Of a stretch of 64,000 nucleotides of DNA, positions 1 through 64,000 are shown piece by piece. The notes below the pieces were generated by a model. It saw only the letters and a list, made by a program, of their open reading frames with translations, was not told the DNA's origin and did not search any database. The translations under genes were made by a program, and so were the position numbers. Position 1 is the first letter of the stretch; each line of letters opens with the position of its first letter. Source of the DNA: Bacteroidota bacterium (lineage in GTDB: Bacteria > Bacteroidota > Bacteroidia > Bacteroidales > UBA12077); NCBI GenBank assembly GCA_020444275.1, contig JAHLLG010000001.1:434001-498000 (forward strand), written 5' to 3'.

Positions 1-251
1 TAACCATTGATCTGTGTAAACAGGTTGGTGCAAATTATATCCTTCGTGGCTTGCGAACCGCAGCTGACTTTGAATATGAAAGAGCTATTGCGCAGGTTAA
101 TAAGGCCATGCATGCAGGAATTGAAACCGTGTTTTTCTTAACCATGCCCGAGCATACACCAATAAACTCTTCTATTGTTAGAGATATTGTTCGTCATGGT
201 GGCGACGTAAGTAAATTCATCCCTTCAGGAATGAAAATAAAAAAGAGATAA
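1..251 (+). CDS. coaD: Phosphopantetheine adenylyltransferase, C-terminal part
   Basis: The 5' end lies outside the window; the reading frame is open from base 3 and ends at TAA 249-251. The visible ~82 residues carry the CoaD signature ILRGLR followed by DFEYE (codons near 42-80) and end in a typical SSIVRDI..HGGDVSKFIP segment, which matches the conserved C-terminal helix of bacterial PPAT. The enzyme transfers AMP from ATP to 4'-phosphopantetheine, the penultimate step of CoA synthesis, in the cytoplasm. The next gene starts 10 bp downstream on the same strand, so the two are probably cotranscribed. An internal ATG at 51 is not the true start, because conserved residues precede it. Confidence 0.93.
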   Translation, partial: TIDLCKQVGANYILRGLRTAADFEYERAIAQVNKAMHAGIETVFFLTMPEHTPINSSIVRDIVRHGGDVSKFIPSGMKIKKR

Positions 252-261
252 AATTTGACAG

Positions 262-1668
262 ATGTTAAAAATTAAACTGGTTGTTATTTTATGGATAATA
301 CCTGTAACTATTTTTGCTCAGAAAGTAGTACTACAAGGTAATGCCCCTGAATATGCAGGTACAACGATTTCATTTTTAACATATGATGATCAGATTACAT
401 ATACAGAAAAAACGCTTGGTAGATGTAAGGTAGATTCCAGTGGTAATTTTTCGACATCTTTTCAGCTGAAGGAAACTTCATATGTGTTTTCGCATTTGGG
501 AGCTTACGAGGCGTTTTTGTTTGTTGAACCAGATCGAACTTACGAAATCTTGTTACCAGAACCAAAACAAAAAACAATTGCCGATGAGTTAAATCCATAT
601 TTTTCTCCAATTCTTTATCATCTTGGAATAGAGAATTCATCAGAGAGCGAATTGAATTATCAACTGGCTTTTTTTAACGAGGTGTATACACAAATGGTTG
701 AGAATAACTCCTATTTAATTTACACAAAATCGAAAAAACTCGATGTTGATAGAGAAATTGAGAAGGTAGATTCTTTGTTTCAAGGTGTTGATAATAAATA
801 CTTTAATGCGTATAAGAAATACAAGTATGCTGCATTCCGACATTTGTCTTATCAGGAAAAGGCAAAGAGTATCTCAAACACATATTATTTAAATAATGAA
901 GTGCTTTATCGAAACAATGCATATATGGACCTGTTTAACCAGGTTTACGATGAGTATTTTCAATACTTTGGCAGAACCGATTCTGGCAGGCAAATTTACT
1001 CCGATATCAATAAACTAAAGAGTATTACAGCTTTACAAAATACGTTGAGCCAGGACTCCATTTTACAAAATGACACATTACAGGAACTTGTGATTTTAAA
1101 ATGTCTGCATGATGAGTTTTATGATGACAATTTTTCCCGAGCTTCCATGCTTATTGTATTAGATTCGCTTAAGTTAAAGACTGCAATTGAAGAGCATAAA
1201 AAGCTTGCTGAAAATATCCGCGAAAAGGTTACCAAACTGATGGTTGGCTTTACACCTCCGCATTTTGAGCTATATGATAAGGATAGCAATCTGGTTTCGC
1301 TTGAGTCCTATACTGGGAAATATGTTTATCTGGGGTTTTGTACAACAATAAGCTATGGCTGTATAAAAGAATTTGGAATGCTAGAAAGCTTATATAAAAA
1401 GCACAAAGATCATTTTGAAATTGTAATGATTTGTATGGACGAAACCTTTGAGCAAATGAAACGCTTTGTTGAAATGAAAGGATATTCGTTTACATTCCTG
1501 TATTATGGTAACCAGTCGGAAGTATTTAAAGACTATGATATACGAGCTTTCCCTACCTATTACTTTATTGATAAGAATCTGAAGTTATCTATCTCACCTG
1601 CTCCTTCACCTGATCAAAATGCTGAGTTCAGGATTTTTGAAAAAATGAGAGCTAATGGTGATATTTAA
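262..1668 (+). CDS. Exported thioredoxin-fold (TlpA/redoxin-like) protein with degenerate active site
   Basis: 468 residues. A signal peptide (residues 1-19) ends in FA followed by Gln, so the mature protein is probably periplasmic. Residues ~20-320 resemble the N-terminal DUF4369-like and helical regions of Bacteroidota TlpA proteins, but I could not assign them firmly. Residues ~330-460 form a redoxin-like domain: a strand Y-V-Y-L-G-F, an active-site region, and the cis-proline segment RAFPTYYF (P431). Aligned to the usual WCxxC motif, the first Cys position is Ser364 and only Cys367 remains; another Cys, 360, lies four residues earlier. Normal disulfide exchange is therefore doubtful. It follows coaD by 10 bp and is convergent with the Nudix gene. 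Confidence 0.72.
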   Translation: MLKIKLVVILWIIPVTIFAQKVVLQGNAPEYAGTTISFLTYDDQITYTEKTLGRCKVDSSGNFSTSFQLKETSYVFSHLGAYEAFLFVEPDRTYEILLPEPKQKTIADELNPYFSPILYHLGIENSSESELNYQLAFFNEVYTQMVENNSYLIYTKSKKLDVDREIEKVDSLFQGVDNKYFNAYKKYKYAAFRHLSYQEKAKSISNTYYLNNEVLYRNNAYMDLFNQVYDEYFQYFGRTDSGRQIYSDINKLKSITALQNTLSQDSILQNDTLQELVILKCLHDEFYDDNFSRASMLIVLDSLKLKTAIEEHKKLAENIREKVTKLMVGFTPPHFELYDKDSNLVSLESYTGKYVYLGFCTTISYGCIKEFGMLESLYKKHKDHFEIVMICMDETFEQMKRFVEMKGYSFTFLYYGNQSEVFKDYDIRAFPTYYFIDKNLKLSISPAPSPDQNAEFRIFEKMRANGDI

Positions 1669-1672
1669 TTCA

Positions 1673-2287
1673 TCAAAGATGTTGGCTATCTTTTAGCACG
1701 TCAATTATTGAAGGGAAAGTATTTTGGGTTACTTCATTTAAATCACGTTCTTTAATCCATTTAACTTCGGTAATCTCTTCTTCGGTTTGCGGAACAGGCT
1801 TTTGTGTTCCTGTGAAAACCATTTCGAACCAGTAGGTTTTCTTTAAAATATCTTTTTTACCCAATTTATAGGTGTGGTATGTTTTTGTAATAGGTCGGAT
1901 AATTGTAAGGTTAGAAATACCGCATTCTTCTTCAACTTCTCTTAAAGCGGCAATCTCAGTAGTTTCTTTTTTCTCCATTTTACCTTTAGGCAAATCCCAT
2001 TTCTCTCTTCTATGAATAAACAAAATGTTACCTTCCTTATTCTTGACTAACCCACCGGCAGCTTCAATAAGTTTGTATAGCTTCATGTATTTTTTGAAAA
2101 CCAGTTCAGTGTCAGTATATATGATATACAATGCTTTAATATTCTGGTTTTCCTGGAAATTATTGATTACTTCCTGTAAAAGCTTTTTTGTTTTAAAAAA
2201 ATGAATATAGTTATCAGGTTTATCTTCAATACCATGATCATTGGGTACAAAAAAAACTGTTCTATGGTTATAAAAAACTTTATACAT
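1673..2287 (-). CDS. Nudix hydrolase
   Basis: 204 residues. A complete Nudix box is visible in the middle of the protein: G-x5-E-x7-REVEEECGI, beginning at GKMEKKE and preceded by WDLPKGK. This motif binds the metal that hydrolyses nucleoside diphosphate-linked substrates. The N-terminal ~65 residues (tyrosine-, asparagine- and lysine-rich) are an extension seen in Bacteroidota Nudix proteins; they do not identify the substrate. The ATG is at 2285-2287, only 7 bp from the divergent pyrE start, so its promoter must lie inside the pyrE coding sequence. The stop is 4 bp from the end of the convergent thioredoxin-fold gene. Substrate unknown. Confidence 0.9.
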   Translation of the reverse strand: MYKVFYNHRTVFFVPNDHGIEDKPDNYIHFFKTKKLLQEVINNFQENQNIKALYIIYTDTELVFKKYMKLYKLIEAAGGLVKNKEGNILFIHRREKWDLPKGKMEKKETTEIAALREVEEECGISNLTIIRPITKTYHTYKLGKKDILKKTYWFEMVFTGTQKPVPQTEEEITEVKWIKERDLNEVTQNTFPSIIDVLKDSQHL

Positions 2288-2290
2288 TTG
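2283..2290 (+). promoter_or_regulatory. Candidate -7 promoter element for pyrE
   Basis: TACATTTG matches the Bacteroidota -7 consensus TAnnTTTG exactly. It ends only 4 bp before the pyrE ATG at 2295, which would give a leaderless or nearly leaderless transcript. It overlaps the start codon of the divergent Nudix gene. No TTG was found at the usual -33 distance, so this call is tentative. Confidence 0.35.
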
Positions 2291-2294
2291 CGCT

Positions 2295-2927
2295 ATGAAA
2301 AATTTAGATCAAAAAATAGCAAAATCGTTACTGCAAATTAAGGCAATTAAGTTGCAACCTGCAAGTCCATTTACCTGGGCATCGGGTTGGAAATCCCCGA
2401 TTTACTGCGACAATCGAAAAACATTATCATATCCGGCCATTAGAAAAGAGATAAAAGATGGTTTTGTACAAATTATAAAAGAGAAATATGGTACACCTGA
2501 TGTAATTGCAGGTGTGGCTACAGGAGCTATTGCTATTGGTATGCTTGTTGCTGAGGCAATGAATTTACCATTTGTATATGTTCGTCCAAAGCCCAAAGAG
2601 CACGGCTTAGGTAACATGATCGAAGGCGAGGTGCCAGAAGGGAAAAATGCAGTAGTTATCGAGGATTTAATTTCAACCGGCAAAAGTAGCCTGAGTGCTG
2701 TTAAAGCACTAAGAGATGCTCATGTGAATGTACTGGGAATGGTTGCTATTTTTACCTATGGTTTTGATCTGTCGGCACAAAATTTTAATGATGCAAATGT
2801 TAAGCTCGATACATTAAGCAATTATAAAGTTTTAATAAATACAGCTTTAGAATCAGGCTATATTAAAGAGTCTGATATTGAAACACTTTCGCAGTGGAGA
2901 GAAAATCCGGGAAACTGGAGTAAATAA
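2295..2927 (+). CDS. pyrE: Orotate phosphoribosyltransferase
   Basis: 210 residues, the normal length for the family. The PRPP-binding loop VVIEDLISTGKSS lies at residues 120-132, and the N-terminal F-T-W-A-S-G-W-K-S-P-I-Y-C-D-N-R block is the orotate/PRPP region of PyrE. The enzyme joins orotate to PRPP to give OMP in de novo pyrimidine synthesis and acts as a cytoplasmic dimer. It is divergent from the Nudix gene with 7 bp between start codons, and an SRPBCC-family gene follows 21 bp downstream on the same strand, probably cotranscribed. No other pyrimidine gene is adjacent. Confidence 0.95.
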   Translation: MKNLDQKIAKSLLQIKAIKLQPASPFTWASGWKSPIYCDNRKTLSYPAIRKEIKDGFVQIIKEKYGTPDVIAGVATGAIAIGMLVAEAMNLPFVYVRPKPKEHGLGNMIEGEVPEGKNAVVIEDLISTGKSSLSAVKALRDAHVNVLGMVAIFTYGFDLSAQNFNDANVKLDTLSNYKVLINTALESGYIKESDIETLSQWRENPGNWSK

Positions 2928-2948
2928 AACATGTAAGTAAATAAAGAA

Positions 2949-3377
2949 ATGAGCAAGTATACAAGTAAGATAGGTAAGATAAATAAATCGGATCAATTGA
3001 TTTATACTTTTTTAACCGACTTTAATAATCTAAAGGCCGTTGTTCCTGCCGATAAGGTAAAGAATTTTGAAGCAACAGAGGATACCTGTAAATTTAATAT
3101 TGACGGTGTTGGCCAGGCAGGATTAAAAATTATCGAGAAAGAACCACATAAGTTAATTAAGATTTCCAGCGATGGAAAATCACCATTCAGTTTCTATTTT
3201 TGGATTCAGTTAAAACCAATTAGCGATGCAGAAAACGAAACGGCAATACGCTTTACCATTGACGCAAACCTGAATCCAATGATGAAAATGATGGTGGGTA
3301 AACATCTGCAAAAAGGAATTGACGCGATGATCGATCAGGTTGTCGTGTTTTTTAATGAAAAAGTGAAAGACGAGTAA
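2949..3377 (+). CDS. SRPBCC-family (START-like) protein
   Basis: 142 residues with the layout of the Bet v1/SRPBCC fold: an N-terminal strand, two short helices (DQLIYTFLTDFNNLK), several strands including FSFYFWIQLKP, and a long C-terminal helix (KMMVGKHLQKGIDAMIDQVVVFFNEKVK). No catalytic residue can be named. Proteins of this type bind hydrophobic ligands in a central cavity. It lies 21 bp after pyrE on the same strand and is probably expressed with it. Ligand unknown. Confidence 0.75.
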   Translation: MSKYTSKIGKINKSDQLIYTFLTDFNNLKAVVPADKVKNFEATEDTCKFNIDGVGQAGLKIIEKEPHKLIKISSDGKSPFSFYFWIQLKPISDAENETAIRFTIDANLNPMMKMMVGKHLQKGIDAMIDQVVVFFNEKVKDE

Positions 3378-3504
3378 GTTTTAAATTTCTAAACCCAAGT
3401 ATCAAATCTTAATTAATAATAGAAAATCAAATACTAAGCACAATTTGCTATTTGATAACTAGATTTTGGATATTAACTGTGATTTGAAATTTGATTATTG
3501 AGAT
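3378..3504. repeat. Degenerate long-hairpin intergenic repeat
   Basis: The spacer between the convergent SRPBCC gene and birA contains AT-rich words such as ATCAAATCTTAAT and ATAGAAAATCAAAT on the left. Their partly complementary forms, TTTGAAATTTGATTATTGAG and ATTTGATAAC, are on the right. Folded, this gives a long imperfect hairpin. A similar arrangement is at 27661-27755. It may be a member of an interspersed Bacteroidota repeat and may also work as a bidirectional terminator. Confidence 0.35.
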
Positions 3505-4245
3505 TTAAATTATGAACTCAACTTCTTTAAAATCGAATTCAAGTTTTTTGCCATGCTCAGTTAGCAGTTGCAGGTAACCAAAATCACTAATACCGGTTAT
3601 CTTGGCTTTCAACAGTTCGTTATCCTTTTTAAAAGTGTGTGTTTCGTTATATCGGTAAAGACACTTTAAATACTCAGAGTTGATCTCAGTAAATTTTTTG
3701 TTTTTAAGTTTCTCATAAAAGAATCGGATATTATTTCGTAGTCGAATAATTTCCTGATCAACCGAATAGGTTTTATTTGTAATCTGTTTTAGCGATACAG
3801 GGTTTGGGGCATCGCTTGTGAATGATGTTTGGTTAATATTTAATCCGATGCCAACGATACTCTTGCTTAATTTATCGCCTTGAATGGTATTTTCAATTAA
3901 GATGCCGGCTAACTTTTTATCCTTAAAATAGATATCGTTAGGCCATTTTATTTTAATATAGTTACTTTTAGTTAGCGCGTAATTTGCTATTCCCAGTGAA
4001 ACAGCTTTTGAAAGTAAAAAATTTTTATCAATTGGTAAAAAGTGTGGATATAAAACAATACTTACTAAAATATTCTGGCTTTTTTCACTTTCCCAGGAGT
4101 TTGTTCCGTGTCCTTTACCCTTTTTTTGATACAAGGTCGACACAATTGAGCCTTCAGCCAGGTTAGATACCTTTAATAAATCGGATAAATAATTATTGGT
4201 CGAATCAACTTCACGAAGCTTAATTATTTTCTCCCAGCTTTCCAT
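3505..4245 (-). CDS. birA: Biotin--[acetyl-CoA-carboxylase] ligase (no repressor domain)
   Basis: 246 residues, the single-domain class I size without the N-terminal HTH of E. coli BirA, so it should ligate biotin but not repress. Visible motifs are the biotinyl-AMP loop region GKGHG (residues 43-47, a variant of GRGRxG) and KWPND followed by KKLAGILIE (residues ~100-118). It activates biotin with ATP and transfers it to the biotin carrier lysine of carboxylases. It is divergent from the rsfS-ftsH operon across a 251-bp spacer and convergent with the SRPBCC gene. Confidence 0.92.
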   Translation of the reverse strand: MESWEKIIKLREVDSTNNYLSDLLKVSNLAEGSIVSTLYQKKGKGHGTNSWESEKSQNILVSIVLYPHFLPIDKNFLLSKAVSLGIANYALTKSNYIKIKWPNDIYFKDKKLAGILIENTIQGDKLSKSIVGIGLNINQTSFTSDAPNPVSLKQITNKTYSVDQEIIRLRNNIRFFYEKLKNKKFTEINSEYLKCLYRYNETHTFKKDNELLKAKITGISDFGYLQLLTEHGKKLEFDFKEVEFII

Positions 4246-4471
4246 ACCTTAATTTTAATGTAAAGTTATTTCGAAATCTGACAAAAAATATAAAATCATG
4301 ACATTTTATTTTGAAAAAGTCAAAATTAATCGCAAAAAAGTGACAATTTTACCGTGTAAACAAATCATTCATGGTAGGTGTTTAAAAGGAATGATTTTTG
4401 AGTTTAGATTACATTCAGTAATTAATATTAATTGAAAGATAAACAGAGTTTTAAAATAAAGGGTAATTTAA

Positions 4472-4479
4472 TACCTTTG
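4472..4479 (+). promoter_or_regulatory. -7 promoter element of the rsfS-ftsH operon
   Basis: TACCTTTG fits TAnnTTTG and lies 17 bp before the rsfS ATG, implying a short leader. No TTG stands at the usual -33 spacing. The rest of the 251-bp spacer between birA and rsfS shows no other recognisable feature. Confidence 0.55.
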
Positions 4480-4496
4480 CCCAAAAAATAATTTGA

Positions 4497-4871
4497 ATGG
4501 TTAAACAAAAAAGTAAAGTAAATACCAAGGAGATAGTAAGTGCTGCAGTTGAAGGGATTATGAAAAAGAAGGGGAAAGACCCTGTAAGTTTAGATTTAAC
4601 AAAAATAGAAAATTCAGCGTTTAAATATTTTGTGATTTGTCATGGTGATTCAAACACGCAGGTTGAAGCCCTGGCAGATTCAGTTTTAGAAACTATAAAA
4701 GAAGAAACAGGTGAAAAGGCCTGGCATAAAGAAGGATTAAATAATGCTACATGGGTGTTGCTTGACTATAGCGATGTTGTAGTGCATATTTTTCAAAAAG
4801 AATACCGAGATTTCTACAAAATAGAAGAACTTTGGGCAGATGCCGAAATTACTCGATACGAAGACAAATAA
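4497..4871 (+). CDS. rsfS: Ribosome silencing factor RsfS
   Basis: 124 residues, normal for the RsfS/YbeB/Iojap family. Family features are DPVSLDLTKIENSAFKYFVI near residues 22-42, then SNTQVEALADSV, W-H-K-E-G and D-V-V-V-H-I-F near the end. The protein binds ribosomal protein uL14 and blocks subunit joining when nutrients are scarce. It opens a same-strand run with ftsH (20-bp gap), cdsA, psd and an exported protein. This arrangement recurs in Bacteroidota and supports the call. Confidence 0.93.
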   Translation: MVKQKSKVNTKEIVSAAVEGIMKKKGKDPVSLDLTKIENSAFKYFVICHGDSNTQVEALADSVLETIKEETGEKAWHKEGLNNATWVLLDYSDVVVHIFQKEYRDFYKIEELWADAEITRYEDK

Positions 4872-4891
4872 AATTACGGAGATAATATATA

Positions 4892-7027
4892 ATGACAGAG
4901 AAAAAACAAAATAATACTAATCCAAAAGGAAAAGGGAATAAACCTACAGATCCAAATAAGCAAAAACCTAAATTTAATGTATACTGGATTTATGGAATAA
5001 TTGCTGTTGTATTCATTGGATTGCAACTTTTAAGTTTTTCGCCAAAACCTAAGGAAATTACCATGCAGGAGTTTGAGCGTGAAATGTTAAAGAATGGAGA
5101 TGTTGAAAAAATTGTTGTTGTTAACAAAGAGCGAGCAAATATTTATATAAAAGAGGACCGATTATCTAATCCTCGTTATAAAGATATATCTAGCGACAAT
5201 GGACTTTCGAGATCGCCAAAAGATGGGCCTCATTTCTATTTTACCATTGGATCAATGGAGTATTTTGAAAAATGGATGAGCGAAGCGCAATCTGAATACC
5301 TGGATGGACAGTATATTGAGATTAGCTATAAAACGCAACCCAATTATATGCGAGATATTATTGGATGGTTACTTCCAATATTTATCATATTAGCGATTTG
5401 GATTTTTATTTTTAGAAGAATGTCTCGTGGTGCTGGAGGTGGTGCCGGCGGTGGAAATATTTTTAGTGTTGGAAAATCAAAAGCACAATTATTTGATAAA
5501 GAAAGCAACATAAAGGTTGATTTTAAAGATGTTGCCGGACTTGAAGAAGCAAAAATTGAAGTTCGTGAGATTGTTGATTTCTTAAAAACGCCGAAAAAAT
5601 ATACCGATTTAGGAGGGAAAATACCGAAAGGAGTATTGCTTGTAGGTCCTCCAGGTACAGGAAAAACCTTAATGGCCAAAGCTGTAGCTGGCGAAGCAAA
5701 CGTACCATTCTTCTCGATGTCAGGATCGGATTTTGTAGAAATGTTTGTTGGTGTTGGTGCGTCGCGTGTTAGAGACCTGTTTAAGCAAGCAAAAGAAAAA
5801 GCTCCTTGTATCATTTTTATTGATGAGATTGATGCAATTGGACGTGCGCGTGGTCGAAATCCTAACTTTGGATCAAACGACGAGCGTGAAAATACACTCA
5901 ACCAGCTATTAACCGAAATGGATGGTTTCGGAAATAATATGGGTGTTATTATTATGGCAGCAACAAACCGTGCTGATATTTTAGATAAAGCATTAATGCG
6001 CGCAGGACGTTTCGATCGTCAGATACATCTTGAATTGCCAGACATTAATGAACGAAAAGATATTTTCAAAGTTCATCTAAAACCGATTAAGTTAGAAACG
6101 AATTTGGATATCGATTTTCTTGCAAAACAAACTCCTGGTTTCTCTGGGGCCGATATTGCGAATGTTTGTAACGAATCGGCACTTATAGCGGCCCGAAAGG
6201 ATAAAAAAGTTGTTGAACGCCAGGATTTCCTCGATGCTGTAGACCGAATTGTTGGTGGAATGGAGCGTAAAACAAAGATAATTACCAAAGAAGAGAAAAG
6301 AACCATTGCATATCATGAAGCCGGACATGCTACTGTAAGTTGGTTATTAGAACATGCGCATCCGCTAGTGAAAGTAACTATTATTCCTCGTGGCAGAGCT
6401 CTGGGCGCAGCCTGGTATTTGCCAGAAGAACGACAAATCACTACACGTGATCAGTTGTTGGATGAGATGTGCGCTGCACTGGGCGGACGTGTTGCGGAAG
6501 AGCTTATGTTTGGCAAAATTTCGACTGGCGCAATGAACGATCTGGAAAAAATTACCAAGCAAGCCTACGCTATGATTGCCTACTTCGGTATGAGTAATAA
6601 AGTAGGGCATGTTAGCTTTTATGACTCAACAGGTCAGTCGGATATGGCATTCACAAAACCATATAGTGAAAAAACAGCTGAATTAATCGATACCGAAGTA
6701 AAAAATCTGATTGAAACAGCTTACAAACGATCAATAGAATTGCTTAAAAAGCATAAAGACGGCTTAACGCAGTTAGCAGAAATATTACTTGAGAAGGAAG
6801 TTATTTTTACCGAAGATCTTGAGCGTATATTTGGTAAACGTCCGTGGAAAACCTTACATGAAAAGGAGGAAGAAGCGAAGAAAGAACTGGAAGAAAAAAG
6901 AAAACAGGAAGAGAAAAAAGCTGCTCCAAAAAAGAGTGTGAAGAAAGAGGAACAAAAGAATGAGGAGGAGAAGAAAGAGAAAAAGCCTGTGAGTAAGAAG
7001 AAAGAAGACAAAGAGAAAAAAGAGTAA
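4892..7027 (+). CDS. ftsH: ATP-dependent zinc metalloprotease FtsH
   Basis: 711 residues. Membrane segment 1 is at ~30-50, followed by an extracytoplasmic region to ~150, membrane segment 2 at ~155-175 and a glycine-rich linker. The AAA+ domain has Walker A GPPGTGKT (252-259) and Walker B IIFIDEID (~306-313). The M41 protease domain has HEAGH (H475, E476, H479) with the third zinc ligand at D550. The enzyme extracts and degrades membrane and short-lived cytosolic proteins as a hexamer. The last ~55 residues are almost entirely Lys and Glu, longer and more charged than in E. coli FtsH. It sits between rsfS and cdsA in the operon. Confidence 0.97.
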
Positions 7028-7044
7028 ATAAAAAATAGATCAAA

Positions 7045-7857
7045 TTGAGTAATTTAGTACAACGCACCATAACAGGAATTATATTTTTAGTTGTTGTTAT
7101 TGGTGCTATCGCTTTTAATAAGTTTAGCTTCTTCATTTTATTCGAGCTAATCATAGTTGGGGCCATGTATGAGTTTTACACATTGGCCGAAAAAAAGAAG
7201 TTTAAACCACAGAAGATATATGGGATCCTAACTGGTGTGCTTTTATTTGCTGCCAATTACTTTTATGCACAAAATATAGTTAGTGCTAATGTGTTCATAG
7301 GGATTATTCCATTAATAATAAGCGTATTTATTATCGAGTTATATCGAAAATCAGAATACGCTTTTGTTGATATTGGATTTACATTATTAGGTGTTTTATA
7401 TATTGCAGCACCTCTTGCATTTGCTAATTATCTGGTATTTTTCAGTGGATTATCATATAACTGGCAATTATTGCTTGGCTTCTTCTTTTTAACGTGGTCG
7501 TTCGATACGTTAGCATATGTTTTTGGTGTTTCTTTTGGAAAACATCGATTATTTGAGAGGATATCACCAAAAAAAACGTGGGAAGGATTTATCGGAGGAT
7601 TGATTTCAAGTGTTGGAATAGCTTATGTTATTTCCCTGTTTTTTACTCAGCTTCATTTTATACATTGGGCAATATTAGCCCTGTTAATTGGTGTGTTTGG
7701 CACATATGGCGATTTAGCAGAATCATCTTTTAAAAGAAATATCGACGAAAAAGATTCAGGAAGTATTTTACCAGGCCACGGTGGAATATTAGATCGTTTT
7801 GATGCAGTATTTTTCACCTTACCGCTATTTTATTTATATTTACACTTCATACAGTAA
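7045..7857 (+). CDS. cdsA: Phosphatidate cytidylyltransferase
   Basis: 270 residues, an integral membrane protein with about eight hydrophobic segments. The C-terminal CdsA signature is clear: SSFKRNIDEKDSGSILPGHG followed by GILDRFDAVFF (~residues 225-258). It makes CDP-diacylglycerol from phosphatidate and CTP, the precursor of all bacterial phospholipids. The start is TTG at 7045, 17 bp after ftsH: the reading SNLVQRTITGIIF matches the family N-terminus and the next in-frame ATG is about 40 codons further on. Psd follows 18 bp later, and the next enzyme of the branch, PssA, is at 18860-19609. Confidence 0.95.
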   Translation: MSNLVQRTITGIIFLVVVIGAIAFNKFSFFILFELIIVGAMYEFYTLAEKKKFKPQKIYGILTGVLLFAANYFYAQNIVSANVFIGIIPLIISVFIIELYRKSEYAFVDIGFTLLGVLYIAAPLAFANYLVFFSGLSYNWQLLLGFFFLTWSFDTLAYVFGVSFGKHRLFERISPKKTWEGFIGGLISSVGIAYVISLFFTQLHFIHWAILALLIGVFGTYGDLAESSFKRNIDEKDSGSILPGHGGILDRFDAVFFTLPLFYLYLHFIQ

Positions 7858-7875
7858 ATATTTATTTCTTAAACA

Positions 7876-8532
7876 ATGACAATACACAAAGAGGGACGAT
7901 CAATAGTTGCACTGGTCTTTATTTTTCTGGGTGCATTAAATCTATTGATTTATTTTTTTATTACAGCAAATAGTTTTGTGATCTGGCCGTTAGCAATTAT
8001 TTCAGGCTTATTTTTTTTATTTATCCTTCGTTTTTTCAGAAAACCTTCACGACCTATAATTAATGATGACAATACCGTTTATGCTCCAGCAGATGGAACT
8101 GTTCTGGTAATTGAGGAAACCGAAGAATCGGAATATTTTAATGATAAAAGAATTCAGATATCTATTTTTATGTCGGTTTGGAATGTCCATATTAATTGGT
8201 TCCCTTTAGCAGGAGTTATAAAATACTTTAAATACCATCCAGGTAAATTCTTAGTAGCAAGAGTTCCTAAATCTTCAACATTAAATGAACGAACCTCTGT
8301 TGTTATCGAAGATAAAAAGAAACGACAAATTCTTGTTCGTCAAATTGCAGGAATAATAGCACGACGAATTATTTCCTATGCCAAAGAAGGAAAGCAAGTA
8401 GATCAAAACTCAGAGTTAGGTTTTATTAGATTTGGTTCACGAGTGGACGTGTTTTTGCCATTGGATGCTGAAATAAAGGTTAAGCTGGGAGATAAAACCA
8501 GGGGAACCCAAACTGTATTAGCTCAAATATAG
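7876..8532 (+). CDS. psd: Phosphatidylserine decarboxylase proenzyme (short form)
   Basis: 218 residues, the short archaeal/Bacteroidota-type Psd. Two hydrophobic segments occupy residues ~8-52, followed by YAPADGTVLVIEE, FMSVWNVHINWFP (~98-110) and the self-cleavage site RFGSRVD (G187-S188), where Ser becomes the pyruvoyl cofactor. The product is phosphatidylethanolamine. It lies 18 bp after cdsA, and with pssA elsewhere in the window the route from phosphatidate to PE is complete. Confidence 0.95.
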   Translation: MTIHKEGRSIVALVFIFLGALNLLIYFFITANSFVIWPLAIISGLFFLFILRFFRKPSRPIINDDNTVYAPADGTVLVIEETEESEYFNDKRIQISIFMSVWNVHINWFPLAGVIKYFKYHPGKFLVARVPKSSTLNERTSVVIEDKKKRQILVRQIAGIIARRIISYAKEGKQVDQNSELGFIRFGSRVDVFLPLDAEIKVKLGDKTRGTQTVLAQI

Positions 8533-8558
8533 TTTCACTTAATAATAACTCTAACAAA

Positions 8559-8966
8559 ATGAAAGTTCTAATTTTAGTTTTATCGTTTTTATTTATAAAC
8601 GTAAATCTTACTGATGAAATACCTTCAAAGATATATGAAATGGCCAAAAGAAATCAAGCTGTTTATTTAGAATCTCATGATGATAATGCAGTAATACACC
8701 TTAAAAATGCAATTGAATCTTGGGGATACTGGAAGGTTGTGGATAATAAAAGTGAAGCCGATTTCATGCTTAAAATTTATTTGCGTTTTGAAGGAGCTGG
8801 AGTCTGCATTACCAATGCAACATTTATTAATCCTAAAACTGACAACGTTGTATACTCAACAGAAGAGGTTACTTCGGTGAAACAAGCCAAAGGTTTCGAT
8901 TTTAACACAAAGCGGTCTGCAATGCGACAACTTGTTGAGCAGATATTTAAACCAAATTTTCAATAG
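8559..8966 (+). CDS. Small exported protein of unknown function
   Basis: 135 residues with a short N-terminal hydrophobic stretch (VLILVLSFLFINVNL), probably a signal peptide although without a clear cleavage site. The rest is a mixed alpha/beta domain: ASHDD-like loops, ESWGYWKVV, then EADFMLKIYLRF and a strand-rich segment NATFINPKTDNVVYSTEEV. The form resembles periplasmic lipoprotein-type domains that sense or bind envelope components, but there is no lipobox. It is the last gene of the rsfS-ftsH-cdsA-psd operon, 26 bp after psd, and is followed by a terminator. Function unknown. Confidence 0.7.
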   Translation: MKVLILVLSFLFINVNLTDEIPSKIYEMAKRNQAVYLESHDDNAVIHLKNAIESWGYWKVVDNKSEADFMLKIYLRFEGAGVCITNATFINPKTDNVVYSTEEVTSVKQAKGFDFNTKRSAMRQLVEQIFKPNFQ

Positions 8967-8980
8967 ATTTATTTGAACAG

Positions 8981-9009
8981 AGGAAATGTGGTTAACATTT
9001 CCTTTTTTA
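8981..9009 (+). terminator. Rho-independent terminator of the ftsH-psd operon
   Basis: Stem AGGAAATGT (8981-8989) pairs with ACATTTCCT (8995-9003) across a 5-base loop, followed by a T run. It lies 14 bp after the stop of the last operon gene. Confidence 0.8.
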
Positions 9010-9026
9010 TTGATATTAATTTCTAC

Positions 9027-9060
9027 AAAAAGGAGAATTCATTTGATGAATTCTTTTAAA
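9027..9060 (+). terminator. Second hairpin, possible tandem terminator
   Basis: AGAATTCAT (9034-9042) pairs with ATGAATTCT (9046-9054) over a 3-base loop, flanked by A-rich and T-rich sequence. It sits directly after the stronger terminator and before the histidine kinase gene. Confidence 0.4.
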
Positions 9061-9142
9061 ATGAATATATTCACAGTCTAATAAAATATGCTGTAATTAT
9101 TCATTTCAAGCATAATACACCGGGGAGTATAGAAATTTAAGA

Positions 9143-10729
9143 ATGATAAGAATAATACGTGGTGTAATAATACCTTTATTAATTATCGTACAGTTCAGTT
9201 ATGTTCGATCTCAAACCTATGTTGTTGGTGGAGATTTCGATTACCCTCCATTCTCTTATATTGATAAAACAGGTAATGCAAAAGGTGTAGATATTGATAT
9301 ATTAAATGCTATCTCTGAAGAAACCGGGATTAAATTTGATTATAAGCTAAGCAAATGGGATAGTGCATTAAATTATATTCAAACAGGAAAAACTGATATT
9401 ATTGTAGGTATCATTTTTTCGGAAGAGAGAGAAGCAAAATTAGATTTTAGTAATCCTTTGCATACCGAGTATTATTCTGTTTTTATACGAAAAGAATTGC
9501 CTCTAAAGGAATTATCGGATTTGTACGATTATAAGCTCATGGCTTTGAAGGAAGATATTTCAATACAGAAATTTCTTATGCCTATGGGGCTTTATACTAA
9601 TTTTACTGTGGCAAAATCATTACCCGAAGCACTCGCAGGTGTTGAATGGGGAAGAGCTGATTATGTAATAGCACCTCATTCGCTTGGTATGAACGAAATT
9701 ATCAAAAATAAGTATGAGAACATTGAAGTGAAAGGTCCACCAATAATACCCAGTATCTATTGTTTAGCTGTTAAGAAAGGAAATACACAACTAGTTGGGA
9801 TTTTAAATAAAGGGATATCTGACTTGAGGACTAATGGTAAACTTGCTCAGATATATTCTAACTGGAACTTTTATGAAAGGGATGAATTTAAGTACAAACG
9901 AATAGCTAAATACATCGGACTTGCGCTTCTTATTGTTCTTGCATTGTTATCAATCGTTTTTATCTGGATATGGTCATTGAGAAAACAGATCAAAAGGAAA
10001 ACAAATAATATTAGCATTAAAAACAGAGAGTTGCAAAATCTAAATGCCGAGAAAGATAAGTTTTTATCAATTATAGCACATGATTTACGAAGTCCCTTTA
10101 ATTCTATTATTGGTTTCAGTGATCTTCTTGTTCAGCAGGCAAATCAAACCGAATCAGCAAAAATTGTAGAATATTCAGAACTGATAAGAAATTCGTCAGG
10201 GAAAGCCATGGATTTGTTGTCGAATCTTATGGAATGGTCATTGTCGCAAACCGGAAGAATCAACTTCAACCCTGAGTTTTTTAAAATAAAGGAGCTTATG
10301 CATGAAACTAATCTTCTATTTTCTGAAATAGCTGCACAGAAGGCAATAGGTATATCATATGAAGTTTTATCAGAGAAAGATGTATATGCTGACAAGCAAA
10401 TGATTAGCACTATTCTTAGGAATTTAGTCTCCAATGCGATTAAGTTTACTCCGATTGGAGGTAGCATAAAAATACAGGGTAAGCAACATCAGAATAAATT
10501 ATTGATTTCAGTTAAAGATTCCGGTATTGGTTTATCTAAAAGAAAAATTGAAAGTATATTTACAGTAAAAGCCAATAGTTCAGAAGTTGGTACACAAAAA
10601 GAAGAAGGTACAGGACTAGGTTTGATACTTTGTAAAGAGTTTATTGAAAGACACAACGAGAGTATTTGGGTTGAAAGTTTTCCTGATAAAGGATCGACCT
10701 TTTATTTTACTCTACCTTTTACTGCGTAA
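9143..10729 (+). CDS. Histidine kinase with periplasmic solute-binding (SBP_bac_3) sensor domain
   Basis: 528 residues. The signal peptide (1-23) ends VRS followed by Gln. Residues ~25-250 form a bacterial type-3 solute-binding domain, recognisable from GGDFDYPPFSYID and the KTDIIVG..FSEEREAKLDFSNP block. A membrane helix at ~255-277 leads to a HisKA domain with IIAHDLRSP (H313) and a HATPase_c domain with the N box RNLVSNAIKFTP, G1 DSGIGL and G2 GTGLGL. It should phosphorylate a partner regulator when a small ligand, perhaps an amino acid, binds outside. No response regulator is adjacent, so it is an orphan kinase. Ligand unknown. Confidence 0.92.
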   Translation: MIRIIRGVIIPLLIIVQFSYVRSQTYVVGGDFDYPPFSYIDKTGNAKGVDIDILNAISEETGIKFDYKLSKWDSALNYIQTGKTDIIVGIIFSEEREAKLDFSNPLHTEYYSVFIRKELPLKELSDLYDYKLMALKEDISIQKFLMPMGLYTNFTVAKSLPEALAGVEWGRADYVIAPHSLGMNEIIKNKYENIEVKGPPIIPSIYCLAVKKGNTQLVGILNKGISDLRTNGKLAQIYSNWNFYERDEFKYKRIAKYIGLALLIVLALLSIVFIWIWSLRKQIKRKTNNISIKNRELQNLNAEKDKFLSIIAHDLRSPFNSIIGFSDLLVQQANQTESAKIVEYSELIRNSSGKAMDLLSNLMEWSLSQTGRINFNPEFFKIKELMHETNLLFSEIAAQKAIGISYEVLSEKDVYADKQMISTILRNLVSNAIKFTPIGGSIKIQGKQHQNKLLISVKDSGIGLSKRKIESIFTVKANSSEVGTQKEEGTGLGLILCKEFIERHNESIWVESFPDKGSTFYFTLPFTA

Positions 10730-10788
10730 AGAATATTCATTACGAATCTTTAGTGTTTCAATCTATTTTTTTTTGATAAGAATGTTAA

Positions 10789-11283
10789 CTAATCAAAGTA
10801 ATTATCAATATTTATTCTCTGAAGCTTGTCATTTGCAAAGATGAACGTATATTTAGTACCTTCACCAATCATCTGAATACTATCCGAATTAAAATTTAAT
10901 TGATCCGAGAAACGATTGTTAAACTCATCTTTGTGCATACCTACCGAAATACCATTGATTAATTTAATCTGTTTATTTAGGATTTTTCCTGCCAACAGAA
11001 ATTCTTTCCCACGATGTGTTTTGTAAAAAAATATTTCGGATTTCTTGTAACTAAATTTGTAAATAGTATCAGTCTTTTCTACATAATGCTTATTCTTTCG
11101 AAGCAATTTCTGCGTTTGAAACTTAGGTTTTTCCAGGTTAGAAAAATTTTCAATATTTTCATCGAATCCAAACGGACTGCTTAAAAATTCATTCTGAGAT
11201 AATGTGGTGTAATTTGTTACTGATTTTTGCGTTGTGCAGGCAAATACACCAATTACTAATGTTAGAAGTATATATTTTTTCAT
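10789..11283 (-). CDS. Hypothetical lipoprotein
   Basis: 164 residues. MKKYILLTLVIGVFAC carries a lipobox (V-F-A-C, Cys16), so it should be anchored to a membrane by lipidation. The mature part is polar, with lysine-rich stretches and strand-like segments such as KSEIFFYKTHRGKEFLLAG. I recognise no family. It is convergent with the histidine kinase and lies 32 bp upstream of the EamA gene's end on the complementary strand, i.e. downstream of that transporter in transcription order. Confidence 0.65.
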   Translation of the reverse strand: MKKYILLTLVIGVFACTTQKSVTNYTTLSQNEFLSSPFGFDENIENFSNLEKPKFQTQKLLRKNKHYVEKTDTIYKFSYKKSEIFFYKTHRGKEFLLAGKILNKQIKLINGISVGMHKDEFNNRFSDQLNFNSDSIQMIGEGTKYTFIFANDKLQRINIDNYFD

Positions 11284-11315
11284 CGTAACCTTTTAGGCTA
11301 AAATACAAAAAATAT

Positions 11316-12257
11316 CTACATAAAGAATAGAGCAACACCTCCAACGGCAATAACCGATCCAATGATCTCTTTCAACGTTACTTTTTCTTTAAAGAAGATT
11401 ACTGCTGGTGGTATAATTAAAACCGGTACAATTGCCATAATGGTAGATGCAACACCGGTTGTTGTATGCTTTACAGACAATAACGAAAATGAAACACCCA
11501 AAAAAGGTCCGAAAAATGCACCAATTCCTAAACGGGTCATCGCTTTTTTGTTTTTAATGGCTTCAATAACTTTTTTCCAACGTCGCATAAAAACGAATAG
11601 GATTGAAAATCCCACAAAACCAGTTATAACTCTTATTTGAGTAGCTGCAAATGGATCAAAATCTTGCATTCCAAACTTACTTAAAACCAGTCCGGTTCCC
11701 TGACCCACTGCTCCTCCAAAGGCAAGTAATATGCCTATAATCGGGTAGTTCAGTTTAATTTTATTTTTGGTAGGTTTTATTCCGTTGGATGGTGAGTCTA
11801 CCACATCTTTATTTTTGGGTTTTCGATCAAGAACTACTAACATAATTCCAACTAGGGTTAAAAGCATTCCCAGAAAATTTTGCGGAGTAAGCACTTCGCC
11901 CATAATTAACCATCCAAGCAGTGCTGTAATGGGAGGTGTTAACGACATAATGAGCATCGATATTCTTGATCCGATAACCACATAGGCTTCAAATAATAGT
12001 AAATCGCCGATTACAAAACCAACCAGCCCCGATAATGATAACCATACCCAGTTATGTGTCGATGCATCAAAAGGAATAAACGATCCTCTGGTTATCAGGC
12101 TGTAAATTCCGATAAAAATAAAAGCCATAAAAAGCCTGATCAAATTGGTTGATAATGATCCCACCTTTTTTCCTGCCGATTCAAATGCTATACCTGTAAT
12201 GGTCCAAAATACTGCAGTAAGTAAAGCAGCATATTCTCCTAAATGTGTTTGAAACAT
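11316..12257 (-). CDS. EamA (DMT) family transporter
   Basis: 313 residues with about ten hydrophobic segments in two homologous halves (residues ~1-145 and ~170-313), separated by a polar Lys/Pro-rich linker, as usual for 10-TMS drug/metabolite transporters. Each half ends in a family-type segment (LGMLLTLVGIMLVVLDR and GSVIAVGGVALFFM). Substrates of this family are amino acids, nucleotide sugars or other small metabolites; the sequence does not say which. It is divergent from the AI-2E-family gene and precedes the lipoprotein gene by 32 bp. Confidence 0.88.
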   Translation of the reverse strand: MFQTHLGEYAALLTAVFWTITGIAFESAGKKVGSLSTNLIRLFMAFIFIGIYSLITRGSFIPFDASTHNWVWLSLSGLVGFVIGDLLLFEAYVVIGSRISMLIMSLTPPITALLGWLIMGEVLTPQNFLGMLLTLVGIMLVVLDRKPKNKDVVDSPSNGIKPTKNKIKLNYPIIGILLAFGGAVGQGTGLVLSKFGMQDFDPFAATQIRVITGFVGFSILFVFMRRWKKVIEAIKNKKAMTRLGIGAFFGPFLGVSFSLLSVKHTTTGVASTIMAIVPVLIIPPAVIFFKEKVTLKEIIGSVIAVGGVALFFM

Positions 12258-12375
12258 GTTGTAATCCCCTTTATATTTTTCAGCAAAGTTTTATTATAGC
12301 TGAAAAAAACTTAATTTAGTTCTGTAATTAATCCCAATTAGGCGTTAGATACTAATTTTTTGATAAAGTTTAATA

Positions 12376-13479
12376 ATGAATAAGAACTTACGCTATTTAT
12401 TTATTGTTTTAGGTGTTGCCATTGTTGGTTTTATTTTATGGTATTTTAAATCCATAGTGGCCTATATTCTCATATCTTCGGTGTTGGCGCTAATTGGAAG
12501 GCCTTTAGTGCTTTTTTTAAACAAACTAAAAATAAAAAAAGTTCATATACCAAATGCTTTATCAGCTTTGATTACGGTTATTGTTCTCTGGATCTTGATT
12601 CTAGCTTTTTTTAGGGTGTTTATTCCGCTAATTGCAAACCAGGCCAGTGAATTATCTAATATTAAAGCAGAAACAGTGATTAACAATTTGTACGATCCTA
12701 TACAAAAGATCGAAGCATTTTTAACTAAATATCAGATTAACTCATATTCAGATCAGTCATTAGATAAGTATCTAACTGAGAAATTTATGTCCATTCTAAG
12801 TTTTTCTATGGTTTCAAATATTTTCGGTTCTTTAGCCGGTGTACTTGGAAATATTTTTATTGCAGCATTTTCTATTTCGTTTATAACTTTTTTCTTTTTA
12901 AAAGACAGAGGCTTATTAAGCGAAGGTATTTTGCTTATGGTTCCGACAAAATATGAAGAGAAAACAGAGCACATCCTAAAATCCATAAAAAAGTTATTAA
13001 CAAGATATTTTATTGGTATTATTGTTCAGATAAGTGGGATTATAACGCTGGTATCTACAGGATTAACCATTGTTGGAGTGAATTTTTCCGATGCGCTGGT
13101 TATTGGTCTTGTTGTTGGGCTATTTAATATTATACCATATTTAGGTCCTGTAATAGGCGCTACACTTGGGTTAATACTAGGTATGGCCACTAATCTCGAT
13201 TTGGCATTTTACTCCGAACTACTACCTCTTTTAGGATATATGGTAATCGTTTTTATTATTGTACAGGTAATAGATAATGTTGTTTTTCAGCCGTTTATAT
13301 ATTCAAGTAGTGTGAATGCACATCCTTTGGAGATTTTCCTTGTTATTATGTGTGCAGGAAGTTTATTCGGAATTACAGGAATGATACTGGCTATACCTTC
13401 TTACACAATTATCCGGGTTATAGCCAAAGAATTTTTTAATAATTTAAAGGTGGTTAAAAAATTAACCGAGAAAATTTAA
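12376..13479 (+). CDS. AI-2E family transporter (PerM/YdiK-like)
   Basis: 367 residues. Two hydrophobic segments at the N-terminus, a long polar stretch (~95-150), then several more membrane segments including GLVVGLFNIIPYLGPVIGA, the most conserved block of the family. Some members export autoinducer-2, others are Na+/H+ antiporters or have unknown roles, so the name should be taken loosely. It is a single gene; the following T9SS-type gene starts after 47 bp on the same strand. Confidence 0.9.
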   Translation: MNKNLRYLFIVLGVAIVGFILWYFKSIVAYILISSVLALIGRPLVLFLNKLKIKKVHIPNALSALITVIVLWILILAFFRVFIPLIANQASELSNIKAETVINNLYDPIQKIEAFLTKYQINSYSDQSLDKYLTEKFMSILSFSMVSNIFGSLAGVLGNIFIAAFSISFITFFFLKDRGLLSEGILLMVPTKYEEKTEHILKSIKKLLTRYFIGIIVQISGIITLVSTGLTIVGVNFSDALVIGLVVGLFNIIPYLGPVIGATLGLILGMATNLDLAFYSELLPLLGYMVIVFIIVQVIDNVVFQPFIYSSSVNAHPLEIFLVIMCAGSLFGITGMILAIPSYTIIRVIAKEFFNNLKVVKKLTEKI

Positions 13480-13526
13480 GATTATAGAACGGTATTTTAT
13501 ATATTTACGTGACTAAATGTAATTTA

Positions 13527-14144
13527 ATGGGCAGACTTAAAGTAATTATTTTATTATCAACGATATTTCTAACCAGCAGTTTATTTGCTCAGGTAGATAC
13601 GGTAACCTTCCGAATTGAAAGAGATGTGTCGACATTTAAAGTGAATTGTTTTGCACAAAAGGTGGTAGGAACAGATACAACTGATTTTAATATTGAAACT
13701 ACCCCGACAGATACCAATTACACTTACACATGGTCGGGCGATGGAGTGATATTAACCAATGGTTTACCAAGGACAACTTATTCATTCAGTGCAAGTGGAA
13801 ATTATTCGATCACGTTGGATGTAACACATGTACCATCAGGTAAAGCGTACGAAGAAACAAAACCCGTAGAAATTATTGATGATATTATAATCCCTAATGT
13901 TTTCACCCCGGGAGATGATGGACACAATGATCTTTTTATAGTGAAAGCCAATGGGATAACACCTTTGGAAATATCTATTTATAGTCGTTCGGGCACGCTG
14001 GTGCATAAGTCAGAGGCGCCAATTATTGTTTGGGACGGTCGTAATTCTTCAGGAAGTTTTGTTAGCAAAGGGGTTTATTATTACATACTTAACTCCGCTG
14101 ATCCTTCCATAAAAACTCGTAAAGGTTTTATACACGTATACTAA
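13527..14144 (+). CDS. Secreted protein with PKD-like domain and T9SS type-B C-terminal domain
   Basis: 205 residues from the ATG at 13527; a GTG at 13509 extends the frame by six codons but the ATG gives a cleaner signal peptide (MGRLKVIILLSTIFLTSSLFA, then Gln). A short PKD/Ig-like region in the middle has SASGNYSITLDVTH. The last ~80 residues match the gliding-motility-associated (CHU_C) type-B sorting domain: NVFTPGDDGHND, then ISIYSRSGTLVHKS, WDGRNSSG and SKGVYYYIL. Such proteins are exported by the Sec system and then across the outer membrane by the type IX system. The cargo part is small, so a structural or adhesive role is more likely than catalysis. Confidence 0.85.
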   Translation: MGRLKVIILLSTIFLTSSLFAQVDTVTFRIERDVSTFKVNCFAQKVVGTDTTDFNIETTPTDTNYTYTWSGDGVILTNGLPRTTYSFSASGNYSITLDVTHVPSGKAYEETKPVEIIDDIIIPNVFTPGDDGHNDLFIVKANGITPLEISIYSRSGTLVHKSEAPIIVWDGRNSSGSFVSKGVYYYILNSADPSIKTRKGFIHVY

Positions 14145-14153
14145 AACGATGAA

Positions 14154-14180
14154 GATCTCTCGAGATCGACTTTCTAATTA
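14154..14180 (+). terminator. Weak hairpin after the T9SS-type gene
   Basis: GATCTC (14154-14159) pairs with GAGATC (14162-14167), followed by a T-rich stretch after a few bases. The loop of two bases is short, so this is tentative. Confidence 0.3.
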
Positions 14181-14294
14181 TTTTTACTTTAATTTACTTT
14201 GTTAGTAATCTAGTTAGCAATTGAATATAGCACTATTTCCCAAGGTGTAGTTAATTGCGGAAAGATGCACTTTATTACCTTTTTATATTTTTCT

Positions 14295-14302
14295 TATCTT
14301 TG
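14295..14302 (+). promoter_or_regulatory. -7 promoter element of the cyd operon
   Basis: TATCTTTG, a perfect TAnnTTTG, lies 20 bp before the ATG of the DUF4492 gene. No TTG was found at the expected -33 distance. Confidence 0.6.
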
Positions 14303-14322
14303 GAATAAAGTTTTCGGATGGT

Positions 14323-14559
14323 ATGAAAAACAAAAATGTATTTGTTAGGATTTTTCGGTTTTATTACGAGGGATTCAAAAGCATGACAGTGGGTAAAAGG
14401 CTTTGGGCAATAATAATTATTAAGCTTTTTATCATGTTTGCTATTTTGAAATTATTCTTTTTCAAAGATTTTTTAAACGAAAAGTTCGAAAATGAAGATG
14501 ACAAAGCTGATTACGTAATTGAGCAATTAACAAAACCTAATAATATTAAACATGATTGA
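14323..14559 (+). CDS. DUF4492 family small membrane protein, bd-oxidase associated
   Basis: 78 residues: a basic, aromatic N-terminal segment (FRFYYEGFKSMTVGKRLW) followed by one hydrophobic helix (AIIIIKLFIMFAILKLFFF) and an acidic tail. This is the form of DUF4492 proteins, which in Bacteroidota are encoded immediately upstream of cydA. Its stop overlaps the cydA start by 8 bp, implying translational coupling. A role in bd oxidase assembly or stability is inferred from position only. Confidence 0.85.
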   Translation: MKNKNVFVRIFRFYYEGFKSMTVGKRLWAIIIIKLFIMFAILKLFFFKDFLNEKFENEDDKADYVIEQLTKPNNIKHD

Positions 14560-16117
14560 ACATCTTGATTCAGCCCTGGTCGATTGGTCAAGGGCTCAGT
14601 TTGCATTAACTGCAATGTATCACTGGCTATTTGTTCCTTTAACTTTGGGAATAACGTTCATAATAGCTTTTATGGAAACACTCTATGTTAAAACAGGCGA
14701 TCCGGAATGGAAAAAAGCTACAAAATTTTGGATGACCCTGTTTGGAATTAATTTTGCCATTGGTGTTGCAACAGGAATAATTTTGGAATTTGAGTTTGGA
14801 ACCAACTGGTCAAATTATTCGTGGTTTGTTGGCGATATTTTTGGTGCGCCACTGGCTATTGAAGGTATTATGGCCTTTTTTATGGAATCTACCTTTATTG
14901 CCGTTATGTTTTTTGGATGGAATAAAGTGAGTAAAAAATTCCACTTGTTGTCAACCTGGTTGGTGGCAATTGGTTCAAATTTATCGGCATTGTGGATTTT
15001 GGTTGCCAATGGATGGATGCAGTTTCCTACCGGAATGCACTTTAATCCTGAAACAGCACGAAACGAAATGCTTAATTTCTGGGACGTATTCTTATCACCG
15101 GTAGCAATTAACAAATTTTTACATACCATTACTTCTGCGTATGTACTTTCTGCGGTTTTTGTTATTGGTGTGAGTGCATGGTTTTTGCTAAAAGGACGGG
15201 AGCAGTTATTAGCTAAACGAAGTATAATAATTGCCGGTATCTTTGGCATTCTAAGTAGTCTTTTTCTTGTGTATACCGGTGATGGATCGGCATATGAGGT
15301 AGCTCAGAAACAGCCTATGAAACTAGCTGCTATGGAAGGTTTATACGAAGGTTCTGAAGGAGCTGGACTTATTGTTGTAGGTATGCCTACTCCGGGAAAA
15401 GAGTATGATGATGATAAAGATGATTATGTATTCAAATTTGAGATTCCCAAGCTTTTATCATTTTTGGGTTATGGAAGTGTTGATGCATTTGTTCCGGGCG
15501 TGAAAGATTTAATCGAAGGTGGGTATGAATATACAGATGAAGACGGAAATCTACAAACTGCAATTTCCACACAAGAAAAAATTGAAATGGGAAAATTGGC
15601 TATTGCTGCCCTTTCATCATACAAAAAGGCTAAAGAGGCAGGAAATGCCGAAGAAGAGACTGTCAACCTTAAAATATTCAGAGAGAATTTTAAATATTTC
15701 GGATATGGTTTTTTAAATGATCCTAAAAGTGTAATTCCAAATGTACCCTTAACTTTTTATAGTTTTCATATCATGGTAGGACTTGGATTTTATTTTATTG
15801 CGCTGTTCGCGGCGGTTCTTATTTTAATTTACCGAGGACAACTTACTGAAAAGAGATGGCTTTTGAAGTTATCAATTCTTACCATTCCATTAGCTTATAT
15901 TGCTTCCATGTCGGGTTGGATTGTGGCCGAAGTAGGTCGTCAGCCATGGACCATCCAAGACCTGCTGCCAACTGTTGCCGCAGTTTCGCAAATTGATGCA
16001 AGTGCTGTTCAAATTACATTCTGGTTATTCTTGGCCATATTTACAGCACTTTTAATTGCTGAACTGAAAATTATGATAAAGCAAATAAAAATAGGACCTA
16101 AAGAAGGAGGACATTAA
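14552..16117 (+). CDS. cydA: Cytochrome bd ubiquinol oxidase subunit I
   Basis: 521 residues. Haem ligands and conserved positions are visible by comparison with E. coli CydA: H24 (QFALTAMYHWLF), E104 and E112 (GAPLAIEGIMAFFMEST), H191 (KFLHTITSAY), the quinol-loop pair K257/E262 (MKLAAMEG), M408 (SFHIMVGLG) and GRQPW at 462-466. The region ~275-395 between the quinol motif and the next helices is long and acidic. The enzyme oxidises menaquinol and reduces O2 with high affinity, supporting growth at low oxygen. It forms an operon with DUF4492 (8-bp overlap), cydB and a small ORF. Confidence 0.97.
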   Translation: MIEHLDSALVDWSRAQFALTAMYHWLFVPLTLGITFIIAFMETLYVKTGDPEWKKATKFWMTLFGINFAIGVATGIILEFEFGTNWSNYSWFVGDIFGAPLAIEGIMAFFMESTFIAVMFFGWNKVSKKFHLLSTWLVAIGSNLSALWILVANGWMQFPTGMHFNPETARNEMLNFWDVFLSPVAINKFLHTITSAYVLSAVFVIGVSAWFLLKGREQLLAKRSIIIAGIFGILSSLFLVYTGDGSAYEVAQKQPMKLAAMEGLYEGSEGAGLIVVGMPTPGKEYDDDKDDYVFKFEIPKLLSFLGYGSVDAFVPGVKDLIEGGYEYTDEDGNLQTAISTQEKIEMGKLAIAALSSYKKAKEAGNAEEETVNLKIFRENFKYFGYGFLNDPKSVIPNVPLTFYSFHIMVGLGFYFIALFAAVLILIYRGQLTEKRWLLKLSILTIPLAYIASMSGWIVAEVGRQPWTIQDLLPTVAAVSQIDASAVQITFWLFLAIFTALLIAELKIMIKQIKIGPKEGGH

Positions 16118-16118
16118 A

Positions 16119-17249
16119 ATGTTTGAAAACTTATCACATTTAGCATTACAGCAGTATTGGTGGATAATTATATCACTCTTGGGAGCAATTCTTGTTTTTC
16201 TTCTTTTTGTTCAGGGAGGACAAACCTTAATTTACAGCCTGGGAAAAACAGATATGGAACGAAGGCTTTTAGTAAATTCGTTAGGTCGTAAATGGGAATT
16301 TACATTTACTACCCTGGTAACTTTTGGAGGAGCATTCTTTGCTTCGTTTCCTCTGTTTTATTCAACCAGCTTTGGAGGTGCCTACTGGGTTTGGATGCTA
16401 ATATTGTTTGCATTTATCATACAAGCCATATCATACGAATATCGATCGAAACCGGATAATTTCCTGGGAGCAAAAACATACGAAGTATTCTTATTTATAA
16501 ATGGAGCCTTAGGTACAATTTTGTTGGGAACAGCAGTTGCAACCTTCTTTACCGGATCGGAATTTTCATTAAACGAAATGAATTTTTCGAAGTGGGAAGG
16601 AGCAGCCAGAGGATTAGAACTGGCACTTAATTTTCATAATCTGTCGTTAGGGTTTGCTGTATTTTTTCTGGCAAGAGTTCTTGGAATACTGTATTTTATG
16701 AATAATGTTGAAGAAGAAAAGATCTTCGAAAGAGCAAAAAAACAACTGTTATTCAATGCAATTGCTTTTGTTGTGTTCTTTTTAACTTTTGTAATTTGGT
16801 TACTATTTATTGATGGCTTTGCCTATAATCCGGATACCAAAGAGGTGTTTTATGAGTCGCATAAATATCTGCATAACTTCTTGCAAATGCCGTTGGTTCT
16901 GATCTTATTCTTAATTGGAGTAATATTGGTTTTATTCGGAATAGGAAAATCAATATTCAAAACTACCTCGAATGGAATTTGGTTTGCAGGATTAGGTACT
17001 ATTTTAACAGTATTTGCGCTGTTTCTAGTTGCCGGATTTAACAATACAGCGTTTTATCCTTCAACTTTCGACCTACAAAGTTCGTTAACCATTGAAAACG
17101 CATCATCGAGTAAATATACATTAACTGCAATGAGTTATGTGTCATTAATGGTTCCGTTTGTAATAGCCTATATTTGGTATGCATGGAAATCAATAAATAA
17201 TAAGAAAATTAATGCCGATGAAATGGGCGAGGATATTCACGTTTATTAA
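16119..17249 (+). CDS. cydB: Cytochrome bd ubiquinol oxidase subunit II
   Basis: 376 residues with about nine hydrophobic segments. Family features are the N-terminal W-W-I-I-I-S-L-L-G (residues 12-20) with FVQGGQTLIYSLG, then R-K-W-E-F, and Y-E-Y-R-S-K-P (~107-113). It starts 1 bp after the cydA stop region, preceded by AAAGAAGGAGGA, a strong purine-rich ribosome-binding site for this organism. It is the structural partner of CydA in the bd oxidase. Confidence 0.96.
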   Translation: MFENLSHLALQQYWWIIISLLGAILVFLLFVQGGQTLIYSLGKTDMERRLLVNSLGRKWEFTFTTLVTFGGAFFASFPLFYSTSFGGAYWVWMLILFAFIIQAISYEYRSKPDNFLGAKTYEVFLFINGALGTILLGTAVATFFTGSEFSLNEMNFSKWEGAARGLELALNFHNLSLGFAVFFLARVLGILYFMNNVEEEKIFERAKKQLLFNAIAFVVFFLTFVIWLLFIDGFAYNPDTKEVFYESHKYLHNFLQMPLVLILFLIGVILVLFGIGKSIFKTTSNGIWFAGLGTILTVFALFLVAGFNNTAFYPSTFDLQSSLTIENASSSKYTLTAMSYVSLMVPFVIAYIWYAWKSINNKKINADEMGEDIHVY

Positions 17250-17267
17250 CCAAAAATTTGACTAATT

Positions 17268-17372
17268 ATGGAATATTTAACCGAAATAATATGGCTTATC
17301 ATTTGGCCTGTTTTAATATGGGTTAGCTATAAGTTATCTGCCTTTGCTGTTAAAAAGTACGAGGAAAAGTAA
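17268..17372 (+). CDS. 34-residue CydX-like single-helix protein
   Basis: A small ORF starts with ATG 18 bp after cydB and ends with TAA at 17370-17372. The product has a short acidic N-terminus, one Trp-rich hydrophobic helix (IIWLIIWPVLIWVSYKLSAF, residues ~7-26) and a charged C-terminus (VKKYEEK). In proteobacteria a similar-sized single-helix subunit, CydX, follows cydB and is needed for a stable bd oxidase. Size, topology and position agree, though the sequence is not obviously homologous. The strong terminator 20 bp downstream places it inside the cyd transcript. Confidence 0.7.
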   Translation: MEYLTEIIWLIIWPVLIWVSYKLSAFAVKKYEEK

Positions 17373-17392
17373 AAACTAAATATTCGATAAAT

Positions 17393-17435
17393 GACCTAAC
17401 AGGTTTCCAAAACCTGTTAGGTCTTATTATTTTTC
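17393..17435 (+). terminator. Terminator of the cyd operon
   Basis: A perfect 14-bp stem, GACCTAACAGGTTT (17393-17406) with AAACCTGTTAGGTC (17410-17423) and a 3-base loop, is followed by TTATTATTTTTC. A related stem built on ACCTGTCAGG occurs at 60520. Confidence 0.9.
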
Positions 17436-17477
17436 AATCTTAAAATATTTATCTTTAGGCAATGTTAATTTTCAATA

Positions 17478-18584
17478 ATGACAAAACTCAAAAGTATATC
17501 AAAAATAAGCTCCTGGTTTAAAGGTTTAAAAGAACCACTTCTTATCGCTGGTCCGTGCAGTGCAGAATCTGAAGCACAAGTTATGCATACTGCAAAAGAG
17601 ATTGCTGCTTTAGGAAAAGTTGCTGTGTTTCGCTCCGGAATATGGAAACCCAGAACTCGTCCTGGCAATTTTGAAGGTGTTGGAGAAGAAGGTTTGAAAT
17701 GGCTACAGCAGGTCAAAAAGGAAACCGGACTTTTAACGGCAGTAGAAGTTGCAAATGCAGATCATGTGAACTTAGCCATAAAGCACGATATCGATATACT
17801 TTGGATTGGTGCGCGAACAACATCCAATCCGTTTTCTGTTCAAGAGCTGGCCGATCTCCTTAAAGGATATGATAAACCAGTTTTGGTAAAGAATCCGATT
17901 AATCCTGATGTAAATTTATGGGTGGGCGCATTAGAGCGTTTTCATAAAGCAGGGATTGATAAGCTAGCCGCCGTGCACAGAGGCTTTTATCCTTTTGAGG
18001 CTACATCATTACGAAATATTCCTAAATGGGAAGTGCCAATCGAGCTTAAAAGTTTGTGTCACAATTTACCAATTATTTGCGATCCAAGCCATATTGCTGG
18101 TAGCAGAGAATATATTCCTGAGATTTCGCAAAAAGCACTTGACCTGAATATGGATGGATTGATGATTGAAACGCACTATAATCCATCAGTGGCTTTAAGC
18201 GATATGAATCAGCAATTAACGCCGAAACAGCTAGGTGAGCTTTTTGATCAACTTATATTTAGAAGATCAACAACCAAAGATGAAGATTTTACAAGTATCC
18301 TGGAAACCTTGCGAAGTCAGATCGATTCAATTGATCAGCAAATGTTAGAATTATTAGCGCAACGAATGAATATTGTTGAAGATATCGGGAAATATAAAAG
18401 TCATAACAAAGTGACTATTCTGCAGTTAAGGCGCTGGGAAAAGATTCTACAAACCAGAATGAAACTGGGTAAAAAGCTTGGTTTGACCGAAGATTTCATA
18501 AAAAAATTACTTCAGCTTGTACACAAGGAATCAATCCAAAGACAAACTGAAGTAATGAATAAGCTTTCTTCTAAAAAAGAATAA
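17478..18584 (+). CDS. Bifunctional DAHP synthase / chorismate mutase type II
   Basis: 368 residues. Residues ~1-265 are a type I-beta DAHP synthase: IAGPCSAES, FRSGIWKPRTRPGNFEG, then VKNP, AAVHRGF and ICDPSHIAG, which carry PEP, metal and phosphate ligands. Residues ~275-360 are an AroQ-type chorismate mutase: LRSQIDSIDQQMLELLAQRM and the HKESIQRQ end. The fusion order, synthase first and mutase last, is known from Bacteroidota, where the mutase allows prephenate feedback on the first shikimate step. A TATCTTTA sequence at 17451-17458 may serve as its -7 element. It is convergent with purS. Confidence 0.93.
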   Translation: MTKLKSISKISSWFKGLKEPLLIAGPCSAESEAQVMHTAKEIAALGKVAVFRSGIWKPRTRPGNFEGVGEEGLKWLQQVKKETGLLTAVEVANADHVNLAIKHDIDILWIGARTTSNPFSVQELADLLKGYDKPVLVKNPINPDVNLWVGALERFHKAGIDKLAAVHRGFYPFEATSLRNIPKWEVPIELKSLCHNLPIICDPSHIAGSREYIPEISQKALDLNMDGLMIETHYNPSVALSDMNQQLTPKQLGELFDQLIFRRSTTKDEDFTSILETLRSQIDSIDQQMLELLAQRMNIVEDIGKYKSHNKVTILQLRRWEKILQTRMKLGKKLGLTEDFIKKLLQLVHKESIQRQTEVMNKLSSKKE

Positions 18585-18593
18585 TATCTTATA

Positions 18594-18848
18594 TTATTTT
18601 ACTTCCTTTAGTGTATAATCAAATCCTTCCATTATTGGATTTGATAATATTTTATTACAAGCCTCATTAACGCGCTCCATAGCAATCTCTTTGCTGGCTG
18701 CTTCAATTTCTAATGTAATGTGTTTTCCAATTCGCACATTAGATACTTCAGTGAAACCAATATTTTTCATACTATGAGTAACCGCTTTACCTTGCGGGTC
18801 GAGCAAAGCTTTTAGAGGCATTACGTTAATTTCTGCAATAAATTTCAT
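18594..18848 (-). CDS. purS: Phosphoribosylformylglycinamidine synthase subunit PurS
   Basis: 84 residues, the usual PurS size. The pattern M-K-F-I-A-E-I-N-V-M-P, LLDPQGKAVTHSMKNIGF, VRIGKHITLEIEA and NEACNKILSNPIMEGF fits the family throughout. PurS bridges the PurQ glutaminase and PurL synthase to make FGAM in purine synthesis. It lies 11 bp after pssA on the same strand and is probably cotranscribed. purQ and purL are not in the window. Confidence 0.92.
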   Translation of the reverse strand: MKFIAEINVMPLKALLDPQGKAVTHSMKNIGFTEVSNVRIGKHITLEIEAASKEIAMERVNEACNKILSNPIMEGFDYTLKEVK

Positions 18849-18859
18849 TTGTTATAATA

Positions 18860-19609
18860 TTAATCAAAGTTATAAATCCAGTTATTAATAGCTGATAATA
18901 AAATATATACTAAAATTATGAATGGAATAGCTATTGTATGCAATGATATTAATAAAATTGCAGATAACACAATAAAAATATATCGAATTTGATTTCCCTT
19001 TAATCCCAGGCTTTTAAACTTTAAAGAAAACATGGGAAACTCTGCAACAAGTAATAAAGAAAACAAAATTACAGTTAAGGCCAGAATATATTCGTTATGA
19101 ACAAAAGATAATAATGTAGTATTTGAAGATGAAATACTAATTAAATATAAGGAAACAAAAAACAAAGCATTTGCAGGAACAGCTAAACCTATAAAATTTT
19201 CCGATTGTCGCTCATCCACATTAAACTTTGCCAGTCGAACACCTGATAATATGGCTATAAAAAATGGTATAAGTAAGAAAATAATCTCTTTAAAAGACAA
19301 CATGTTTAGCGCAGGAAACTGATCTGTTTCAAATAGATTAATCTTCATCAGGTGAAAAATAATAACCGAAGGCGCAACACCAAAACTGACCACATCGGCC
19401 AGCGAATCAAGCTCTTTACCAACGTTTGAATAAGAATTAAGCAGTCGTGCACTCATTCCGTCTAAGAAATCGAAGATTGCTGCTAAGAATATCATATATA
19501 CAGCAAAAAGTATGTATCCTTCAAATGCCAACGCGATGGATATGCATCCGGATAATAAATTTAACGAAGTAATTGTATTCGGAATGTGTTTTTTAATTCT
19601 AATTGGCAT
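18860..19609 (-). CDS. pssA: CDP-diacylglycerol--serine O-phosphatidyltransferase
   Basis: 249 residues with about seven hydrophobic segments. The CDP-alcohol phosphatidyltransferase motif is complete: D-x2-DG-x2-AR-x8-G-x3-D-x3-D, read as DFLDGMSAR then LLNSYSNVGKELDSLAD (~residues 46-71). It condenses CDP-diacylglycerol with serine to give phosphatidylserine, which Psd (7876-8532) decarboxylates. It is the first gene of a pssA-purS pair with a candidate promoter at 19644-19651. Confidence 0.94.
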   Translation of the reverse strand: MPIRIKKHIPNTITSLNLLSGCISIALAFEGYILFAVYMIFLAAIFDFLDGMSARLLNSYSNVGKELDSLADVVSFGVAPSVIIFHLMKINLFETDQFPALNMLSFKEIIFLLIPFFIAILSGVRLAKFNVDERQSENFIGLAVPANALFFVSLYLISISSSNTTLLSFVHNEYILALTVILFSLLLVAEFPMFSLKFKSLGLKGNQIRYIFIVLSAILLISLHTIAIPFIILVYILLSAINNWIYNFD

Positions 19610-19643
19610 AGTATATTTGCTCCTTGAATAACAATAATTTTAG

Positions 19644-19651
19644 CAAAAATA
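19644..19651 (-). promoter_or_regulatory. -7 promoter element of pssA-purS
   Basis: On the minus strand the sequence is TATTTTTG, fitting TAnnTTTG, 35 bp upstream of the pssA ATG. No clear -33 TTG was seen. Confidence 0.45.
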
Positions 19652-19737
19652 AGTTAAAATTTATAGTTTGATAAATATTTTAGTAATTACTAAGTTTATC
19701 AGCTGAAAATATTTAAAATTGTTATAAGAAAAGTGTT

Positions 19738-19789
19738 GGGCTAAAGCCCTTTGTAGAGATCATTTTAAAAGAAAAAGGACTTTAGTCCT
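19738..19789. repeat. REP-like doublet of two short hairpins
   Basis: Two GC-rich mini-palindromes stand out in AT-rich DNA: GGGCTAAAGCCC (19738-19749) and AGGACTTTAGTCCT (19776-19789), 26 bp apart. Both have a CTAAAG or CTTTAG core, so the second is a diverged inverted copy of the first. This is the arrangement of REPIN-type elements mobilised by REP-associated Y1 transposases. No such transposase is in the window. The second hairpin ends 9 bp before the next gene's ATG. Confidence 0.6.
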
Positions 19790-19798
19790 AATGTTTTG

Positions 19799-20872
19799 AT
19801 GAGGTTACGGATAGTCATACCAGTATTAGTTTTTATTTCAAATCTTGCATTTAGCCAAACCGCAAAATATAGTAATGAGTTTTTGTCGATTGGTGTTGGG
19901 GCAAGATCTTTGGGTATGTCTAATGCTATGGTTGCAAACACAAGTGATGCGACCTCCGGATATTGGAATCCAGCCGGATTAACATCATTAAAAACCGATT
20001 TTGATGCAGGTTTAATGCACGCGGAATATTTTGCAGGAATAGCTAAGTATGATTACCTGGGAGGTGCCATGGCTCTCGATACCAATAGTTTTTTAGGAGC
20101 AACAATCATTCGTTTTGGTGTGGATGATATTCCCAATACCACAGATCTTATTGATAGCGACGGAAATTTGGATTACGACAGAATATCCAGGTTTTCAGCA
20201 GCCGATTATGCATTTTTATTGAGTTATGCCAGAAACACAAGCATATCAAATTTATCGTATGGTGCAAATGTAAAGGTTATCTATCGTAATATAGGGAAGT
20301 TTGCTTCAGCCTGGGGGTTTGGATTGGATTTGGGATTGCAGTATAAGTTAAATAATTGGCAACTGGGCTTACTGGCAAGAGATATTACCTCAACATTTAA
20401 TGCATGGACATTTAACGAGGATGAGTTGATTATTGAAGTGCAGGACTCCATTTTTAATTTTGCTCCGGATAATTCGCTGGAGATAACATTGCCTCGTTTA
20501 GTATTAGGAGTAGCAAGAGATTTTAAAGTTTACAAGAAATTTAGTGCGCTAGCTGAGGTCGATCTGGAATTTACTTTTGATGGACAACGTCATGTCTTAA
20601 TCGAAGGAGACCCCATAAGTGTTGATCCTAAAGTCGGAATTGAAATAAATTATAATCAATTAGCTTTTGTGCGTTTTGGTGTTGGTAATTTTCAGCGCGT
20701 TGAGGAGTTTGATAATAAGGAGTCGATGACTCTCCAACCAAACTTTGGAATTGGAATCCAGTTTAAGGGAATCACTATAGACTATGCGCTTACCGATATT
20801 GGAGATCAATCCATTGCATTATATTCTAATGTTTTTTCATTGCGATACTCGTTTGATCGTAAATCGGAATAA
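19799..20872 (+). CDS. PorV/PorQ-family outer membrane protein
   Basis: 357 residues from the ATG at 19799; a TTG at 19796 directly precedes it. The signal peptide ends LAFS then Gln. The mature N-terminus (YSNEFLSIGVGARSLGMSNA, then SGYWNPAGLT) is the hallmark of the PorV/PorQ (FadL-like) barrel family, followed by alternating amphipathic strands to the C-terminus ending SLRYSFDR. Members include the T9SS shuttle PorV, but many paralogues exist with unknown roles. The start lies immediately after a REP-like doublet, so its ribosome-binding site falls within a hairpin. Confidence 0.82.
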   Translation: MRLRIVIPVLVFISNLAFSQTAKYSNEFLSIGVGARSLGMSNAMVANTSDATSGYWNPAGLTSLKTDFDAGLMHAEYFAGIAKYDYLGGAMALDTNSFLGATIIRFGVDDIPNTTDLIDSDGNLDYDRISRFSAADYAFLLSYARNTSISNLSYGANVKVIYRNIGKFASAWGFGLDLGLQYKLNNWQLGLLARDITSTFNAWTFNEDELIIEVQDSIFNFAPDNSLEITLPRLVLGVARDFKVYKKFSALAEVDLEFTFDGQRHVLIEGDPISVDPKVGIEINYNQLAFVRFGVGNFQRVEEFDNKESMTLQPNFGIGIQFKGITIDYALTDIGDQSIALYSNVFSLRYSFDRKSE

Positions 20873-20891
20873 GTTGCTGGCTAATTTTTCT

Positions 20892-20899
20892 TACTTTTG
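20892..20899 (+). promoter_or_regulatory. -7 promoter element of the HAD gene
   Basis: TACTTTTG fits TAnnTTTG and lies 21 bp before the ATG at 20921. A TTG at 20874-20876 stands upstream with a 15-bp spacer, shorter than usual. Confidence 0.5.
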
Positions 20900-20920
20900 T
20901 TTAAATGATAAAAGAAAACC

Positions 20921-21349
20921 ATGATTATAGCGGTTGATTTCGACGGAACCATTGTAGAACATGAATATCCTAAAATAGGCAAGCCCAAATTGTTTGCTTT
21001 TGAAACGCTGAAAGCACTTCAGGAAACGGGGCATCAACTTATACTTTGGACATATCGATCGGGTAAGGAGCTACAAGAGGCTGTGGATTTTTGTAAGAAG
21101 AATGGAATTGAGTTCTATGCTGTGAATAAAAGCTATCCTGAAGAGGAGTATGATGATACCATAAGTCGAAAAATCATGGCAGATATTTATATTGATGATC
21201 GAAATATAGGAGGTTTTTTAGGATGGAGTAAAATCTGGGAGTTGTTAAATCCTGAATCGTATACCGATGATGTAAAGAAACAATTGGACAATATTCCTCA
21301 ATCAAATAAATCATTTTGGAATAAACTCATAAGGAGATTAAAATCTTAA
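20921..21349 (+). CDS. HAD-superfamily hydrolase (BT_0820-like)
   Basis: 142 residues. Motif I AVDFDGTIVEHEYP begins at residue 4, with the nucleophile Asp at position 6 and the acid/base Asp at 8. ILWTYRSG supplies motif II, and DIYIDDRNIGG the acidic motif IV. No cap domain is present, so this is a small C0-type phosphatase like a structurally characterised protein from Bacteroides thetaiotaomicron. Substrate unknown. It is a single-gene unit with its own promoter. Confidence 0.82.
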   Translation: MIIAVDFDGTIVEHEYPKIGKPKLFAFETLKALQETGHQLILWTYRSGKELQEAVDFCKKNGIEFYAVNKSYPEEEYDDTISRKIMADIYIDDRNIGGFLGWSKIWELLNPESYTDDVKKQLDNIPQSNKSFWNKLIRRLKS

Positions 21350-21351
21350 TG

Positions 21352-21466
21352 TTTTATGCCACTAAGTCACAAAAGCACAAAGTAACAATAAAATAAGGTG
21401 GAATAAGACGATTTGTTATTTAACTTAGAGTAATTTAGAGTCTTAGAGTCTTTGTGGCAATAAAAA
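21352..21466. repeat. Degenerate long-hairpin repeat (GCCAC/CACAAAG type)
   Basis: TTTTATGCCACTAAGTCACA with nearby AAAGCACAAAG on the left is partly complementary to CTTAGAGTCTTTGTGGCAAT with flanking TAAAA on the right, giving an imperfect hairpin of over 100 bases. Sequences built on CACAAAG/CTTTGTG words are scattered through many Bacteroidota genomes. It follows the HAD gene directly and may also terminate it. Confidence 0.45.
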
Positions 21467-21521
21467 AATAAAACAACTATTTAATAAATAGTAAAAACAT
21501 TTGACTAATAAATAATACATA

Positions 21522-22625
21522 ATGAAATACTTATCATTCTACATCGCACTAATTTTATTATCACTTCATGTTGCTTGTTCAAATCAAAAAAAACAACAAA
21601 CTGAACAAAAAAAGGAGGTAGCTCAAAAAAATGTGGTTCAACGCGTTTCTGTTATTTCTGTAAAATCGCCTAAAGCAGGCGAAATGTTTACTATAGGCGA
21701 TAACGTTGAAGTTACCATAAAACTTAACAAACAAGAAGTAGAGATAGACTCATTGCTCGTTGAGCATGGCGATATAAAGGAGATGCTACAACCCGATAAT
21801 GATATTTCATATATATGGGAAACAACTGCTTTACCTGCCGGGTCGAACCAGATAAAAGTCTTTGCCTATTCTGATGGACATAAGATTGATAGCTACTATT
21901 TAAAACTAAGATTTAAATCCGATATAGCGCCTGAATTATATGAGTGTAAAATTGTGAAGACTTATCCTCATGACAGAAATGATTATACACAAGGACTGTT
22001 TTATGATAATGGAATTTTATATGAAGGTACCGGACAGAGAGGTCAATCTGTTTTAAAGAAAGTTGACTTTGAAACGGGTAAGTTGATCGCAGAATTGAGT
22101 TTGCCTGCTAATTACTTTGGTGAAGGAATTACCGCATATAAGGATAAAATCATTCAGTTAACCTGGACCTCAAATACAGGCTTTGTATACGATAAAGAAA
22201 GTTTCAAGCTACTGACTACATTACAATACAATACACAAGGATGGGGTATCACCTCAGATAACGAAAAGTTAATTATGAGCGATGGAACTCAAACTATTCA
22301 TTTTCTGGATCCGGAGTATTTTAATGAAATTGGTAAAATTGAAGTGTATGATCAGGATGGACCAGTAAAAAACATTAATGAGTTGGAATACATAAATGGT
22401 CTGGTATATGCCAATATTTGGCAATCGGAAGAAATTATTGCATTTGACCTGAATACCGGTAAAGTTGTTAAACGAATTGATTGTAGAAAAATAGTGCCTG
22501 CCGAATTCAAAGCAGAATATGATAATGTTTTAAATGGAATTGCCTACGATCATGAAAACGACAGGTATTTTATTACCGGTAAGCGCTGGCCTAATTTGTT
22601 TGAGGTTAAGTTTGTAAAGATTTAA
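21522..22625 (+). CDS. Glutaminyl-peptide cyclotransferase lipoprotein
   Basis: 367 residues. MKYLSFYIALILLSLHVAC carries a lipobox with Cys19, followed by a Lys/Gln-rich linker and a strand-rich domain (~50-135). Residues ~140-367 are a five-bladed beta-propeller glutamine cyclotransferase (plant/bacterial type): YPHDRNDYTQGLFYDNGILY, EGTGQRGQSVL, YFGEGIT, LTWTSNTGFVYD, TQGWGITSDNEKLIMSDGT, INELEYINGLVYANIW and LNGIAYD. The enzyme converts N-terminal Gln to pyroglutamate. A lipid anchor puts it in the periplasm, where many exported proteins of this organism seem to begin with Gln. Confidence 0.9.
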   Translation: MKYLSFYIALILLSLHVACSNQKKQQTEQKKEVAQKNVVQRVSVISVKSPKAGEMFTIGDNVEVTIKLNKQEVEIDSLLVEHGDIKEMLQPDNDISYIWETTALPAGSNQIKVFAYSDGHKIDSYYLKLRFKSDIAPELYECKIVKTYPHDRNDYTQGLFYDNGILYEGTGQRGQSVLKKVDFETGKLIAELSLPANYFGEGITAYKDKIIQLTWTSNTGFVYDKESFKLLTTLQYNTQGWGITSDNEKLIMSDGTQTIHFLDPEYFNEIGKIEVYDQDGPVKNINELEYINGLVYANIWQSEEIIAFDLNTGKVVKRIDCRKIVPAEFKAEYDNVLNGIAYDHENDRYFITGKRWPNLFEVKFVKI

Positions 22626-22627
22626 TT

Positions 22628-22657
22628 AAAAAAGAGTAGATTTAACTACTCTTTTTT
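22628..22657. terminator. Bidirectional terminator
   Basis: AAAAAAGAGTAG (22628-22639) pairs perfectly with CTACTCTTTTTT (22646-22657) over a 6-base loop. It lies between convergent genes, serves both strands, and overlaps the last codons of the minus-strand GT39 gene. Confidence 0.88.
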
Positions 22658-24108
22658 CTTGTATAGACGCATAAATTAAAGATTTCGTAAAAGAAGTATT
22701 GCTCTTTTTGTTCAAATCTTGAATCGAGTGTTTTTCTGATATTATTATTCGGATTCGCAAAATCTGCAGCTGCATCCAGGAAGATAACTTTATTAAATGA
22801 TTCTAACTTTTCATTAAGATTTTGATTCATTGCATAAACCGAATAAATATTTTCTGATGTTAGTTTTTCATTCATTGCTGTATATGGAATATTACGATCT
22901 GTTAGCTTAAAATATTCTGTATCATAATAATACGTAAAGGTAGGCATAAAATAGTATGGTGAGATAATTACTAATGTTTGCTCATCTCTGAGCTCTTTTA
23001 CTTTAGCAACAGCTTCTTTAGTATGTCTTTTATTATCAACATTAGGATTAAATGTTACGATAAACATGAGAATGACCAGCGCATCAAGAAAGTACTTGTA
23101 CTTAAATTTAGGCAATAAATAATGAATAGAAATTGCAATTAAGATATAAAGAGCTACCGACAAAAAAACCAGGTATCTATCATGAAACATCGGAACCTTA
23201 AACGAAAGGACAAACATTAAAAGAAAAGGCAGAGCGAACCATGTTGCAATATTAATTTGAAACTTATAATGACCGATACTTTTGTAATCTTTTAGAATAA
23301 CAAATTTTATGATTGAAGCTACAAGAACTAAAATTGATAAAGATGTTGCAACCGGTTTGTTGGTAAATTGCCAAAGCATAAAGTAGAGTGCACCTGCATT
23401 TCCTGGAGGTTGTAACCAGGTTCCATTGGATGCCGAAACAAAAAATCGCTCAAAAAATGTTCTCCACATTGGGATGTAGGCAATAGCAATTATGCCTAGT
23501 CCAATCAAGTAAACCCTTAATAATTCTTTTCGGTTTTGATTGAAAATAAGGACAATGAACAATTGAATAAATAATACCCAGAATCCAAAGTAGTGCGAAT
23601 ATATGAGCAGAATGTTAGTTACTATAAGCAGTATAAAATGTTTTCTGCTTTTTCTATCTTGTTGTAGCTTTAAAAATGCAAACATCGAAATGGTTGTTAG
23701 TAAAGCAAAAAGAGAATAAACTCTGCTCTCATGAGCAAAAAACAGATGATAATTTGAGAAGGTAAATAATAAACTTGATACAATGGCTATTCTTAAATTA
23801 AAAAATGAAGTTCCTATTTTATAAATAAATAAAACAGTAATTGTACTGAATAATAGTGGTAAAAATCTTACAGACATTGCACTTATTCCAAATAGTCTAA
23901 TCCAGTAATGTAAAATAATTTCAAATAGAGGTGGATTATTACCTTGCTTTAGATGTTCAATAATTGATGAAACGCCTAACTGAGCATGAAAAATACTAAA
24001 CGGTTCATCGCCGGCAATAGATTGCGAATCAATGTGTATAAACTTTAAGATAAAATTGAGTACAACCAGTAGAATGGGGATTAATATGATAAGTTGTTTT
24101 TTGGGCAT
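22642..24108 (-). CDS. Glycosyltransferase family 39 (ArnT/PMT-like) membrane protein
   Basis: 488 residues with about eleven hydrophobic segments. The first extracytoplasmic loop has a conserved acidic motif (GDEPFSIFHAQLG, ~residues 33-45), and HESRVYSLFALLT follows (~126-138), both typical of GT-C fold enzymes that take sugars from polyprenyl-phosphate. The C-terminal ~150 residues are a soluble domain. Acceptor and sugar are unknown. It is a single gene between two terminators. Confidence 0.82.
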   Translation of the reverse strand: MPKKQLIILIPILLVVLNFILKFIHIDSQSIAGDEPFSIFHAQLGVSSIIEHLKQGNNPPLFEIILHYWIRLFGISAMSVRFLPLLFSTITVLFIYKIGTSFFNLRIAIVSSLLFTFSNYHLFFAHESRVYSLFALLTTISMFAFLKLQQDRKSRKHFILLIVTNILLIYSHYFGFWVLFIQLFIVLIFNQNRKELLRVYLIGLGIIAIAYIPMWRTFFERFFVSASNGTWLQPPGNAGALYFMLWQFTNKPVATSLSILVLVASIIKFVILKDYKSIGHYKFQINIATWFALPFLLMFVLSFKVPMFHDRYLVFLSVALYILIAISIHYLLPKFKYKYFLDALVILMFIVTFNPNVDNKRHTKEAVAKVKELRDEQTLVIISPYYFMPTFTYYYDTEYFKLTDRNIPYTAMNEKLTSENIYSVYAMNQNLNEKLESFNKVIFLDAAADFANPNNNIRKTLDSRFEQKEQYFFYEIFNLCVYTRKKSS

Positions 24109-24182
24109 AGTACTAAATAACTAAGTTTAATGCAAAGTAATTATAAATTTTTAATTTTTAGGTTATAAGTTTATGAATACAA

Positions 24183-24212
24183 AAAGAGCTGTACAAGAAT
24201 GAACAGCTCTTT
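24183..24212 (-). terminator. Terminator of the alpha/beta hydrolase gene
   Basis: AAAGAGCTGT (24183-24192) pairs with ACAGCTCTTT (24203-24212); read on the minus strand the stem is followed by a T run. It lies 21 bp after the hydrolase stop. Confidence 0.75.
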
Positions 24213-24233
24213 ATAATAATTTTAGGTGTATTT

Positions 24234-25154
24234 TTACATTGTAATGAGTTCTGTTTTTGCCAGTTTAATTGCACGAATATATTCTGCTCTTTGGTTATGA
24301 ATAAATTCCATGTGTCCACCTTCGGTTGCATAAAGCTTTAGCTTAGGGAATTGAAGATCAAGATAATGATCCTTACCAATATTTATGTCTGATTTACCAT
24401 ACAAATACAGAACAGGAACATTTATATTTTGAGTTAAAGTTGTAAAGTTTTTCATATAATCCGTGTTCTGAAAAACATAATCCCTAAAATCCGTATTCCA
24501 CTTTTCAAAACCACGATAGGTTTCTGAAAACTTTATGGCCGACTCAATGGTAGCGAATGATAATTTCCAAACATCTTCTCTTGTAGAGAATAGTTGCTGC
24601 ATTGAATCCAGGCGTTCAGAAAGAGGTAATTTTTGATTTAAGAGAAACGGTTTATCTCCCAACTCAAGGAATTCTGAGACTGCGGGCAAATAACTTTGCT
24701 CCAGACTCTTTTTGAGATTTAAAGTGCAGTTAAACATGAGCATGTAACGAATCTTATCGGGATGTTGGCTGGCATAAAGAGTCTGCAATATTCCTGCAAA
24801 CGAGTGCCCCATGACAACCCATTGGTCAATATTGAGTTCTTCTCTGATTTCTTCAAAATCCTGAATCATCCTTTCGGCAGAGTAGTTATGGTCTTCAGGG
24901 CTTGTTGACCGGCCGCACCCTCTCTGATCAACATAAATCATTTGATACTCTTTTTCACAAAAATCACCTGCAAGTTTTTCCCAGTAATTACTTCCCTGAC
25001 CGGGACCTCCATGAACAAAAAGGCATGGTGTTCCTTCTCCTTTAACATGAACATATAGTTTAACGCTATCGCTTGTGGTAATAAAAGTTTCTTGTGCTTG
25101 TGTTGTGTTAAAACAAGAGAATAGTATAAGAAGTATTAGATAAATTCTTTGCAT
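24234..25154 (-). CDS. Exported alpha/beta hydrolase (proline iminopeptidase-like)
   Basis: 306 residues. The signal peptide ends QA then Gln (residue 21). The hydrolase fold shows the oxyanion segment FVHGGPGQGSNYW, the DQRGCGRS loop and the nucleophile elbow GHSFAG (Ser ~119), with a C-terminal catalytic His in EGGHMEF (~286). HGGPG and DQRGCGRS are typical of S33 proline iminopeptidases. Being exported, it probably trims peptides or esters outside the cytoplasm. Which it is cannot be decided here. Confidence 0.85.
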   Translation of the reverse strand: MQRIYLILLILFSCFNTTQAQETFITTSDSVKLYVHVKGEGTPCLFVHGGPGQGSNYWEKLAGDFCEKEYQMIYVDQRGCGRSTSPEDHNYSAERMIQDFEEIREELNIDQWVVMGHSFAGILQTLYASQHPDKIRYMLMFNCTLNLKKSLEQSYLPAVSEFLELGDKPFLLNQKLPLSERLDSMQQLFSTREDVWKLSFATIESAIKFSETYRGFEKWNTDFRDYVFQNTDYMKNFTTLTQNINVPVLYLYGKSDINIGKDHYLDLQFPKLKLYATEGGHMEFIHNQRAEYIRAIKLAKTELITM

Positions 25155-25175
25155 GATATTTTATTTTTTGGGTTG

Positions 25176-25210
25176 AAAAAACAGTGGAATGTTAACTTCA
25201 TCCACTGTTT
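25176..25210 (-). terminator. Terminator of the ECF-sigma operon
   Basis: AAACAGTGGA (25179-25188) pairs perfectly with TCCACTGTTT (25201-25210); on the minus strand the stem runs into TTTTT. It lies 37 bp after the stop of the last operon gene. Confidence 0.85.
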
Positions 25211-25247
25211 ATTAAGTTAGTATTTGTTATTTCGGGTAAATTAATCG

Positions 25248-26555
25248 TTAATCCAAATCAAATTCGGTATCGTAAGCAATAAATTCTATTTTACATGGTG
25301 CATTTTCAGTAGTTTCACCTTCAAAGAACTTTTTGCTGTCATCAAAATTCATGTCGATTACACGCAGTCTGTTTTTTGGGAAATCAACATCGCCGTAAGT
25401 GGTTTGAAATTTCAAATAAAACTCTATGGATGAATCAATTGGCAAATTTACGTGGCCATACTTGAATTCCCCTTTAAACTTTTCGAATGCTGTTCCTACG
25501 TTATTAATTTCTAAAGCAAGTTCATAAGCACTACCAAAAGTTAATGATCTATTAATTTGTTCAAACCTCATTTCATCATATTTTGATTCAGTGCAAGAAA
25601 ACTCACCAACAGTGCCAAGTCTTATATTTGAATCGTAAATGGTGTGAATAACCACTTTACCTGCATTGCCAGCTTCAATAGATGAGTATTTACCTGTAAA
25701 AATTAACTTTTCGATATTTTGTGCATCGATATCGGAATCATAAAAATTAAGAATACAATTTTTAATGTCACCGTTAATAGTATAATTCGTATACTTGGCC
25801 TCCGACTCAAGCGAATTTATTTTTTCAATGGTTAATTCATCATCATATGAATTAAATTCGAGGGTGTTGATGCTTTCAATTTCAATTTCGGAATATTTAG
25901 AGGTTATTTCCACATTATCCATTTGAATAGCTTCAAGCTCCGAGTCGTAAATATTAAGTATCGCGTCGCCACCCTTTCCAATTGATGCAGAAGAGTATTT
26001 CATATCAAATCGGCTGTCTTTTCCATAACTGAGCATGGTTAAATCCACATCGTGTAATTCAAACTGAACCTTTCCGGTTAATGTAGCTATATCCACATCG
26101 TTGTACTTACTTTTCAAATTAAATGCAATACTTTCAGGAATCCACAAAGTATATTTAGCTGTAAATTTCTTTATCTTAACTCTTTCGCCATTGACCAGTG
26201 TCATTTTTATAATTGGAAAAATTACCACTGTACTCGAAGCCATATTTGTTTCGATGCTTAATGAATTTGTCCCTTCTGTAACTTGCGGATTTTTAAAAAT
26301 CTCAATGACCTCATCCTGATCTTCTTTATCGCCACCTTCGATAATAATTTCACCCATAAGTTTCACTTCATCCTTTTTCCAGGTATTGACCTTCAAATCA
26401 GTGTCATAGCAAGCGAAGTTAAATTCTCCGGTTGATTTGATTTGATAAGTTTTTTCAAATTTTTCTCGCCTTTCCTGACCATTTGCATTTTGAATAGCCA
26501 AACTAATAATGGCAAGTACAAGAACTATATTAAATATTTGTTTTAGCGTTTTCAT
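25248..26555 (-). CDS. Exported beta-solenoid-like (DUF4097-like) repeat protein
   Basis: 435 residues from the ATG at 26555; six extra codons back to a TTG at 26573 are less likely. A signal peptide (MKTLKQIFNIVLVLAIISLA) ends NG then Gln. From about residue 150 the chain repeats every ~17.5 residues: counted from the longer start, Tyr is at 157, 193, 209, 227, 243, 261, 278, 296, 313, 332 and 350, alternating KY and YD contexts with short hydrophobic strands between. This suggests a right-handed beta-solenoid, as in DUF4097/GIN-type putative adhesins. It is last in an operon with an ECF sigma factor and a membrane protein, with which it overlaps by 26 bp. Binding partner unknown. Confidence 0.78.
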   Translation of the reverse strand: MKTLKQIFNIVLVLAIISLAIQNANGQERREKFEKTYQIKSTGEFNFACYDTDLKVNTWKKDEVKLMGEIIIEGGDKEDQDEVIEIFKNPQVTEGTNSLSIETNMASSTVVIFPIIKMTLVNGERVKIKKFTAKYTLWIPESIAFNLKSKYNDVDIATLTGKVQFELHDVDLTMLSYGKDSRFDMKYSSASIGKGGDAILNIYDSELEAIQMDNVEITSKYSEIEIESINTLEFNSYDDELTIEKINSLESEAKYTNYTINGDIKNCILNFYDSDIDAQNIEKLIFTGKYSSIEAGNAGKVVIHTIYDSNIRLGTVGEFSCTESKYDEMRFEQINRSLTFGSAYELALEINNVGTAFEKFKGEFKYGHVNLPIDSSIEFYLKFQTTYGDVDFPKNRLRVIDMNFDDSKKFFEGETTENAPCKIEFIAYDTEFDLD

Positions 26556-27054
26556 AACGTTTTTGTTTTTCAATTTCGTTCAACATTCTGTCTAATAATT
26601 TTATTTTCTTTTGATAAAGATCCATCAGCGAGTTTAACAGTTTAGGATTGGGGCCATAGGTGTTAAGATCTTCAGAATATTTTATGATGAGTGTATCAAT
26701 ATATTCCAGATCTTTATAACTTGTTGCCAGTTGATCTTTATCGTAATCCGTTTTTTGTAAAACCTGGTAATAGGCTTTAATCTGGTGCTGGAATTGGGCT
26801 TCCTGTTTAGCAAGGTCTGGGTCAATGTTAGCCAAAATTAATTGTTGATTGCTTCGTAAAGAAGTTACCTGGTAGGTTATGATAGACAGAGCAATAATAA
26901 CAACAGCTGCAGCTGCAATTTTAAGTGCCAGAAATCGTGATCGATTTTTTTTCTTTGATATGGAATGCGATATGCCGGTCCATAAATAATCCTCATCAGG
27001 ATGTTCAACATCCATTTGATTTCTGTTCTTTCGTATGTACTCCTCAATATTCAT
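26530..27054 (-). CDS. Single-pass membrane protein, probable anti-sigma factor
   Basis: 174 residues: a polar N-terminal ~40 residues with KNRNQMDVEHPDEDYLW, one membrane helix (~43-63, FLALKIAAAAVVIIALSIITY), then an extracytoplasmic coiled-coil-like region rich in Gln, Lys and Leu (~75-170). No zinc-binding HxxxCxxC motif is seen. It overlaps the sigma factor gene by 11 bp, the usual arrangement for a sigma/anti-sigma pair; the W-containing N-terminus would face the cytoplasm. The role is inferred from position and topology. Confidence 0.72.
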   Translation of the reverse strand: MNIEEYIRKNRNQMDVEHPDEDYLWTGISHSISKKKNRSRFLALKIAAAAVVIIALSIITYQVTSLRSNQQLILANIDPDLAKQEAQFQHQIKAYYQVLQKTDYDKDQLATSYKDLEYIDTLIIKYSEDLNTYGPNPKLLNSLMDLYQKKIKLLDRMLNEIEKQKRYENAKTNI

Positions 27055-27595
27055 AACGAACTTCCTTTTTTAATTTATCTCTTAACAATTGCTTGGCACG
27101 CAGATATTGAGACTTTGATGTCGATTCAGTAATATTCAAAATTTCTGCAATTTCTTTGTGCCTGTAACCTTCTAATAAATAAAGGTTGAGAACAACACGT
27201 GCCTTTTCTGGCAGCGTTTTAATAGATTCATGAATCATTTTTGGATCAACTTTAGGTACATCATCATTTTCTTCTTCACTTACAATCTGCAGATTTTCAA
27301 TGTCTGTAAATTCTTGTTTTTTTGACCGTATAAACGAAATCGATTGATTAATTACAATTCTCTTTAGCCACGATCCAAAGGAAGAATCTCCCCGAAATGA
27401 ATCCAAATTGTTAAATGCTTTAACAAATGATTCCTGTATAATATCTTCTGCATCGAATTGATTGGATACCATACGAATGCACGTATTATACATTGCCTGT
27501 ACATATAATTTATACAGTCTGTACATGGACTGCTGACTGCCTTTACGCGCAGATTCAATTAATTTAGCATGTATTTCAACATTCTGTTTGCCCAA
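27044..27595 (-). CDS. ECF-type RNA polymerase sigma factor
   Basis: 183 residues. Region 2 is seen in YKLYVQAMYNTCIRMVSNQF, DAEDIIQESFVKAFNNLDSF (core-binding and -10 recognition), and region 4 in LPEKARVVLNLYLLEGY followed by KEIAEILNITESTSKSQYLRAKQLL, a helix-turn-helix for the -35. The track start is a TTG at 27595 with AGGA only two bases before it, so the true start is uncertain. It heads an operon with the membrane protein (11-bp overlap) and the solenoid protein, and probably directs its own transcription in response to envelope signals. Confidence 0.9.
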   Translation of the reverse strand: MGKQNVEIHAKLIESARKGSQQSMYRLYKLYVQAMYNTCIRMVSNQFDAEDIIQESFVKAFNNLDSFRGDSSFGSWLKRIVINQSISFIRSKKQEFTDIENLQIVSEEENDDVPKVDPKMIHESIKTLPEKARVVLNLYLLEGYRHKEIAEILNITESTSKSQYLRAKQLLRDKLKKEVRYEY

Positions 27596-27660
27596 ATCCT
27601 TTTCTTTTTTAATATAGACTTAACGAAATTTGAAAAGATGGAAGATTTTCATTTTTTTTT

Positions 27661-27755
27661 GAAAATAAAGACCAAATTACAAAGACCAAATTCCAAAAGG
27701 ATATTTTGATCATTGGAATTTATTTGGCATTTGAGATTTGGTTATTGTTATTTTA
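27661..27755. repeat. Long imperfect hairpin repeat (CCAAATT type)
   Basis: ATAAAGACCAAATTACAAAG with ACCAAATTCCAA on the left (27664-27694) matches, in reverse complement, TTGGAATTTATTTGG and GAGATTTGGTTATTG on the right (27714-27748). The whole forms a ~90-base imperfect hairpin with a short A/T loop. It resembles the repeat at 3378-3504. Situated between the end of the MBL gene and the sigma factor start, it may end transcription of neither or either; it is more likely an interspersed repeat. Confidence 0.5.
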
Positions 27756-27760
27756 TAGTG

Positions 27761-28498
27761 TTACATTTTTTTAATTCTTACCTCAATATCTTTTTCATTA
27801 TTTAATAATTCAACGAGCTTAGAGGTATCTGTATTTCCATAATGGTATGGATATAAGATTTTAGGACGAAAAGCTTTTGCAGCATCAGCAACCATTTCGG
27901 GTGTCATGGTGTAGGGGAGGTTCATGGGTAAAAATGCAATATCTATATTTTTTAAAGCCTTTATTTCCGGGATATTTTCCGTATCACCAGCCACAAGAAC
28001 GTTCTTATCTCCAAAAGTAATGATATATCCGTTTCCTTCTCCTTTGGGATGAAATGCTTTTCCGTTTTGGCGTTTGTGCTCAATATTATATGCTGGTATT
28101 GCTCTTATATCAAGCTGATTTATATTAAGTTCATCTCCATTATGCATTACAATAACATTAGAAAGATTTTCAGTCATTTCATGACATTTTTCGGTCATAA
28201 TGATTTTTGTATTATCCTTTTTTAAAAGATTAATGGCATTGAGATCCAAATGATCACTGTGTTGGTGTGTGATAAGAATTAGGTCAGCATCCGGATATTC
28301 TTCATAATTACCCATTCCTGAAACGGGATCTACATGAATTATTTTACCATTAAATTCGAAGAACAGTGATCCGTGTTTAACAAAATGGATTGATAACTCA
28401 CCTTGGTCGGTTGTAAATGTATCTGTTTGTAAATCCTGAGATAAAGTCATAGTTGTACTAGTTATAAATAAAGTTAAGTATAATAAAATCTTTTTCAT
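27761..28498 (-). CDS. Exported MBL-fold metal-dependent hydrolase
   Basis: 245 residues. The signal peptide ends TLS then Gln (residue 21). The metallo-beta-lactamase motif THQHSDHLD has H78, H80, D82 and H83, with later metal ligands in VAGDTEN and the C-terminal YPYHYGNTD. This resembles the UlaG/YtnP-like class of MBL proteins (substrates include lactones and phosphoesters). Export to the periplasm is unusual for UlaG but common in Bacteroidota relatives. Substrate unknown. Confidence 0.87.
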   Translation of the reverse strand: MKKILLYLTLFITSTTMTLSQDLQTDTFTTDQGELSIHFVKHGSLFFEFNGKIIHVDPVSGMGNYEEYPDADLILITHQHSDHLDLNAINLLKKDNTKIIMTEKCHEMTENLSNVIVMHNGDELNINQLDIRAIPAYNIEHKRQNGKAFHPKGEGNGYIITFGDKNVLVAGDTENIPEIKALKNIDIAFLPMNLPYTMTPEMVADAAKAFRPKILYPYHYGNTDTSKLVELLNNEKDIEVRIKKM

Positions 28499-28582
28499 GA
28501 TATATAATTTTTTGATGAGCTATTAAAAGTACTGAATAAATTAGAGCATGTCAATTTTAAGTACTTAACAAGGGTTAAAAAT

Positions 28583-28726
28583 GAGGCTGGCCAAAAAGTT
28601 CTTTTATGCATGTCTGCTTTGACATCCCGATAATTATCGGGACAGTATGACATTTTGTTTGTTAGTAAGTTGTCATATTGAGTTTATCGAAATATGAACC
28701 ACTTTTCTTCTTTTTGGCCAGTCTTA
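28583..28726. repeat. MITE-like element with imperfect terminal inverted repeats and central palindrome
   Basis: GGCTGGCCAAAAAG (28585-28598) and CTTTTTGGCCAGTC (28710-28723) form a 14-bp inverted repeat with one mismatch. Inside is a perfect 18-bp palindrome, TCCCGATAA/TTATCGGGA (28625-28642). The interior also contains GTCATATTGAGTTTATCG, which resembles words common in Bacteroidota intergenic repeats. No ORF is inside. No clear target-site duplication was found, so it could instead be a two-hairpin terminator for the DUF5916 gene. Confidence 0.5.
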
Positions 28727-28753
28727 CTTAATTATAACTAATAGTATATTAAA

Positions 28754-31351
28754 TTAATTTGCAATTCTAAATGAAAGTTTCACTAAAAATACATTGTATG
28801 GATGAATATTGAATAAAGCATCCATGTCGTCCATCATATCAAAATTTCCTTGTTCAACGCTACCTGTTTTACTTTGTGTCCAAACAAGATATAATAACGA
28901 TCCGGGTCTGTATTCCCAACGTAATACCAGGTTAGATCTGAACTGACGAAAATTAAAATCGTAATCGTTCTCATAATCTTCAGAACTAAATGACATATCG
29001 GTACTATACCTGTCGGTAAATTTACTGGCATATGGATTGGTTATAAATTTTGGTTCGGAATAATCAACTGCACTAATAAATGGAGACCCGTAGTACTGTA
29101 TGGTTAAATTGGGGGTAATGGTATAATCTAATCGTAAGGTTAAATCAGTGGTTATCTGATTTATTTTAGCGAACACATAACGATCTTCTCCGTTGTATAC
29201 TTCTGTGTCCAGGTATTGCAGTTCCTTTGTAGCTACTGAATAATCCGGCATTAACGAAACCCTTAAAGCATCAAATGGTCGATAAATAAGATCAATACCA
29301 TAATAATAGCTTTCTCTTGAATTTTCAAATCCCCAATTTCCTCCTGTGCTACCGTATAACTGAATCTTTTTTCTTCCGTCGGTTCCGATATTAAGCCAGT
29401 AATTGAAGCTTCCCGGATATTTCATGGAAGGCCCACCGCGCAATAAGTCGTTTTGAGTACTTTCACCCTCGAGTCCTGTTCCGGCACTAAACGACCAGTA
29501 ATTTTTAAACTGCATATTCATATTCATATTCCCACCGTAAAAACTACTATTACCTCCAAAGTCCCAACCTGTCCACTGATTTAGATTTACCTGCATATTA
29601 CGGAAAATACTGAAAGGTTCTGACCATCGATAGCTTGCCCAGAATACCTGGAAAATAGCATCGGAGTGATGTAAGAATCCAACATCGTTTGATTCAAACT
29701 CCGGAGAGCGCCACGTTACCCAAAATACCCATCTGAATTTGTTATGTCCTTGCTTTCCAAACTGTAATGTTCCCGCATGTCCGGTCATTGATGTGCGATT
29801 GGAGTCAAGACTTCTATAATCATTATCAGGTCTTTGAAAATATCTTCTGGACGATTCCTGTTGGTTAATCATGGCAGTAGTATCGCCTTGAATATGACTC
29901 ATAGCATAGTTGAAAATAATATAATGCTTTTTGTTTTTATCATATTGCGTAAAATCTATACCACCAGTGTAGGCATCAGTATTTAAAAAATCCAGATTAT
30001 CATCTTTAATAAAACGGTTGGTTGAGGTAAACATACCGCCAACAATGGTATTATTATTATTAAGTTCTTTTTGAGCTCGCGCAACAAAGTAATTTGTCAT
30101 TGGTTCAACTACCTCTGTTGATTTTTCCCCTTGTCGTGAAACATCGGCTTTTTCTTCGGCAGTTAAACTTTCTATAACACCAATGGACAGACCATCTTTT
30201 GTTTTTCCCGTAAGTTTTAAAGCTCCTAAGATTGTTGTATTGTCAGGAACATCAGTATATTCATCGTTGTCGCTGTCCACATCAGGGTAATACTGTGGAG
30301 ATCGTCCTATTCTTCTGGAATAAAAAAGGTTATCTAGTGCAAATGAGTTTCCACCTCCTGAAATCTGAAAGTTAGTAATATTTCTTCCTTCAATAAAAAA
30401 GGGTCGCTTTTCTTCAAAATAGGTTTCAAAAGCTGTTAGATTAACTTCGGAAGGATCTGCCTCTACCTGACCAAAATCAGGATTTATGGTAAAGTCGAGT
30501 GTAAAGTCGTTGGTAATACCAATTTTACCATCCAAACCAATTCCATAACCTGCTTCAAAACCTTTTGAGAAAGGATTATCCTCATCCTCGGTATACGATT
30601 CGGTTTTTGCCAACACGTAAGGGTATAACTCAACCTGACGCTTAGGTTTTATATTTTTTATACCATGTAGCTCACCAAAGTGACGTACCCAACCCGATTC
30701 GTCTTGAGAGCAATATGACCAGTGTGAATGTTCCTGTTTTCTGAAAATGTAACGATTTACCTGCAAGCCCCAAATCTGGAATTCTTTATGATTACTAAAT
30801 CTTAATTGAGTATATGGGATTTTCATTTCGGCTATCCAACCCAAACTATCAATGCTGGTTTTAAACTCCCAAATTGGATCCCATGTTGTATCCCAGCTAT
30901 CTCCATCGCCGGAAATGTACTCGTCACTTTTAACACCTGATACCGATCCGGTAAAAGAAAAGGCGGTTCGCTTATCAAAGTAACTATCAATACTTACTCT
31001 TACCCAATCGCCATCGAAACCATCACGGCGCGACATGCGTTGTACAATTTTTTCGGGTTCGGTATCAAAAGCACGTATAAGGATATAAAGGTTATCATCA
31101 TCGTACAAAATTTTAAAAGATGTCTTTTGTGATGCAGCATCCCCATCATTAGGTGAGCGTTGCACAAAACCGTTCGACCATTCTACAATATCCCATATTT
31201 CAGGATCAATCATTCCATCAATTCGTGGTGGTTCGTTTACTATTCGGTGAGTGTTATAAACTTTCTTTTCCTGGTGTTGAGTGCTTTGTGTAAATCCTTG
31301 CAGGCTAATAAATATAATTAAATTTAAAATTATTGCTCGTTTAAAATTCAT
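28754..31351 (-). CDS. DUF5916-family protein with N-terminal CBM9-like domain
   Basis: 865 residues. The signal peptide ends FT then Gln. Residues ~35-230 look like a CBM9-type sandwich (RIDGMIDPEIWD, FKILYDDDNLYILIRAFD, SFTGSVSGVKSDEYIS, WIAEMKIPYTQLRFS). From ~240 the chain is a strand-rich DUF5916 region, with PEFF-like EKRPFFIEG and FYSRRIGRSPQYY, and aromatic amphipathic strands to the end, suggesting an outer-membrane barrel. The family is widespread in Bacteroidota without a proven biochemical role. It stands alone on the minus strand. Confidence 0.86.
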   Translation of the reverse strand: MNFKRAIILNLIIFISLQGFTQSTQHQEKKVYNTHRIVNEPPRIDGMIDPEIWDIVEWSNGFVQRSPNDGDAASQKTSFKILYDDDNLYILIRAFDTEPEKIVQRMSRRDGFDGDWVRVSIDSYFDKRTAFSFTGSVSGVKSDEYISGDGDSWDTTWDPIWEFKTSIDSLGWIAEMKIPYTQLRFSNHKEFQIWGLQVNRYIFRKQEHSHWSYCSQDESGWVRHFGELHGIKNIKPKRQVELYPYVLAKTESYTEDEDNPFSKGFEAGYGIGLDGKIGITNDFTLDFTINPDFGQVEADPSEVNLTAFETYFEEKRPFFIEGRNITNFQISGGGNSFALDNLFYSRRIGRSPQYYPDVDSDNDEYTDVPDNTTILGALKLTGKTKDGLSIGVIESLTAEEKADVSRQGEKSTEVVEPMTNYFVARAQKELNNNNTIVGGMFTSTNRFIKDDNLDFLNTDAYTGGIDFTQYDKNKKHYIIFNYAMSHIQGDTTAMINQQESSRRYFQRPDNDYRSLDSNRTSMTGHAGTLQFGKQGHNKFRWVFWVTWRSPEFESNDVGFLHHSDAIFQVFWASYRWSEPFSIFRNMQVNLNQWTGWDFGGNSSFYGGNMNMNMQFKNYWSFSAGTGLEGESTQNDLLRGGPSMKYPGSFNYWLNIGTDGRKKIQLYGSTGGNWGFENSRESYYYGIDLIYRPFDALRVSLMPDYSVATKELQYLDTEVYNGEDRYVFAKINQITTDLTLRLDYTITPNLTIQYYGSPFISAVDYSEPKFITNPYASKFTDRYSTDMSFSSEDYENDYDFNFRQFRSNLVLRWEYRPGSLLYLVWTQSKTGSVEQGNFDMMDDMDALFNIHPYNVFLVKLSFRIAN

Positions 31352-31579
31352 GTTAATAGATTAAATAGATTCATTTTTCCTGTTAAAGACGCCAAAAAAT
31401 TTCAGGTGCTGTATATCGTATTGTTTTTTATATAAGCTCCCCATGTAGACTTTAATCAAAAGTTATACCATGTAGTATAAAAATCAATATTGCAGAGTAT
31501 TACAAAAAGATGGATTTGTTTTTAGAAAGGAAAAACGTTCAAAAATGAACCTTATCTGTACGATTTAGAACACATGTAA

Positions 31580-32158
31580 CTAAAGTAATTTTTTGCCTAT
31601 TTTATAGGCATCACCAATTTTGTTTCCAAGTGTTCTGTACTCTCTGGCTCCTGATATATAAATTAGCGGGTTAAAGGAATCAATGATTATTGAGGCGGGA
31701 TTTTCACTGTCACCTAGTTTGTCTGTATCGATATGGGTTTCTACAATTTCTCCAATAAAATGATTGGTTTGTCCAACAATATTTGATTCTATAAGTTTAC
31801 ATTCCAAATTTAGAGGGCACTCTTTGATAATAGGCGCTTGAACAATATTTGAAGGTAGTTTTGTTAATCCTGTTTTTTCGAATTTATCCAAATCTTTTCC
31901 GGAGGTGATTCCGCAAAAGTCACTTTCAACCATTATATCTGTTGTGGCAATATTTACAGTAAATTCTCTGTTCTTCTTTATTTCTTCACCTGAAAAACCT
32001 TTTTGGCCTACTGATATTCCTAGTGTAGGAGGTTGGCTAGTTAACAGGCTAACCCACGCTATGGTAACAATATTTGCTTTTTGCATGCTTCCGGTTACAA
32101 CTAAAGTTGTTGGTAATGGGAATAATATACCTTGTGGTCCAAATGTAGTTTTCATCAT
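31580..32158 (-). CDS. Flavin reductase family (FMN-binding) protein
   Basis: 192 residues. The N-terminal LFPLPTTLVVTGSMQKANIV with TIAWVSLLTSQPPTLGISV and GKKNREFTVNIAT-like text is the split-barrel FMN-binding fold of flavin reductases. FIGEIVETHID marks the second half of the barrel. Two ATGs in tandem (32156, 32153) are possible starts. It could be an NAD(P)H:flavin reductase or a related flavoredoxin; the partner is unknown. It is preceded by a 374-bp untranslated stretch with inverted repeats and lies downstream of hydF. Confidence 0.88.
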   Translation of the reverse strand: MMKTTFGPQGILFPLPTTLVVTGSMQKANIVTIAWVSLLTSQPPTLGISVGQKGFSGEEIKKNREFTVNIATTDIMVESDFCGITSGKDLDKFEKTGLTKLPSNIVQAPIIKECPLNLECKLIESNIVGQTNHFIGEIVETHIDTDKLGDSENPASIIIDSFNPLIYISGAREYRTLGNKIGDAYKIGKKLL

Positions 32159-32532
32159 GTATTGTGATTTGATTTTAAGACAGAAAGTTAAAAACTATTT
32201 GGAAAGATAAAAAAAGAAAAAGATTGTATGTTATGAATATTTATGAATACTTTAACTATTTATGAACCTAAAATTTCCTTAAGAAGGGAAACACATACAA
32301 TCTTTTCTAAGTACGAAAGTATGGCATGTATTCTTCTTAAAAAAAATAATTCTACTTCTGTTACAAATAGATAAATTAATGACACAAATTTGAGAATGAA
32401 TGACAAAAATGAAAGCTTTCTGTTGTCCATTTTTGCCAAAAACAGCAAGAAAAGTATGTTTATAACGATTTAAGGGTTGTTTGTTTCTAGTAAGTCAACA
32501 GATGCTTTAATTAGTTTCGATAACTAATTATA
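32159..32532. other. 374-bp non-coding stretch between hydF and the flavin reductase gene, rich in inverted repeats
   Basis: No convincing ORF is present; a 62-codon minus-strand frame at 32260-32448 looks random. A perfect 15-bp inverted repeat joins GAAAAGATTGTATGT (32217-32231) and ACATACAATCTTTTC (32293-32307). A second hairpin pairs TGACAAAAATG (32401-32411) with CATTTTTGCCA (32429-32439, one mismatch) around the palindrome GAAAGCTTTC. A TAAGAAG...CTTCTTA pair lies at 32279-32340. On the minus strand this is the leader of the flavin reductase gene. It does not contain the conserved FMN riboswitch blocks. Confidence 0.5.
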
Positions 32533-33762
32533 TTATAAATAGTCTAAGGAAGATTGTTTTGTTTTTACAAACGGTTCAATAGCACGATCGTAAATGCCCT
32601 GAACATAGGCAATAGCCATTCCATAATTCGTAACAGGTATTCCCGCATCAATTGCCGGCCTTAAGCGGTTTATGAGTTGTTTTCGGGTAATTACGCAACC
32701 TCCGCACTGCACAACTAATGAATAATCATGAATGTCACGTGGCAGATTATCTAGTCCGGCAACGACATCAAATTCAAGTTTTTTACCGGTAAAGTTCGCA
32801 ATCCAACGTGGTATTTTTACTCTACCAATATCGTCGCAGGAAACATGATGCGTGCAGGATTCCAGACTTAAAACTCTATCGCCGTCTTTTAAATCTGCAA
32901 TTTTGGGTGTTCCTTTTAAGAAGTGTTCGAACTCTCCTTTTAAGCGCGCCAGGATAATACTAAAACTGGTTAATGGAATATTTCTGGGAACAGACGCATC
33001 AGCTTTTGTAAAAATCTGGCTGTCTGTTATTGCCAAGGCAGGTTCAATTTTTGTTTTTCTAAGGAAAGCATCTACCTCGCGTTCTTTTAATACGATAGAA
33101 ACGGCATCGTGATCTAAAATATCACGAATGGTTTGTACCTGCGGTAAAATTAATCTGCCTGCCGGAGCTTCAATATCAATGGGTGTAATGAGTAACACAA
33201 TATCACCATACGATAATAAATCACCAACTAATGATGGTGTTTTATATGACGATTCTGGTATGGTGGTTTTTATTAATCGGATGATCTTTTCAAGATTTTC
33301 GGCTTTTATGGTATCAAACTCAACAATTGAAGCATTTGTTTGCGAAACGATGAATGTTCTTGTAGTATCGTTCAGTTGCTTAAGATCCGATTTATTATGA
33401 ATAACAAAGAAAGGCGTTTCTGTTTTTTTAAATTCTTCAATGAGCTGTTTTTCAAATTCACCAAATGTATTATCAGTGATTACTAGAATAGCCAGATCAA
33501 CAGTTTTTATTGAGGCCAGTGTTTTTTCAATACGTTTTGAGCCAAGATCACCTTCATCGTCAATGCCGGCTGTATCGATTAGTATTACCGGTCCAAATCC
33601 TGTTATTTCGAACGATTTTTTAACCGGATCGGTTGTTGTACCTGCAAAGTCAGAAACTATTGCAATTTCCTGACCTGCCAATCGATTAATCAGTGAACTT
33701 TTACCATTATTTCTACGACCGTAAATTCCTATATGTGGTTTTGATTCTTTTCCTTTTGACAT
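32533..33762 (-). CDS. hydF: [FeFe]-hydrogenase H-cluster maturation GTPase HydF
   Basis: 409 residues. The N-terminal GTPase has P-loop GRRNNGKSS (15-23), GTTTDPV, DTAGIDDEGDLGS and NKSD. The C-terminal iron-sulfur domain carries C303-T-H305 and C353-G-G-C356, the CxH...CxxC ligands of HydF; the residue before C353 is Gln instead of the His found in some members. HydF is the scaffold on which HydE and HydG build the [2Fe] subcluster before transfer to the hydrogenase. hydE, hydG and hydA are not in the window, but aspA, often near these genes in related bacteria, lies 4.2 kb away. Confidence 0.94.
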   Translation of the reverse strand: MSKGKESKPHIGIYGRRNNGKSSLINRLAGQEIAIVSDFAGTTTDPVKKSFEITGFGPVILIDTAGIDDEGDLGSKRIEKTLASIKTVDLAILVITDNTFGEFEKQLIEEFKKTETPFFVIHNKSDLKQLNDTTRTFIVSQTNASIVEFDTIKAENLEKIIRLIKTTIPESSYKTPSLVGDLLSYGDIVLLITPIDIEAPAGRLILPQVQTIRDILDHDAVSIVLKEREVDAFLRKTKIEPALAITDSQIFTKADASVPRNIPLTSFSIILARLKGEFEHFLKGTPKIADLKDGDRVLSLESCTHHVSCDDIGRVKIPRWIANFTGKKLEFDVVAGLDNLPRDIHDYSLVVQCGGCVITRKQLINRLRPAIDAGIPVTNYGMAIAYVQGIYDRAIEPFVKTKQSSLDYL

Positions 33763-33780
33763 TACATTTAATATTTAGCG

Positions 33781-33788
33781 TAAAGATA
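33781..33788 (-). promoter_or_regulatory. Candidate -7 element of hydF
   Basis: The minus-strand sequence TATCTTTA, one base from TAnnTTTG, lies 18 bp upstream of the hydF ATG. Confidence 0.35.
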
Positions 33789-33913
33789 TCACAAATCTGA
33801 AATAAAAAAGTTTTGTTGAAGGAACATTTTAAATTGGTTGCTTTATGGCATAATTAGCTCTAGCAAACTAATTTTAATTTTATTTCGTTAGTATATGTCG
33901 AGCATCTTTTAAT

Positions 33914-33921
33914 TATCTTTG
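33914..33921 (+). promoter_or_regulatory. -7 promoter element of the glycan block
   Basis: TATCTTTG is a perfect TAnnTTTG and lies 20 bp before the O-antigen ligase ATG at 33942. Confidence 0.6.
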
Positions 33922-33941
33922 ATCAGAAGATAAAATCGGAT

Positions 33942-35549
33942 ATGAAGTTATTCAACATTACTTTTAATCATAGAAGATTATATTATTATGGGTTAATACT
34001 GACTGCAATTTGTTTGCCACTTTCCAAGTTTGCATTAAGTATTTCTATGATTTTTCTGATTTGCAATTGGCTGTTGGAAATGGAATTTAAAAGAAAATGG
34101 GAGGAGCTAAAAGCAAATAAATCAATCGTAGTTTTTACAGGTGTTTTTATTGTTCATGTTGTATGGTTGATAAATACAAGTAATTTTAATTATGCTTTCC
34201 ATGATTTAGGCAATAAAGCGATCATATTATTATATCCAATAATTATTGGAACCTCGGAGAAGCTTTCCTTTCAACAGATCAAGAAAATAATCATATGGTT
34301 TACACTGGCTTTGGTTACCTCCTCATTAATTAGTACTTCAATTTTAGTTGAGATAATCGATTATCCTGTGAAGGATTTGCGGGATATTTCAGCATTTATG
34401 TCGCATATTCGATTAAGCCTCCTTATTAATGTTGGAATTTTTACTCTAGGATATATTTTGTTTTCCGGAAATTTTAAAAATAAAAGAATAGAAAATATTT
34501 TAGGTAGTGTTTTTATTGTTTGGTTCATAGTTTTTTTGTTTCTGCTTAAATCGTTTACAGGCCTTGCCGTTTTTCTGGCTATGTTTTTTATTGTTTTAGG
34601 ATATGGTTCATTCAGCATAAAAGAACTTATTCCCCGGTTATTTTTGCAGGTTGGGTTAATAACTGTTTTTTTAGTTATTGCTTCGTATATAACACATTCG
34701 ATATCTAAGTTCTATACAAAACACACTGTTGATATAACTAACCTGGATAAGTATACTGAAGCCGGTAATACATATGAATCGCCCAATTTGAACGGAGTTT
34801 TAGAAAATGGAAATTATCTGTGGATTTATGTTTGTGAAGAAGAACTCCAAAAGGAATGGGAAAAGCGGAGTGAAATACCATTTTATGGAACTGACAAAAA
34901 AGGACAGGAGATAAAGTACACCATCATTAGATATTTGGCTTCTAAAGCATATCGAAAAGATTCGGTTGGTGTTTCAAAGCTTTCAGATCAGGATGTTATC
35001 AATATCGAAAATGGAATGGCCAATTATATTTACCAAAATAAATATGCACTATATCCGAAAATATATGAAGTGCTTTGGCAGATAGACCGATATAAAAAAG
35101 GATACCCGGTTTTAGGAAGTTCAGTTACGTTACGTATTATATTTTTTAATACAGCCTTGGATATAATCAAAGATAATTTTTGGTTTGGTGTTGGAACTGG
35201 TGATGTACAGGATGCATTTTATAAACAGTATGAAATTAATGAGAGTAAACTTCCAAAAGAATACCGTTACAGGGCGCATAATCAATATTTAACTTTCCTT
35301 ATTTCTTTTGGTATTGTAGGATTTATTTTAGTGTTTTTTGCTATGTTTTATCCTGCATTTGTGCACAAGGGATTCAGGAATTACCTGTTTGTCGTAGTAT
35401 TTTTAATTGCCCTTTTATCATTTTTAAATGAGGATACCTTAGAAACTCAAATAGGAATTACATTTTTTACTTTTTTTTATTCGTTATTTTTGTTTGGGCA
35501 TGAAAATAGTTTTAGAACAAAGCAGAGTGATGAAGGGAAGAGGTATTAG
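33942..35549 (+). CDS. O-antigen ligase family (Wzy_C) membrane protein
   Basis: 535 residues with ten or more hydrophobic segments and one very large hydrophilic loop (~residues 260-400) before the last membrane helices. The region WFGVGTGDVQDAFYKQY then YRYRAHNQYLTFLISFGIVG (~415-465) is the Wzy_C/WaaL signature, with an Arg/His pair in the loop. Such enzymes join glycan chains to lipid A core, to proteins, or polymerise O-units; WaaL and O-oligosaccharyltransferase cannot be told apart here. It opens a plus-strand block with a GT39 (41-bp gap) and a GT2. Confidence 0.83.
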   Translation: MKLFNITFNHRRLYYYGLILTAICLPLSKFALSISMIFLICNWLLEMEFKRKWEELKANKSIVVFTGVFIVHVVWLINTSNFNYAFHDLGNKAIILLYPIIIGTSEKLSFQQIKKIIIWFTLALVTSSLISTSILVEIIDYPVKDLRDISAFMSHIRLSLLINVGIFTLGYILFSGNFKNKRIENILGSVFIVWFIVFLFLLKSFTGLAVFLAMFFIVLGYGSFSIKELIPRLFLQVGLITVFLVIASYITHSISKFYTKHTVDITNLDKYTEAGNTYESPNLNGVLENGNYLWIYVCEEELQKEWEKRSEIPFYGTDKKGQEIKYTIIRYLASKAYRKDSVGVSKLSDQDVINIENGMANYIYQNKYALYPKIYEVLWQIDRYKKGYPVLGSSVTLRIIFFNTALDIIKDNFWFGVGTGDVQDAFYKQYEINESKLPKEYRYRAHNQYLTFLISFGIVGFILVFFAMFYPAFVHKGFRNYLFVVVFLIALLSFLNEDTLETQIGITFFTFFYSLFLFGHENSFRTKQSDEGKRY

Positions 35550-35590
35550 GTTATTGAAATGGTAGTATGTTTCTTTTTATTTATTTATAA

Positions 35591-37069
35591 ATGTTAACCA
35601 AAAATAATTATTTAATTTTATTAAAGATATTCTTATTTGCAGGAATAGTATATTTTCCGATTTTTCTTCACTTAGAATATTTACCTATACGGATATGGGA
35701 TGAAGCCAGGTTAGCAATTAATGCTTATGAAATGCATGAGAATGGAAATTTTCTTGTAACAGTTTTTAAAGGCAAACCAGATATGTGGAATACTAAACCA
35801 CCTTTAATGATATGGTTTCAGTTATTTTTTATTCAGTTATTTGGGGTAGGAGAATTAGCCATTAGATTACCCGCTGCTATTGCCGCTTTTTTAACATGTG
35901 TTTTACTTATGGTATTTTTTATAAAATATCTGGAGTCTTACTGGTTTGGATTAATTGCGGTAATAGTTTTGATAACCTCACGGGGGTATATCTCAGTCCA
36001 TGGAACCAGAACCGGTGATTACGATTCCTTGTTAGTTTTTTTTCTCACACTTTCTTCTCTGAGCCTTTTCTATTATTTACAAGATACTAGTAAAGCCAGA
36101 TATTTATACTTATCATTTATTAGTTTGATCTTGGGTGTGTTGACGAAAGGAATAGCCGGCTTAATGGTAACGCCAGCATTATTTTTATTTGTAGTTATTA
36201 AGAGGAAATTAGTATTTCTCATAAAAAATAAACATCTATATAATAATATTGGAATTTTTATATTAGTTGTTCTTGGATATTATATTTTGCGTGAGCTTTA
36301 TAATCCTGGTTATATAGAAGCTGTTTTTGAGAACGAGATGGGGGGAAGGTATCTTGATACTATTGAGAATCACAAACACGAATTTTGGTTTTATTATAAA
36401 AACTTTATTCATGAACGCTTTAAACCCTGGGTTTGGTTATTGCCAGTTGGAATTGCAATAGGATTAATACAAAAAAATGAGAAAATTAAGAATCTGACCA
36501 TATTTAGTATTGTCATCGTATTCCAATATTTTTTTACAATATCATATGGTCAAACTAAACTTGAGTGGTACGATTTACCATTATATCCTTTTTTGTCTAT
36601 CTTAACTGCGATCTCAATTTATCTGATATTTCGCAAATTGATTGAAGGTAGCTTAATTAAGAATAAGATTCTATTGAAGGTAATTTCTTTTTTGTTTCTT
36701 ATTGCTGTCTTTTGCTATTCTTTTAAGAATATAATTGAAAAAGTATTTAAACCAAAGGAATATCCATGGCACGTAGAATTCTATAATGTGAGTTATTATT
36801 TAAGAGATGCTTTAAGAGATAATAGGAACTTTAATGATTATTCTTTATTATATAACGGATATAATGCACATTTGTATTTTTACATTAAGCAGTTTCAAGA
36901 TAAATGTCAAAATGTCAAAATTATTACAAAAGATGATTTATCCCAAGGAGAATTTGTAATAGCTGATCAAGTTGAAATGAAAGAATATATTGAGACCAAC
37001 TTCAATTATGAAATTACAGAAACGTTTAAAAATGTTATTGTTTATAAACTAGAAAAAAGATATGAATGA
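35591..37069 (+). CDS. Glycosyltransferase family 39 (ArnT-like) membrane protein
   Basis: 492 residues, about eleven hydrophobic segments. The first loop has the conserved acidic motif WDEARLAINAYEM (~residues 36-48), WNTKPPLMIWFQ (~66-77) and HGTRTGDYDSLL (~136-147), all typical of ArnT/PMT enzymes that use polyprenyl-phosphate sugars. It overlaps the next gene, a polyprenyl-phosphate glycosyltransferase-like GT2, by 8 bp; the pair makes a donor/acceptor system plausible. The DNA here is strikingly AT-rich. Confidence 0.87.
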   Translation: MLTKNNYLILLKIFLFAGIVYFPIFLHLEYLPIRIWDEARLAINAYEMHENGNFLVTVFKGKPDMWNTKPPLMIWFQLFFIQLFGVGELAIRLPAAIAAFLTCVLLMVFFIKYLESYWFGLIAVIVLITSRGYISVHGTRTGDYDSLLVFFLTLSSLSLFYYLQDTSKARYLYLSFISLILGVLTKGIAGLMVTPALFLFVVIKRKLVFLIKNKHLYNNIGIFILVVLGYYILRELYNPGYIEAVFENEMGGRYLDTIENHKHEFWFYYKNFIHERFKPWVWLLPVGIAIGLIQKNEKIKNLTIFSIVIVFQYFFTISYGQTKLEWYDLPLYPFLSILTAISIYLIFRKLIEGSLIKNKILLKVISFLFLIAVFCYSFKNIIEKVFKPKEYPWHVEFYNVSYYLRDALRDNRNFNDYSLLYNGYNAHLYFYIKQFQDKCQNVKIITKDDLSQGEFVIADQVEMKEYIETNFNYEITETFKNVIVYKLEKRYE

Positions 37070-37994
37070 TATTTCAATCATAGTCCCTATCTACAACGAG
37101 AAAAATAACCTACCAGAATTATATAAGAGATTGGTAGAGTCAGCTTCTAAAGTTTCTAAAAATTACGAAATTTTATTTGTTAACGACGGTAGTAAAGATG
37201 AATCATGTGAAATAATTAAAACCTATGCTACGAAAAACGCTAACATTAGGTATATTAATTTCAGTAGAAATTTTGGGCATCAGATAGCTATTTCGGCTGG
37301 TATTGATAAATGTAATGGCAATGCAATTGTTATTATCGATGGTGACCTACAGGATCCTCCGGAATTAATACCCGAATTATATAAAAAATATAAGGAAGGT
37401 TATAATGTTGTTTATGCTAAAAGAAAATCAAGAAAAGGCGAAGGATTTCTAAAAAAGACAACAGCTAAGTTTTTTTATAGAATTTTATCAAAAATTACAT
37501 CAATAAATATTCCGCTAGATACAGGTGATTTTAGGTTATTCGATGATAAAATTTTGAAACATCTTCGATTAATGCCAGAAAAACATAAATTCATTAGAGG
37601 ACAAATCTCTTGGCTAGGTTTTAAACAAACATTTATTGAATACGATCGTGACTCAAGAAAACATGGAGAAACAAAGTTTACTTATAAAAAGATGGTAAAT
37701 TTTGCTATAGATGGAATTACTTCATTCTCATCTTTTCCACTAAAGATTGTAACCTTGCTGGGTTTTATTGTATCAGTTATTGCTTTGATCATTATTATAT
37801 ATGCTTTATACTCAAAATTTGTTTTAGATAGAGTAATTACAGGTTGGACATCACTCATTATTAGTACAATGTTTATTGGAGGTGTACAATTATTATCAAT
37901 AGGAATAATTGGAGAGTATATTAGTAGAATTAATAGTGAAGTAAAAAATCGTCCCCTTTATATTATTGACGAAGATAATTTATCTGAAAATTAA
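37062..37994 (+). CDS. Family 2 glycosyltransferase (GtrB/DPM/ArnC-like)
   Basis: 310 residues. An N-terminal GT-A domain has VPIYNEKNNLPELY, EILFVNDGSKDES, the DxD-containing IIDGDLQDPPELIPELY (~92-108), and GDFRLFDDKI; two membrane helices follow at ~230-252 and ~265-288. This is the layout of enzymes that make polyprenyl-phosphate-glucose, -mannose or -aminoarabinose on the inner membrane. The product would serve the upstream GT39, with which it overlaps by 8 bp. The sugar is unknown. Confidence 0.92.
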   Translation: MNDISIIVPIYNEKNNLPELYKRLVESASKVSKNYEILFVNDGSKDESCEIIKTYATKNANIRYINFSRNFGHQIAISAGIDKCNGNAIVIIDGDLQDPPELIPELYKKYKEGYNVVYAKRKSRKGEGFLKKTTAKFFYRILSKITSINIPLDTGDFRLFDDKILKHLRLMPEKHKFIRGQISWLGFKQTFIEYDRDSRKHGETKFTYKKMVNFAIDGITSFSSFPLKIVTLLGFIVSVIALIIIIYALYSKFVLDRVITGWTSLIISTMFIGGVQLLSIGIIGEYISRINSEVKNRPLYIIDEDNLSEN

Positions 37995-38003
37995 GAATAA
38001 ACG

Positions 38004-39449
38004 TTATTCACTAATATCCTTCAATGTAAATCCCATCTTCAATAAATTCTGAGGTGAAAGTACTTGCTTGAGCTTTTTTTCATCGATGAACTTTAATTTC
38101 TTGTTTGCTTGAAAGATATCTTTCATCGATGTTTTCATTTCTTTCGCCAGTTCTGCAGCTTTATGGTATCCAATGTGCGGACTAAGTGCCGTTGTAACTG
38201 CAGGGCTTTTGTATAACCTTTCTTCAGAAATATTATTATCAATTGTTAAATCGTTAAACAAATTTTCTTTTAAGGTTTGATTGGCTGCTATTAGTAATTT
38301 AATACTTTCTAATAGTGCATTACCTATGGTGGGTAAGTAGGCGTTTAGATCAAGACATCCTTGCCCGCTTAACGATGAGATTAAACTGTCGTTTGCATAA
38401 ATTTTATGTGCTGCACTAATCACAAACTCTGAAATAACCGGGTTAACCTTTCCGGGCATTATGGAGCTTCCAACTTGCTTTTGGAGAATTTGAATTTCGT
38501 TATTTCCTGCAACATCAGAAGCTAAAAGCCGAATATCTGAAACCATTTTTTCGAGATTCACCGCATGTGCTTTTAAAATAGCATGTACCTCTACAAACGA
38601 ATCCAAATTGTTGGTAGCATCCGGCATATTTTCGCTTCGTGTTATTGGTAAATTAGTTAGTCGTTGCAGTGCAGGAACAACTTCCATGATAAAATAACGC
38701 GGCACAGAAATACCGGTTCCAATAGCACTTCCACCTAAATTTACCACCTTTATACGCTCAAAGCATTTGGATACTCGCCACCAGTCGCGCGATAAAGCTT
38801 CGTTATACGTGCTAAAAAGCATGGCATAAGACGAAGGTACAGCTTCCTGCATTTGAGTATAACCTATGCGCAGTGTATTGCGTGTTTTAGTCTCTATTGC
38901 TTCAATATCGAAACGTAGCTCGTTGATTTTTTCTTCCAGTTGTTCCAATAATTTTATGGCAGCAACTTTCAATGATGTTGGAATAACATCATTGGTCGAT
39001 TGAAAAACATTGGCATGTTCAATAGGATCAATGATATTATATTCTCCGGGAGTATGATCTAATTTTAGAAGCGCTTCGTTGGCAATTATTTCATTCACAT
39101 TCATGTTGATACTGGTACCTGCTCCTCCTTGAATTGCAGGCACAATAAAATGATTAAAGTATTTACCCTCGGCAACTTCTTCTGCAGCTTCAGTTAAAGC
39201 AGTAATAATATCTTTCTCAAACAGATTTAATGGTAAATCCTTTCCTGAATATTTTTCCAGAACAGCAGACTTAAAACTGTCGTAAGTTAAGTAACATGCT
39301 AGTTTAGTTAATCCAATGGCTTTATACCATTCTATATGAAATGGAGATTTGTCCGGGAAGTTATCACGTGCTCTTAACGAATGAATTCCGAAGAGATCGT
39401 TTTTATTAATCCGTTTCTCACCTAAAAAATCTTTTTCAACACGAGCCAT
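38004..39449 (-). CDS. aspA: Aspartate ammonia-lyase
   Basis: 481 residues, fumarase/aspartase superfamily. The signature loop GSSIMPGKVNP (~residues 322-332) is intact, with the substrate-binding block AIQGGAGTSINMNVNEIIAN (~108-127) and HANVFQSTNDVIPTS. T-S-I-N-M-N-V-N-E suits both aspartase and fumarase, but aspartase is favoured by the overall sequence. The reaction gives fumarate and ammonia. It lies 47 bp after the regulator gene on the same strand. Aspartase genes cluster with hydE/F/G in some Bacteroidota, and hydF is nearby. Confidence 0.87.
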   Translation of the reverse strand: MARVEKDFLGEKRINKNDLFGIHSLRARDNFPDKSPFHIEWYKAIGLTKLACYLTYDSFKSAVLEKYSGKDLPLNLFEKDIITALTEAAEEVAEGKYFNHFIVPAIQGGAGTSINMNVNEIIANEALLKLDHTPGEYNIIDPIEHANVFQSTNDVIPTSLKVAAIKLLEQLEEKINELRFDIEAIETKTRNTLRIGYTQMQEAVPSSYAMLFSTYNEALSRDWWRVSKCFERIKVVNLGGSAIGTGISVPRYFIMEVVPALQRLTNLPITRSENMPDATNNLDSFVEVHAILKAHAVNLEKMVSDIRLLASDVAGNNEIQILQKQVGSSIMPGKVNPVISEFVISAAHKIYANDSLISSLSGQGCLDLNAYLPTIGNALLESIKLLIAANQTLKENLFNDLTIDNNISEERLYKSPAVTTALSPHIGYHKAAELAKEMKTSMKDIFQANKKLKFIDEKKLKQVLSPQNLLKMGFTLKDISE

Positions 39450-39496
39450 AGTTGCAGCCTTTATTAATCAATTAATGTGTAATCTTAAATCTTTAA

Positions 39497-40663
39497 TTAT
39501 TTAGATATCGGCTGCGCGAATGCAACAACATCCTTTCCTGCAATTTCTTTTTCGCAAAGAATAATCAATCGTTCCAGCACATTTCTAAATTCACGGATAT
39601 TTCCGGTCCAGTTTATTTTCTTCAATTCTTCAATAGCATCTTCTCTGATTTCCTTTTTACAAACACCATAATCGGCACAAATAAGTTCATTAAAATGTTC
39701 AGCCAGCAGCGGAATATCATCTTTTCTTTCGTTTAGGCCAGGTACATCAATTAATATTACGCTTAATCGATGGTAGAGATCTTCACGGAAATTATTGTTA
39801 TCAATTTCTTCTTTTAAATTTTTGTTAGTTGCGGCGATAATTCGCACATCAACATGTATTTCTTTATCGCTACCTACGCGTGAAACTTTCTTTTCTTCTA
39901 ATGCCTTCAATACTTTTGCTTGTGCATTCAGGCTCATGTCGCCAATTTCATCTAAAAAAATTGTTCCTGTATGTGCCTGTTCAAATTTTCCTTTACGTTG
40001 TTTATGTGCAGAAGTGAAAGCACCTTTTTCATGTCCAAAAAGCTCACTTTCGATTAATTCTGATGGAATAGCGGCGCAATTGACTTCGATAAACGGACAA
40101 TCGGCACGATTGCTTTTTTCATGCAGCCACCGGGCTACAAGCTCTTTCCCCGAACCATTGGGGCCTGTAATGAGTACCCTGGCATCGGTTACAGCAACTT
40201 TATCGATCATCTCTTTAACCTTTACAATAGGTTCCGATTCTCCCACAATATCGAAAGTTTTAGATACCTGCCTTTTTAAGGTTTTGGTTTCTTTTATTAG
40301 CGAAGATCGATCCATGGCATTGCGGATAGTTACCAGTAACCGGTTTAAATCCAATGGTTTTTCTATAAAATCATAGGCTCCCTTTTTGATCGACTCAACC
40401 GCTGTATCGATATTTCCATGACCCGAAATCATAATTACCGGTGTGTCGGTTGCAACACTGAAAATATCTTCTAATACTTCGATACCATCCTTCTTTGGCA
40501 TTTTAATATCCAGAAGAATGATTTCGTATTTATTGTTTTTAAATTTTTCCAAACCTTCTTCACCATCTTCAGCAAGATCAACCTTGTGGTCTTCGTATTC
40601 AAGAATTTCTTTTAAGGTGTCGCGAATACTTTTTTCGTCGTCGATAACTAAAATTTTAGCCAT
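39497..40663 (-). CDS. NtrC-like response regulator: receiver plus AAA+ domain, no HTH
   Basis: 388 residues. The receiver domain (1-~120) has D9/D10 in VIDDE, phosphoacceptor D52 and K102. The sigma-54 activator AAA+ domain (~140-370) has Walker A GPNGSGKE (167-174), GAFTSA (214-219, a variant of the sigma-54 contact loop GAFTGA) and Walker B FLDE (D238). It ends soon after the AAA+ lid, at AQPISK, without the Fis-type helix-turn-helix found in NtrC. A 47-bp spacer without HTH-like coding follows, so this is not a frameshift. It may activate from solution, as some HTH-less activators do. Confidence 0.9.
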   Translation of the reverse strand: MAKILVIDDEKSIRDTLKEILEYEDHKVDLAEDGEEGLEKFKNNKYEIILLDIKMPKKDGIEVLEDIFSVATDTPVIMISGHGNIDTAVESIKKGAYDFIEKPLDLNRLLVTIRNAMDRSSLIKETKTLKRQVSKTFDIVGESEPIVKVKEMIDKVAVTDARVLITGPNGSGKELVARWLHEKSNRADCPFIEVNCAAIPSELIESELFGHEKGAFTSAHKQRKGKFEQAHTGTIFLDEIGDMSLNAQAKVLKALEEKKVSRVGSDKEIHVDVRIIAATNKNLKEEIDNNNFREDLYHRLSVILIDVPGLNERKDDIPLLAEHFNELICADYGVCKKEIREDAIEELKKINWTGNIREFRNVLERLIILCEKEIAGKDVVAFAQPISK

Positions 40664-40674
40664 GAGTTTTATTT

Positions 40675-41604
40675 TTAGCCGTTAAGAATTTTGTCAACTA
40701 ACCCTTCTTTAATGGCAAAAGCCGATTGAGTTAATGATTTTATATTTAATTTTCTGATGATAAAATTAACAAAAATACTTGCCAGAACAATCATTTCTAC
40801 CCGAACCAGTTCAAGTCCTTCCATCTTTTTTCGTTCTTCAAGTGTTGATTTTATTAAGTCGATATGTAGCTGTTCATAATCTTTAATATTAATTGGATAT
40901 GAATCTTTCTTTTTTACCTCCTCGGGAATACCACCATTTTTGGCTAAAATCATCTCACGAAAAGAATCGAAAGTTCCCGAGCAACCAATAAGTTTATGCA
41001 GTTTGTATTCTTTCACAGCCTCATAGAGGCTTGTTAGATTAGTATCTATAAAAAATTCTACATTTTTAATTTCATCTAATGTAATAGGGTCCGACGGATT
41101 AAACATATCCAGTAAACGGGCTATGCCAAGCTGAAAACTATGTTTCCATAGCAACCCTGAATTGTTAGCAATAATGAACTCGTTACTTCCACCTCCAATA
41201 TCCAGAATAAGTACATTTTCATTGTTAAAATGAACAGCTTGTTTTACTCCTCGATAAATAAGTTCTGCCTCCTCATTGCCAGAAATGATTTTAACGTTTA
41301 GGTCGAATTTTTCTTTCAAAGTATCAACAAACTCTTTCCCATTCTCTGTGCTTCGCACTCCCGAAGTGGCCGTTGCATATATCTTATCACATGAATAGTT
41401 CTTGATTGTTTCAAGATGTTTTTCAATTGCTGAAATTCCGCGATTGAATGCTTCCGGAGTTATAACCTTATGGTTAATTCCTCCTTTGCCTAGTTTAACA
41501 CCGGCTTTATCTTTATGAATTATTTCATAATTGTTATTTTCTGAAACCTCGGCAATTAATAAATTAAACGTGTTGGTTCCCATATCAATTATGGCTAGGC
41601 GCAT
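40675..41604 (-). CDS. Ppx/GppA family phosphatase
   Basis: 309 residues, the short form without the C-terminal HD-like domain of E. coli Ppx. ATP/polyphosphate-binding motifs are IDMGTNTFNLLIAE at the N-terminus and LILDIGGGSNEFII (~132-145), from the actin/ASKHA fold, plus ATSGVRSTENG. The protein should hydrolyse polyphosphate or (p)ppGpp. It lies 11 bp upstream of the NtrC-like regulator in transcription order and is probably cotranscribed with it and aspA. Confidence 0.9.
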   Translation of the reverse strand: MRLAIIDMGTNTFNLLIAEVSENNNYEIIHKDKAGVKLGKGGINHKVITPEAFNRGISAIEKHLETIKNYSCDKIYATATSGVRSTENGKEFVDTLKEKFDLNVKIISGNEEAELIYRGVKQAVHFNNENVLILDIGGGSNEFIIANNSGLLWKHSFQLGIARLLDMFNPSDPITLDEIKNVEFFIDTNLTSLYEAVKEYKLHKLIGCSGTFDSFREMILAKNGGIPEEVKKKDSYPINIKDYEQLHIDLIKSTLEERKKMEGLELVRVEMIVLASIFVNFIIRKLNIKSLTQSAFAIKEGLVDKILNG

Positions 41605-41625
41605 ACAGCAGATATAATTAGGTAA

Positions 41626-41661
41626 AACAAAAACTATCTGCTAAAATAAACAGATAGTTTT
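41626..41661 (-). terminator. Terminator of the ABC exporter operon
   Basis: AAAACTATCTG (41630-41640) pairs perfectly with CAGATAGTTTT (41651-41661); on the minus strand the stem is followed by TTTTTG. It lies 31 bp after the permease stop. Confidence 0.8.
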
Positions 41662-41692
41662 GATAAAATGAAGTAAAATGTTGAATATTTTA

Positions 41693-43036
41693 TTATGATT
41701 TATATTTAAGCCATTTCCAGAGTTCCTTATAATTTACCTTCTTACCGTACATTAAAATTCCGGTGCGGTATATTTTTCCGGCCATCCAAACCGATCCAAT
41801 AAATGTTAAAACTAATAACGCCATAGACAGCGCAATTTCCCAATAAGGAACTCCAAATGGTATTCGAACCATCATTACAATTGGTGAGGTTAAAGGAATA
41901 ATAGAGAACCAAAAGGCTATAGGACTTTCAGGATTTTGAACAACATTCATCATTACGAATATTCCTAATATTAGTGGAATGGTTATCGGAAGCATAAACT
42001 GTTGTGTGTCGGTTTCATTGTCAACCGCCGATCCAATGGCAGCAAATAACGAGCCGTACAATAAATATCCACCCAGGAAGAAAAAGATAAATGAACCAAA
42101 CATAACACCAAAATCTATCGACTTAATAGAATTGAAGATGCTGGTAATTTTATCCATATCTTGTGGTTGTAACTGCTCTACCTGTGCCATGTTGTTTTGT
42201 TGTTCAAACAGGTCTTGTACAACCACTTCTTGCGCATTTTTAGTGCCAAGTTCTGGAAAAAAAGCGGTCTTAGCGCCTGCAATAATTGCTGTTGTTAATA
42301 CAATCCAAAGTATAAATTGGGTTAAACCAACCAATGCAATTCCAATGATTTTCCCCATCATTAACTGGAATGGCTTAGCCGATGAAATAATGATTTCAAC
42401 AATTCTGTTGGTTTTTTCTTCAATTACACCGCGCATTACCTGTGCTCCAAACAAGAAAATGAAAAAATAGATTAAAAAGCCGCTAATATATCCAACAACC
42501 ATGGCAACTTCGGTTGAGCTCTCTTTAATACCTCCATCATCGGTCCATTGAATGGTTCGAATATCAACATCAGATTTTATAGATTTTAAAACTTCATCGT
42601 CAATTCCATGGGCTCTTAATTTCCGGTTTTTAAGTTCTTTTTCCATTGAACTTGCGATGTGTGATTTAACCGAAAAGCTAGGCTGTTTTTTAGAATAGAG
42701 GTGAACAGCGCTCGGTTCATAAGTAATGCTGGGTAATATTTGCAGAACTGCATAATAATCAGATGCAGCAAAGTTTTTTCTAACTTGTTTAACACTTGTA
42801 TTTTCTAGGTATTTGAATTTGATGTAGTCTGTATCAGGAATTTTATTCATAAAAATACCGGAGCTATCTACCACTGCAATATGCTTAATTTCGGTATCTT
42901 CCATGGATGCAAGCCATGCTGGAACAACCATCATTGCTGCAAAAAGTATTGGTCCTAATATGGTCATTACCAGAAAAGACTTTTTCTTAACCCGGGTTAA
43001 GTATTCACGTGATATAATTAGTTTTATTTTATTCAT
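41693..43036 (-). CDS. ABC-2 type permease (NatB-like)
   Basis: 447 residues from the ATG at 43036 (MNKIKLIISREYLTRVKKKSF), which fits the family; a start 16 codons earlier would overlap the ATPase gene by 26 bp. One helix near residue 25, a large extracytoplasmic domain (~45-200), then five or six helices (GYISGFLIYFFIFLFGAQVM, GIALVGLTQFILW, FGSFIFFFLGGYLLYGSLFA, and others). This is the ABC2_membrane_3 layout of Na+ or peptide exporters. It pairs with the ATPase 22 bp upstream in transcription. Confidence 0.9.
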   Translation of the reverse strand: MNKIKLIISREYLTRVKKKSFLVMTILGPILFAAMMVVPAWLASMEDTEIKHIAVVDSSGIFMNKIPDTDYIKFKYLENTSVKQVRKNFAASDYYAVLQILPSITYEPSAVHLYSKKQPSFSVKSHIASSMEKELKNRKLRAHGIDDEVLKSIKSDVDIRTIQWTDDGGIKESSTEVAMVVGYISGFLIYFFIFLFGAQVMRGVIEEKTNRIVEIIISSAKPFQLMMGKIIGIALVGLTQFILWIVLTTAIIAGAKTAFFPELGTKNAQEVVVQDLFEQQNNMAQVEQLQPQDMDKITSIFNSIKSIDFGVMFGSFIFFFLGGYLLYGSLFAAIGSAVDNETDTQQFMLPITIPLILGIFVMMNVVQNPESPIAFWFSIIPLTSPIVMMVRIPFGVPYWEIALSMALLVLTFIGSVWMAGKIYRTGILMYGKKVNYKELWKWLKYKS

Positions 43037-43058
43037 GATGAGAAATGTTTTCGAGTAA

Positions 43059-43982
43059 TTAGTTTGATTTGTGTTCGTTAACAACTTTAATAAATATATC
43101 GTTCATGCTTGGAATAACTTCATGAAAAGAGAGTATTTCAACCGATGGAATAATTAATGATAACAATTCATTCTCATTGGTTTGATGAAGTAATTTAATT
43201 CGTACAGCATGGTTGCCATTCGACTTGGTTTTATCAATTATTTCGTAATGCTGATTTAATGACTTTTCAAGTTTTTCCATTTCCCCGTTAAAGGAAACTT
43301 CATATACGTTTGATTTATATTCTTGTCGAATATCATCAATTTGTCCTTCCAGAATGTTTTTTGATTTGTTGATAAGCGTAATGTGATCACATAACTCTTC
43401 AACAGATCCCATATTATGTGTTGAGAAAATAATTGTTGCACCTTTTCTTTTCAGTTCAAGGATTTCTTCTTTTAACATATTGGCATTAATAGGATCGAAG
43501 CCACTAAAAGGTTCGTCGAAAATAAGCAGTTCTGGTTCGTGCAGAATTGTGGTAATAAATTGTACTTTTTGAGCCATACCTTTCGAAAGTTCTTCCACTT
43601 TTTTATCCCACCAGGGCTGAATCTCAAATTTTTCGAACCAGTACTTTAGTCTTGTAAGTGCATCTCTCTTGGATAGACCCTTAAGCTGAGCAAGATATAA
43701 GGCTTGTTCGCCAACTTTCATTTTTCTGTATAATCCCCGCTCTTCAGGTAAATAGCCTATTTTTTGTACATCCTCAGCAAGCAGTGCTTTTCCTCTCAAT
43801 AAAATTTTGCCTTTGTCCGGAGCCGTTATCCTGTTAATAATTCTTATCAAGGTTGTTTTTCCTGCTCCGTTTGGTCCGAGTAACCCATAAATGCTGTTTT
43901 CTGGGATGCTTACATTAACATTATCCAGTGCAATATGATTAATGAATTTTTTATCTACACTTTCTGCTTTAAGTAGTTCCAT
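43059..43982 (-). CDS. ABC transporter ATP-binding protein (NatA-like)
   Basis: 307 residues. Walker A GLLGPNGAGKTT (~33-44), signature LSKGMAQKVQ (~133-142, a variant of LSGGQ), Walker B LLIFDEPFSGFDP and switch His in STHNM. The C-terminal ~80 residues are an extra domain common to export-type ATPases of this group. It drives the permease encoded next. A minus-strand TAAATTTG (44047-44054) could be a distant -7 element. Confidence 0.93.
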   Translation of the reverse strand: MELLKAESVDKKFINHIALDNVNVSIPENSIYGLLGPNGAGKTTLIRIINRITAPDKGKILLRGKALLAEDVQKIGYLPEERGLYRKMKVGEQALYLAQLKGLSKRDALTRLKYWFEKFEIQPWWDKKVEELSKGMAQKVQFITTILHEPELLIFDEPFSGFDPINANMLKEEILELKRKGATIIFSTHNMGSVEELCDHITLINKSKNILEGQIDDIRQEYKSNVYEVSFNGEMEKLEKSLNQHYEIIDKTKSNGNHAVRIKLLHQTNENELLSLIIPSVEILSFHEVIPSMNDIFIKVVNEHKSN

Positions 43983-44206
43983 CTATTTCGATTTATTATT
44001 TTGATAAGTTAGTTTACCTTTTTATATAAATATTACACTTTGAACACAAATTTATTGTAAATGTTTTATTCCAAATCAATATGAAACAAGTAATGATTGA
44101 TATATAAAGACTTAAATTTAGAACGACTTGATTAGCTAATTAGACTGATAATTTTTGAATCAGGATAAAAATGCTTAATTTGTCTACACAATAATGAAGT
44201 ATTTTT

Positions 44207-44214
44207 TATCTTTG
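44207..44214 (+). promoter_or_regulatory. -7 promoter element of the TPR histidine kinase
   Basis: TATCTTTG is a perfect TAnnTTTG, 16 bp before the ATG. A TTG at 44180-44182 gives a 24-bp spacer, slightly longer than normal. Confidence 0.6.
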
Positions 44215-44230
44215 AAGATACACTACTATT

Positions 44231-46123
44231 ATGAAAAAGGAGTTATTATTTCTTGCATTTATTTTCTTTACTATTTGTTTGCATGCCAACGAAAACGTTG
44301 TGGTTGACAGTTTATATAAGCAGTTAATTAATGCTGAAGATTCAATAAAGGCAGAGATTCTAAATGAGTTAAGCTGGGAATTGCGAAACTCCGAGCCTGA
44401 AAAATCAATTGAATATGGAATTGAAGCTATTAAATTTGCAGAGCAATTTAATGATTATGAAAATTTGGTTCAGGCACATGGGTTTATTGGGGTAGCTTAT
44501 CGAATTATTGGAAATTATTCCGAATCGATGGATTATTATTTTAAGGGACTTGAATTAGCCAAGAAGTATAATCAAAAAGAGCAGGAGGGATATGCCTATA
44601 TAAATATTGGTAATTTACATATTTACCAGGGATATTATTATAATGCGATTGAGAATCTGAACAAAGCACAGGATATTGCAGAGGAACTTGGACATAAGCG
44701 AATGCTAGGATATGTGCATTTAAATATAGGGCGTGCACAAATGTTAAGGAACGAAAATCTTGAAGCATTAAAGAATTTCAATAAAGCTTTACAGATTAGA
44801 ATTGAGATTGATCAGGTTTCAGGTCAGGCTGTATGTTACAAGTATATTGGCGATATTTATTTAGAACTGGGTGATGAAAGAAAAGCCCTTACCAATTACC
44901 AGCAGTCTTTAAAAGTTGTAGACAAAGAGATGGATAAAGATTTGTATGCCAATATACATACGATGATTGCAAAAACGTATTTTACTGCCGGAAATTACGA
45001 GCTGGCTCAACGTAATGCGAATAAAAGTATGAAAATTGCATCGGAAATAGGAGCGAAGTTAATTATACGAGATAATTTCAAGGTATTGGCCGATATTGAT
45101 CTAAAAACAAATCAATATAAATCTGCTGCGGAGCATTTAACTTCGATTATTAACTATAACGATACTTTATTTAACCAACAGCTATCCGAAAAGATGTTTA
45201 ATCTGGAGTATCGTTTCGAAAAAGAACGTAAGCAAGCAGAAATTGACATATTAAATAAAGACAAGCAGATACGGGAACTTGAACTTCGCAGAGCGAGAAC
45301 ATTTAACATTGCTCTTGTGGTTATTTTGTTATTGCTTGCTGTTATGTTTATTTATGTGTTAATGTCGTTAAGGGAACGAAGGAAGCAAAACCTTTTACTC
45401 GAAAAACAAAAAGAAGAACTTGATAATATTAATAAGACTAAGGATAAGATGTTCTTAATAATTGGTCACGATTTACGCGGACCAATTGGCAATTTAAAAT
45501 CGCTGATTGAAATGTTACTGGAAGATGAGGAGATAACCAGGGATAAAAGTTTAATGGAAACTTTCAACATCTTTATGAAATCGGTGCAGTCTGTAAGTGA
45601 TTTATTGGAAAATTTGCTTTTATGGGCAAAAAGCCAACGAAATGATATCAGTTTTAGTCCCGAAAATATTAGTATAAATACAGTGATAAACAGAAATCTA
45701 CAGTTGTTTAAAACAGTTGCAGATCATAAAGGAGTTCAATTAACCTTTGATATTAAAGAGAATTATGACGTATTTGCAGATAAAAATATGTTAATGACTG
45801 TTGTTCGTAACCTTATCTCAAATGCAATAAAGTATACACCTAAAAATGGTAATGTAAACGTAACGGTAGGGTTAGAGTCAAATTATACTAAAATAGCTAT
45901 TGCTGATTCTGGTGTTGGTTTTGACCAAGAAACTGCTAATAAAATTCTTGATCCCCAAAACTTCTATACTACTTCAGGCACTAATAATGAGGCAGGATCG
46001 GGACTTGGGCTGTTGCTTTCAAAAGAATTTGTTGAAATAAATGGCGGAAAAATTTGGGCCGAGAGTATACCTGGCAAAGGAGCAACATTTTATTTTACCA
46101 TTCCTGTTTCTGATATGTCATAA
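44231..46123 (+). CDS. Histidine kinase with extracytoplasmic TPR sensor
   Basis: 630 residues. A signal peptide (1-20, ends HA then Asn) leads to about six tetratricopeptide repeats (~30-330; e.g. AHGFIGVAYRIIGNYSESMDYY, YAYINIGNLHIYQGYYYNAIE, CYKYIGDIYLELGDERKALTNY). A coiled coil (ERKQAEIDILNKDKQIRELE), a membrane helix (~356-378) and another coiled coil precede HisKA with GHDLRGP (H413) and HATPase_c (N box RNLISNAIKYTP, G1 DSGVGF, G2 GSGLGL). This architecture is common in Bacteroidota. No response regulator is adjacent. Confidence 0.93.
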   Translation: MKKELLFLAFIFFTICLHANENVVVDSLYKQLINAEDSIKAEILNELSWELRNSEPEKSIEYGIEAIKFAEQFNDYENLVQAHGFIGVAYRIIGNYSESMDYYFKGLELAKKYNQKEQEGYAYINIGNLHIYQGYYYNAIENLNKAQDIAEELGHKRMLGYVHLNIGRAQMLRNENLEALKNFNKALQIRIEIDQVSGQAVCYKYIGDIYLELGDERKALTNYQQSLKVVDKEMDKDLYANIHTMIAKTYFTAGNYELAQRNANKSMKIASEIGAKLIIRDNFKVLADIDLKTNQYKSAAEHLTSIINYNDTLFNQQLSEKMFNLEYRFEKERKQAEIDILNKDKQIRELELRRARTFNIALVVILLLLAVMFIYVLMSLRERRKQNLLLEKQKEELDNINKTKDKMFLIIGHDLRGPIGNLKSLIEMLLEDEEITRDKSLMETFNIFMKSVQSVSDLLENLLLWAKSQRNDISFSPENISINTVINRNLQLFKTVADHKGVQLTFDIKENYDVFADKNMLMTVVRNLISNAIKYTPKNGNVNVTVGLESNYTKIAIADSGVGFDQETANKILDPQNFYTTSGTNNEAGSGLGLLLSKEFVEINGGKIWAESIPGKGATFYFTIPVSDMS

Positions 46124-46180
46124 GTATTATTTAATGGATAAAATAGTTATTAGAACGAGTACTCTGGTTATAATAATTAT

Positions 46181-46210
46181 AAAAATCCTGCTTCTTTGAG
46201 CAGGATTTTT
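46181..46210. terminator. Bidirectional terminator
   Basis: AAAAATCCTGCT (46181-46192) pairs perfectly with AGCAGGATTTTT (46199-46210) over a 6-base loop. It lies between the convergent kinase and MATE genes and has a T/A tract on both sides. Confidence 0.92.
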
Positions 46211-46211
46211 G

Positions 46212-47651
46212 TTATACTTTTTGAGTTTTCCACTTTCCTTTTCTAAATAACCAAATTGCAATTAAGGTCATTATCGATTCAGCGATAATAATAGCAATGT
46301 ATACTCCATTCTCGTTAAATTCATGGAATTTAGCCAGATAATATGCTAATGGAATTTCTATTAACCAAAAACAAACAATGTTAATTTTAGTAGGCGTACG
46401 AGTATCGCCGGCACCATTAAATGCTTGGATCATAACCATGCCCATTGCATAAAAAATAAATCCTAGGCTAACAATACGTAAACCTTTAGCTCCGGTTAGA
46501 ATTACTTCTGTGTTTTTAATAAAAAGTCCAATAAAAAAATGTGGTTCCATAATAAAAATAACAGAAATTAATCCTAATAAAAGCATGTTTACGTAACCAG
46601 TTGTCCAAACTGCTTTTTCGGCACGTTCTGGTTTATTTGCTCCCAAATTTTGCCCAACTAAAGTTGCAGCTGCATTGCTTAACCCCCAGGATGGTAGCAA
46701 AACAAAAATGATAATTCTAATAGCTATTGTATATCCGGCTAATGCAGTACTACCAAACATAGCAATAATTCTTACCATACCAATCCAGCTTAATGTTGCA
46801 ATAATTGATTGACCAATACCACCTAAAGATATTTTTATCAGGTCGTACATAACTTTAGCGTTGAGTTTAATGGCCTTTTTATAAATTTTTATTCGGCCAT
46901 TACCTTTTAGCAACAAGTAAAATTGATATACAACTGCAAGCCCTCTTCCGGTTGTGGTTGCAATGGCTGCACCTTTTATTCCAAGCGCAGGAATTGGTCC
47001 CAATCCAAAAATAAACAGTGGGTCTAAAATGATGTTTGCTGCATTGGCTAAAAATAGTACACGCATAGAAACAGCGGCATCTCCAGAGCTTCTGAATACA
47101 GCATTGATTATAAACAGTAACATAATAATTATGTTACTACCTAATAATATCGTGGTGTAGGAGCTATTGAAATGAACAATGTTTTCATTTGCACCCATTA
47201 TTCGCAGCAAATCTTTGGCAAAGATCAATCCCGGAATGCCGATTAATAAGGATACTAATGAACCTACTATAATTGCTTGCACAGCCGCAACAGATGCACG
47301 ATATGGCTTTTTCTCTCCAATGCGCCTGGAAACCAAAGCAGTAGTTGCCATGCTTAATCCCATTCCAATAGCATAGATTATCGTTAGCAACGATTCGGTA
47401 ATACCAACGGTTGCAATGGCATCGGCTCCTAATTTAGATACAAAGAATATATCTGCAATAGCAAATACCGATTCCATAACCATTTCTAATACCATAGGAA
47501 TAGATAGCAATAGTATGGCTTTGCTTAATTTTTCTTTAGTAAAGTCTTTATCTGTTCCGGATATGGATTCTAATACATCTTTCCATAAAGATTTAAGCGT
47601 TCCTTTTTGAGCATATTTATAATATAATGAAACTTTATTTCTGAATAACAT
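46212..47651 (-). CDS. MATE family efflux transporter
   Basis: 479 residues with twelve hydrophobic segments in two halves. The MATE pattern is seen in LSIPMVLEMVMESVFAIADIFFVSKLGADAIATVGI and, in the second half, IGQSIIATLSWIGMVRIIAMFGSTALAGYTIAIR. The N-terminal ~45 residues form a polar extension. Such proteins export drugs, dyes or metabolites using Na+ or H+. It is preceded by a near-ideal promoter and a ~125-base leader that can fold into an unusual closed structure (47670-47778), so expression may be controlled at the RNA level. Confidence 0.93.
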   Translation of the reverse strand: MLFRNKVSLYYKYAQKGTLKSLWKDVLESISGTDKDFTKEKLSKAILLLSIPMVLEMVMESVFAIADIFFVSKLGADAIATVGITESLLTIIYAIGMGLSMATTALVSRRIGEKKPYRASVAAVQAIIVGSLVSLLIGIPGLIFAKDLLRIMGANENIVHFNSSYTTILLGSNIIIMLLFIINAVFRSSGDAAVSMRVLFLANAANIILDPLFIFGLGPIPALGIKGAAIATTTGRGLAVVYQFYLLLKGNGRIKIYKKAIKLNAKVMYDLIKISLGGIGQSIIATLSWIGMVRIIAMFGSTALAGYTIAIRIIIFVLLPSWGLSNAAATLVGQNLGANKPERAEKAVWTTGYVNMLLLGLISVIFIMEPHFFIGLFIKNTEVILTGAKGLRIVSLGFIFYAMGMVMIQAFNGAGDTRTPTKINIVCFWLIEIPLAYYLAKFHEFNENGVYIAIIIAESIMTLIAIWLFRKGKWKTQKV

Positions 47652-47669
47652 GATTGTAAAATGAGTAAC

Positions 47670-47778
47670 TGATAAAACAACAAATAATTAAAAGGATATT
47701 TAGGTAGGATTACCTAGCAGTTTGCCGTAAAGACGGGAATATATGATACAATCAGCTTCATGTTCTTTTGTTTTATCA
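47670..47778 (-). promoter_or_regulatory. Structured 5' leader of the MATE gene, candidate cis-regulatory RNA
   Basis: Read on the minus strand, TGATAAAACAA at the 5' end (47778-47768) is perfectly complementary to TTGTTTTATCA at the 3' end (47680-47670). This 11-bp stem would close a domain of ~87 bases. Inside are a CCGT-CTTT-ACGG hairpin (47736-47725), a TAGGTA-ATCC-TACCTA hairpin (47716-47701) and a TGAT-TGT-ATCA hairpin (47754-47744). The 3' arm ends 18 bases before the start codon. I could not match it to a riboswitch class I know (FMN, TPP, cobalamin, preQ1, guanidine, ZTP and fluoride were considered by eye). Confidence 0.55.
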
Positions 47779-47781
47779 ATA

Positions 47782-47813
47782 CAAAGATAGAACTTTTACA
47801 TTTTACAATGCAA
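47782..47813 (-). promoter_or_regulatory. Full promoter (-33 TTG, -7 TATCTTTG) of the MATE gene
   Basis: On the minus strand TTG (47813-47811) is followed by a 21-bp spacer and TATCTTTG (47789-47782). Both elements and the spacing fit the Bacteroidota consensus. Transcription would start near 47775-47778, giving a leader of about 125 bases. Confidence 0.75.
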
Positions 47814-47877
47814 GTTTATGAATGAAAAAATAAAAATCATGTAGTTTTAATACGAAAACTTTCTTGATGAAGTGTTC

Positions 47878-48222
47878 TTAAATATCGTAGTTGTCGTCTT
47901 TAATATTTTCGGCCTCATCTATATTGTCATCCAGGTATTTTTCACCTTCTTCATTAACATCATCCTCAAAATCGTCTCTTAATTTACCTGCATCATCATA
48001 ATCGTCATCATCTTTTATAATTTGACGAGCTTCCGACTCTGTCATACGCACTAAATAGTAAATTTCTTCTGTTTCGAATGGTAAAGCAGAAACATACGCA
48101 CCCTTTGCATTGGTAAACGTTATCAGGTTATCTTCAAATCCATCGGGATATTCAAGCTTAATCCTGTTTACAATGTCTTCAGGAAGCTTTTCATAATCTA
48201 TTACTATTCTTTTTGCAGCCAC
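47878..48222 (-). CDS. Acidic protein of unknown function
   Basis: 114 residues. The start is GTG (48220-48222), which gives MAAKRIVIDYEKLPEDIVNR. The first ~70 residues look folded (strands around LITFTNAKGAYVSALPFE and EEIYYLVRM); the last ~45 are almost all Asp, Glu and Lys, giving a very low pI. I recognise no named domain; similar short acidic proteins occur widely in Bacteroidota. It is a single gene between the MATE gene and the large permease. Confidence 0.68.
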   Translation of the reverse strand: MAAKRIVIDYEKLPEDIVNRIKLEYPDGFEDNLITFTNAKGAYVSALPFETEEIYYLVRMTESEARQIIKDDDDYDDAGKLRDDFEDDVNEEGEKYLDDNIDEAENIKDDNYDI

Positions 48223-48330
48223 GTGTTAGATATATTTATTTAATGTTTAACGATCGAAATTTATTTAGAAATTTAAACTTGTCAAAATTCTTTCTATTTT
48301 TTTTCACTTTTAAATTTGATTTCTTACGCG

Positions 48331-48363
48331 AAAAAGAGTTGTGATTTAAATTCACAACTCTTT
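48331..48363 (-). terminator. Terminator of the MacB-like permease gene
   Basis: AAAGAGTTGTGA (48333-48344) pairs perfectly with TCACAACTCTTT (48352-48363) over a 7-base loop; on the minus strand it is followed by a T run. Confidence 0.88.
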
Positions 48364-48415
48364 ATACATATATAGCAGAAAAAGGTTATATACTAATTAC
48401 ACTTTAATAGTTTTT

Positions 48416-50815
48416 TTATTCGTATCGTAAAGTCCTTGCCGGATTTGTACGCGCTGCCTTTAAAGTTTGTGATGCAATGGTTATCATGCCAAAGCTAATA
48501 ATCAGAAGAATTCCTAAAAAAACAACTCCAAATCCGAAAGGAGCATGCCCGGCAATATATTGAATCCACATATTGTTAATTAAATATGCCAGCGGACCGG
48601 CAATTATTGCAGCAATAAGAAAAAGTCTGATATACGTTTTGGAGATTAAATAGATAATACTTTTGGGTTCTGCTCCAAATACTTTTCTAATCCCGATCTC
48701 CTTAATTCTTGTTTGCGTGCTGTAAGTTGCCATACCAAGTAATCCTAAACACGCAATAACAATGGCAAGAACAGATGCAAATCCAACAGTGTAGAGAATA
48801 TCTTCGAAGTAGGCGTAATAATCTTTTATTTGTGCATCCAGAAAATCGCCTTGGTATTCATTGTATTTATCAATTTTGTTCCAGCCATTTTTGAATTTAT
48901 TGATTAATTCAGGACTGGATCCTGCATTAATTTTTAATGCAGCCAGTCTAAAATCTTTGGGTCTGTATCTTAAGATAAGTGATTTTTGAGGAAGGAATAG
49001 CGCAGCATAATTATAATCTTTCATAACTCCGATAATATTTACCAACGTTGAATCTTCAAGGATAATACTCTTCCCAACGGCTTCAGTAGGTGTTCCCAGA
49101 TTTAAGCGTGTTAATGTTCGTTCATCAACAATTACAAATGATTCAGTTTTGGCATTGGCCTTTTCCGGAAAGTTTGATCCTTTGATAAGTTTAAGACCCA
49201 TAACATCAATATAGTTTTGATCAACACCAAAATAATCTACTTCTGTTTTTTCATCTTCGGGATTAACTCTTACCATGACATTCTTATAATGACCGATTCC
49301 CGGGATGTGCGATGCTCCACTGATTTTACTTATTTCCGGGAACTGGCTATAGTAATCTTTCACTATTTCAAATTCGTTATCCTGCAACTGAATATTGTAA
49401 ACAAAATTGCGATCGAATCCCATTTTTGCATTAATCATGTAGTTCATCTGACTATATATGGCAATGATCGATACAATAAATATCATGGAGAAAGCAAACT
49501 GGGTAACCAGAAGAATTTTACGTAAAGTAATTTTGCTTAGCAATTTTATATTACTAACTCCTTTCAATACTTTAATTGGATTAAAAGCCGAAATGTATAC
49601 AGAGGGTAGTATTCCCGAAATAAATCCTGTTACCAATGCAAACATAAAAAACCAGAAGTAAACCAAGAAATCTTGTTGAGGTTGTATTTCAAGTAACGAC
49701 ATCATTTTCATTCCGGTAAAACCGGGTAGAATCAGTTGTAAAATGATAATGGCAAAAAATAATGCAAATATGGCAACCAGAAATGCTTCGGCTAAGAACT
49801 GGAATATAATTTGTCGTCGAGTGGCTCCTAATGTTTTTCGCACACCTACTTCTTTTGCTCTTAGTAAAGAGCGGGCCATAGAAAGGCTGGTGTAGTTAAA
49901 GGCTGCAGATATTATTATGATTAGCGATAGTCCGGCCAGAAAGTATATAAACACTTTTGGTAAAAAAACACCAATTTCATTGGCCAGAAAAGAACCCGGA
50001 ACAATTTTATCGAATGGTTTTAGATAAAAACTCACATTAGATTCTTCGAGATCTTTATACTTTTCCAGGCTAATTTTATCTAAAGCTGAAGTTATATTAT
50101 CCAAATTGGCATTTTCTCTTGTTAAAATGTAAATATAACTACTGTGAAAACTTTCCCAGTTGTCGGTTATTTTATATCGCTTTTTACTATCTTCCAGCAC
50201 CGGTATGGTTGAGGCCGAAACCAAACATTCAAATTGAAATTGAGATTTCGTGTTCGATTCAGGTATTATTCCGGTTACCTTGAAATTTCCTAAAGTATCG
50301 ATTTGAAGAAATTTACCTATGGGATTCTCTTCTTCGAAATACTTTTTGGCTGTTGTTTCTTTTAAAATAATAGAAAAGGGTTCGTCTAAAGGATTCGCAA
50401 ATGTCTCTTCGGATAATTTAAAATCGAACAGGTCAAAGAAGGATTTACTTGCATAAAATCCTTGAATTGGGAACTTGTTTTCGTTATAAATACCATCTCT
50501 TCTAAAATCTGAGTTTAATACAACAGCATCTTCAACTACTGCATAATTAGTTAATAGTTCGTTGTAAAGCGGATAGGTTGTTGATGCATATTTTGTAATG
50601 TTGATCGAAGATTTATTTGCATGGTTTATGCTTTCGATTCGATATATTCGATCGCTTTTGGTAATAAAATTGTCATACTTAAACTGATCAATTACAACAA
50701 CAATTATGAGCATACATATGGACATGCTAAGTGCAAGGCCCAATATGTTTATAAATGAAAAACCTTTATGTCGAAGAATATTTCTAAAGGCTGTTAGTAA
50801 ATAATTTTTAATCAT
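48416..50815 (-). CDS. MacB/FtsX-family ABC permease
   Basis: 799 residues. The N-terminal LLTAFRNILRHKGFSFINILG with LALSMSICMLI is the MacB_PCD start. There are two FtsX modules: helices near residue 20, a large periplasmic domain (~50-270), three helices (~285-415), then a helix at ~430, a second periplasmic domain (~455-660) and three C-terminal helices ending in LKAARTNPARTLRYE. IGIRKVFGAEPKSI and VGVRKTLGATRRQI are the conserved cytoplasmic coupling loops. No ATPase gene is adjacent. Substrate unknown. Confidence 0.93.
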   Translation of the reverse strand: MIKNYLLTAFRNILRHKGFSFINILGLALSMSICMLIIVVVIDQFKYDNFITKSDRIYRIESINHANKSSINITKYASTTYPLYNELLTNYAVVEDAVVLNSDFRRDGIYNENKFPIQGFYASKSFFDLFDFKLSEETFANPLDEPFSIILKETTAKKYFEEENPIGKFLQIDTLGNFKVTGIIPESNTKSQFQFECLVSASTIPVLEDSKKRYKITDNWESFHSSYIYILTRENANLDNITSALDKISLEKYKDLEESNVSFYLKPFDKIVPGSFLANEIGVFLPKVFIYFLAGLSLIIIISAAFNYTSLSMARSLLRAKEVGVRKTLGATRRQIIFQFLAEAFLVAIFALFFAIIILQLILPGFTGMKMMSLLEIQPQQDFLVYFWFFMFALVTGFISGILPSVYISAFNPIKVLKGVSNIKLLSKITLRKILLVTQFAFSMIFIVSIIAIYSQMNYMINAKMGFDRNFVYNIQLQDNEFEIVKDYYSQFPEISKISGASHIPGIGHYKNVMVRVNPEDEKTEVDYFGVDQNYIDVMGLKLIKGSNFPEKANAKTESFVIVDERTLTRLNLGTPTEAVGKSIILEDSTLVNIIGVMKDYNYAALFLPQKSLILRYRPKDFRLAALKINAGSSPELINKFKNGWNKIDKYNEYQGDFLDAQIKDYYAYFEDILYTVGFASVLAIVIACLGLLGMATYSTQTRIKEIGIRKVFGAEPKSIIYLISKTYIRLFLIAAIIAGPLAYLINNMWIQYIAGHAPFGFGVVFLGILLIISFGMITIASQTLKAARTNPARTLRYE

Positions 50816-51043
50816 GACTTTCCTGTATTTGTTTATAAATTGAGACGTCGTAAAAAGATTTCCGGTTACATCTCAATTTATTGACAGGATAATTTTCGAA
50901 TAGTTGGAAAGTTTACTTTAATAAATTAACGCTTGAAGTAAGAGATTAGAGTGATTTGACCTTTATTGTAGAATTACATTCCTAAGAAAGATTAACTTCA
51001 AATCTTACTAATTTGATAAAATGTAACTATTTAGTGATTAAGA

Positions 51044-51871
51044 CTACTGTTCTAAACCTGTTTCAAAAATGAATTTTAAACCATCATATAAACTATGAAA
51101 TGGAACATGACCTTCATTCTCATAGCTTACATGTTTAAAATAGATTCTTTTAGAAAGTTTGTTGTTTACATCATCTGAAAAATCTAGTAATTGGTTGTGT
51201 ATTGTGCCCTCTGGATCGAGAGGATCTAAAAGTCCACTGGTAATAAATACTTTCTGCCCTCTATAATTTTGCGGATGTGCAAATGCCTTGTTTCTTAAAG
51301 TAATAAAATACTCCTCGCATTCAGGAAATCCTGCGCTACTGGCAATATAAGAATTAAATAAATTGGGTTTGGTTAAAAAAGAATAAACTACAAAAACTGC
51401 ACTTAATGATTGGCCACAAAGAATTCTGTTTTCGTTGGTTTGATATTTTTTATCAATAAAAGGGATAAGTTCTTTTTCAATAAACTGTAGAAAGTCTTCT
51501 GCACCTGCTTCATTAGGCTCGGGGTAATAATCATTATTTACAGGCCACATATCTCTTGCTCTTAAAGTGTTCTCAATGCAAACAATGATCATTTCAGGAG
51601 CTACCTCATCTGAATAAACCAAACGATTGGTTGTTACAATGGTTTCCATTAACAAATCTGTATTGCCATCTAATCTGTATAATACAGGATATGATTCAGA
51701 TTGATTGTAATTATCGGGCAGATGAATTAATACAGAGCGAGTTTCGTTCAATATTTCTGATTTAATACTGTCTTTAACTCCAATTTTAACGTTAATTTCC
51801 TGCCCTGATGTTTCAATAGTTATTCCTATTATTAGGAGAGCAAGCAAATAGAATTGTGTAATTTTTCTCAT
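51044..51871 (-). CDS. Exported esterase D/IroE-like alpha/beta hydrolase
   Basis: 275 residues. The signal peptide ends SG then Gln (residue 24). The fold shows SYPVLYRLDGN, the nucleophile elbow CGQSLSA (Ser ~154) and a C-terminal His in NEGHVPF (~259). This is the putative esterase family (PF00756) that includes enterobactin esterase IroE, S-formylglutathione hydrolase and feruloyl esterases. The export signal argues against the glutathione role. Substrate unknown. Confidence 0.88.
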   Translation of the reverse strand: MRKITQFYLLALLIIGITIETSGQEINVKIGVKDSIKSEILNETRSVLIHLPDNYNQSESYPVLYRLDGNTDLLMETIVTTNRLVYSDEVAPEMIIVCIENTLRARDMWPVNNDYYPEPNEAGAEDFLQFIEKELIPFIDKKYQTNENRILCGQSLSAVFVVYSFLTKPNLFNSYIASSAGFPECEEYFITLRNKAFAHPQNYRGQKVFITSGLLDPLDPEGTIHNQLLDFSDDVNNKLSKRIYFKHVSYENEGHVPFHSLYDGLKFIFETGLEQ

Positions 51872-52002
51872 AAATGATAATTATTAAATACCAAATAAAT
51901 TCAGGAAATTAAAAATACTAAAAAAAGATTTATGAAAGCCAATTTAATTATTACGAAGTTGATTGAAAATAAGAATTGAATCGATAATTAGTTATTGGTA
52001 TG

Positions 52003-52410
52003 TTACCAATACTTTTTAAGCTCCATTCCGGGAGCAGAATCTTTTCTTCTGTTAAATCCCAATTTTTCGTAAAATCCGGCTTTATTGGTAGCGGAGAAGA
52101 GTTGTATGTCGCGTACCTGATGTTTTTTGCATTGCGTTAATAGCTTGTCCATGATATTTTTTCCTATGCCTTCGCCCTGCCTGTTAGGATGTACAATTAC
52201 ATCCAAAATGAGTGCATGAACAATACTGTCGCAGATAACTCGTCCGAATCCAACAAGCTGATTGTTATCATACACAGAAATGCAGTACCATGAGTTTTGC
52301 AAGGCAGTATAATATTCTTCTTGACTAAGTTGGTATTTCTCATTCCAACCTGTAGTTTCAAACAGGTCGAAAAATTCTTTAGGTGTTGGCAATTTTTCTG
52401 TATAATTCAT
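52003..52410 (-). CDS. GNAT-family N-acetyltransferase
   Basis: 135 residues. The acetyl-CoA motif is seen in LILDVIVHPNRQGEGIGKNI (R/Q-x-x-G-x-G), followed by MDKLLTQCKKH and the closing FYEKLGFNRR. It overlaps the start of the TauE gene by one base and is therefore the last of a tightly coupled phzF-like/tauE-like/GNAT operon. Acceptor unknown. Confidence 0.92.
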   Translation of the reverse strand: MNYTEKLPTPKEFFDLFETTGWNEKYQLSQEEYYTALQNSWYCISVYDNNQLVGFGRVICDSIVHALILDVIVHPNRQGEGIGKNIMDKLLTQCKKHQVRDIQLFSATNKAGFYEKLGFNRRKDSAPGMELKKYW

Positions 52411-53147
52411 CAGATAATAGTTAATGAGTTAGCAATGAGCATGAGTCCTAGCAAAATTAGCACCATGTAAATATATTTATGAAATCGATCAACCGGTATT
52501 TTTTTATTAATTTGTCCACCAAGTATAACCGCAATAAGAACTACAGGCAGCGCATAAGCAAAATAGGTAAGTACTTCTTGGGTAAAATTCCCGGCAATAC
52601 CATGGCCTATTATTACCAATATGCCGGTAGTAAAGAAATAGCTCTGAAGCGTAGCTCTAAAGTTCTGGGGATTCCATTTTTTAAGCGCACTATAAACCAC
52701 AATTAATGGTCCATTTGTGTTATAAGCGCCTCCAAGAATCCCGGCAAAGAATCCAAATATCCACGATAATCTCTCATTTTTCAGGTAGATCAACTTCGGT
52801 TTTAATAAGTTATATATCGCAAAAAAGATTATCAAGACTCCTAATACCAATTTGATGAGATTCTCATTCATATCTTCCAAATACCATAATCCGATGGGTA
52901 TTCCTATTAATGAAGCAATAATTAACCTCCATGCACTTTTAAATTCGACGCCTCTCCAGTTTTTAATTAATATTGATATGGCAATAATAAATGCAATAAG
53001 CGCAATGAGAGGAGTTGCAATTTTAATGTCGATGAAAAACACCAATAATGGCATTGCAATTAATGCATCGCCAAATCCAAAGGTCGACCGGGTGAGTGTT
53101 GATATAAAAACAATGAACAGAATAACCAGTACTAAACCTAAATCCAT
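52410..53147 (-). CDS. TauE/SafE family permease (sulfite/sulfonate exporter type)
   Basis: 245 residues with eight hydrophobic segments in two halves. TRSTFGFGDALIAMPLL (~residues 17-33) and FFAGILGGAYNTNGPLIVVY (~133-152) are the repeated family motifs. Members export sulfite, sulfoacetate or other organic anions. Both ends overlap neighbours by a base: start with the PhzF stop, stop with the GNAT start. Confidence 0.9.
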   Translation of the reverse strand: MDLGLVLVILFIVFISTLTRSTFGFGDALIAMPLLVFFIDIKIATPLIALIAFIIAISILIKNWRGVEFKSAWRLIIASLIGIPIGLWYLEDMNENLIKLVLGVLIIFFAIYNLLKPKLIYLKNERLSWIFGFFAGILGGAYNTNGPLIVVYSALKKWNPQNFRATLQSYFFTTGILVIIGHGIAGNFTQEVLTYFAYALPVVLIAVILGGQINKKIPVDRFHKYIYMVLILLGLMLIANSLTII

Positions 53148-53929
53148 TACAATATAATTTCACCCTTCATAAACATTTTTGCTTCACCTGATATTTTAAC
53201 TCTGTTACCCAGATATTCGCACTGTAATTTTCCAGTTCTTTCTGAGATCTGAATGGCATTCAACTTCGTTTTATTTAATTTTTCAGCCCAATAGGGTATT
53301 AGAGTAGTATGTGCCGAACCAGTAACCGGATCTTCATTAACTCCAGCTCTCGGAGCAAAAAACCTTGACACAAAATCAGCTTTTTCCCCGGGTGCCGAAA
53401 TAATAATTCCAAAGGTGTCTAATTTAGCCAGAAGTGCGAAATCGGGAGTAATTTTTTCGATATCAGATTGGTTTTTATAGATAACCAGCAAGTCTCTCGA
53501 TTTTAAAACTTCTGAAGGTTCTTTTCCTAAAGCTTCAGTTAAAAGCTGATCTTTTGTTACCGGTACGGGTTTGTTAGCAGGAAAATTCATGCAAATTAAT
53601 TGATCTGTTCTTTCAATTAGCAATTCTCCGCTTAACGGCGATACAAACCGAATTTTATCATTTTGATAGTTAAGTTCGTTATATATAACCCAGGCAGTTG
53701 CCAGTGTAGGATGTCCGGCAAGATTAATTTCTACCTTGGGAGTAAACCACCGTATTTCAAAAGCATCATTTTTTTGCACAAAGAAGGCTGTTTCTGATAA
53801 ATTATTTTCTTGAGCTATTTTTTGCATGGTATCGCTATCAATCCATTCTTTCAAAGGGCATACAGCTGCCGGATTGCCTCCAAAAACCTGATCTGTAAAT
53901 GCATCAACCTGATATAGTGGGATTTTCAT
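53147..53929 (-). CDS. PhzF family isomerase
   Basis: 260 residues. The conserved N-terminal IPLYQVDAFTDQVFGGNPAAVCPL, the catalytic Glu in NNLSETAFF (~residue 46), RWFTPKVEINLAGHPTLATAW and DPVTGSAHT define the PhzF/diaminopimelate-epimerase-like fold. The reaction in most bacteria is unknown; only PhzF of phenazine producers is settled. It heads the operon with the TauE-like permease and the acetyltransferase, which might together modify and export a small acid. Confidence 0.92.
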   Translation of the reverse strand: MKIPLYQVDAFTDQVFGGNPAAVCPLKEWIDSDTMQKIAQENNLSETAFFVQKNDAFEIRWFTPKVEINLAGHPTLATAWVIYNELNYQNDKIRFVSPLSGELLIERTDQLICMNFPANKPVPVTKDQLLTEALGKEPSEVLKSRDLLVIYKNQSDIEKITPDFALLAKLDTFGIIISAPGEKADFVSRFFAPRAGVNEDPVTGSAHTTLIPYWAEKLNKTKLNAIQISERTGKLQCEYLGNRVKISGEAKMFMKGEIIL

Positions 53930-54050
53930 AGTTATGTAATTGTTTTCATTTAAAAGAATTAAAATCTACTTTGTCAGAACATAGTACCTTAATGTTTTAG
54001 TGAAGTAAAAATAAGAAGAAAATGATTAGGCGTGGATAAATTAGGAATAT

Positions 54051-54076
54051 AAAAAAAGCTGGAACTATGTCCAGCT
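54051..54076 (-). terminator. Terminator overlapping the 3' end of the lipoprotein gene
   Basis: AGCTGGA (54057-54063) pairs with TCCAGCT (54070-54076); on the minus strand a run of seven T follows. The stem includes the last codons of the lipoprotein gene. Confidence 0.8.
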
Positions 54077-54439
54077 ATTATAATTTTTAAAGTCGATAAA
54101 GACCTCGGAAGTTTTATCGGGTTGAATTATAAACCGGCCTTTAATCGTTTTGCTAGGTTCACCATTAAAAGTATATATCTTTATTTCATAATTATGTATG
54201 CCTACCTTGAGTTTCTTCGATAAAATAATATCGTTTGATTTATCCTGTTGATTAATTTTCTTTCCATCAATATAAATCTCCAATTCAAAAGAGCTGTTCA
54301 TGATGTGTTGATTGGTTTCGAAAGATACTTCTCCAATTTGTCGATCAACCTTATTTTCCGAACAGGCAGGTGGCTCTTCCATCTCACAACTGAGAAGCAA
54401 AGTAATCAACATGATGCCTATGAATTTTTCAGGTTTCAT
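54065..54439 (-). CDS. Hypothetical lipoprotein
   Basis: 124 residues. MKPEKFIGIMLITLLLSC has a lipobox with Cys18, followed by a short acidic/proline linker and a small strand-rich domain (EVSFETNQHIMNSSFELEIYIDGKK, then GRFIIQPDKTSEVFIDF) like a single Ig-like or PEGA-type sandwich. No family is recognised. It is a single gene with its own terminator. Confidence 0.7.
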   Translation of the reverse strand: MKPEKFIGIMLITLLLSCEMEEPPACSENKVDRQIGEVSFETNQHIMNSSFELEIYIDGKKINQQDKSNDIILSKKLKVGIHNYEIKIYTFNGEPSKTIKGRFIIQPDKTSEVFIDFKNYNSWT

Positions 54440-54539
54440 CTTTATATGATTTTAATTTATATTTATAAGATGTTAGATGAACAAAAAAAGTTGCTTTTTA
54501 AACCGTAACTACTTATTAACAAACAATTAACATTATATT

Positions 54540-55352
54540 ATGTCGACATTTAAACGAAAAACTATTCTGATTACCGGAGGTGCAGCTGGCATTGGAAAAA
54601 TAATGGCACATAAGATACTGGAGCTTGGTGCTGGTAAAATGATTCTTTGGGACATTAACAAAGAAAATCTTGAGTTTACGGAAGCTGAACTTAAAGGACA
54701 GGGTTATAATGTATATTCATACATTGTAGATGTCGCAAATCTCGATCAGGTAAAGCAATCGGCTCAAAAAGTAAAATCCGATGTTGGGAAAGTAGACATT
54801 CTAATTAATAATGCAGGGGTTGTGGTTGGTAAGTTTTTTCATGAGCATACACACAAGGACATTGATTTTTCGATGAACATTAACGCTTCTGCATTAATGC
54901 ATATCACAAGGGAGTTCCTGGATGATATGATTAACGCAAATGAAGGGCATATTGTAAATATTGCATCGGCAGCCGGAATGGTATCCAATCCGAAAATGTC
55001 TATCTACTGCGCCAGTAAATGGGCTGCAATCGGTTGGAGCGATTCACTCAGACTGGAAATGGAACGAATCGCAAAAGGAGTAAAAATTACTACAGTTACA
55101 CCGTATTATATTAGCACGGGAATGTTCGATGGCGTTAAATCGAGGATTATTCCAATTGTTAAACCTGAAAAAGCAGCGAATAAAATTATTCGTGGCATTC
55201 GCAAAAACAGAGTATTTGTTCGCATGCCTTGGTTAGTATATTTGCTGCCACTAATTAAAGGAGTTTTACCCACACGTTGGTTCGATCTGATTGTTGGTAA
55301 AGGATTTGGTGTTTACAAATCGATGGATGAATTTAAAGGACACACGAAATAA
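54540..55352 (+). CDS. Short-chain dehydrogenase/reductase
   Basis: 270 residues. The cofactor motif ITGGAAGIGK (TGxxxGxG) begins at residue 10, NNAG at ~90-93, the catalytic Ser in IASAAG (~143), and YCASK (Tyr ~157, Lys ~161). The C-terminal hydrophobic stretch (MPWLVYLLPLIKGVLPTRWF) is typical of membrane-associated SDRs such as retinol or lipid dehydrogenases. It starts an operon with an aldehyde dehydrogenase (6-bp gap), suggesting oxidation of an alcohol through aldehyde to acid. Confidence 0.92.
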   Translation: MSTFKRKTILITGGAAGIGKIMAHKILELGAGKMILWDINKENLEFTEAELKGQGYNVYSYIVDVANLDQVKQSAQKVKSDVGKVDILINNAGVVVGKFFHEHTHKDIDFSMNINASALMHITREFLDDMINANEGHIVNIASAAGMVSNPKMSIYCASKWAAIGWSDSLRLEMERIAKGVKITTVTPYYISTGMFDGVKSRIIPIVKPEKAANKIIRGIRKNRVFVRMPWLVYLLPLIKGVLPTRWFDLIVGKGFGVYKSMDEFKGHTK

Positions 55353-55358
55353 AAGCCT

Positions 55359-56729
55359 ATGAAAGCACTAGAAATAGTTAAGCATCAAAGAGATTTTTTT
55401 AATTCTCATAAAACAAAGTCTATTCAGTATCGAAAAGAACAGCTTAAGAGATTTAAGCAAATTCTAAAAGATAATGAACAAGAACTCTATGTAGCAATTC
55501 AAAAGGATTTCGGAAAATCTGTTTATGAAACATACGAAACTGAGCTTTCTATAATTTATCATGAGATTAACCTGGCATTAAAGAAAGTTAAGTGTTGGAG
55601 TAAACCCAAGCGGGTAAGAACCAACCTGGCTAATTTACCCGGAACTAGTTGTATTTACTCCGATCCATATGGAACTACCCTGGTAATTGGTGCCTGGAAT
55701 TATCCATATCAGTTAACATTGGTTCCTGTTGTTTCGGCCATTGCTGCAGGTAATACAGTTGTCGTTAAACCAAGCGAGCTGGCAGCAAACACTTCTGCTA
55801 TTATGGCAAAATTGATTAATGACAATTTTGATCATGGATTAATGTATGTTAAAGAAGGAGGGATACCAGAAACCACTGATTTGTTAGAACAGAAATTCGA
55901 TAAAATATTCTTTACAGGTAGTACGAAGGTGGGTAAAATTGTGTATCAGGCTGCAGCTAAACATTTAACTCCTGTAACGCTGGAATTGGGAGGTAAAAGC
56001 CCCACCTTTATTTTTCCCGATACAAATTTAAAAATGGCTGCAAAACGAATTGTTTGGGGAAAGTTTCTGAACGGAGGACAAACCTGTGTTGCACCCGATT
56101 ACCTTTTAGTTCATAAAGATATTCAAGAAAGATTTCTAAAAGAACTAAAAAACCAGGTATTAAAAATTCAAGGAGAAAATCCGAAAGGGAGCGACGCGTA
56201 TGTTCGTATAATTAACAAAGCTAATTTTCATCGATTAATTGCACTTATCGATAAGGATAAAATTTACTATGGTGGCGAAACTGATGAAGATTCATTGTTT
56301 ATAGGTCCCACGATACTTCATAGTATCAATGTCGATGATAAAGTAATGGAAGATGAAATATTTGGACCTATTTTGCCGGTAATTACATTCGATAACTTAG
56401 ATGAGGTTATATCAAAAGTTAACAGCAGGCCTAAACCACTTTCGCTGTATGCATTTACAGCTAATAAGAAAATTAAACGAAAGATTCTGAATGAAATATC
56501 TTTTGGTGGAGGTTGTTTTAACGATACCATTATGCACCTTACTAATTCGAACTTACCTTTCGGAGGGGTAGGCAATAGTGGTACGGGCAATTATCATGGT
56601 AAAGCAGGTTTTGATGCATTTAGTCATCAGAAAAGTGTACTGTCTAAAGCCATGTGGTTTGAACCGTTCTTAAAGTATCGGCCATATACGAAATTAAATA
56701 TGAAAATTATTCGATGGATAATTGAATAG
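55359..56729 (+). CDS. Aldehyde dehydrogenase (class 3 / fatty aldehyde-like)
   Basis: 456 residues, the short class 3 size. Conserved features are IGAWNYPYQLTLVPV (~107-121), GNTVVVKPSE, FTGSTKVGK (~184-192), the general base Glu in TLELGGKSP (~208-216) and the nucleophile Cys in GGQTCVAPDY (~Cys 246). The C-terminal LPFGGVGNSGTGNYHGKAGFD is the class signature. With the SDR upstream it may oxidise long-chain or lipid-derived aldehydes. Two further genes follow on the same strand. Confidence 0.94.
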   Translation: MKALEIVKHQRDFFNSHKTKSIQYRKEQLKRFKQILKDNEQELYVAIQKDFGKSVYETYETELSIIYHEINLALKKVKCWSKPKRVRTNLANLPGTSCIYSDPYGTTLVIGAWNYPYQLTLVPVVSAIAAGNTVVVKPSELAANTSAIMAKLINDNFDHGLMYVKEGGIPETTDLLEQKFDKIFFTGSTKVGKIVYQAAAKHLTPVTLELGGKSPTFIFPDTNLKMAAKRIVWGKFLNGGQTCVAPDYLLVHKDIQERFLKELKNQVLKIQGENPKGSDAYVRIINKANFHRLIALIDKDKIYYGGETDEDSLFIGPTILHSINVDDKVMEDEIFGPILPVITFDNLDEVISKVNSRPKPLSLYAFTANKKIKRKILNEISFGGGCFNDTIMHLTNSNLPFGGVGNSGTGNYHGKAGFDAFSHQKSVLSKAMWFEPFLKYRPYTKLNMKIIRWIIE

Positions 56730-56767
56730 ATTACTATTTTTGGGGTGCTAAAAACTATGTTGAGATT

Positions 56768-56953
56768 ATGAAAAATTTTGTTAGAATATTGGCCTTTTTA
56801 TTAATGATTGGAAGTACAGTATTATTTGTTTTAAAGGTATTTATGCAAATTCCGATTACTCATTTACAATTGCTGATTGTGTTTGCTGTTGGTGTGATCA
56901 GTTTTTTCTGGGCAAATTATAATCTCGATAAAGATCAATCGAAAAAAAGGTAA
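56768..56953 (+). CDS. Small two-helix membrane protein
   Basis: 61 residues: two hydrophobic helices (~5-27, ~33-52) and a basic, charged C-terminus (DKDQSKKR). Its stop is 2 bp before the methyltransferase ATG and its start 38 bp after the aldehyde dehydrogenase, so it is likely part of the operon. No family recognised. Confidence 0.65.
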   Translation: MKNFVRILAFLLMIGSTVLFVLKVFMQIPITHLQLLIVFAVGVISFFWANYNLDKDQSKKR

Positions 56954-56955
56954 GC

Positions 56956-57714
56956 ATGGAAGTATATCATCCGGAGGAGTACTGGTCGAAAGTAGCACTA
57001 CGAATAAAATCGAGGAAAGGGAAAAATGTTATTGCCGGCGACGATGAACCTTTTTATCGATACAAACGAAAGAAGTTTCTTCAATTACTGAATTCCGTTG
57101 ATTTTCAAAACAAATCGGTATTGGAAATTGGGTGCGGTCCTGGTGGTAACTTACAAGAAATTTGGAAACAAACACCGAAACGCTTGGCCGGTGCAGATAT
57201 CTCTGAAGAGATGATTGGTCTCTCCCGAAATAAATTACCCAATGAAATAGAATTAGTAAAGATAGATGGCATATCACTTCCATTTAAAGACAAGGAGTTC
57301 GATTATGTATTTACTGCAACTGTTCTTCAGCACAACACAGATGATCAGATGATGAAAAGGATCTTAGCTGAGATCTGCAGAGTTTCCAGAGAGAAGGTGT
57401 TTCTATTTGAACGAATTGAGAAGAGTATTATGGGAGATGAGTTATGCCTGGGAAGACCCGTAAAGTATTATAAAGAAATCTGCCAAAATCATGGTTTTAA
57501 GTTAATACAAACTCAGTTCATTAATATCCGAGTTAGCTATTTTGTATGTGGAATAATTCGAAAAGTTTTTAGTCCAGGAACAAGAGAAGAGGGAGAGCCT
57601 TTAAGTAAATTTGCCATATTTTTACAACGAATAAAACTGCCTGTTACCATTCAGTTAGATAAGATTTTTAAGTCTAAGAAAGATGTGGCTAAATTGGAAT
57701 TTTTAAGCGTTTAA
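56956..57714 (+). CDS. Class I SAM-dependent methyltransferase
   Basis: 252 residues. Motif I VLEIGCGPGGNL (~54-65), motif II ADISEEMIGLSRNK, and FDYVFTATVLQHN (~115-127) are typical of the Methyltransf_11 Rossmann fold. The C-terminal ~70 residues are less conserved and may bind the substrate. It is the last gene of the SDR-ALDH-membrane protein run. The acceptor is unknown. Confidence 0.9.
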   Translation: MEVYHPEEYWSKVALRIKSRKGKNVIAGDDEPFYRYKRKKFLQLLNSVDFQNKSVLEIGCGPGGNLQEIWKQTPKRLAGADISEEMIGLSRNKLPNEIELVKIDGISLPFKDKEFDYVFTATVLQHNTDDQMMKRILAEICRVSREKVFLFERIEKSIMGDELCLGRPVKYYKEICQNHGFKLIQTQFINIRVSYFVCGIIRKVFSPGTREEGEPLSKFAIFLQRIKLPVTIQLDKIFKSKKDVAKLEFLSV

Positions 57715-57738
57715 TAGATGGATTTTTAAATAGTCAGT

Positions 57739-57972
57739 TCAAACGTTGTATTTAATAAATATTTCTTTTCTAACCGGACAATTGCAAATTAGGCTATTGC
57801 CAAAAGGCATTAAATACGAGCAAATAGAGTCATTCATGCTCTCTACAAAAAGAATATTATTGTTGATAGAATTTATAACTTTACAATTTACATTGAATTT
57901 AGCGTCTTCTAAGCAACTAAAACACCGGTCACATTGAGTTGTCTCTTTTATTACTTCACTACAAATTTTCAT
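57739..57972 (-). CDS. Small Cys-rich protein of unknown function
   Basis: 77 residues with eight Cys, at positions 4, 14, 17, 20, 30, 51, 63 and 65. They form a CxxCxxC cluster near the start and a CxC near the end (ICNCPVRKEI). The spacing suggests a metal or Fe-S cluster. The sequence gives the impression of a conserved Bacteroidota protein, mainly from the NCPVRKEI-x-x-KY ending, but I cannot name it. It is convergent with the methyltransferase gene. Confidence 0.6.
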   Translation of the reverse strand: MKICSEVIKETTQCDRCFSCLEDAKFNVNCKVINSINNNILFVESMNDSICSYLMPFGNSLICNCPVRKEIFIKYNV

Positions 57973-58354
57973 TACTGCTTATGTGTATTTTGTCTTACTA
58001 AATATTATAGCATCAGAGTTATTTGAAGAAACTAATTTCTCCAATATTAAAAACGATAAAAAAAAGTAAGCTATTATTAAACCAAGATCGTTATAACTCG
58101 TATCATCTGAATGAATGCTGATAATATATAATATTTAAAATTAAGCATAATGGGATATATTATATTAATTATCGCATTCAAAAAAATCATTTCGTGATTA
58201 ACGTTTAGAGTAATTTATTTAACAGGTCTAAATAAAGGATGAACGTATATAATCTGATCCATAAAACATAGATAAATTGGTTAAATGAATTTCTTGGATT
58301 TTTTTGATTGATAACAAAGGGCTATTTTCATGAGGTTTAAATTGATTTAATTAC
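57973..58354. other. 382-bp spacer with no recognised feature
   Basis: AT-rich DNA between the divergent Cys-rich and LytTR genes. No ORF of note, no perfect TAnnTTTG near either start and no strong hairpin were seen. Both genes' promoters should be here. Confidence 0.5.
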
Positions 58355-59101
58355 ATGGTAATAAAAGCAATTATAGTAGATGACGAGATTCATATTCTTG
58401 AATCATTAAGGCGTTTAGTAAAGAAGTATTTTGCTGAAGAAATAGAAATAATTAAAGCAGTATCTTCGGTTAAAGAAGCAATAAAGGCTATTAACATGCA
58501 TAATCCTGACTTAGTCTTTTTAGATATTGAAATGCCCGAAGAGTCAGGACTTTCATTGCTAGAGTATTTTAACAAGCCGAAATTTGAAGTAGTTATTATT
58601 ACGGCTTATTCTAAGTATGCGCTTGATGCAATCAAAATTGAGGCTTTTGATTTTTTGATAAAACCTATAAAGCAAAAAGAACTTGGTAATACAATTGAAC
58701 GGTTTAAAAAGCGCAAAATGTCTTTATCAGAATATAAGATTGCGACATTTATTGATAATGTAGAAAATGACATAGAAATTAACAGGAAAGTATTGTTTCC
58801 TTCAAAAAACAAATATCATGTTGAAAAAATAAATAACATTCTTTATTGCAAGGCCGATGTTAATTATTGTTATATATATACTTTAACAAAGGATCCATAT
58901 TTAATAACCACAACACTAAAGCATTTGGAGAATTTATTACCCGATAATATGTTCTTTAGAACACATAAGTCTTATTTGGTAAACTTGAATCATATCATAT
59001 CTTTTGATAAAAAAGATATGAGCCTGGTTCTTGAAAACAATCAAATAGTTAAAGTTGCTCACCGAAGAGCAGATGAGCTGTTACGAAGACTTTATGGTTA
59101 A
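58355..59101 (+). CDS. LytTR-family response regulator
   Basis: 248 residues. The receiver domain (1-~122) has DDE (9-11), phosphoacceptor D57 in LVFLDIEMP and Lys in FLIKPIKQKE. The LytTR DNA-binding domain (~148-248) has NNILYCKADVNYCYIYT, FFRTHKSYLVNLNHI and LVLENNQIVKVAHRRADELL. Such regulators bind direct repeats upstream of target genes and usually partner a LytS/YehU-type kinase, which is not adjacent here. The next gene downstream, 170 bp on, encodes a DUF1566 lipoprotein. Confidence 0.93.
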   Translation: MVIKAIIVDDEIHILESLRRLVKKYFAEEIEIIKAVSSVKEAIKAINMHNPDLVFLDIEMPEESGLSLLEYFNKPKFEVVIITAYSKYALDAIKIEAFDFLIKPIKQKELGNTIERFKKRKMSLSEYKIATFIDNVENDIEINRKVLFPSKNKYHVEKINNILYCKADVNYCYIYTLTKDPYLITTTLKHLENLLPDNMFFRTHKSYLVNLNHIISFDKKDMSLVLENNQIVKVAHRRADELLRRLYG

Positions 59102-59232
59102 TAATATGATGATCAAAAAACAAATAACTATAAATTATCATTTGAGTTAATTAATAATTTATAAATTCGCTCTTTCTGTAGATAAAAATTACCATCTCAT
59201 TGATATTGTTTTTAATAAGTGTATATCAACCC

Positions 59233-59240
59233 TATTTTTG
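59233..59240 (+). promoter_or_regulatory. -7 promoter element of the DUF1566 lipoprotein gene
   Basis: TATTTTTG fits TAnnTTTG and lies 31 bp before the ATG. TTG at 59206-59208 gives a 24-bp spacer. Confidence 0.5.
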
Positions 59241-59271
59241 ATTCAGAATGTTGAACAAAAAGTAGAGCCTT

Positions 59272-60513
59272 ATGAAAACAAAAATCGCAGATAAGAAACG
59301 TAAAAGAATCATTTATTTTAGTTTGCTCATATTAATGAGTTTAACGTTGTCCTTATCGGCATGTTCCGATAGTGATGATGAAAGCATTGATCCGGGAACT
59401 ATTGAAGATAACACGTTTGATGGGAAGTATACGGTTATAGATACGTATCAAACTACATTCTATGATAATGAATCAGCGATTGCTGAACCTAATCCCGGTG
59501 ATGATTTTTATGGACAGGATGCACAGTACACAGGAAACCAATCAAGTTTTGTTGATAACGGCAATGGAACAGTTACCGATCAAACTACAGGTTTAATGTG
59601 GCAGCAGAATTTACCCGATTTTAAATACGATTATGAAAACTGTATTAATTATGCCGACACCTGTACTTTAGGTGGATTTACCGATTGGAGATTACCCAGT
59701 ATAAAAGAGCTGTATTCGTTAATTCGATTCGACGGAACAACAGGTTTGGATGAAGAATCATGCATACCGTATATTAATACTGATGTTTTTGAATTTAGGT
59801 TTGGAACTGAATTTGGAGAAAGATATATTGATGCGCAATATGCAACCAACGCAATTTATGAAGGTACTACCATGGGAGGGAACGAAACCATGTTTGGTGT
59901 TAATTTTGCCGATGGACGAATCAAAGGATATCCAACTTCAAAAACTTTTGAAATTAAATTAGTAAGAGGCAACGTAAATTACGGAATAAATAATTTTGTT
60001 GATAATACCGATGGTACCATTAGCGATCAAAATACAGATTTGATGTGGGATGCTGAAGGGAGCGGCAGTGGAATGACCTGGAAAGACGCTTTGGCTTATG
60101 CACAGCAAAAAAATGAAGAGAACTATTTAGGTTACAACGACTGGAGATTACCCAATGCTAAAGAACTGCAAAGTATTGTGGATTACTCAAGATCGCCATC
60201 GTATACGAATTCTGCGGCTATTTCGGAGTTATTTATTGTGCCACAAATTACGAACGAAGGTGGACAAGTAGATTATCCCTGGTATTGGACATCAACAACT
60301 CATAACGATGGACTTCAGCCCGACAGAGGAGTATATGTGTGTTTTGGCAGAGCGTTAGGTTATTGGGAGAATGAATGGCAAGATGTGCATGGTGCAGGCG
60401 CTCAACGAAGCGACCCAAAGGCTGGTAATCCTGCTGATTATCCTTACGGCCATGGACCTCAGGGAGATGCAATTCGGATTTATAATTATGTGAGATTGGT
60501 TAGGGATATCTAA
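59272..60513 (+). CDS. Lipoprotein with two DUF1566 (Lcl C-terminal) domains
   Basis: 413 residues. The lipobox LSLSAC gives Cys31. Two copies of the DUF1566 motif are visible: FVDNGNGTVTDQTTGLMWQQ then GGFTDWRLPSIKELYSLI (~88-150), and FVDNTDGTISDQNTDLMWDA then GYNDWRLPNAKELQSIVDYS (~240-305). The family resembles formylglycine-generating-enzyme-like/C-type-lectin folds and is common in surface proteins that bind collagen or glycans. A binding rather than catalytic role is likely. It may be a target of the LytTR regulator upstream. Confidence 0.87.
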   Translation: MKTKIADKKRKRIIYFSLLILMSLTLSLSACSDSDDESIDPGTIEDNTFDGKYTVIDTYQTTFYDNESAIAEPNPGDDFYGQDAQYTGNQSSFVDNGNGTVTDQTTGLMWQQNLPDFKYDYENCINYADTCTLGGFTDWRLPSIKELYSLIRFDGTTGLDEESCIPYINTDVFEFRFGTEFGERYIDAQYATNAIYEGTTMGGNETMFGVNFADGRIKGYPTSKTFEIKLVRGNVNYGINNFVDNTDGTISDQNTDLMWDAEGSGSGMTWKDALAYAQQKNEENYLGYNDWRLPNAKELQSIVDYSRSPSYTNSAAISELFIVPQITNEGGQVDYPWYWTSTTHNDGLQPDRGVYVCFGRALGYWENEWQDVHGAGAQRSDPKAGNPADYPYGHGPQGDAIRIYNYVRLVRDI

Positions 60514-60519
60514 AATAAA

Positions 60520-60552
60520 AAACCTGTCAGGATTCGAATTCCTGACAGGTTT
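60520..60552. terminator. Bidirectional terminator
   Basis: AAACCTGTCAGGA (60520-60532) pairs perfectly with TCCTGACAGGTTT (60540-60552) over TTCGAAT. It lies between the convergent DUF1566 and dnaJ genes and is similar in sequence to the cyd terminator at 17393. Confidence 0.9.
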
Positions 60553-60574
60553 GACTTATATAAACACAATACTT

Positions 60575-61747
60575 TTATTCAAAAAAGTTCTTCATTCGTT
60601 CAAAAAAGTTTTTATCATCGGCAGTAGGCTGTGGCACAAAATTCTCAGAACCTGCTAACTGTTCCAATGTTTTTTGCTCTTCTTTGGATAATTTTTTAGG
60701 TATCCAAACATTGATATTAACAAGTAAGTCACCTTTACCATAACCATTCACTTCTGGTAATCCTTTGCCGCGTAAGCGTAATATTTTACCTGGTTGTGTT
60801 CCCGGATCAATCTTAATTTTTACTTTTCCATCTACTGTTGGAATTTGCACTGTAGCTCCTAGTGCAGCTTCTGTAAAGTTCAGGTATAAACCATAAATCA
60901 GATCATTTCCATCACGAACAAGATCCGGATGCTTTTCTTCCTGTATCAAAACAATCAAATCACCATTAACACCACCGCGGCGTGCAGCATTTCCTTTGCC
61001 GCTTACGGAAAGTTGCATTCCTTCTGCTACACCTGCAGGTATATCCAATGAAATTACCTCGGAATCTTTCACAATTCCTTCACCATGACATTTTGTACAT
61101 TTACTGGTTATGATTTTTCCTTCGCCACCGCATACATGACAAGTTTGAGTTGTTTGCATCTGACCAAGGAATGTACTGGTTACTTTGGTTACTTGCCCTG
61201 TACCATGGCAGGTTGAACAATTACTGTATGACGATGAGTCCTTAGCTCCATTACCACCACAAGTATCACAGGCAATATATTTATTAACTTTTATCTTCTT
61301 ATTAACACCGTGAGCAATGTCTTTAAGTGTTAAGTTCACCTTTACGCGTAAGTTGGATCCTTTATTAACTCGTCTTCCTCGCTGTCGAGAACCACCGAAT
61401 CCGCCGAATCCACTAAAACCGCCGAATCCTCCACCAAAAGCACTTCCGAAAATATCACCGAAGTTCTCAAAGATATCTTCCATGGTCATTCCGCCACCAA
61501 ATCCTCCGGCTCCGGATGCACCACCTACACCTGCATGTCCGTATCGATCATAACGACTTCTTTTATCCTGATCTCGCAATACCTCATAAGCTTCAGCGGC
61601 TTCTTTAAATTTCGCTTCGGCTTCTTTATCACCCGGATTTTTATCGGGGTGATATTTTAACGCTTGCTTTCGATACGCTTTTTTAATTTCTTCTTGCGAA
61701 GCACTCTTTGAAATCCCTAAAATCTCGTAATAATCTCTTTTAGACAT
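60575..61747 (-). CDS. dnaJ: Chaperone DnaJ
   Basis: 390 residues. The J domain has YYEILGISK and HPDKNPGD (HPD at ~33-35), followed by a Gly/Phe-rich region (~75-125) and four zinc-binding repeats, [24 protein letters not shown] and CTKCHGEG (~155-225). The C-terminal substrate-binding domain is complete. It acts with DnaK and GrpE in protein folding. It follows grpE by 20 bp on the same strand; dnaK is not in the window. Confidence 0.97.
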
Positions 61748-61767
61748 ATTAGTTTTTTTTCAATATT

Positions 61768-62361
61768 TTATTCTCCGATAACCACTTTTGAGAAACGAAT
61801 CACTTTATCATTTAAATAGTATCCTTTTTCAATAACATCCACTACTTTACCTTTTAATTTCTCATCAGGAGCAGGGATTTTTGTTATGGCTTCGTGTAAA
61901 TCGGTATCGAATTCCTTTTCTTTAGCATCAATTTCTTTAACACCTTTTTGTTTTAAGAACTCTTTGAACTTATTGTAAATTAATTGTATACCTTCCTTAA
62001 CAGCATTAATATCTTTAGCCTGATCGATTGAACCCAATGCTCTTTCAAAATCGTCCATAACAGGTAGGATATTTACAAGAATATCTTCACCTGCACTTTT
62101 AGTTAGCTCCATTCGCTCTTTCAGGGTTCTTTTTCTATAATTATCATATTCAGCTGCTAGCCGAAGATATTTATCATTAATCTCTTCAAATTTTTCTTTA
62201 TCGGTTTTTTCCGCCTTTTTCTCTTCTTTTACTTCCTCTTGAGGTTCCTCAGCTTTTACTTCTTTTTTCTCGGTTTTTTCTTTCTTAGATTGTTTTTTTT
62301 CTTGCTGAGTAGATTTTTTCTCTTTGTCCTCTACCTTCGTATCTTTCTGCTTTTTTGTCAT
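61768..62361 (-). CDS. grpE: Nucleotide exchange factor GrpE
   Basis: 197 residues. The first ~57 residues are almost all Lys and Glu, a disordered extension; then a long coiled coil (FEEINDKYLRLAAEYDNYRKRT) and the head domain with PVMDDFERAL, KEFLKQKGV, and the C-terminal DEKLKGKVVDVIEKGYYLND and RFSKVVI. It releases ADP from DnaK. It heads a grpE-dnaJ operon; a minus-strand TAAATTTG at 62403-62410 may be the -7 element. No CIRCE operator is present. Confidence 0.95.
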   Translation of the reverse strand: MTKKQKDTKVEDKEKKSTQQEKKQSKKEKTEKKEVKAEEPQEEVKEEKKAEKTDKEKFEEINDKYLRLAAEYDNYRKRTLKERMELTKSAGEDILVNILPVMDDFERALGSIDQAKDINAVKEGIQLIYNKFKEFLKQKGVKEIDAKEKEFDTDLHEAITKIPAPDEKLKGKVVDVIEKGYYLNDKVIRFSKVVIGE

Positions 62362-62402
62362 CTTCGTAATATTTTGAAAAATGATTAATCAATTGTTTGT
62401 TT

Positions 62403-62410
62403 CAAATTTA
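62403..62410 (-). promoter_or_regulatory. Candidate -7 element of grpE-dnaJ
   Basis: TAAATTTG on the minus strand fits TAnnTTTG and lies 42 bp before the grpE ATG. A TTG (62429-62427) stands upstream with a 16-bp spacer. Confidence 0.4.
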
Positions 62411-62558
62411 TTCGGCTTATGATTTGCAAAATGTTTGCCAAAGAAATTTTTGCGACAAATTGGCACGCAAAAATAGTTCATAATTGATAATATGACAATG
62501 AAATAGGGAATTAAATAAGCAGAATATTTGCTGAATTGCTTAAACTACATGAAGGGCA

Positions 62559-63866
62559 TTAATCTATACGCGTAATATCAGCACCTATGGCGTTGAGGCG
62601 GGTGTCAATATTCTGATACCCACGATCTATCTGATCAATGTTATGGATTGTACTTGTTCCGTCGGCTGACAAAGCGGCAATTAGAAGTGCTACACCGGCA
62701 CGAATATCTGGTGATGTCATGTTTGTAGCTCTTAGCTGGATTTGATTATTTAATCCGATAACAGTGGCTCGGTGCGGATCGCAAAGAATGATTTGCGCAC
62801 CCATATCAATCAATTTATCCACAAAGAAGAGTCTGCTTTCGAACATTTTCTGGTGGATGAGCACACTGCCTTTAGCCTGGGTTGCAACAACAAGCATTAC
62901 ACTTAACAAATCGGGAGTTAATCCTGGCCAGGGAGCATCTGCTATGGTCATTATGGAACCATCGATAAAAGTTTCTATCTGATAATGCCTTTGTTCGGGA
63001 ATAAAAATATCATCACCAATTTTTTCGAGTTGTATACCTAATCTTTTAAATGAGTTGGGTATTATTCCTAAGTTTTCAAAGGATACATGTTTAATGGTGA
63101 TCTCAGAACCTGTCATAGCTGCCAAACCAATAAAACTCCCAACTTCAATCATGTCTGGTAAAATGCGATGCTCGCAGCCCTTGAGTTCTTTAACTCCCTC
63201 AATTGTTAAAAGATTTGAGCCAATTCCTGAGATTTTTGCTCCCATGCTAACCAACATTTTACAAAGTTGTTGAATATATGGTTCGCAGGCTGCATTATAA
63301 ATAACCGTTTCGCCCTTGGCCATTACAGCTGCCATTACAATATTTGCTGTACCTGTTACGGAGGCTTCATCAAGAAGCATTTGGGCTCCTTTTAAATCTT
63401 TACCTTTAACTTTGTAGGAATTTTCTTTATGACTAAAATCAAATTTAGCTCCCAGTTTTTCAAAACCAATGAAGTGAGTATCAACCCGGCGGCGTCCTAT
63501 TTTATCACCTCCGGGCTTAGATATATATCCTTTTCCATATCTTGCCAGTAAAGGACCAATCATCATGATTGACCCCCGAAGGCTTGTGGATTTTTCTCTG
63601 TATTCTTCCGTCTTAAAATAGTCGAAATTAATTTTATTGGCTTGAAACGAATAGGTCGATTCTGACAATTTTTCAACCTGAACTCCTATACTACCTAATA
63701 AATCGATTAATTTATTTACATCTCTGATATTCGGTATGTTATGTATGGTAACTTTTTCGGGAGTTAGCAGAACTGCACAAAGAATTTGCAATGCTTCATT
63801 TTTAGCTCCTTGTGGAATAATTTCACCTTTAAGTTTTTTACCACCTTTAATAACAAACGAACTCAT
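62559..63866 (-). CDS. murA: UDP-N-acetylglucosamine 1-carboxyvinyltransferase, Asp-type
   Basis: 435 residues. The N-terminus FVIKGGKKLKGEIIPQGAKN has the catalytic KNxA motif (K22-N23). The active-site loop reads KPGGDKIGRR with Asp121 (codon at 63504-63506) where E. coli MurA has Cys115. ATNMTSPDIRAGVALLIAAL near the end contains the conserved PDLRAG-type block. The enzyme adds enolpyruvate to UDP-GlcNAc, the first committed step of peptidoglycan synthesis. The Asp form is active and insensitive to fosfomycin. It lies 24 bp after the partial gene upstream. Confidence 0.96.
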   Translation of the reverse strand: MSSFVIKGGKKLKGEIIPQGAKNEALQILCAVLLTPEKVTIHNIPNIRDVNKLIDLLGSIGVQVEKLSESTYSFQANKINFDYFKTEEYREKSTSLRGSIMMIGPLLARYGKGYISKPGGDKIGRRRVDTHFIGFEKLGAKFDFSHKENSYKVKGKDLKGAQMLLDEASVTGTANIVMAAVMAKGETVIYNAACEPYIQQLCKMLVSMGAKISGIGSNLLTIEGVKELKGCEHRILPDMIEVGSFIGLAAMTGSEITIKHVSFENLGIIPNSFKRLGIQLEKIGDDIFIPEQRHYQIETFIDGSIMTIADAPWPGLTPDLLSVMLVVATQAKGSVLIHQKMFESRLFFVDKLIDMGAQIILCDPHRATVIGLNNQIQLRATNMTSPDIRAGVALLIAALSADGTSTIHNIDQIDRGYQNIDTRLNAIGADITRID

Positions 63867-63890
63867 AAATTAAGATGTTAAAGTTAGATA

Positions 63891-64000
63891 CTACTTTTTA
63901 CGTTGTATTCTTCTGCGCTTGTTTTTAGCAAGAATATCTCGTGTTTCAGTCAATGTAGTTTCTTCAGTATTTAAATTAATTTTACCACCGGAAAGAATAT
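63891..64000 (-). CDS. C-terminal end of a gene upstream of murA (probably DUF4290 family)
   Basis: An open minus-strand frame ends at TAG (63891-63893); about 35 residues are visible, ending in a strongly basic tail (AKNKRRRIQRKK). In Bacteroidota a DUF4290 gene commonly precedes murA and ends in a basic segment like this. The identity rests mainly on that gene order, since the diagnostic part is outside the window. Confidence 0.5.
   Translation of the reverse strand, partial: ILSGGKINLNTEETTLTETRDILAKNKRRRIQRKK

Follow-up and report, generated by a model that had tools for sequence, protein, structure and literature searches.

Erm leaders carry nested hairpins that cover the Shine-Dalgarno sequence, and to our knowledge the mRNAs of Bacteroidota lack Shine-Dalgarno sequences. 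As far as the accessible part of PMC5418344 describes them, erm leaders combine a leader peptide with alternative hairpins, and a stalled ribosome frees the next start; tetQ of Bacteroides is listed there as a translational attenuator. The bmrCD genes of Bacillus subtilis are described, in the available portions of two papers, as having a ribosome-mediated transcription attenuator (PMC4191407, PMC5418344). In E. coli, the authors of the toiL study proposed that a hairpin represses topAI, and concluded that tetracycline induces topAI because it makes ribosomes stall at the toiL start codon; strong induction of topAI was also seen with retapamulin, an inhibitor that traps ribosomes at initiation (PMC12121999, as excerpted). 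Excerpts of a transcriptome study of B. thetaiotaomicron mention short ORFs in long 5' UTRs that are reminiscent of leader peptides (PMC7366714). No paper on an upstream ORF (uORF) preceding a MATE gene in Bacteroidota was among the matches listed in a literature search that covered the titles and abstract openings of open-licence papers only.

The leader described here precedes a MATE family efflux transporter gene in a 64,000 nt stretch of Bacteroidota DNA (the window, meaning the whole stretch that was analyzed). It is probably a ribosome-sensing attenuator of that exporter, of the translational type, in which a short uORF specifies a leader peptide and stalling induces expression. Its features are collected in Table 1. 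The resemblance to toiL, within the excerpted account of that system, lies in a short uORF and a hairpin involving the uORF region that represses, or here would repress, the downstream start. The two differ in that topAI belongs to a toxin-antitoxin system, whereas the gene here encodes an exporter in a phylum without Shine-Dalgarno sequences, and in that the repressive arm is the uORF body in toiL but the predicted transcript 5' end in the present leader. A drug response was described for toiL, whereas the leader in the window is known from its sequence and predicted fold. With tetQ, going by the brief mention of that gene and so by description rather than structure, the likeness is that an antibiotic-resistance gene of this phylum is under translational attenuation, but the gene regulated there is a ribosome protection gene. 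The erm leaders share the leader peptide and the alternative hairpins, and differ in that the long-range stem here ends 16–19 nt before the start codon. The bmrCD arrangement, as the excerpts give it, is matched by ten terminator-bearing Bacteroidota homologs that appear to have a uORF, an antiterminator and a terminator before an exporter gene, whereas the leader in the window is without a terminator of that kind.

Table 1. Features of the MATE leader and the gene it precedes (window coordinates).
Feature	Position	Strand	Basis or conservation
Bacteroidota-type promoter: TTG 47813-47811, 21-nt spacer, -7 box TATCTTTG 47789-47782	47782..47813	(-)	Sequence
P0 5' arm TGATAAAACAA, where the transcript is predicted to begin (+1 about 47777)	47768..47778	(-)	Sequence, fold, conservation
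uORF, putative leader peptide MKLIVSYIPVFTANC, 15 codons, stop TAG 47716-47714 inside P2	47714..47761	(-)	ATGAA invariant in 15/15
P1 hairpin CCGT-CTTT-ACGG, inside the uORF	47725..47736	(-)	Hairpin there in 15/15 orthologs
P2 hairpin TAGGTA-ATCC-TACCTA, which includes the uORF stop codon	47701..47716	(-)	Hairpin around or just after the stop in 14/15 orthologs
P0 3' arm TTGTTTTATCA	47670..47680	(-)	TTGTTTTAT invariant in 15/15
MATE family efflux transporter, regulated gene	46212..47651	(-)	PF01554 E 9.9e-62; TIGR00797

The MATE protein scored 267.4 bits against TIGR00797 (cut-off 147.4); at the subfamily level it clears the general MATE cut-off, at the equivalog level it clears none, and its nearest solved relatives by sequence matched at E about 2e-33. 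The gene begins with an ATG at 47651 on the minus strand, and the leader is about 126 nt long. The promoter is found where a previous reading of the sequence alone (the sequence-only reading) had put it, with the TTG, spacer and -7 box on the minus strand. Probable promoters of Flavobacterium johnsoniae have 4–5 nt between the -7 box and the start site (PMC6847099, in the part available), and by analogy transcription would begin here at 47777 or 47776. A sigma-70 promoter scan, uninformative for Bacteroidota, gave matches no more numerous than in shuffles. Just upstream of the promoter, also on the minus strand, is a gene for a 114-aa acidic predicted protein (47878-48222) that matched nothing in Pfam or NCBIfam at E 0.001. 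Where the MATE gene ends, a terminator-like hairpin (46179-46212) was called on both strands, and it is faced by a convergent 630-aa ORF (44231-46123) that looks sensor kinase-like by eye.

Fifteen genomes of the same genus, including the source genome, have a MATE ortholog with this leader. A covariance model run on 25 family genomes detected the element in 15, each of these being among the 20 that belong to the genus, with one strong match each (E 3e-11 or better) and every one at the MATE gene. Of the genus members without it, G001 lacks the 5' end of the gene because its contig stops there, and no close MATE ortholog was found in G005, G010, G015 or G016. The model also gave 15 weak matches in the 25 family genomes (best E 0.072), and at none of these loci are both exact stem-arm motifs found 60–140 nt apart on either strand. 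Among 73 distant MATE loci the element was not found, with nothing below E 1.3.

The sequence-only reading had described a closed domain holding hairpins and overlooked the 15-codon uORF that lies inside it. The uORF, the two stem arms, their spacings and the conservation of all of these can be read directly from the aligned leaders. In all 15, a -7-like box (TATCTTTA in G004) starts 12–14 nt before the G of a GATAAA motif, and the uORF ATG follows exactly 16 nt after that G. Counted from this ATG the uORF is 13–21 codons long, and G013 and G004 have an additional in-frame ATG two codons earlier. The frame is open over 13 codons in every leader, but as another frame is open too in 12/15, openness alone is weak evidence for a uORF here. 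The start context has A at -6, -12 and -13 in 15/15 and at -3 in 8/15, while that of the MATE gene has A at -3 in 15/15 and at -6 in 7/15. Work on F. johnsoniae showed that initiation is promoted by A at -3, -6, -12 and -13 and tends to be reduced by structure near the start (PMC6847099, as excerpted). Since the -12 and -13 adenines of the uORF fall within the 5' arm of P0, this arm seems to belong to the site where ribosomes land on the uORF itself. Changes at third codon positions of the uORF were more frequent than at others (permutation p 0.094), and the synonymous fraction was 0.30 compared with 0.19 in permuted columns (reached by 31/400), both figures covering 7 of the 15 leaders only; in five other leaders the changes were spread nearly evenly over codon positions (51, 43, 56). 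The signal of selection on the peptide therefore appears modest and is not significant.

Leader peptides within the genus include MKPISTFMPVFTTTC, MKPIVANILVFTTIC, MKIKTPFSAPVVE, MKPIIVFTAVVAF and MKITTTITTVVPIFNS. The APVVE* of G008 and G017 resembles the end of what we take to be the ErmA leader arrest motif. A Cys directly before the stop was observed in 6/15 of the same-genus peptides, and also at loci L051, L058, L065, L080 and L084 of the wider set described below (PTC*, PPC*, FPC*, TAC*, TTC*, TIC* and ANC*); this terminal Cys might matter for stalling near termination.

The 11-bp closing stem, P0, was correctly drawn in the sequence-only reading, and its two arms are perfectly complementary. 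The outermost T-A pair (47778/47670) may be absent from the RNA, given the predicted start at 47777 or 47776. The longest perfect match is 11 bp in this leader and 7 to 11 bp in the 14 orthologous ones. When the 25 nt after the -7 box were compared with the 45 nt before the gene for 34 promoter-box/gene pairs taken as a chance control from 400 kb of this genome, one pair had a longest perfect match of 10 bp and the other 33 had 8 bp or less. In the alignment of the 15 leaders, 96.0% of 150 cells pair, against 92.8% when the letters of the 3' arm are shuffled (4/500 shuffles reach 96.0%), and sliding the partner by 1–3 columns gives at most 62% pairing. The eight core pairs are formed in all 120 cells, with four departures from the commonest pair, all of them G-U; the outermost pair is UA, AU, GC or UG in 11/15 and unpaired in 4/15. 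The covariation score was 0.121 (0.073 in shuffles, with 1/500 reaching 0.121). The stem is thus kept in all 15 orthologous leaders, as the previous reading would have it, but its expectation of covarying pairs is borne out at 1/10 positions only, no more than in shuffles, and that one is the outermost pair, perhaps untranscribed. Conservation is good and covariation support is thin, because the core of P0 hardly varies. At G007 and G009 the TTG of the 3' arm is retained although its 5' partner has changed, and the 3' arm may for this reason have a second role.

The 3' arm had been placed close enough to the MATE start for its opening or closing to affect translation. It does lie near, with the C of TTGTTTTATC 19 nt before the ATG in this window, but the start codon itself is not directly covered. 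The distance is 16 nt in 12/15 leaders, 17 nt in 2/15 and 19 nt in 1/15, the last being the leader in this window.

From these features we infer the transcription start, translation of the uORF, repression by P0, stalling as the signal, the inducer and the direction of control, as follows. In an undisturbed transcript, the 5' end (GATAAAACAA) would pair with TTGTTTTATC, a short way before the MATE start, and the resulting P0 would close a domain containing the uORF, lowering access to both the uORF and the MATE starts. A ribosome initiating or stalled on the uORF start would cover the whole 5' arm, since the start codon is 16 nt from the predicted 5' end, so that P0 would be excluded and the MATE start region left open. 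Normal, fast translation of 13–21 codons would disturb P0 only briefly. Were ribosomes detained on the uORF, perhaps by an inhibitor that targets them and is itself a possible substrate of the pump, the MATE protein would be made.

The fold, and the idea that a ribosome at the uORF start keeps P0 from forming, are products of calculation. P0 is present in the minimum free energy (MFE) structure of 14/15 leaders (G017 is without it). In partition-function calculations on each leader with about 40 nt of coding sequence, the mean cost of opening the region from -30 to +15 of the MATE gene was 8.9 kcal/mol in the free leader and 4.0 kcal/mol with nt 1–32 blocked, the stretch that a ribosome on the uORF start codon would occupy (15 leaders). 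The decrease was seen in 15/15 and ranged from 1.9 to 8.6 kcal/mol. When only nt 25–60 were blocked, the cost stayed at 8.3 kcal/mol. As the first block lowers the cost of opening the MATE start far more than the second, the predicted switch would respond chiefly to a ribosome on or close to the uORF start, or to a queue that extends back there, and less to a ribosome farther downstream. The leader shows two features by which translational attenuators are recognized, a conserved uORF with a plausible start context (15/15) and a conserved structure that, by these predictions, limits the downstream start.

The same parts could be wired with the opposite sign, with P0 as the ON state in which the uORF is bypassed, and with translation of the uORF turning the gene off. 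The closed stem would then mask the uORF and make the MATE start look like one lying 16 nt from a 5' end. It agrees with this that the nucleotides separating P0 from the MATE ATG are unpaired in 14/15 of the MFE structures and number 16 in 12/15, like the 16 nt before the uORF ATG. We regard this as unlikely, because opening the MATE start region is on average about 5 kcal/mol dearer when P0 is available, because early stalling on the uORF is predicted to turn the gene on in the homologs with a terminator, and because toiL operates in the direction of a repressive hairpin.

The predicted leader fold has a free energy of -24.1 kcal/mol (shuffles had a mean of -15.7, z -2.95, and 1/200 were as good) and contains P0 and the P1 and P2 hairpins. 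P1 is a hairpin of 3–8 bp in the second half of the uORF in 15/15 leaders, with eight different inner 3-nt 5' arms, and is unfavourable in G018 (+1.5 kcal/mol). P2, of at least 5 bp, lies around or just after the uORF stop in 14/15 (none in G004) and also changes in sequence, with per-sequence shuffle frequencies of 0.01–0.12. As both were chosen by pairing, their perfect pairing is by construction, and the evidence is their constant place combined with changing sequence. Of three inner hairpins proposed earlier, these two are recovered, but the third, in the first half of the uORF, varies among the predicted folds of the orthologs.

This closed, multibranched fold upstream of an exporter gene, well below its shuffles in energy and conserved throughout the genus, had suggested a riboswitch, in which the multi-hairpin domain would bind a metabolite or drug and P0 would serve as the expression platform. 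A cis-regulatory RNA of the MATE gene is indeed what the conservation in 15/15 leaders and the predicted folds point to; the ligand-binding part is unsupported. Of the 25 invariant columns, 15 are in the P0 arms, five are the uORF ATGAA and the other five are scattered single columns, so that 20/25 belong to the stem arms and the uORF start. No conserved unpaired or junction nucleotides of an aptamer-like core were seen among the 25, and the sequences of P1 and P2 change. The search of Rfam that had been recommended returned no family at gathering score in the window, and within the leader only four matches with E 3.8–7.6, all far below their gathering scores. A riboswitch would also leave the start and spacing of the uORF unexplained. 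It was rejected as the best reading on the Rfam results and the conservation pattern, and we consider it quite improbable; the constant features of the leader are, from their sequences, those expected for control by a translating ribosome.

Upstream ORFs were also sought before distant MATE homologs, using a strict rule (TAnnTTTG, then an ATG 24–38 nt on, and 8–45 codons). Loci with <250 nt upstream, or where the match began after residue 40, were left out, and duplicates were removed by a shared 30-base stretch, which also dropped two of the 15 same-genus leaders. The rule found a uORF in 33 of 95 distant homologs, mostly of Bacteroidota with a few from other phyla, compared with 2 of 149 control genes, these coming solely from 400 kb of the source genome (Fisher p 1.6e-13); the shuffle expectation was a mean of 2.5 and a maximum of 6 (50 rounds). 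The 33 matches are uncurated and some are doubtful, e.g. L099, L183 and L186. In the other 62/95 no uORF was found by this rule. It detected 12/13 in the same-genus set, as it requires TAnnTTTG and G004 has TATCTTTA. In the source genome, no uORF was found by the box rule before three of the four other MATE genes. Examples of the distant peptides are MKTIVFIPTC, MKTILSLNVFIPTS, MKTLLFNIAVPS, MKTRVNITLCFPC and MRFTILPFVTAC.

These counts bear on a further alternative, that the chief role of P0 is to cap the 5' end and so slow mRNA decay, with the uORF arising incidentally from an open frame. P0 does seal the predicted 5' terminus, and neither the openness of the frame, with a second one open in 12/15, nor the non-significant signal of peptide-level selection speaks strongly for a coding function. 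However, a cap would explain neither the fixed 16-nt spacing and invariant ATGAA nor the uORFs in 33/95 distant homologs, and we hold it to be very improbable. That the uORF codons sense the supply of a particular amino acid, by amino-acid or charged-tRNA attenuation, is scarcely credible and was rejected, for although Thr, Ile and Val are plentiful in some of the peptides (e.g. MKITTTITTVVPIFNS), no codon run is common to the 15 uORFs, and the regulated gene encodes a MATE family exporter and is not a biosynthetic operon.

A scan for intrinsic terminators between the uORF and the MATE gene flagged 15 of 108 loci, all among the 95 distant ones, and none of the 13 same-genus leaders examined. 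A terminator at P2 was considered for this genus and rejected, as the T-tract after P2 is unconserved and 0/13 leaders pass the scan. In 10/15 of the flagged loci, the 5' arm of the terminator is complementary to a segment inside the uORF at codons 20–22, beginning at codon 20 or 22 (GACCGGG/CCCGGTC, GGCCGGG/CCCGGCC, GCCGGGTGAG/TTCACCCGGC and others, terminator first). A complement as good was found in 0–6 of 100 shuffles at eight of these ten loci, and in 11 and 23 at L100 and L109, respectively. The terminator calls at L062, L071, L091, L172 and L178 are weak and were set aside, their complementary segment being no better than in shuffles. By sequence, the ten leaders appear to be laid out as transcription attenuators under ribosome control, where early stalling on the uORF would allow formation of the antiterminator.

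In a protein tree covering 95 of the 108 proteins, the ten terminator-type leaders group together (support 0.998) in a clade that also includes one other uORF leader, and the 13 P0-type leaders form a separate clade (support 1.0); the remaining uORFs are scattered among leaders without a uORF. Blocking the uORF start gave a drop of >3 kcal/mol in only 5 of the 33 distant uORF leaders (L019, L055, L063, L069 and L178), so the P0 output device is not general and would be one of several.

There is perhaps an even chance that a clade of Bacteroidota MATE genes carries unreported leader peptides that sense stalled ribosomes, with one uORF input joined to different output devices. These would be, in this genus, the long-range 5'-end stem, which releases the next start once a ribosome occupies the uORF start codon; elsewhere, a terminator with an antiterminator at codons 20–22; and perhaps also another small ORF, Lys/Arg-rich at its tail, that overlaps the pump start. 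If so, a 5'-end stem whose repressor arm doubles as the ribosome's landing site would offer a distinct means of reading initiation-stage stalling in bacteria without Shine-Dalgarno sequences, and a multidrug-type exporter would be under chromosomal, lineage-wide leader-peptide control in a phylum without Shine-Dalgarno sequences. The predicted stall points are concrete, at the uORF start codon and, in the terminator group, before codon 20, and could reveal which ribosome inhibitors the pumps respond to. The suggested combination, within one gene family, of the same sensor with different output devices would be useful for the study of attenuator evolution.

Two other kinds of small ORF were seen in the distant leaders. 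A second small ORF of 38–51 codons, with a Lys/Arg-rich tail (HFKRKRNA, HKRKQSW, YIKRKQT and similar), ends 4–32 nt past the assigned MATE start at L143, L148, L051, L062, L065, L067, L161, L163, L155, L156, L147 and L167. The scan flagged 13/108 loci, the thirteenth (L164) fitting poorly, and as it required three basic residues near the end, the basic tail is a selected feature. The overlap of this ORF with the MATE start, as annotated, suggests translational coupling. At L045, L050 and L054, a four-codon ORF (MRIK* or MIIK*) is found 30 nt after a -7-like box and is followed by a similar-looking GTTTAC stretch, before MATE genes of 66–68% identity, and these leaders are possibly, from their sequences, of another type.
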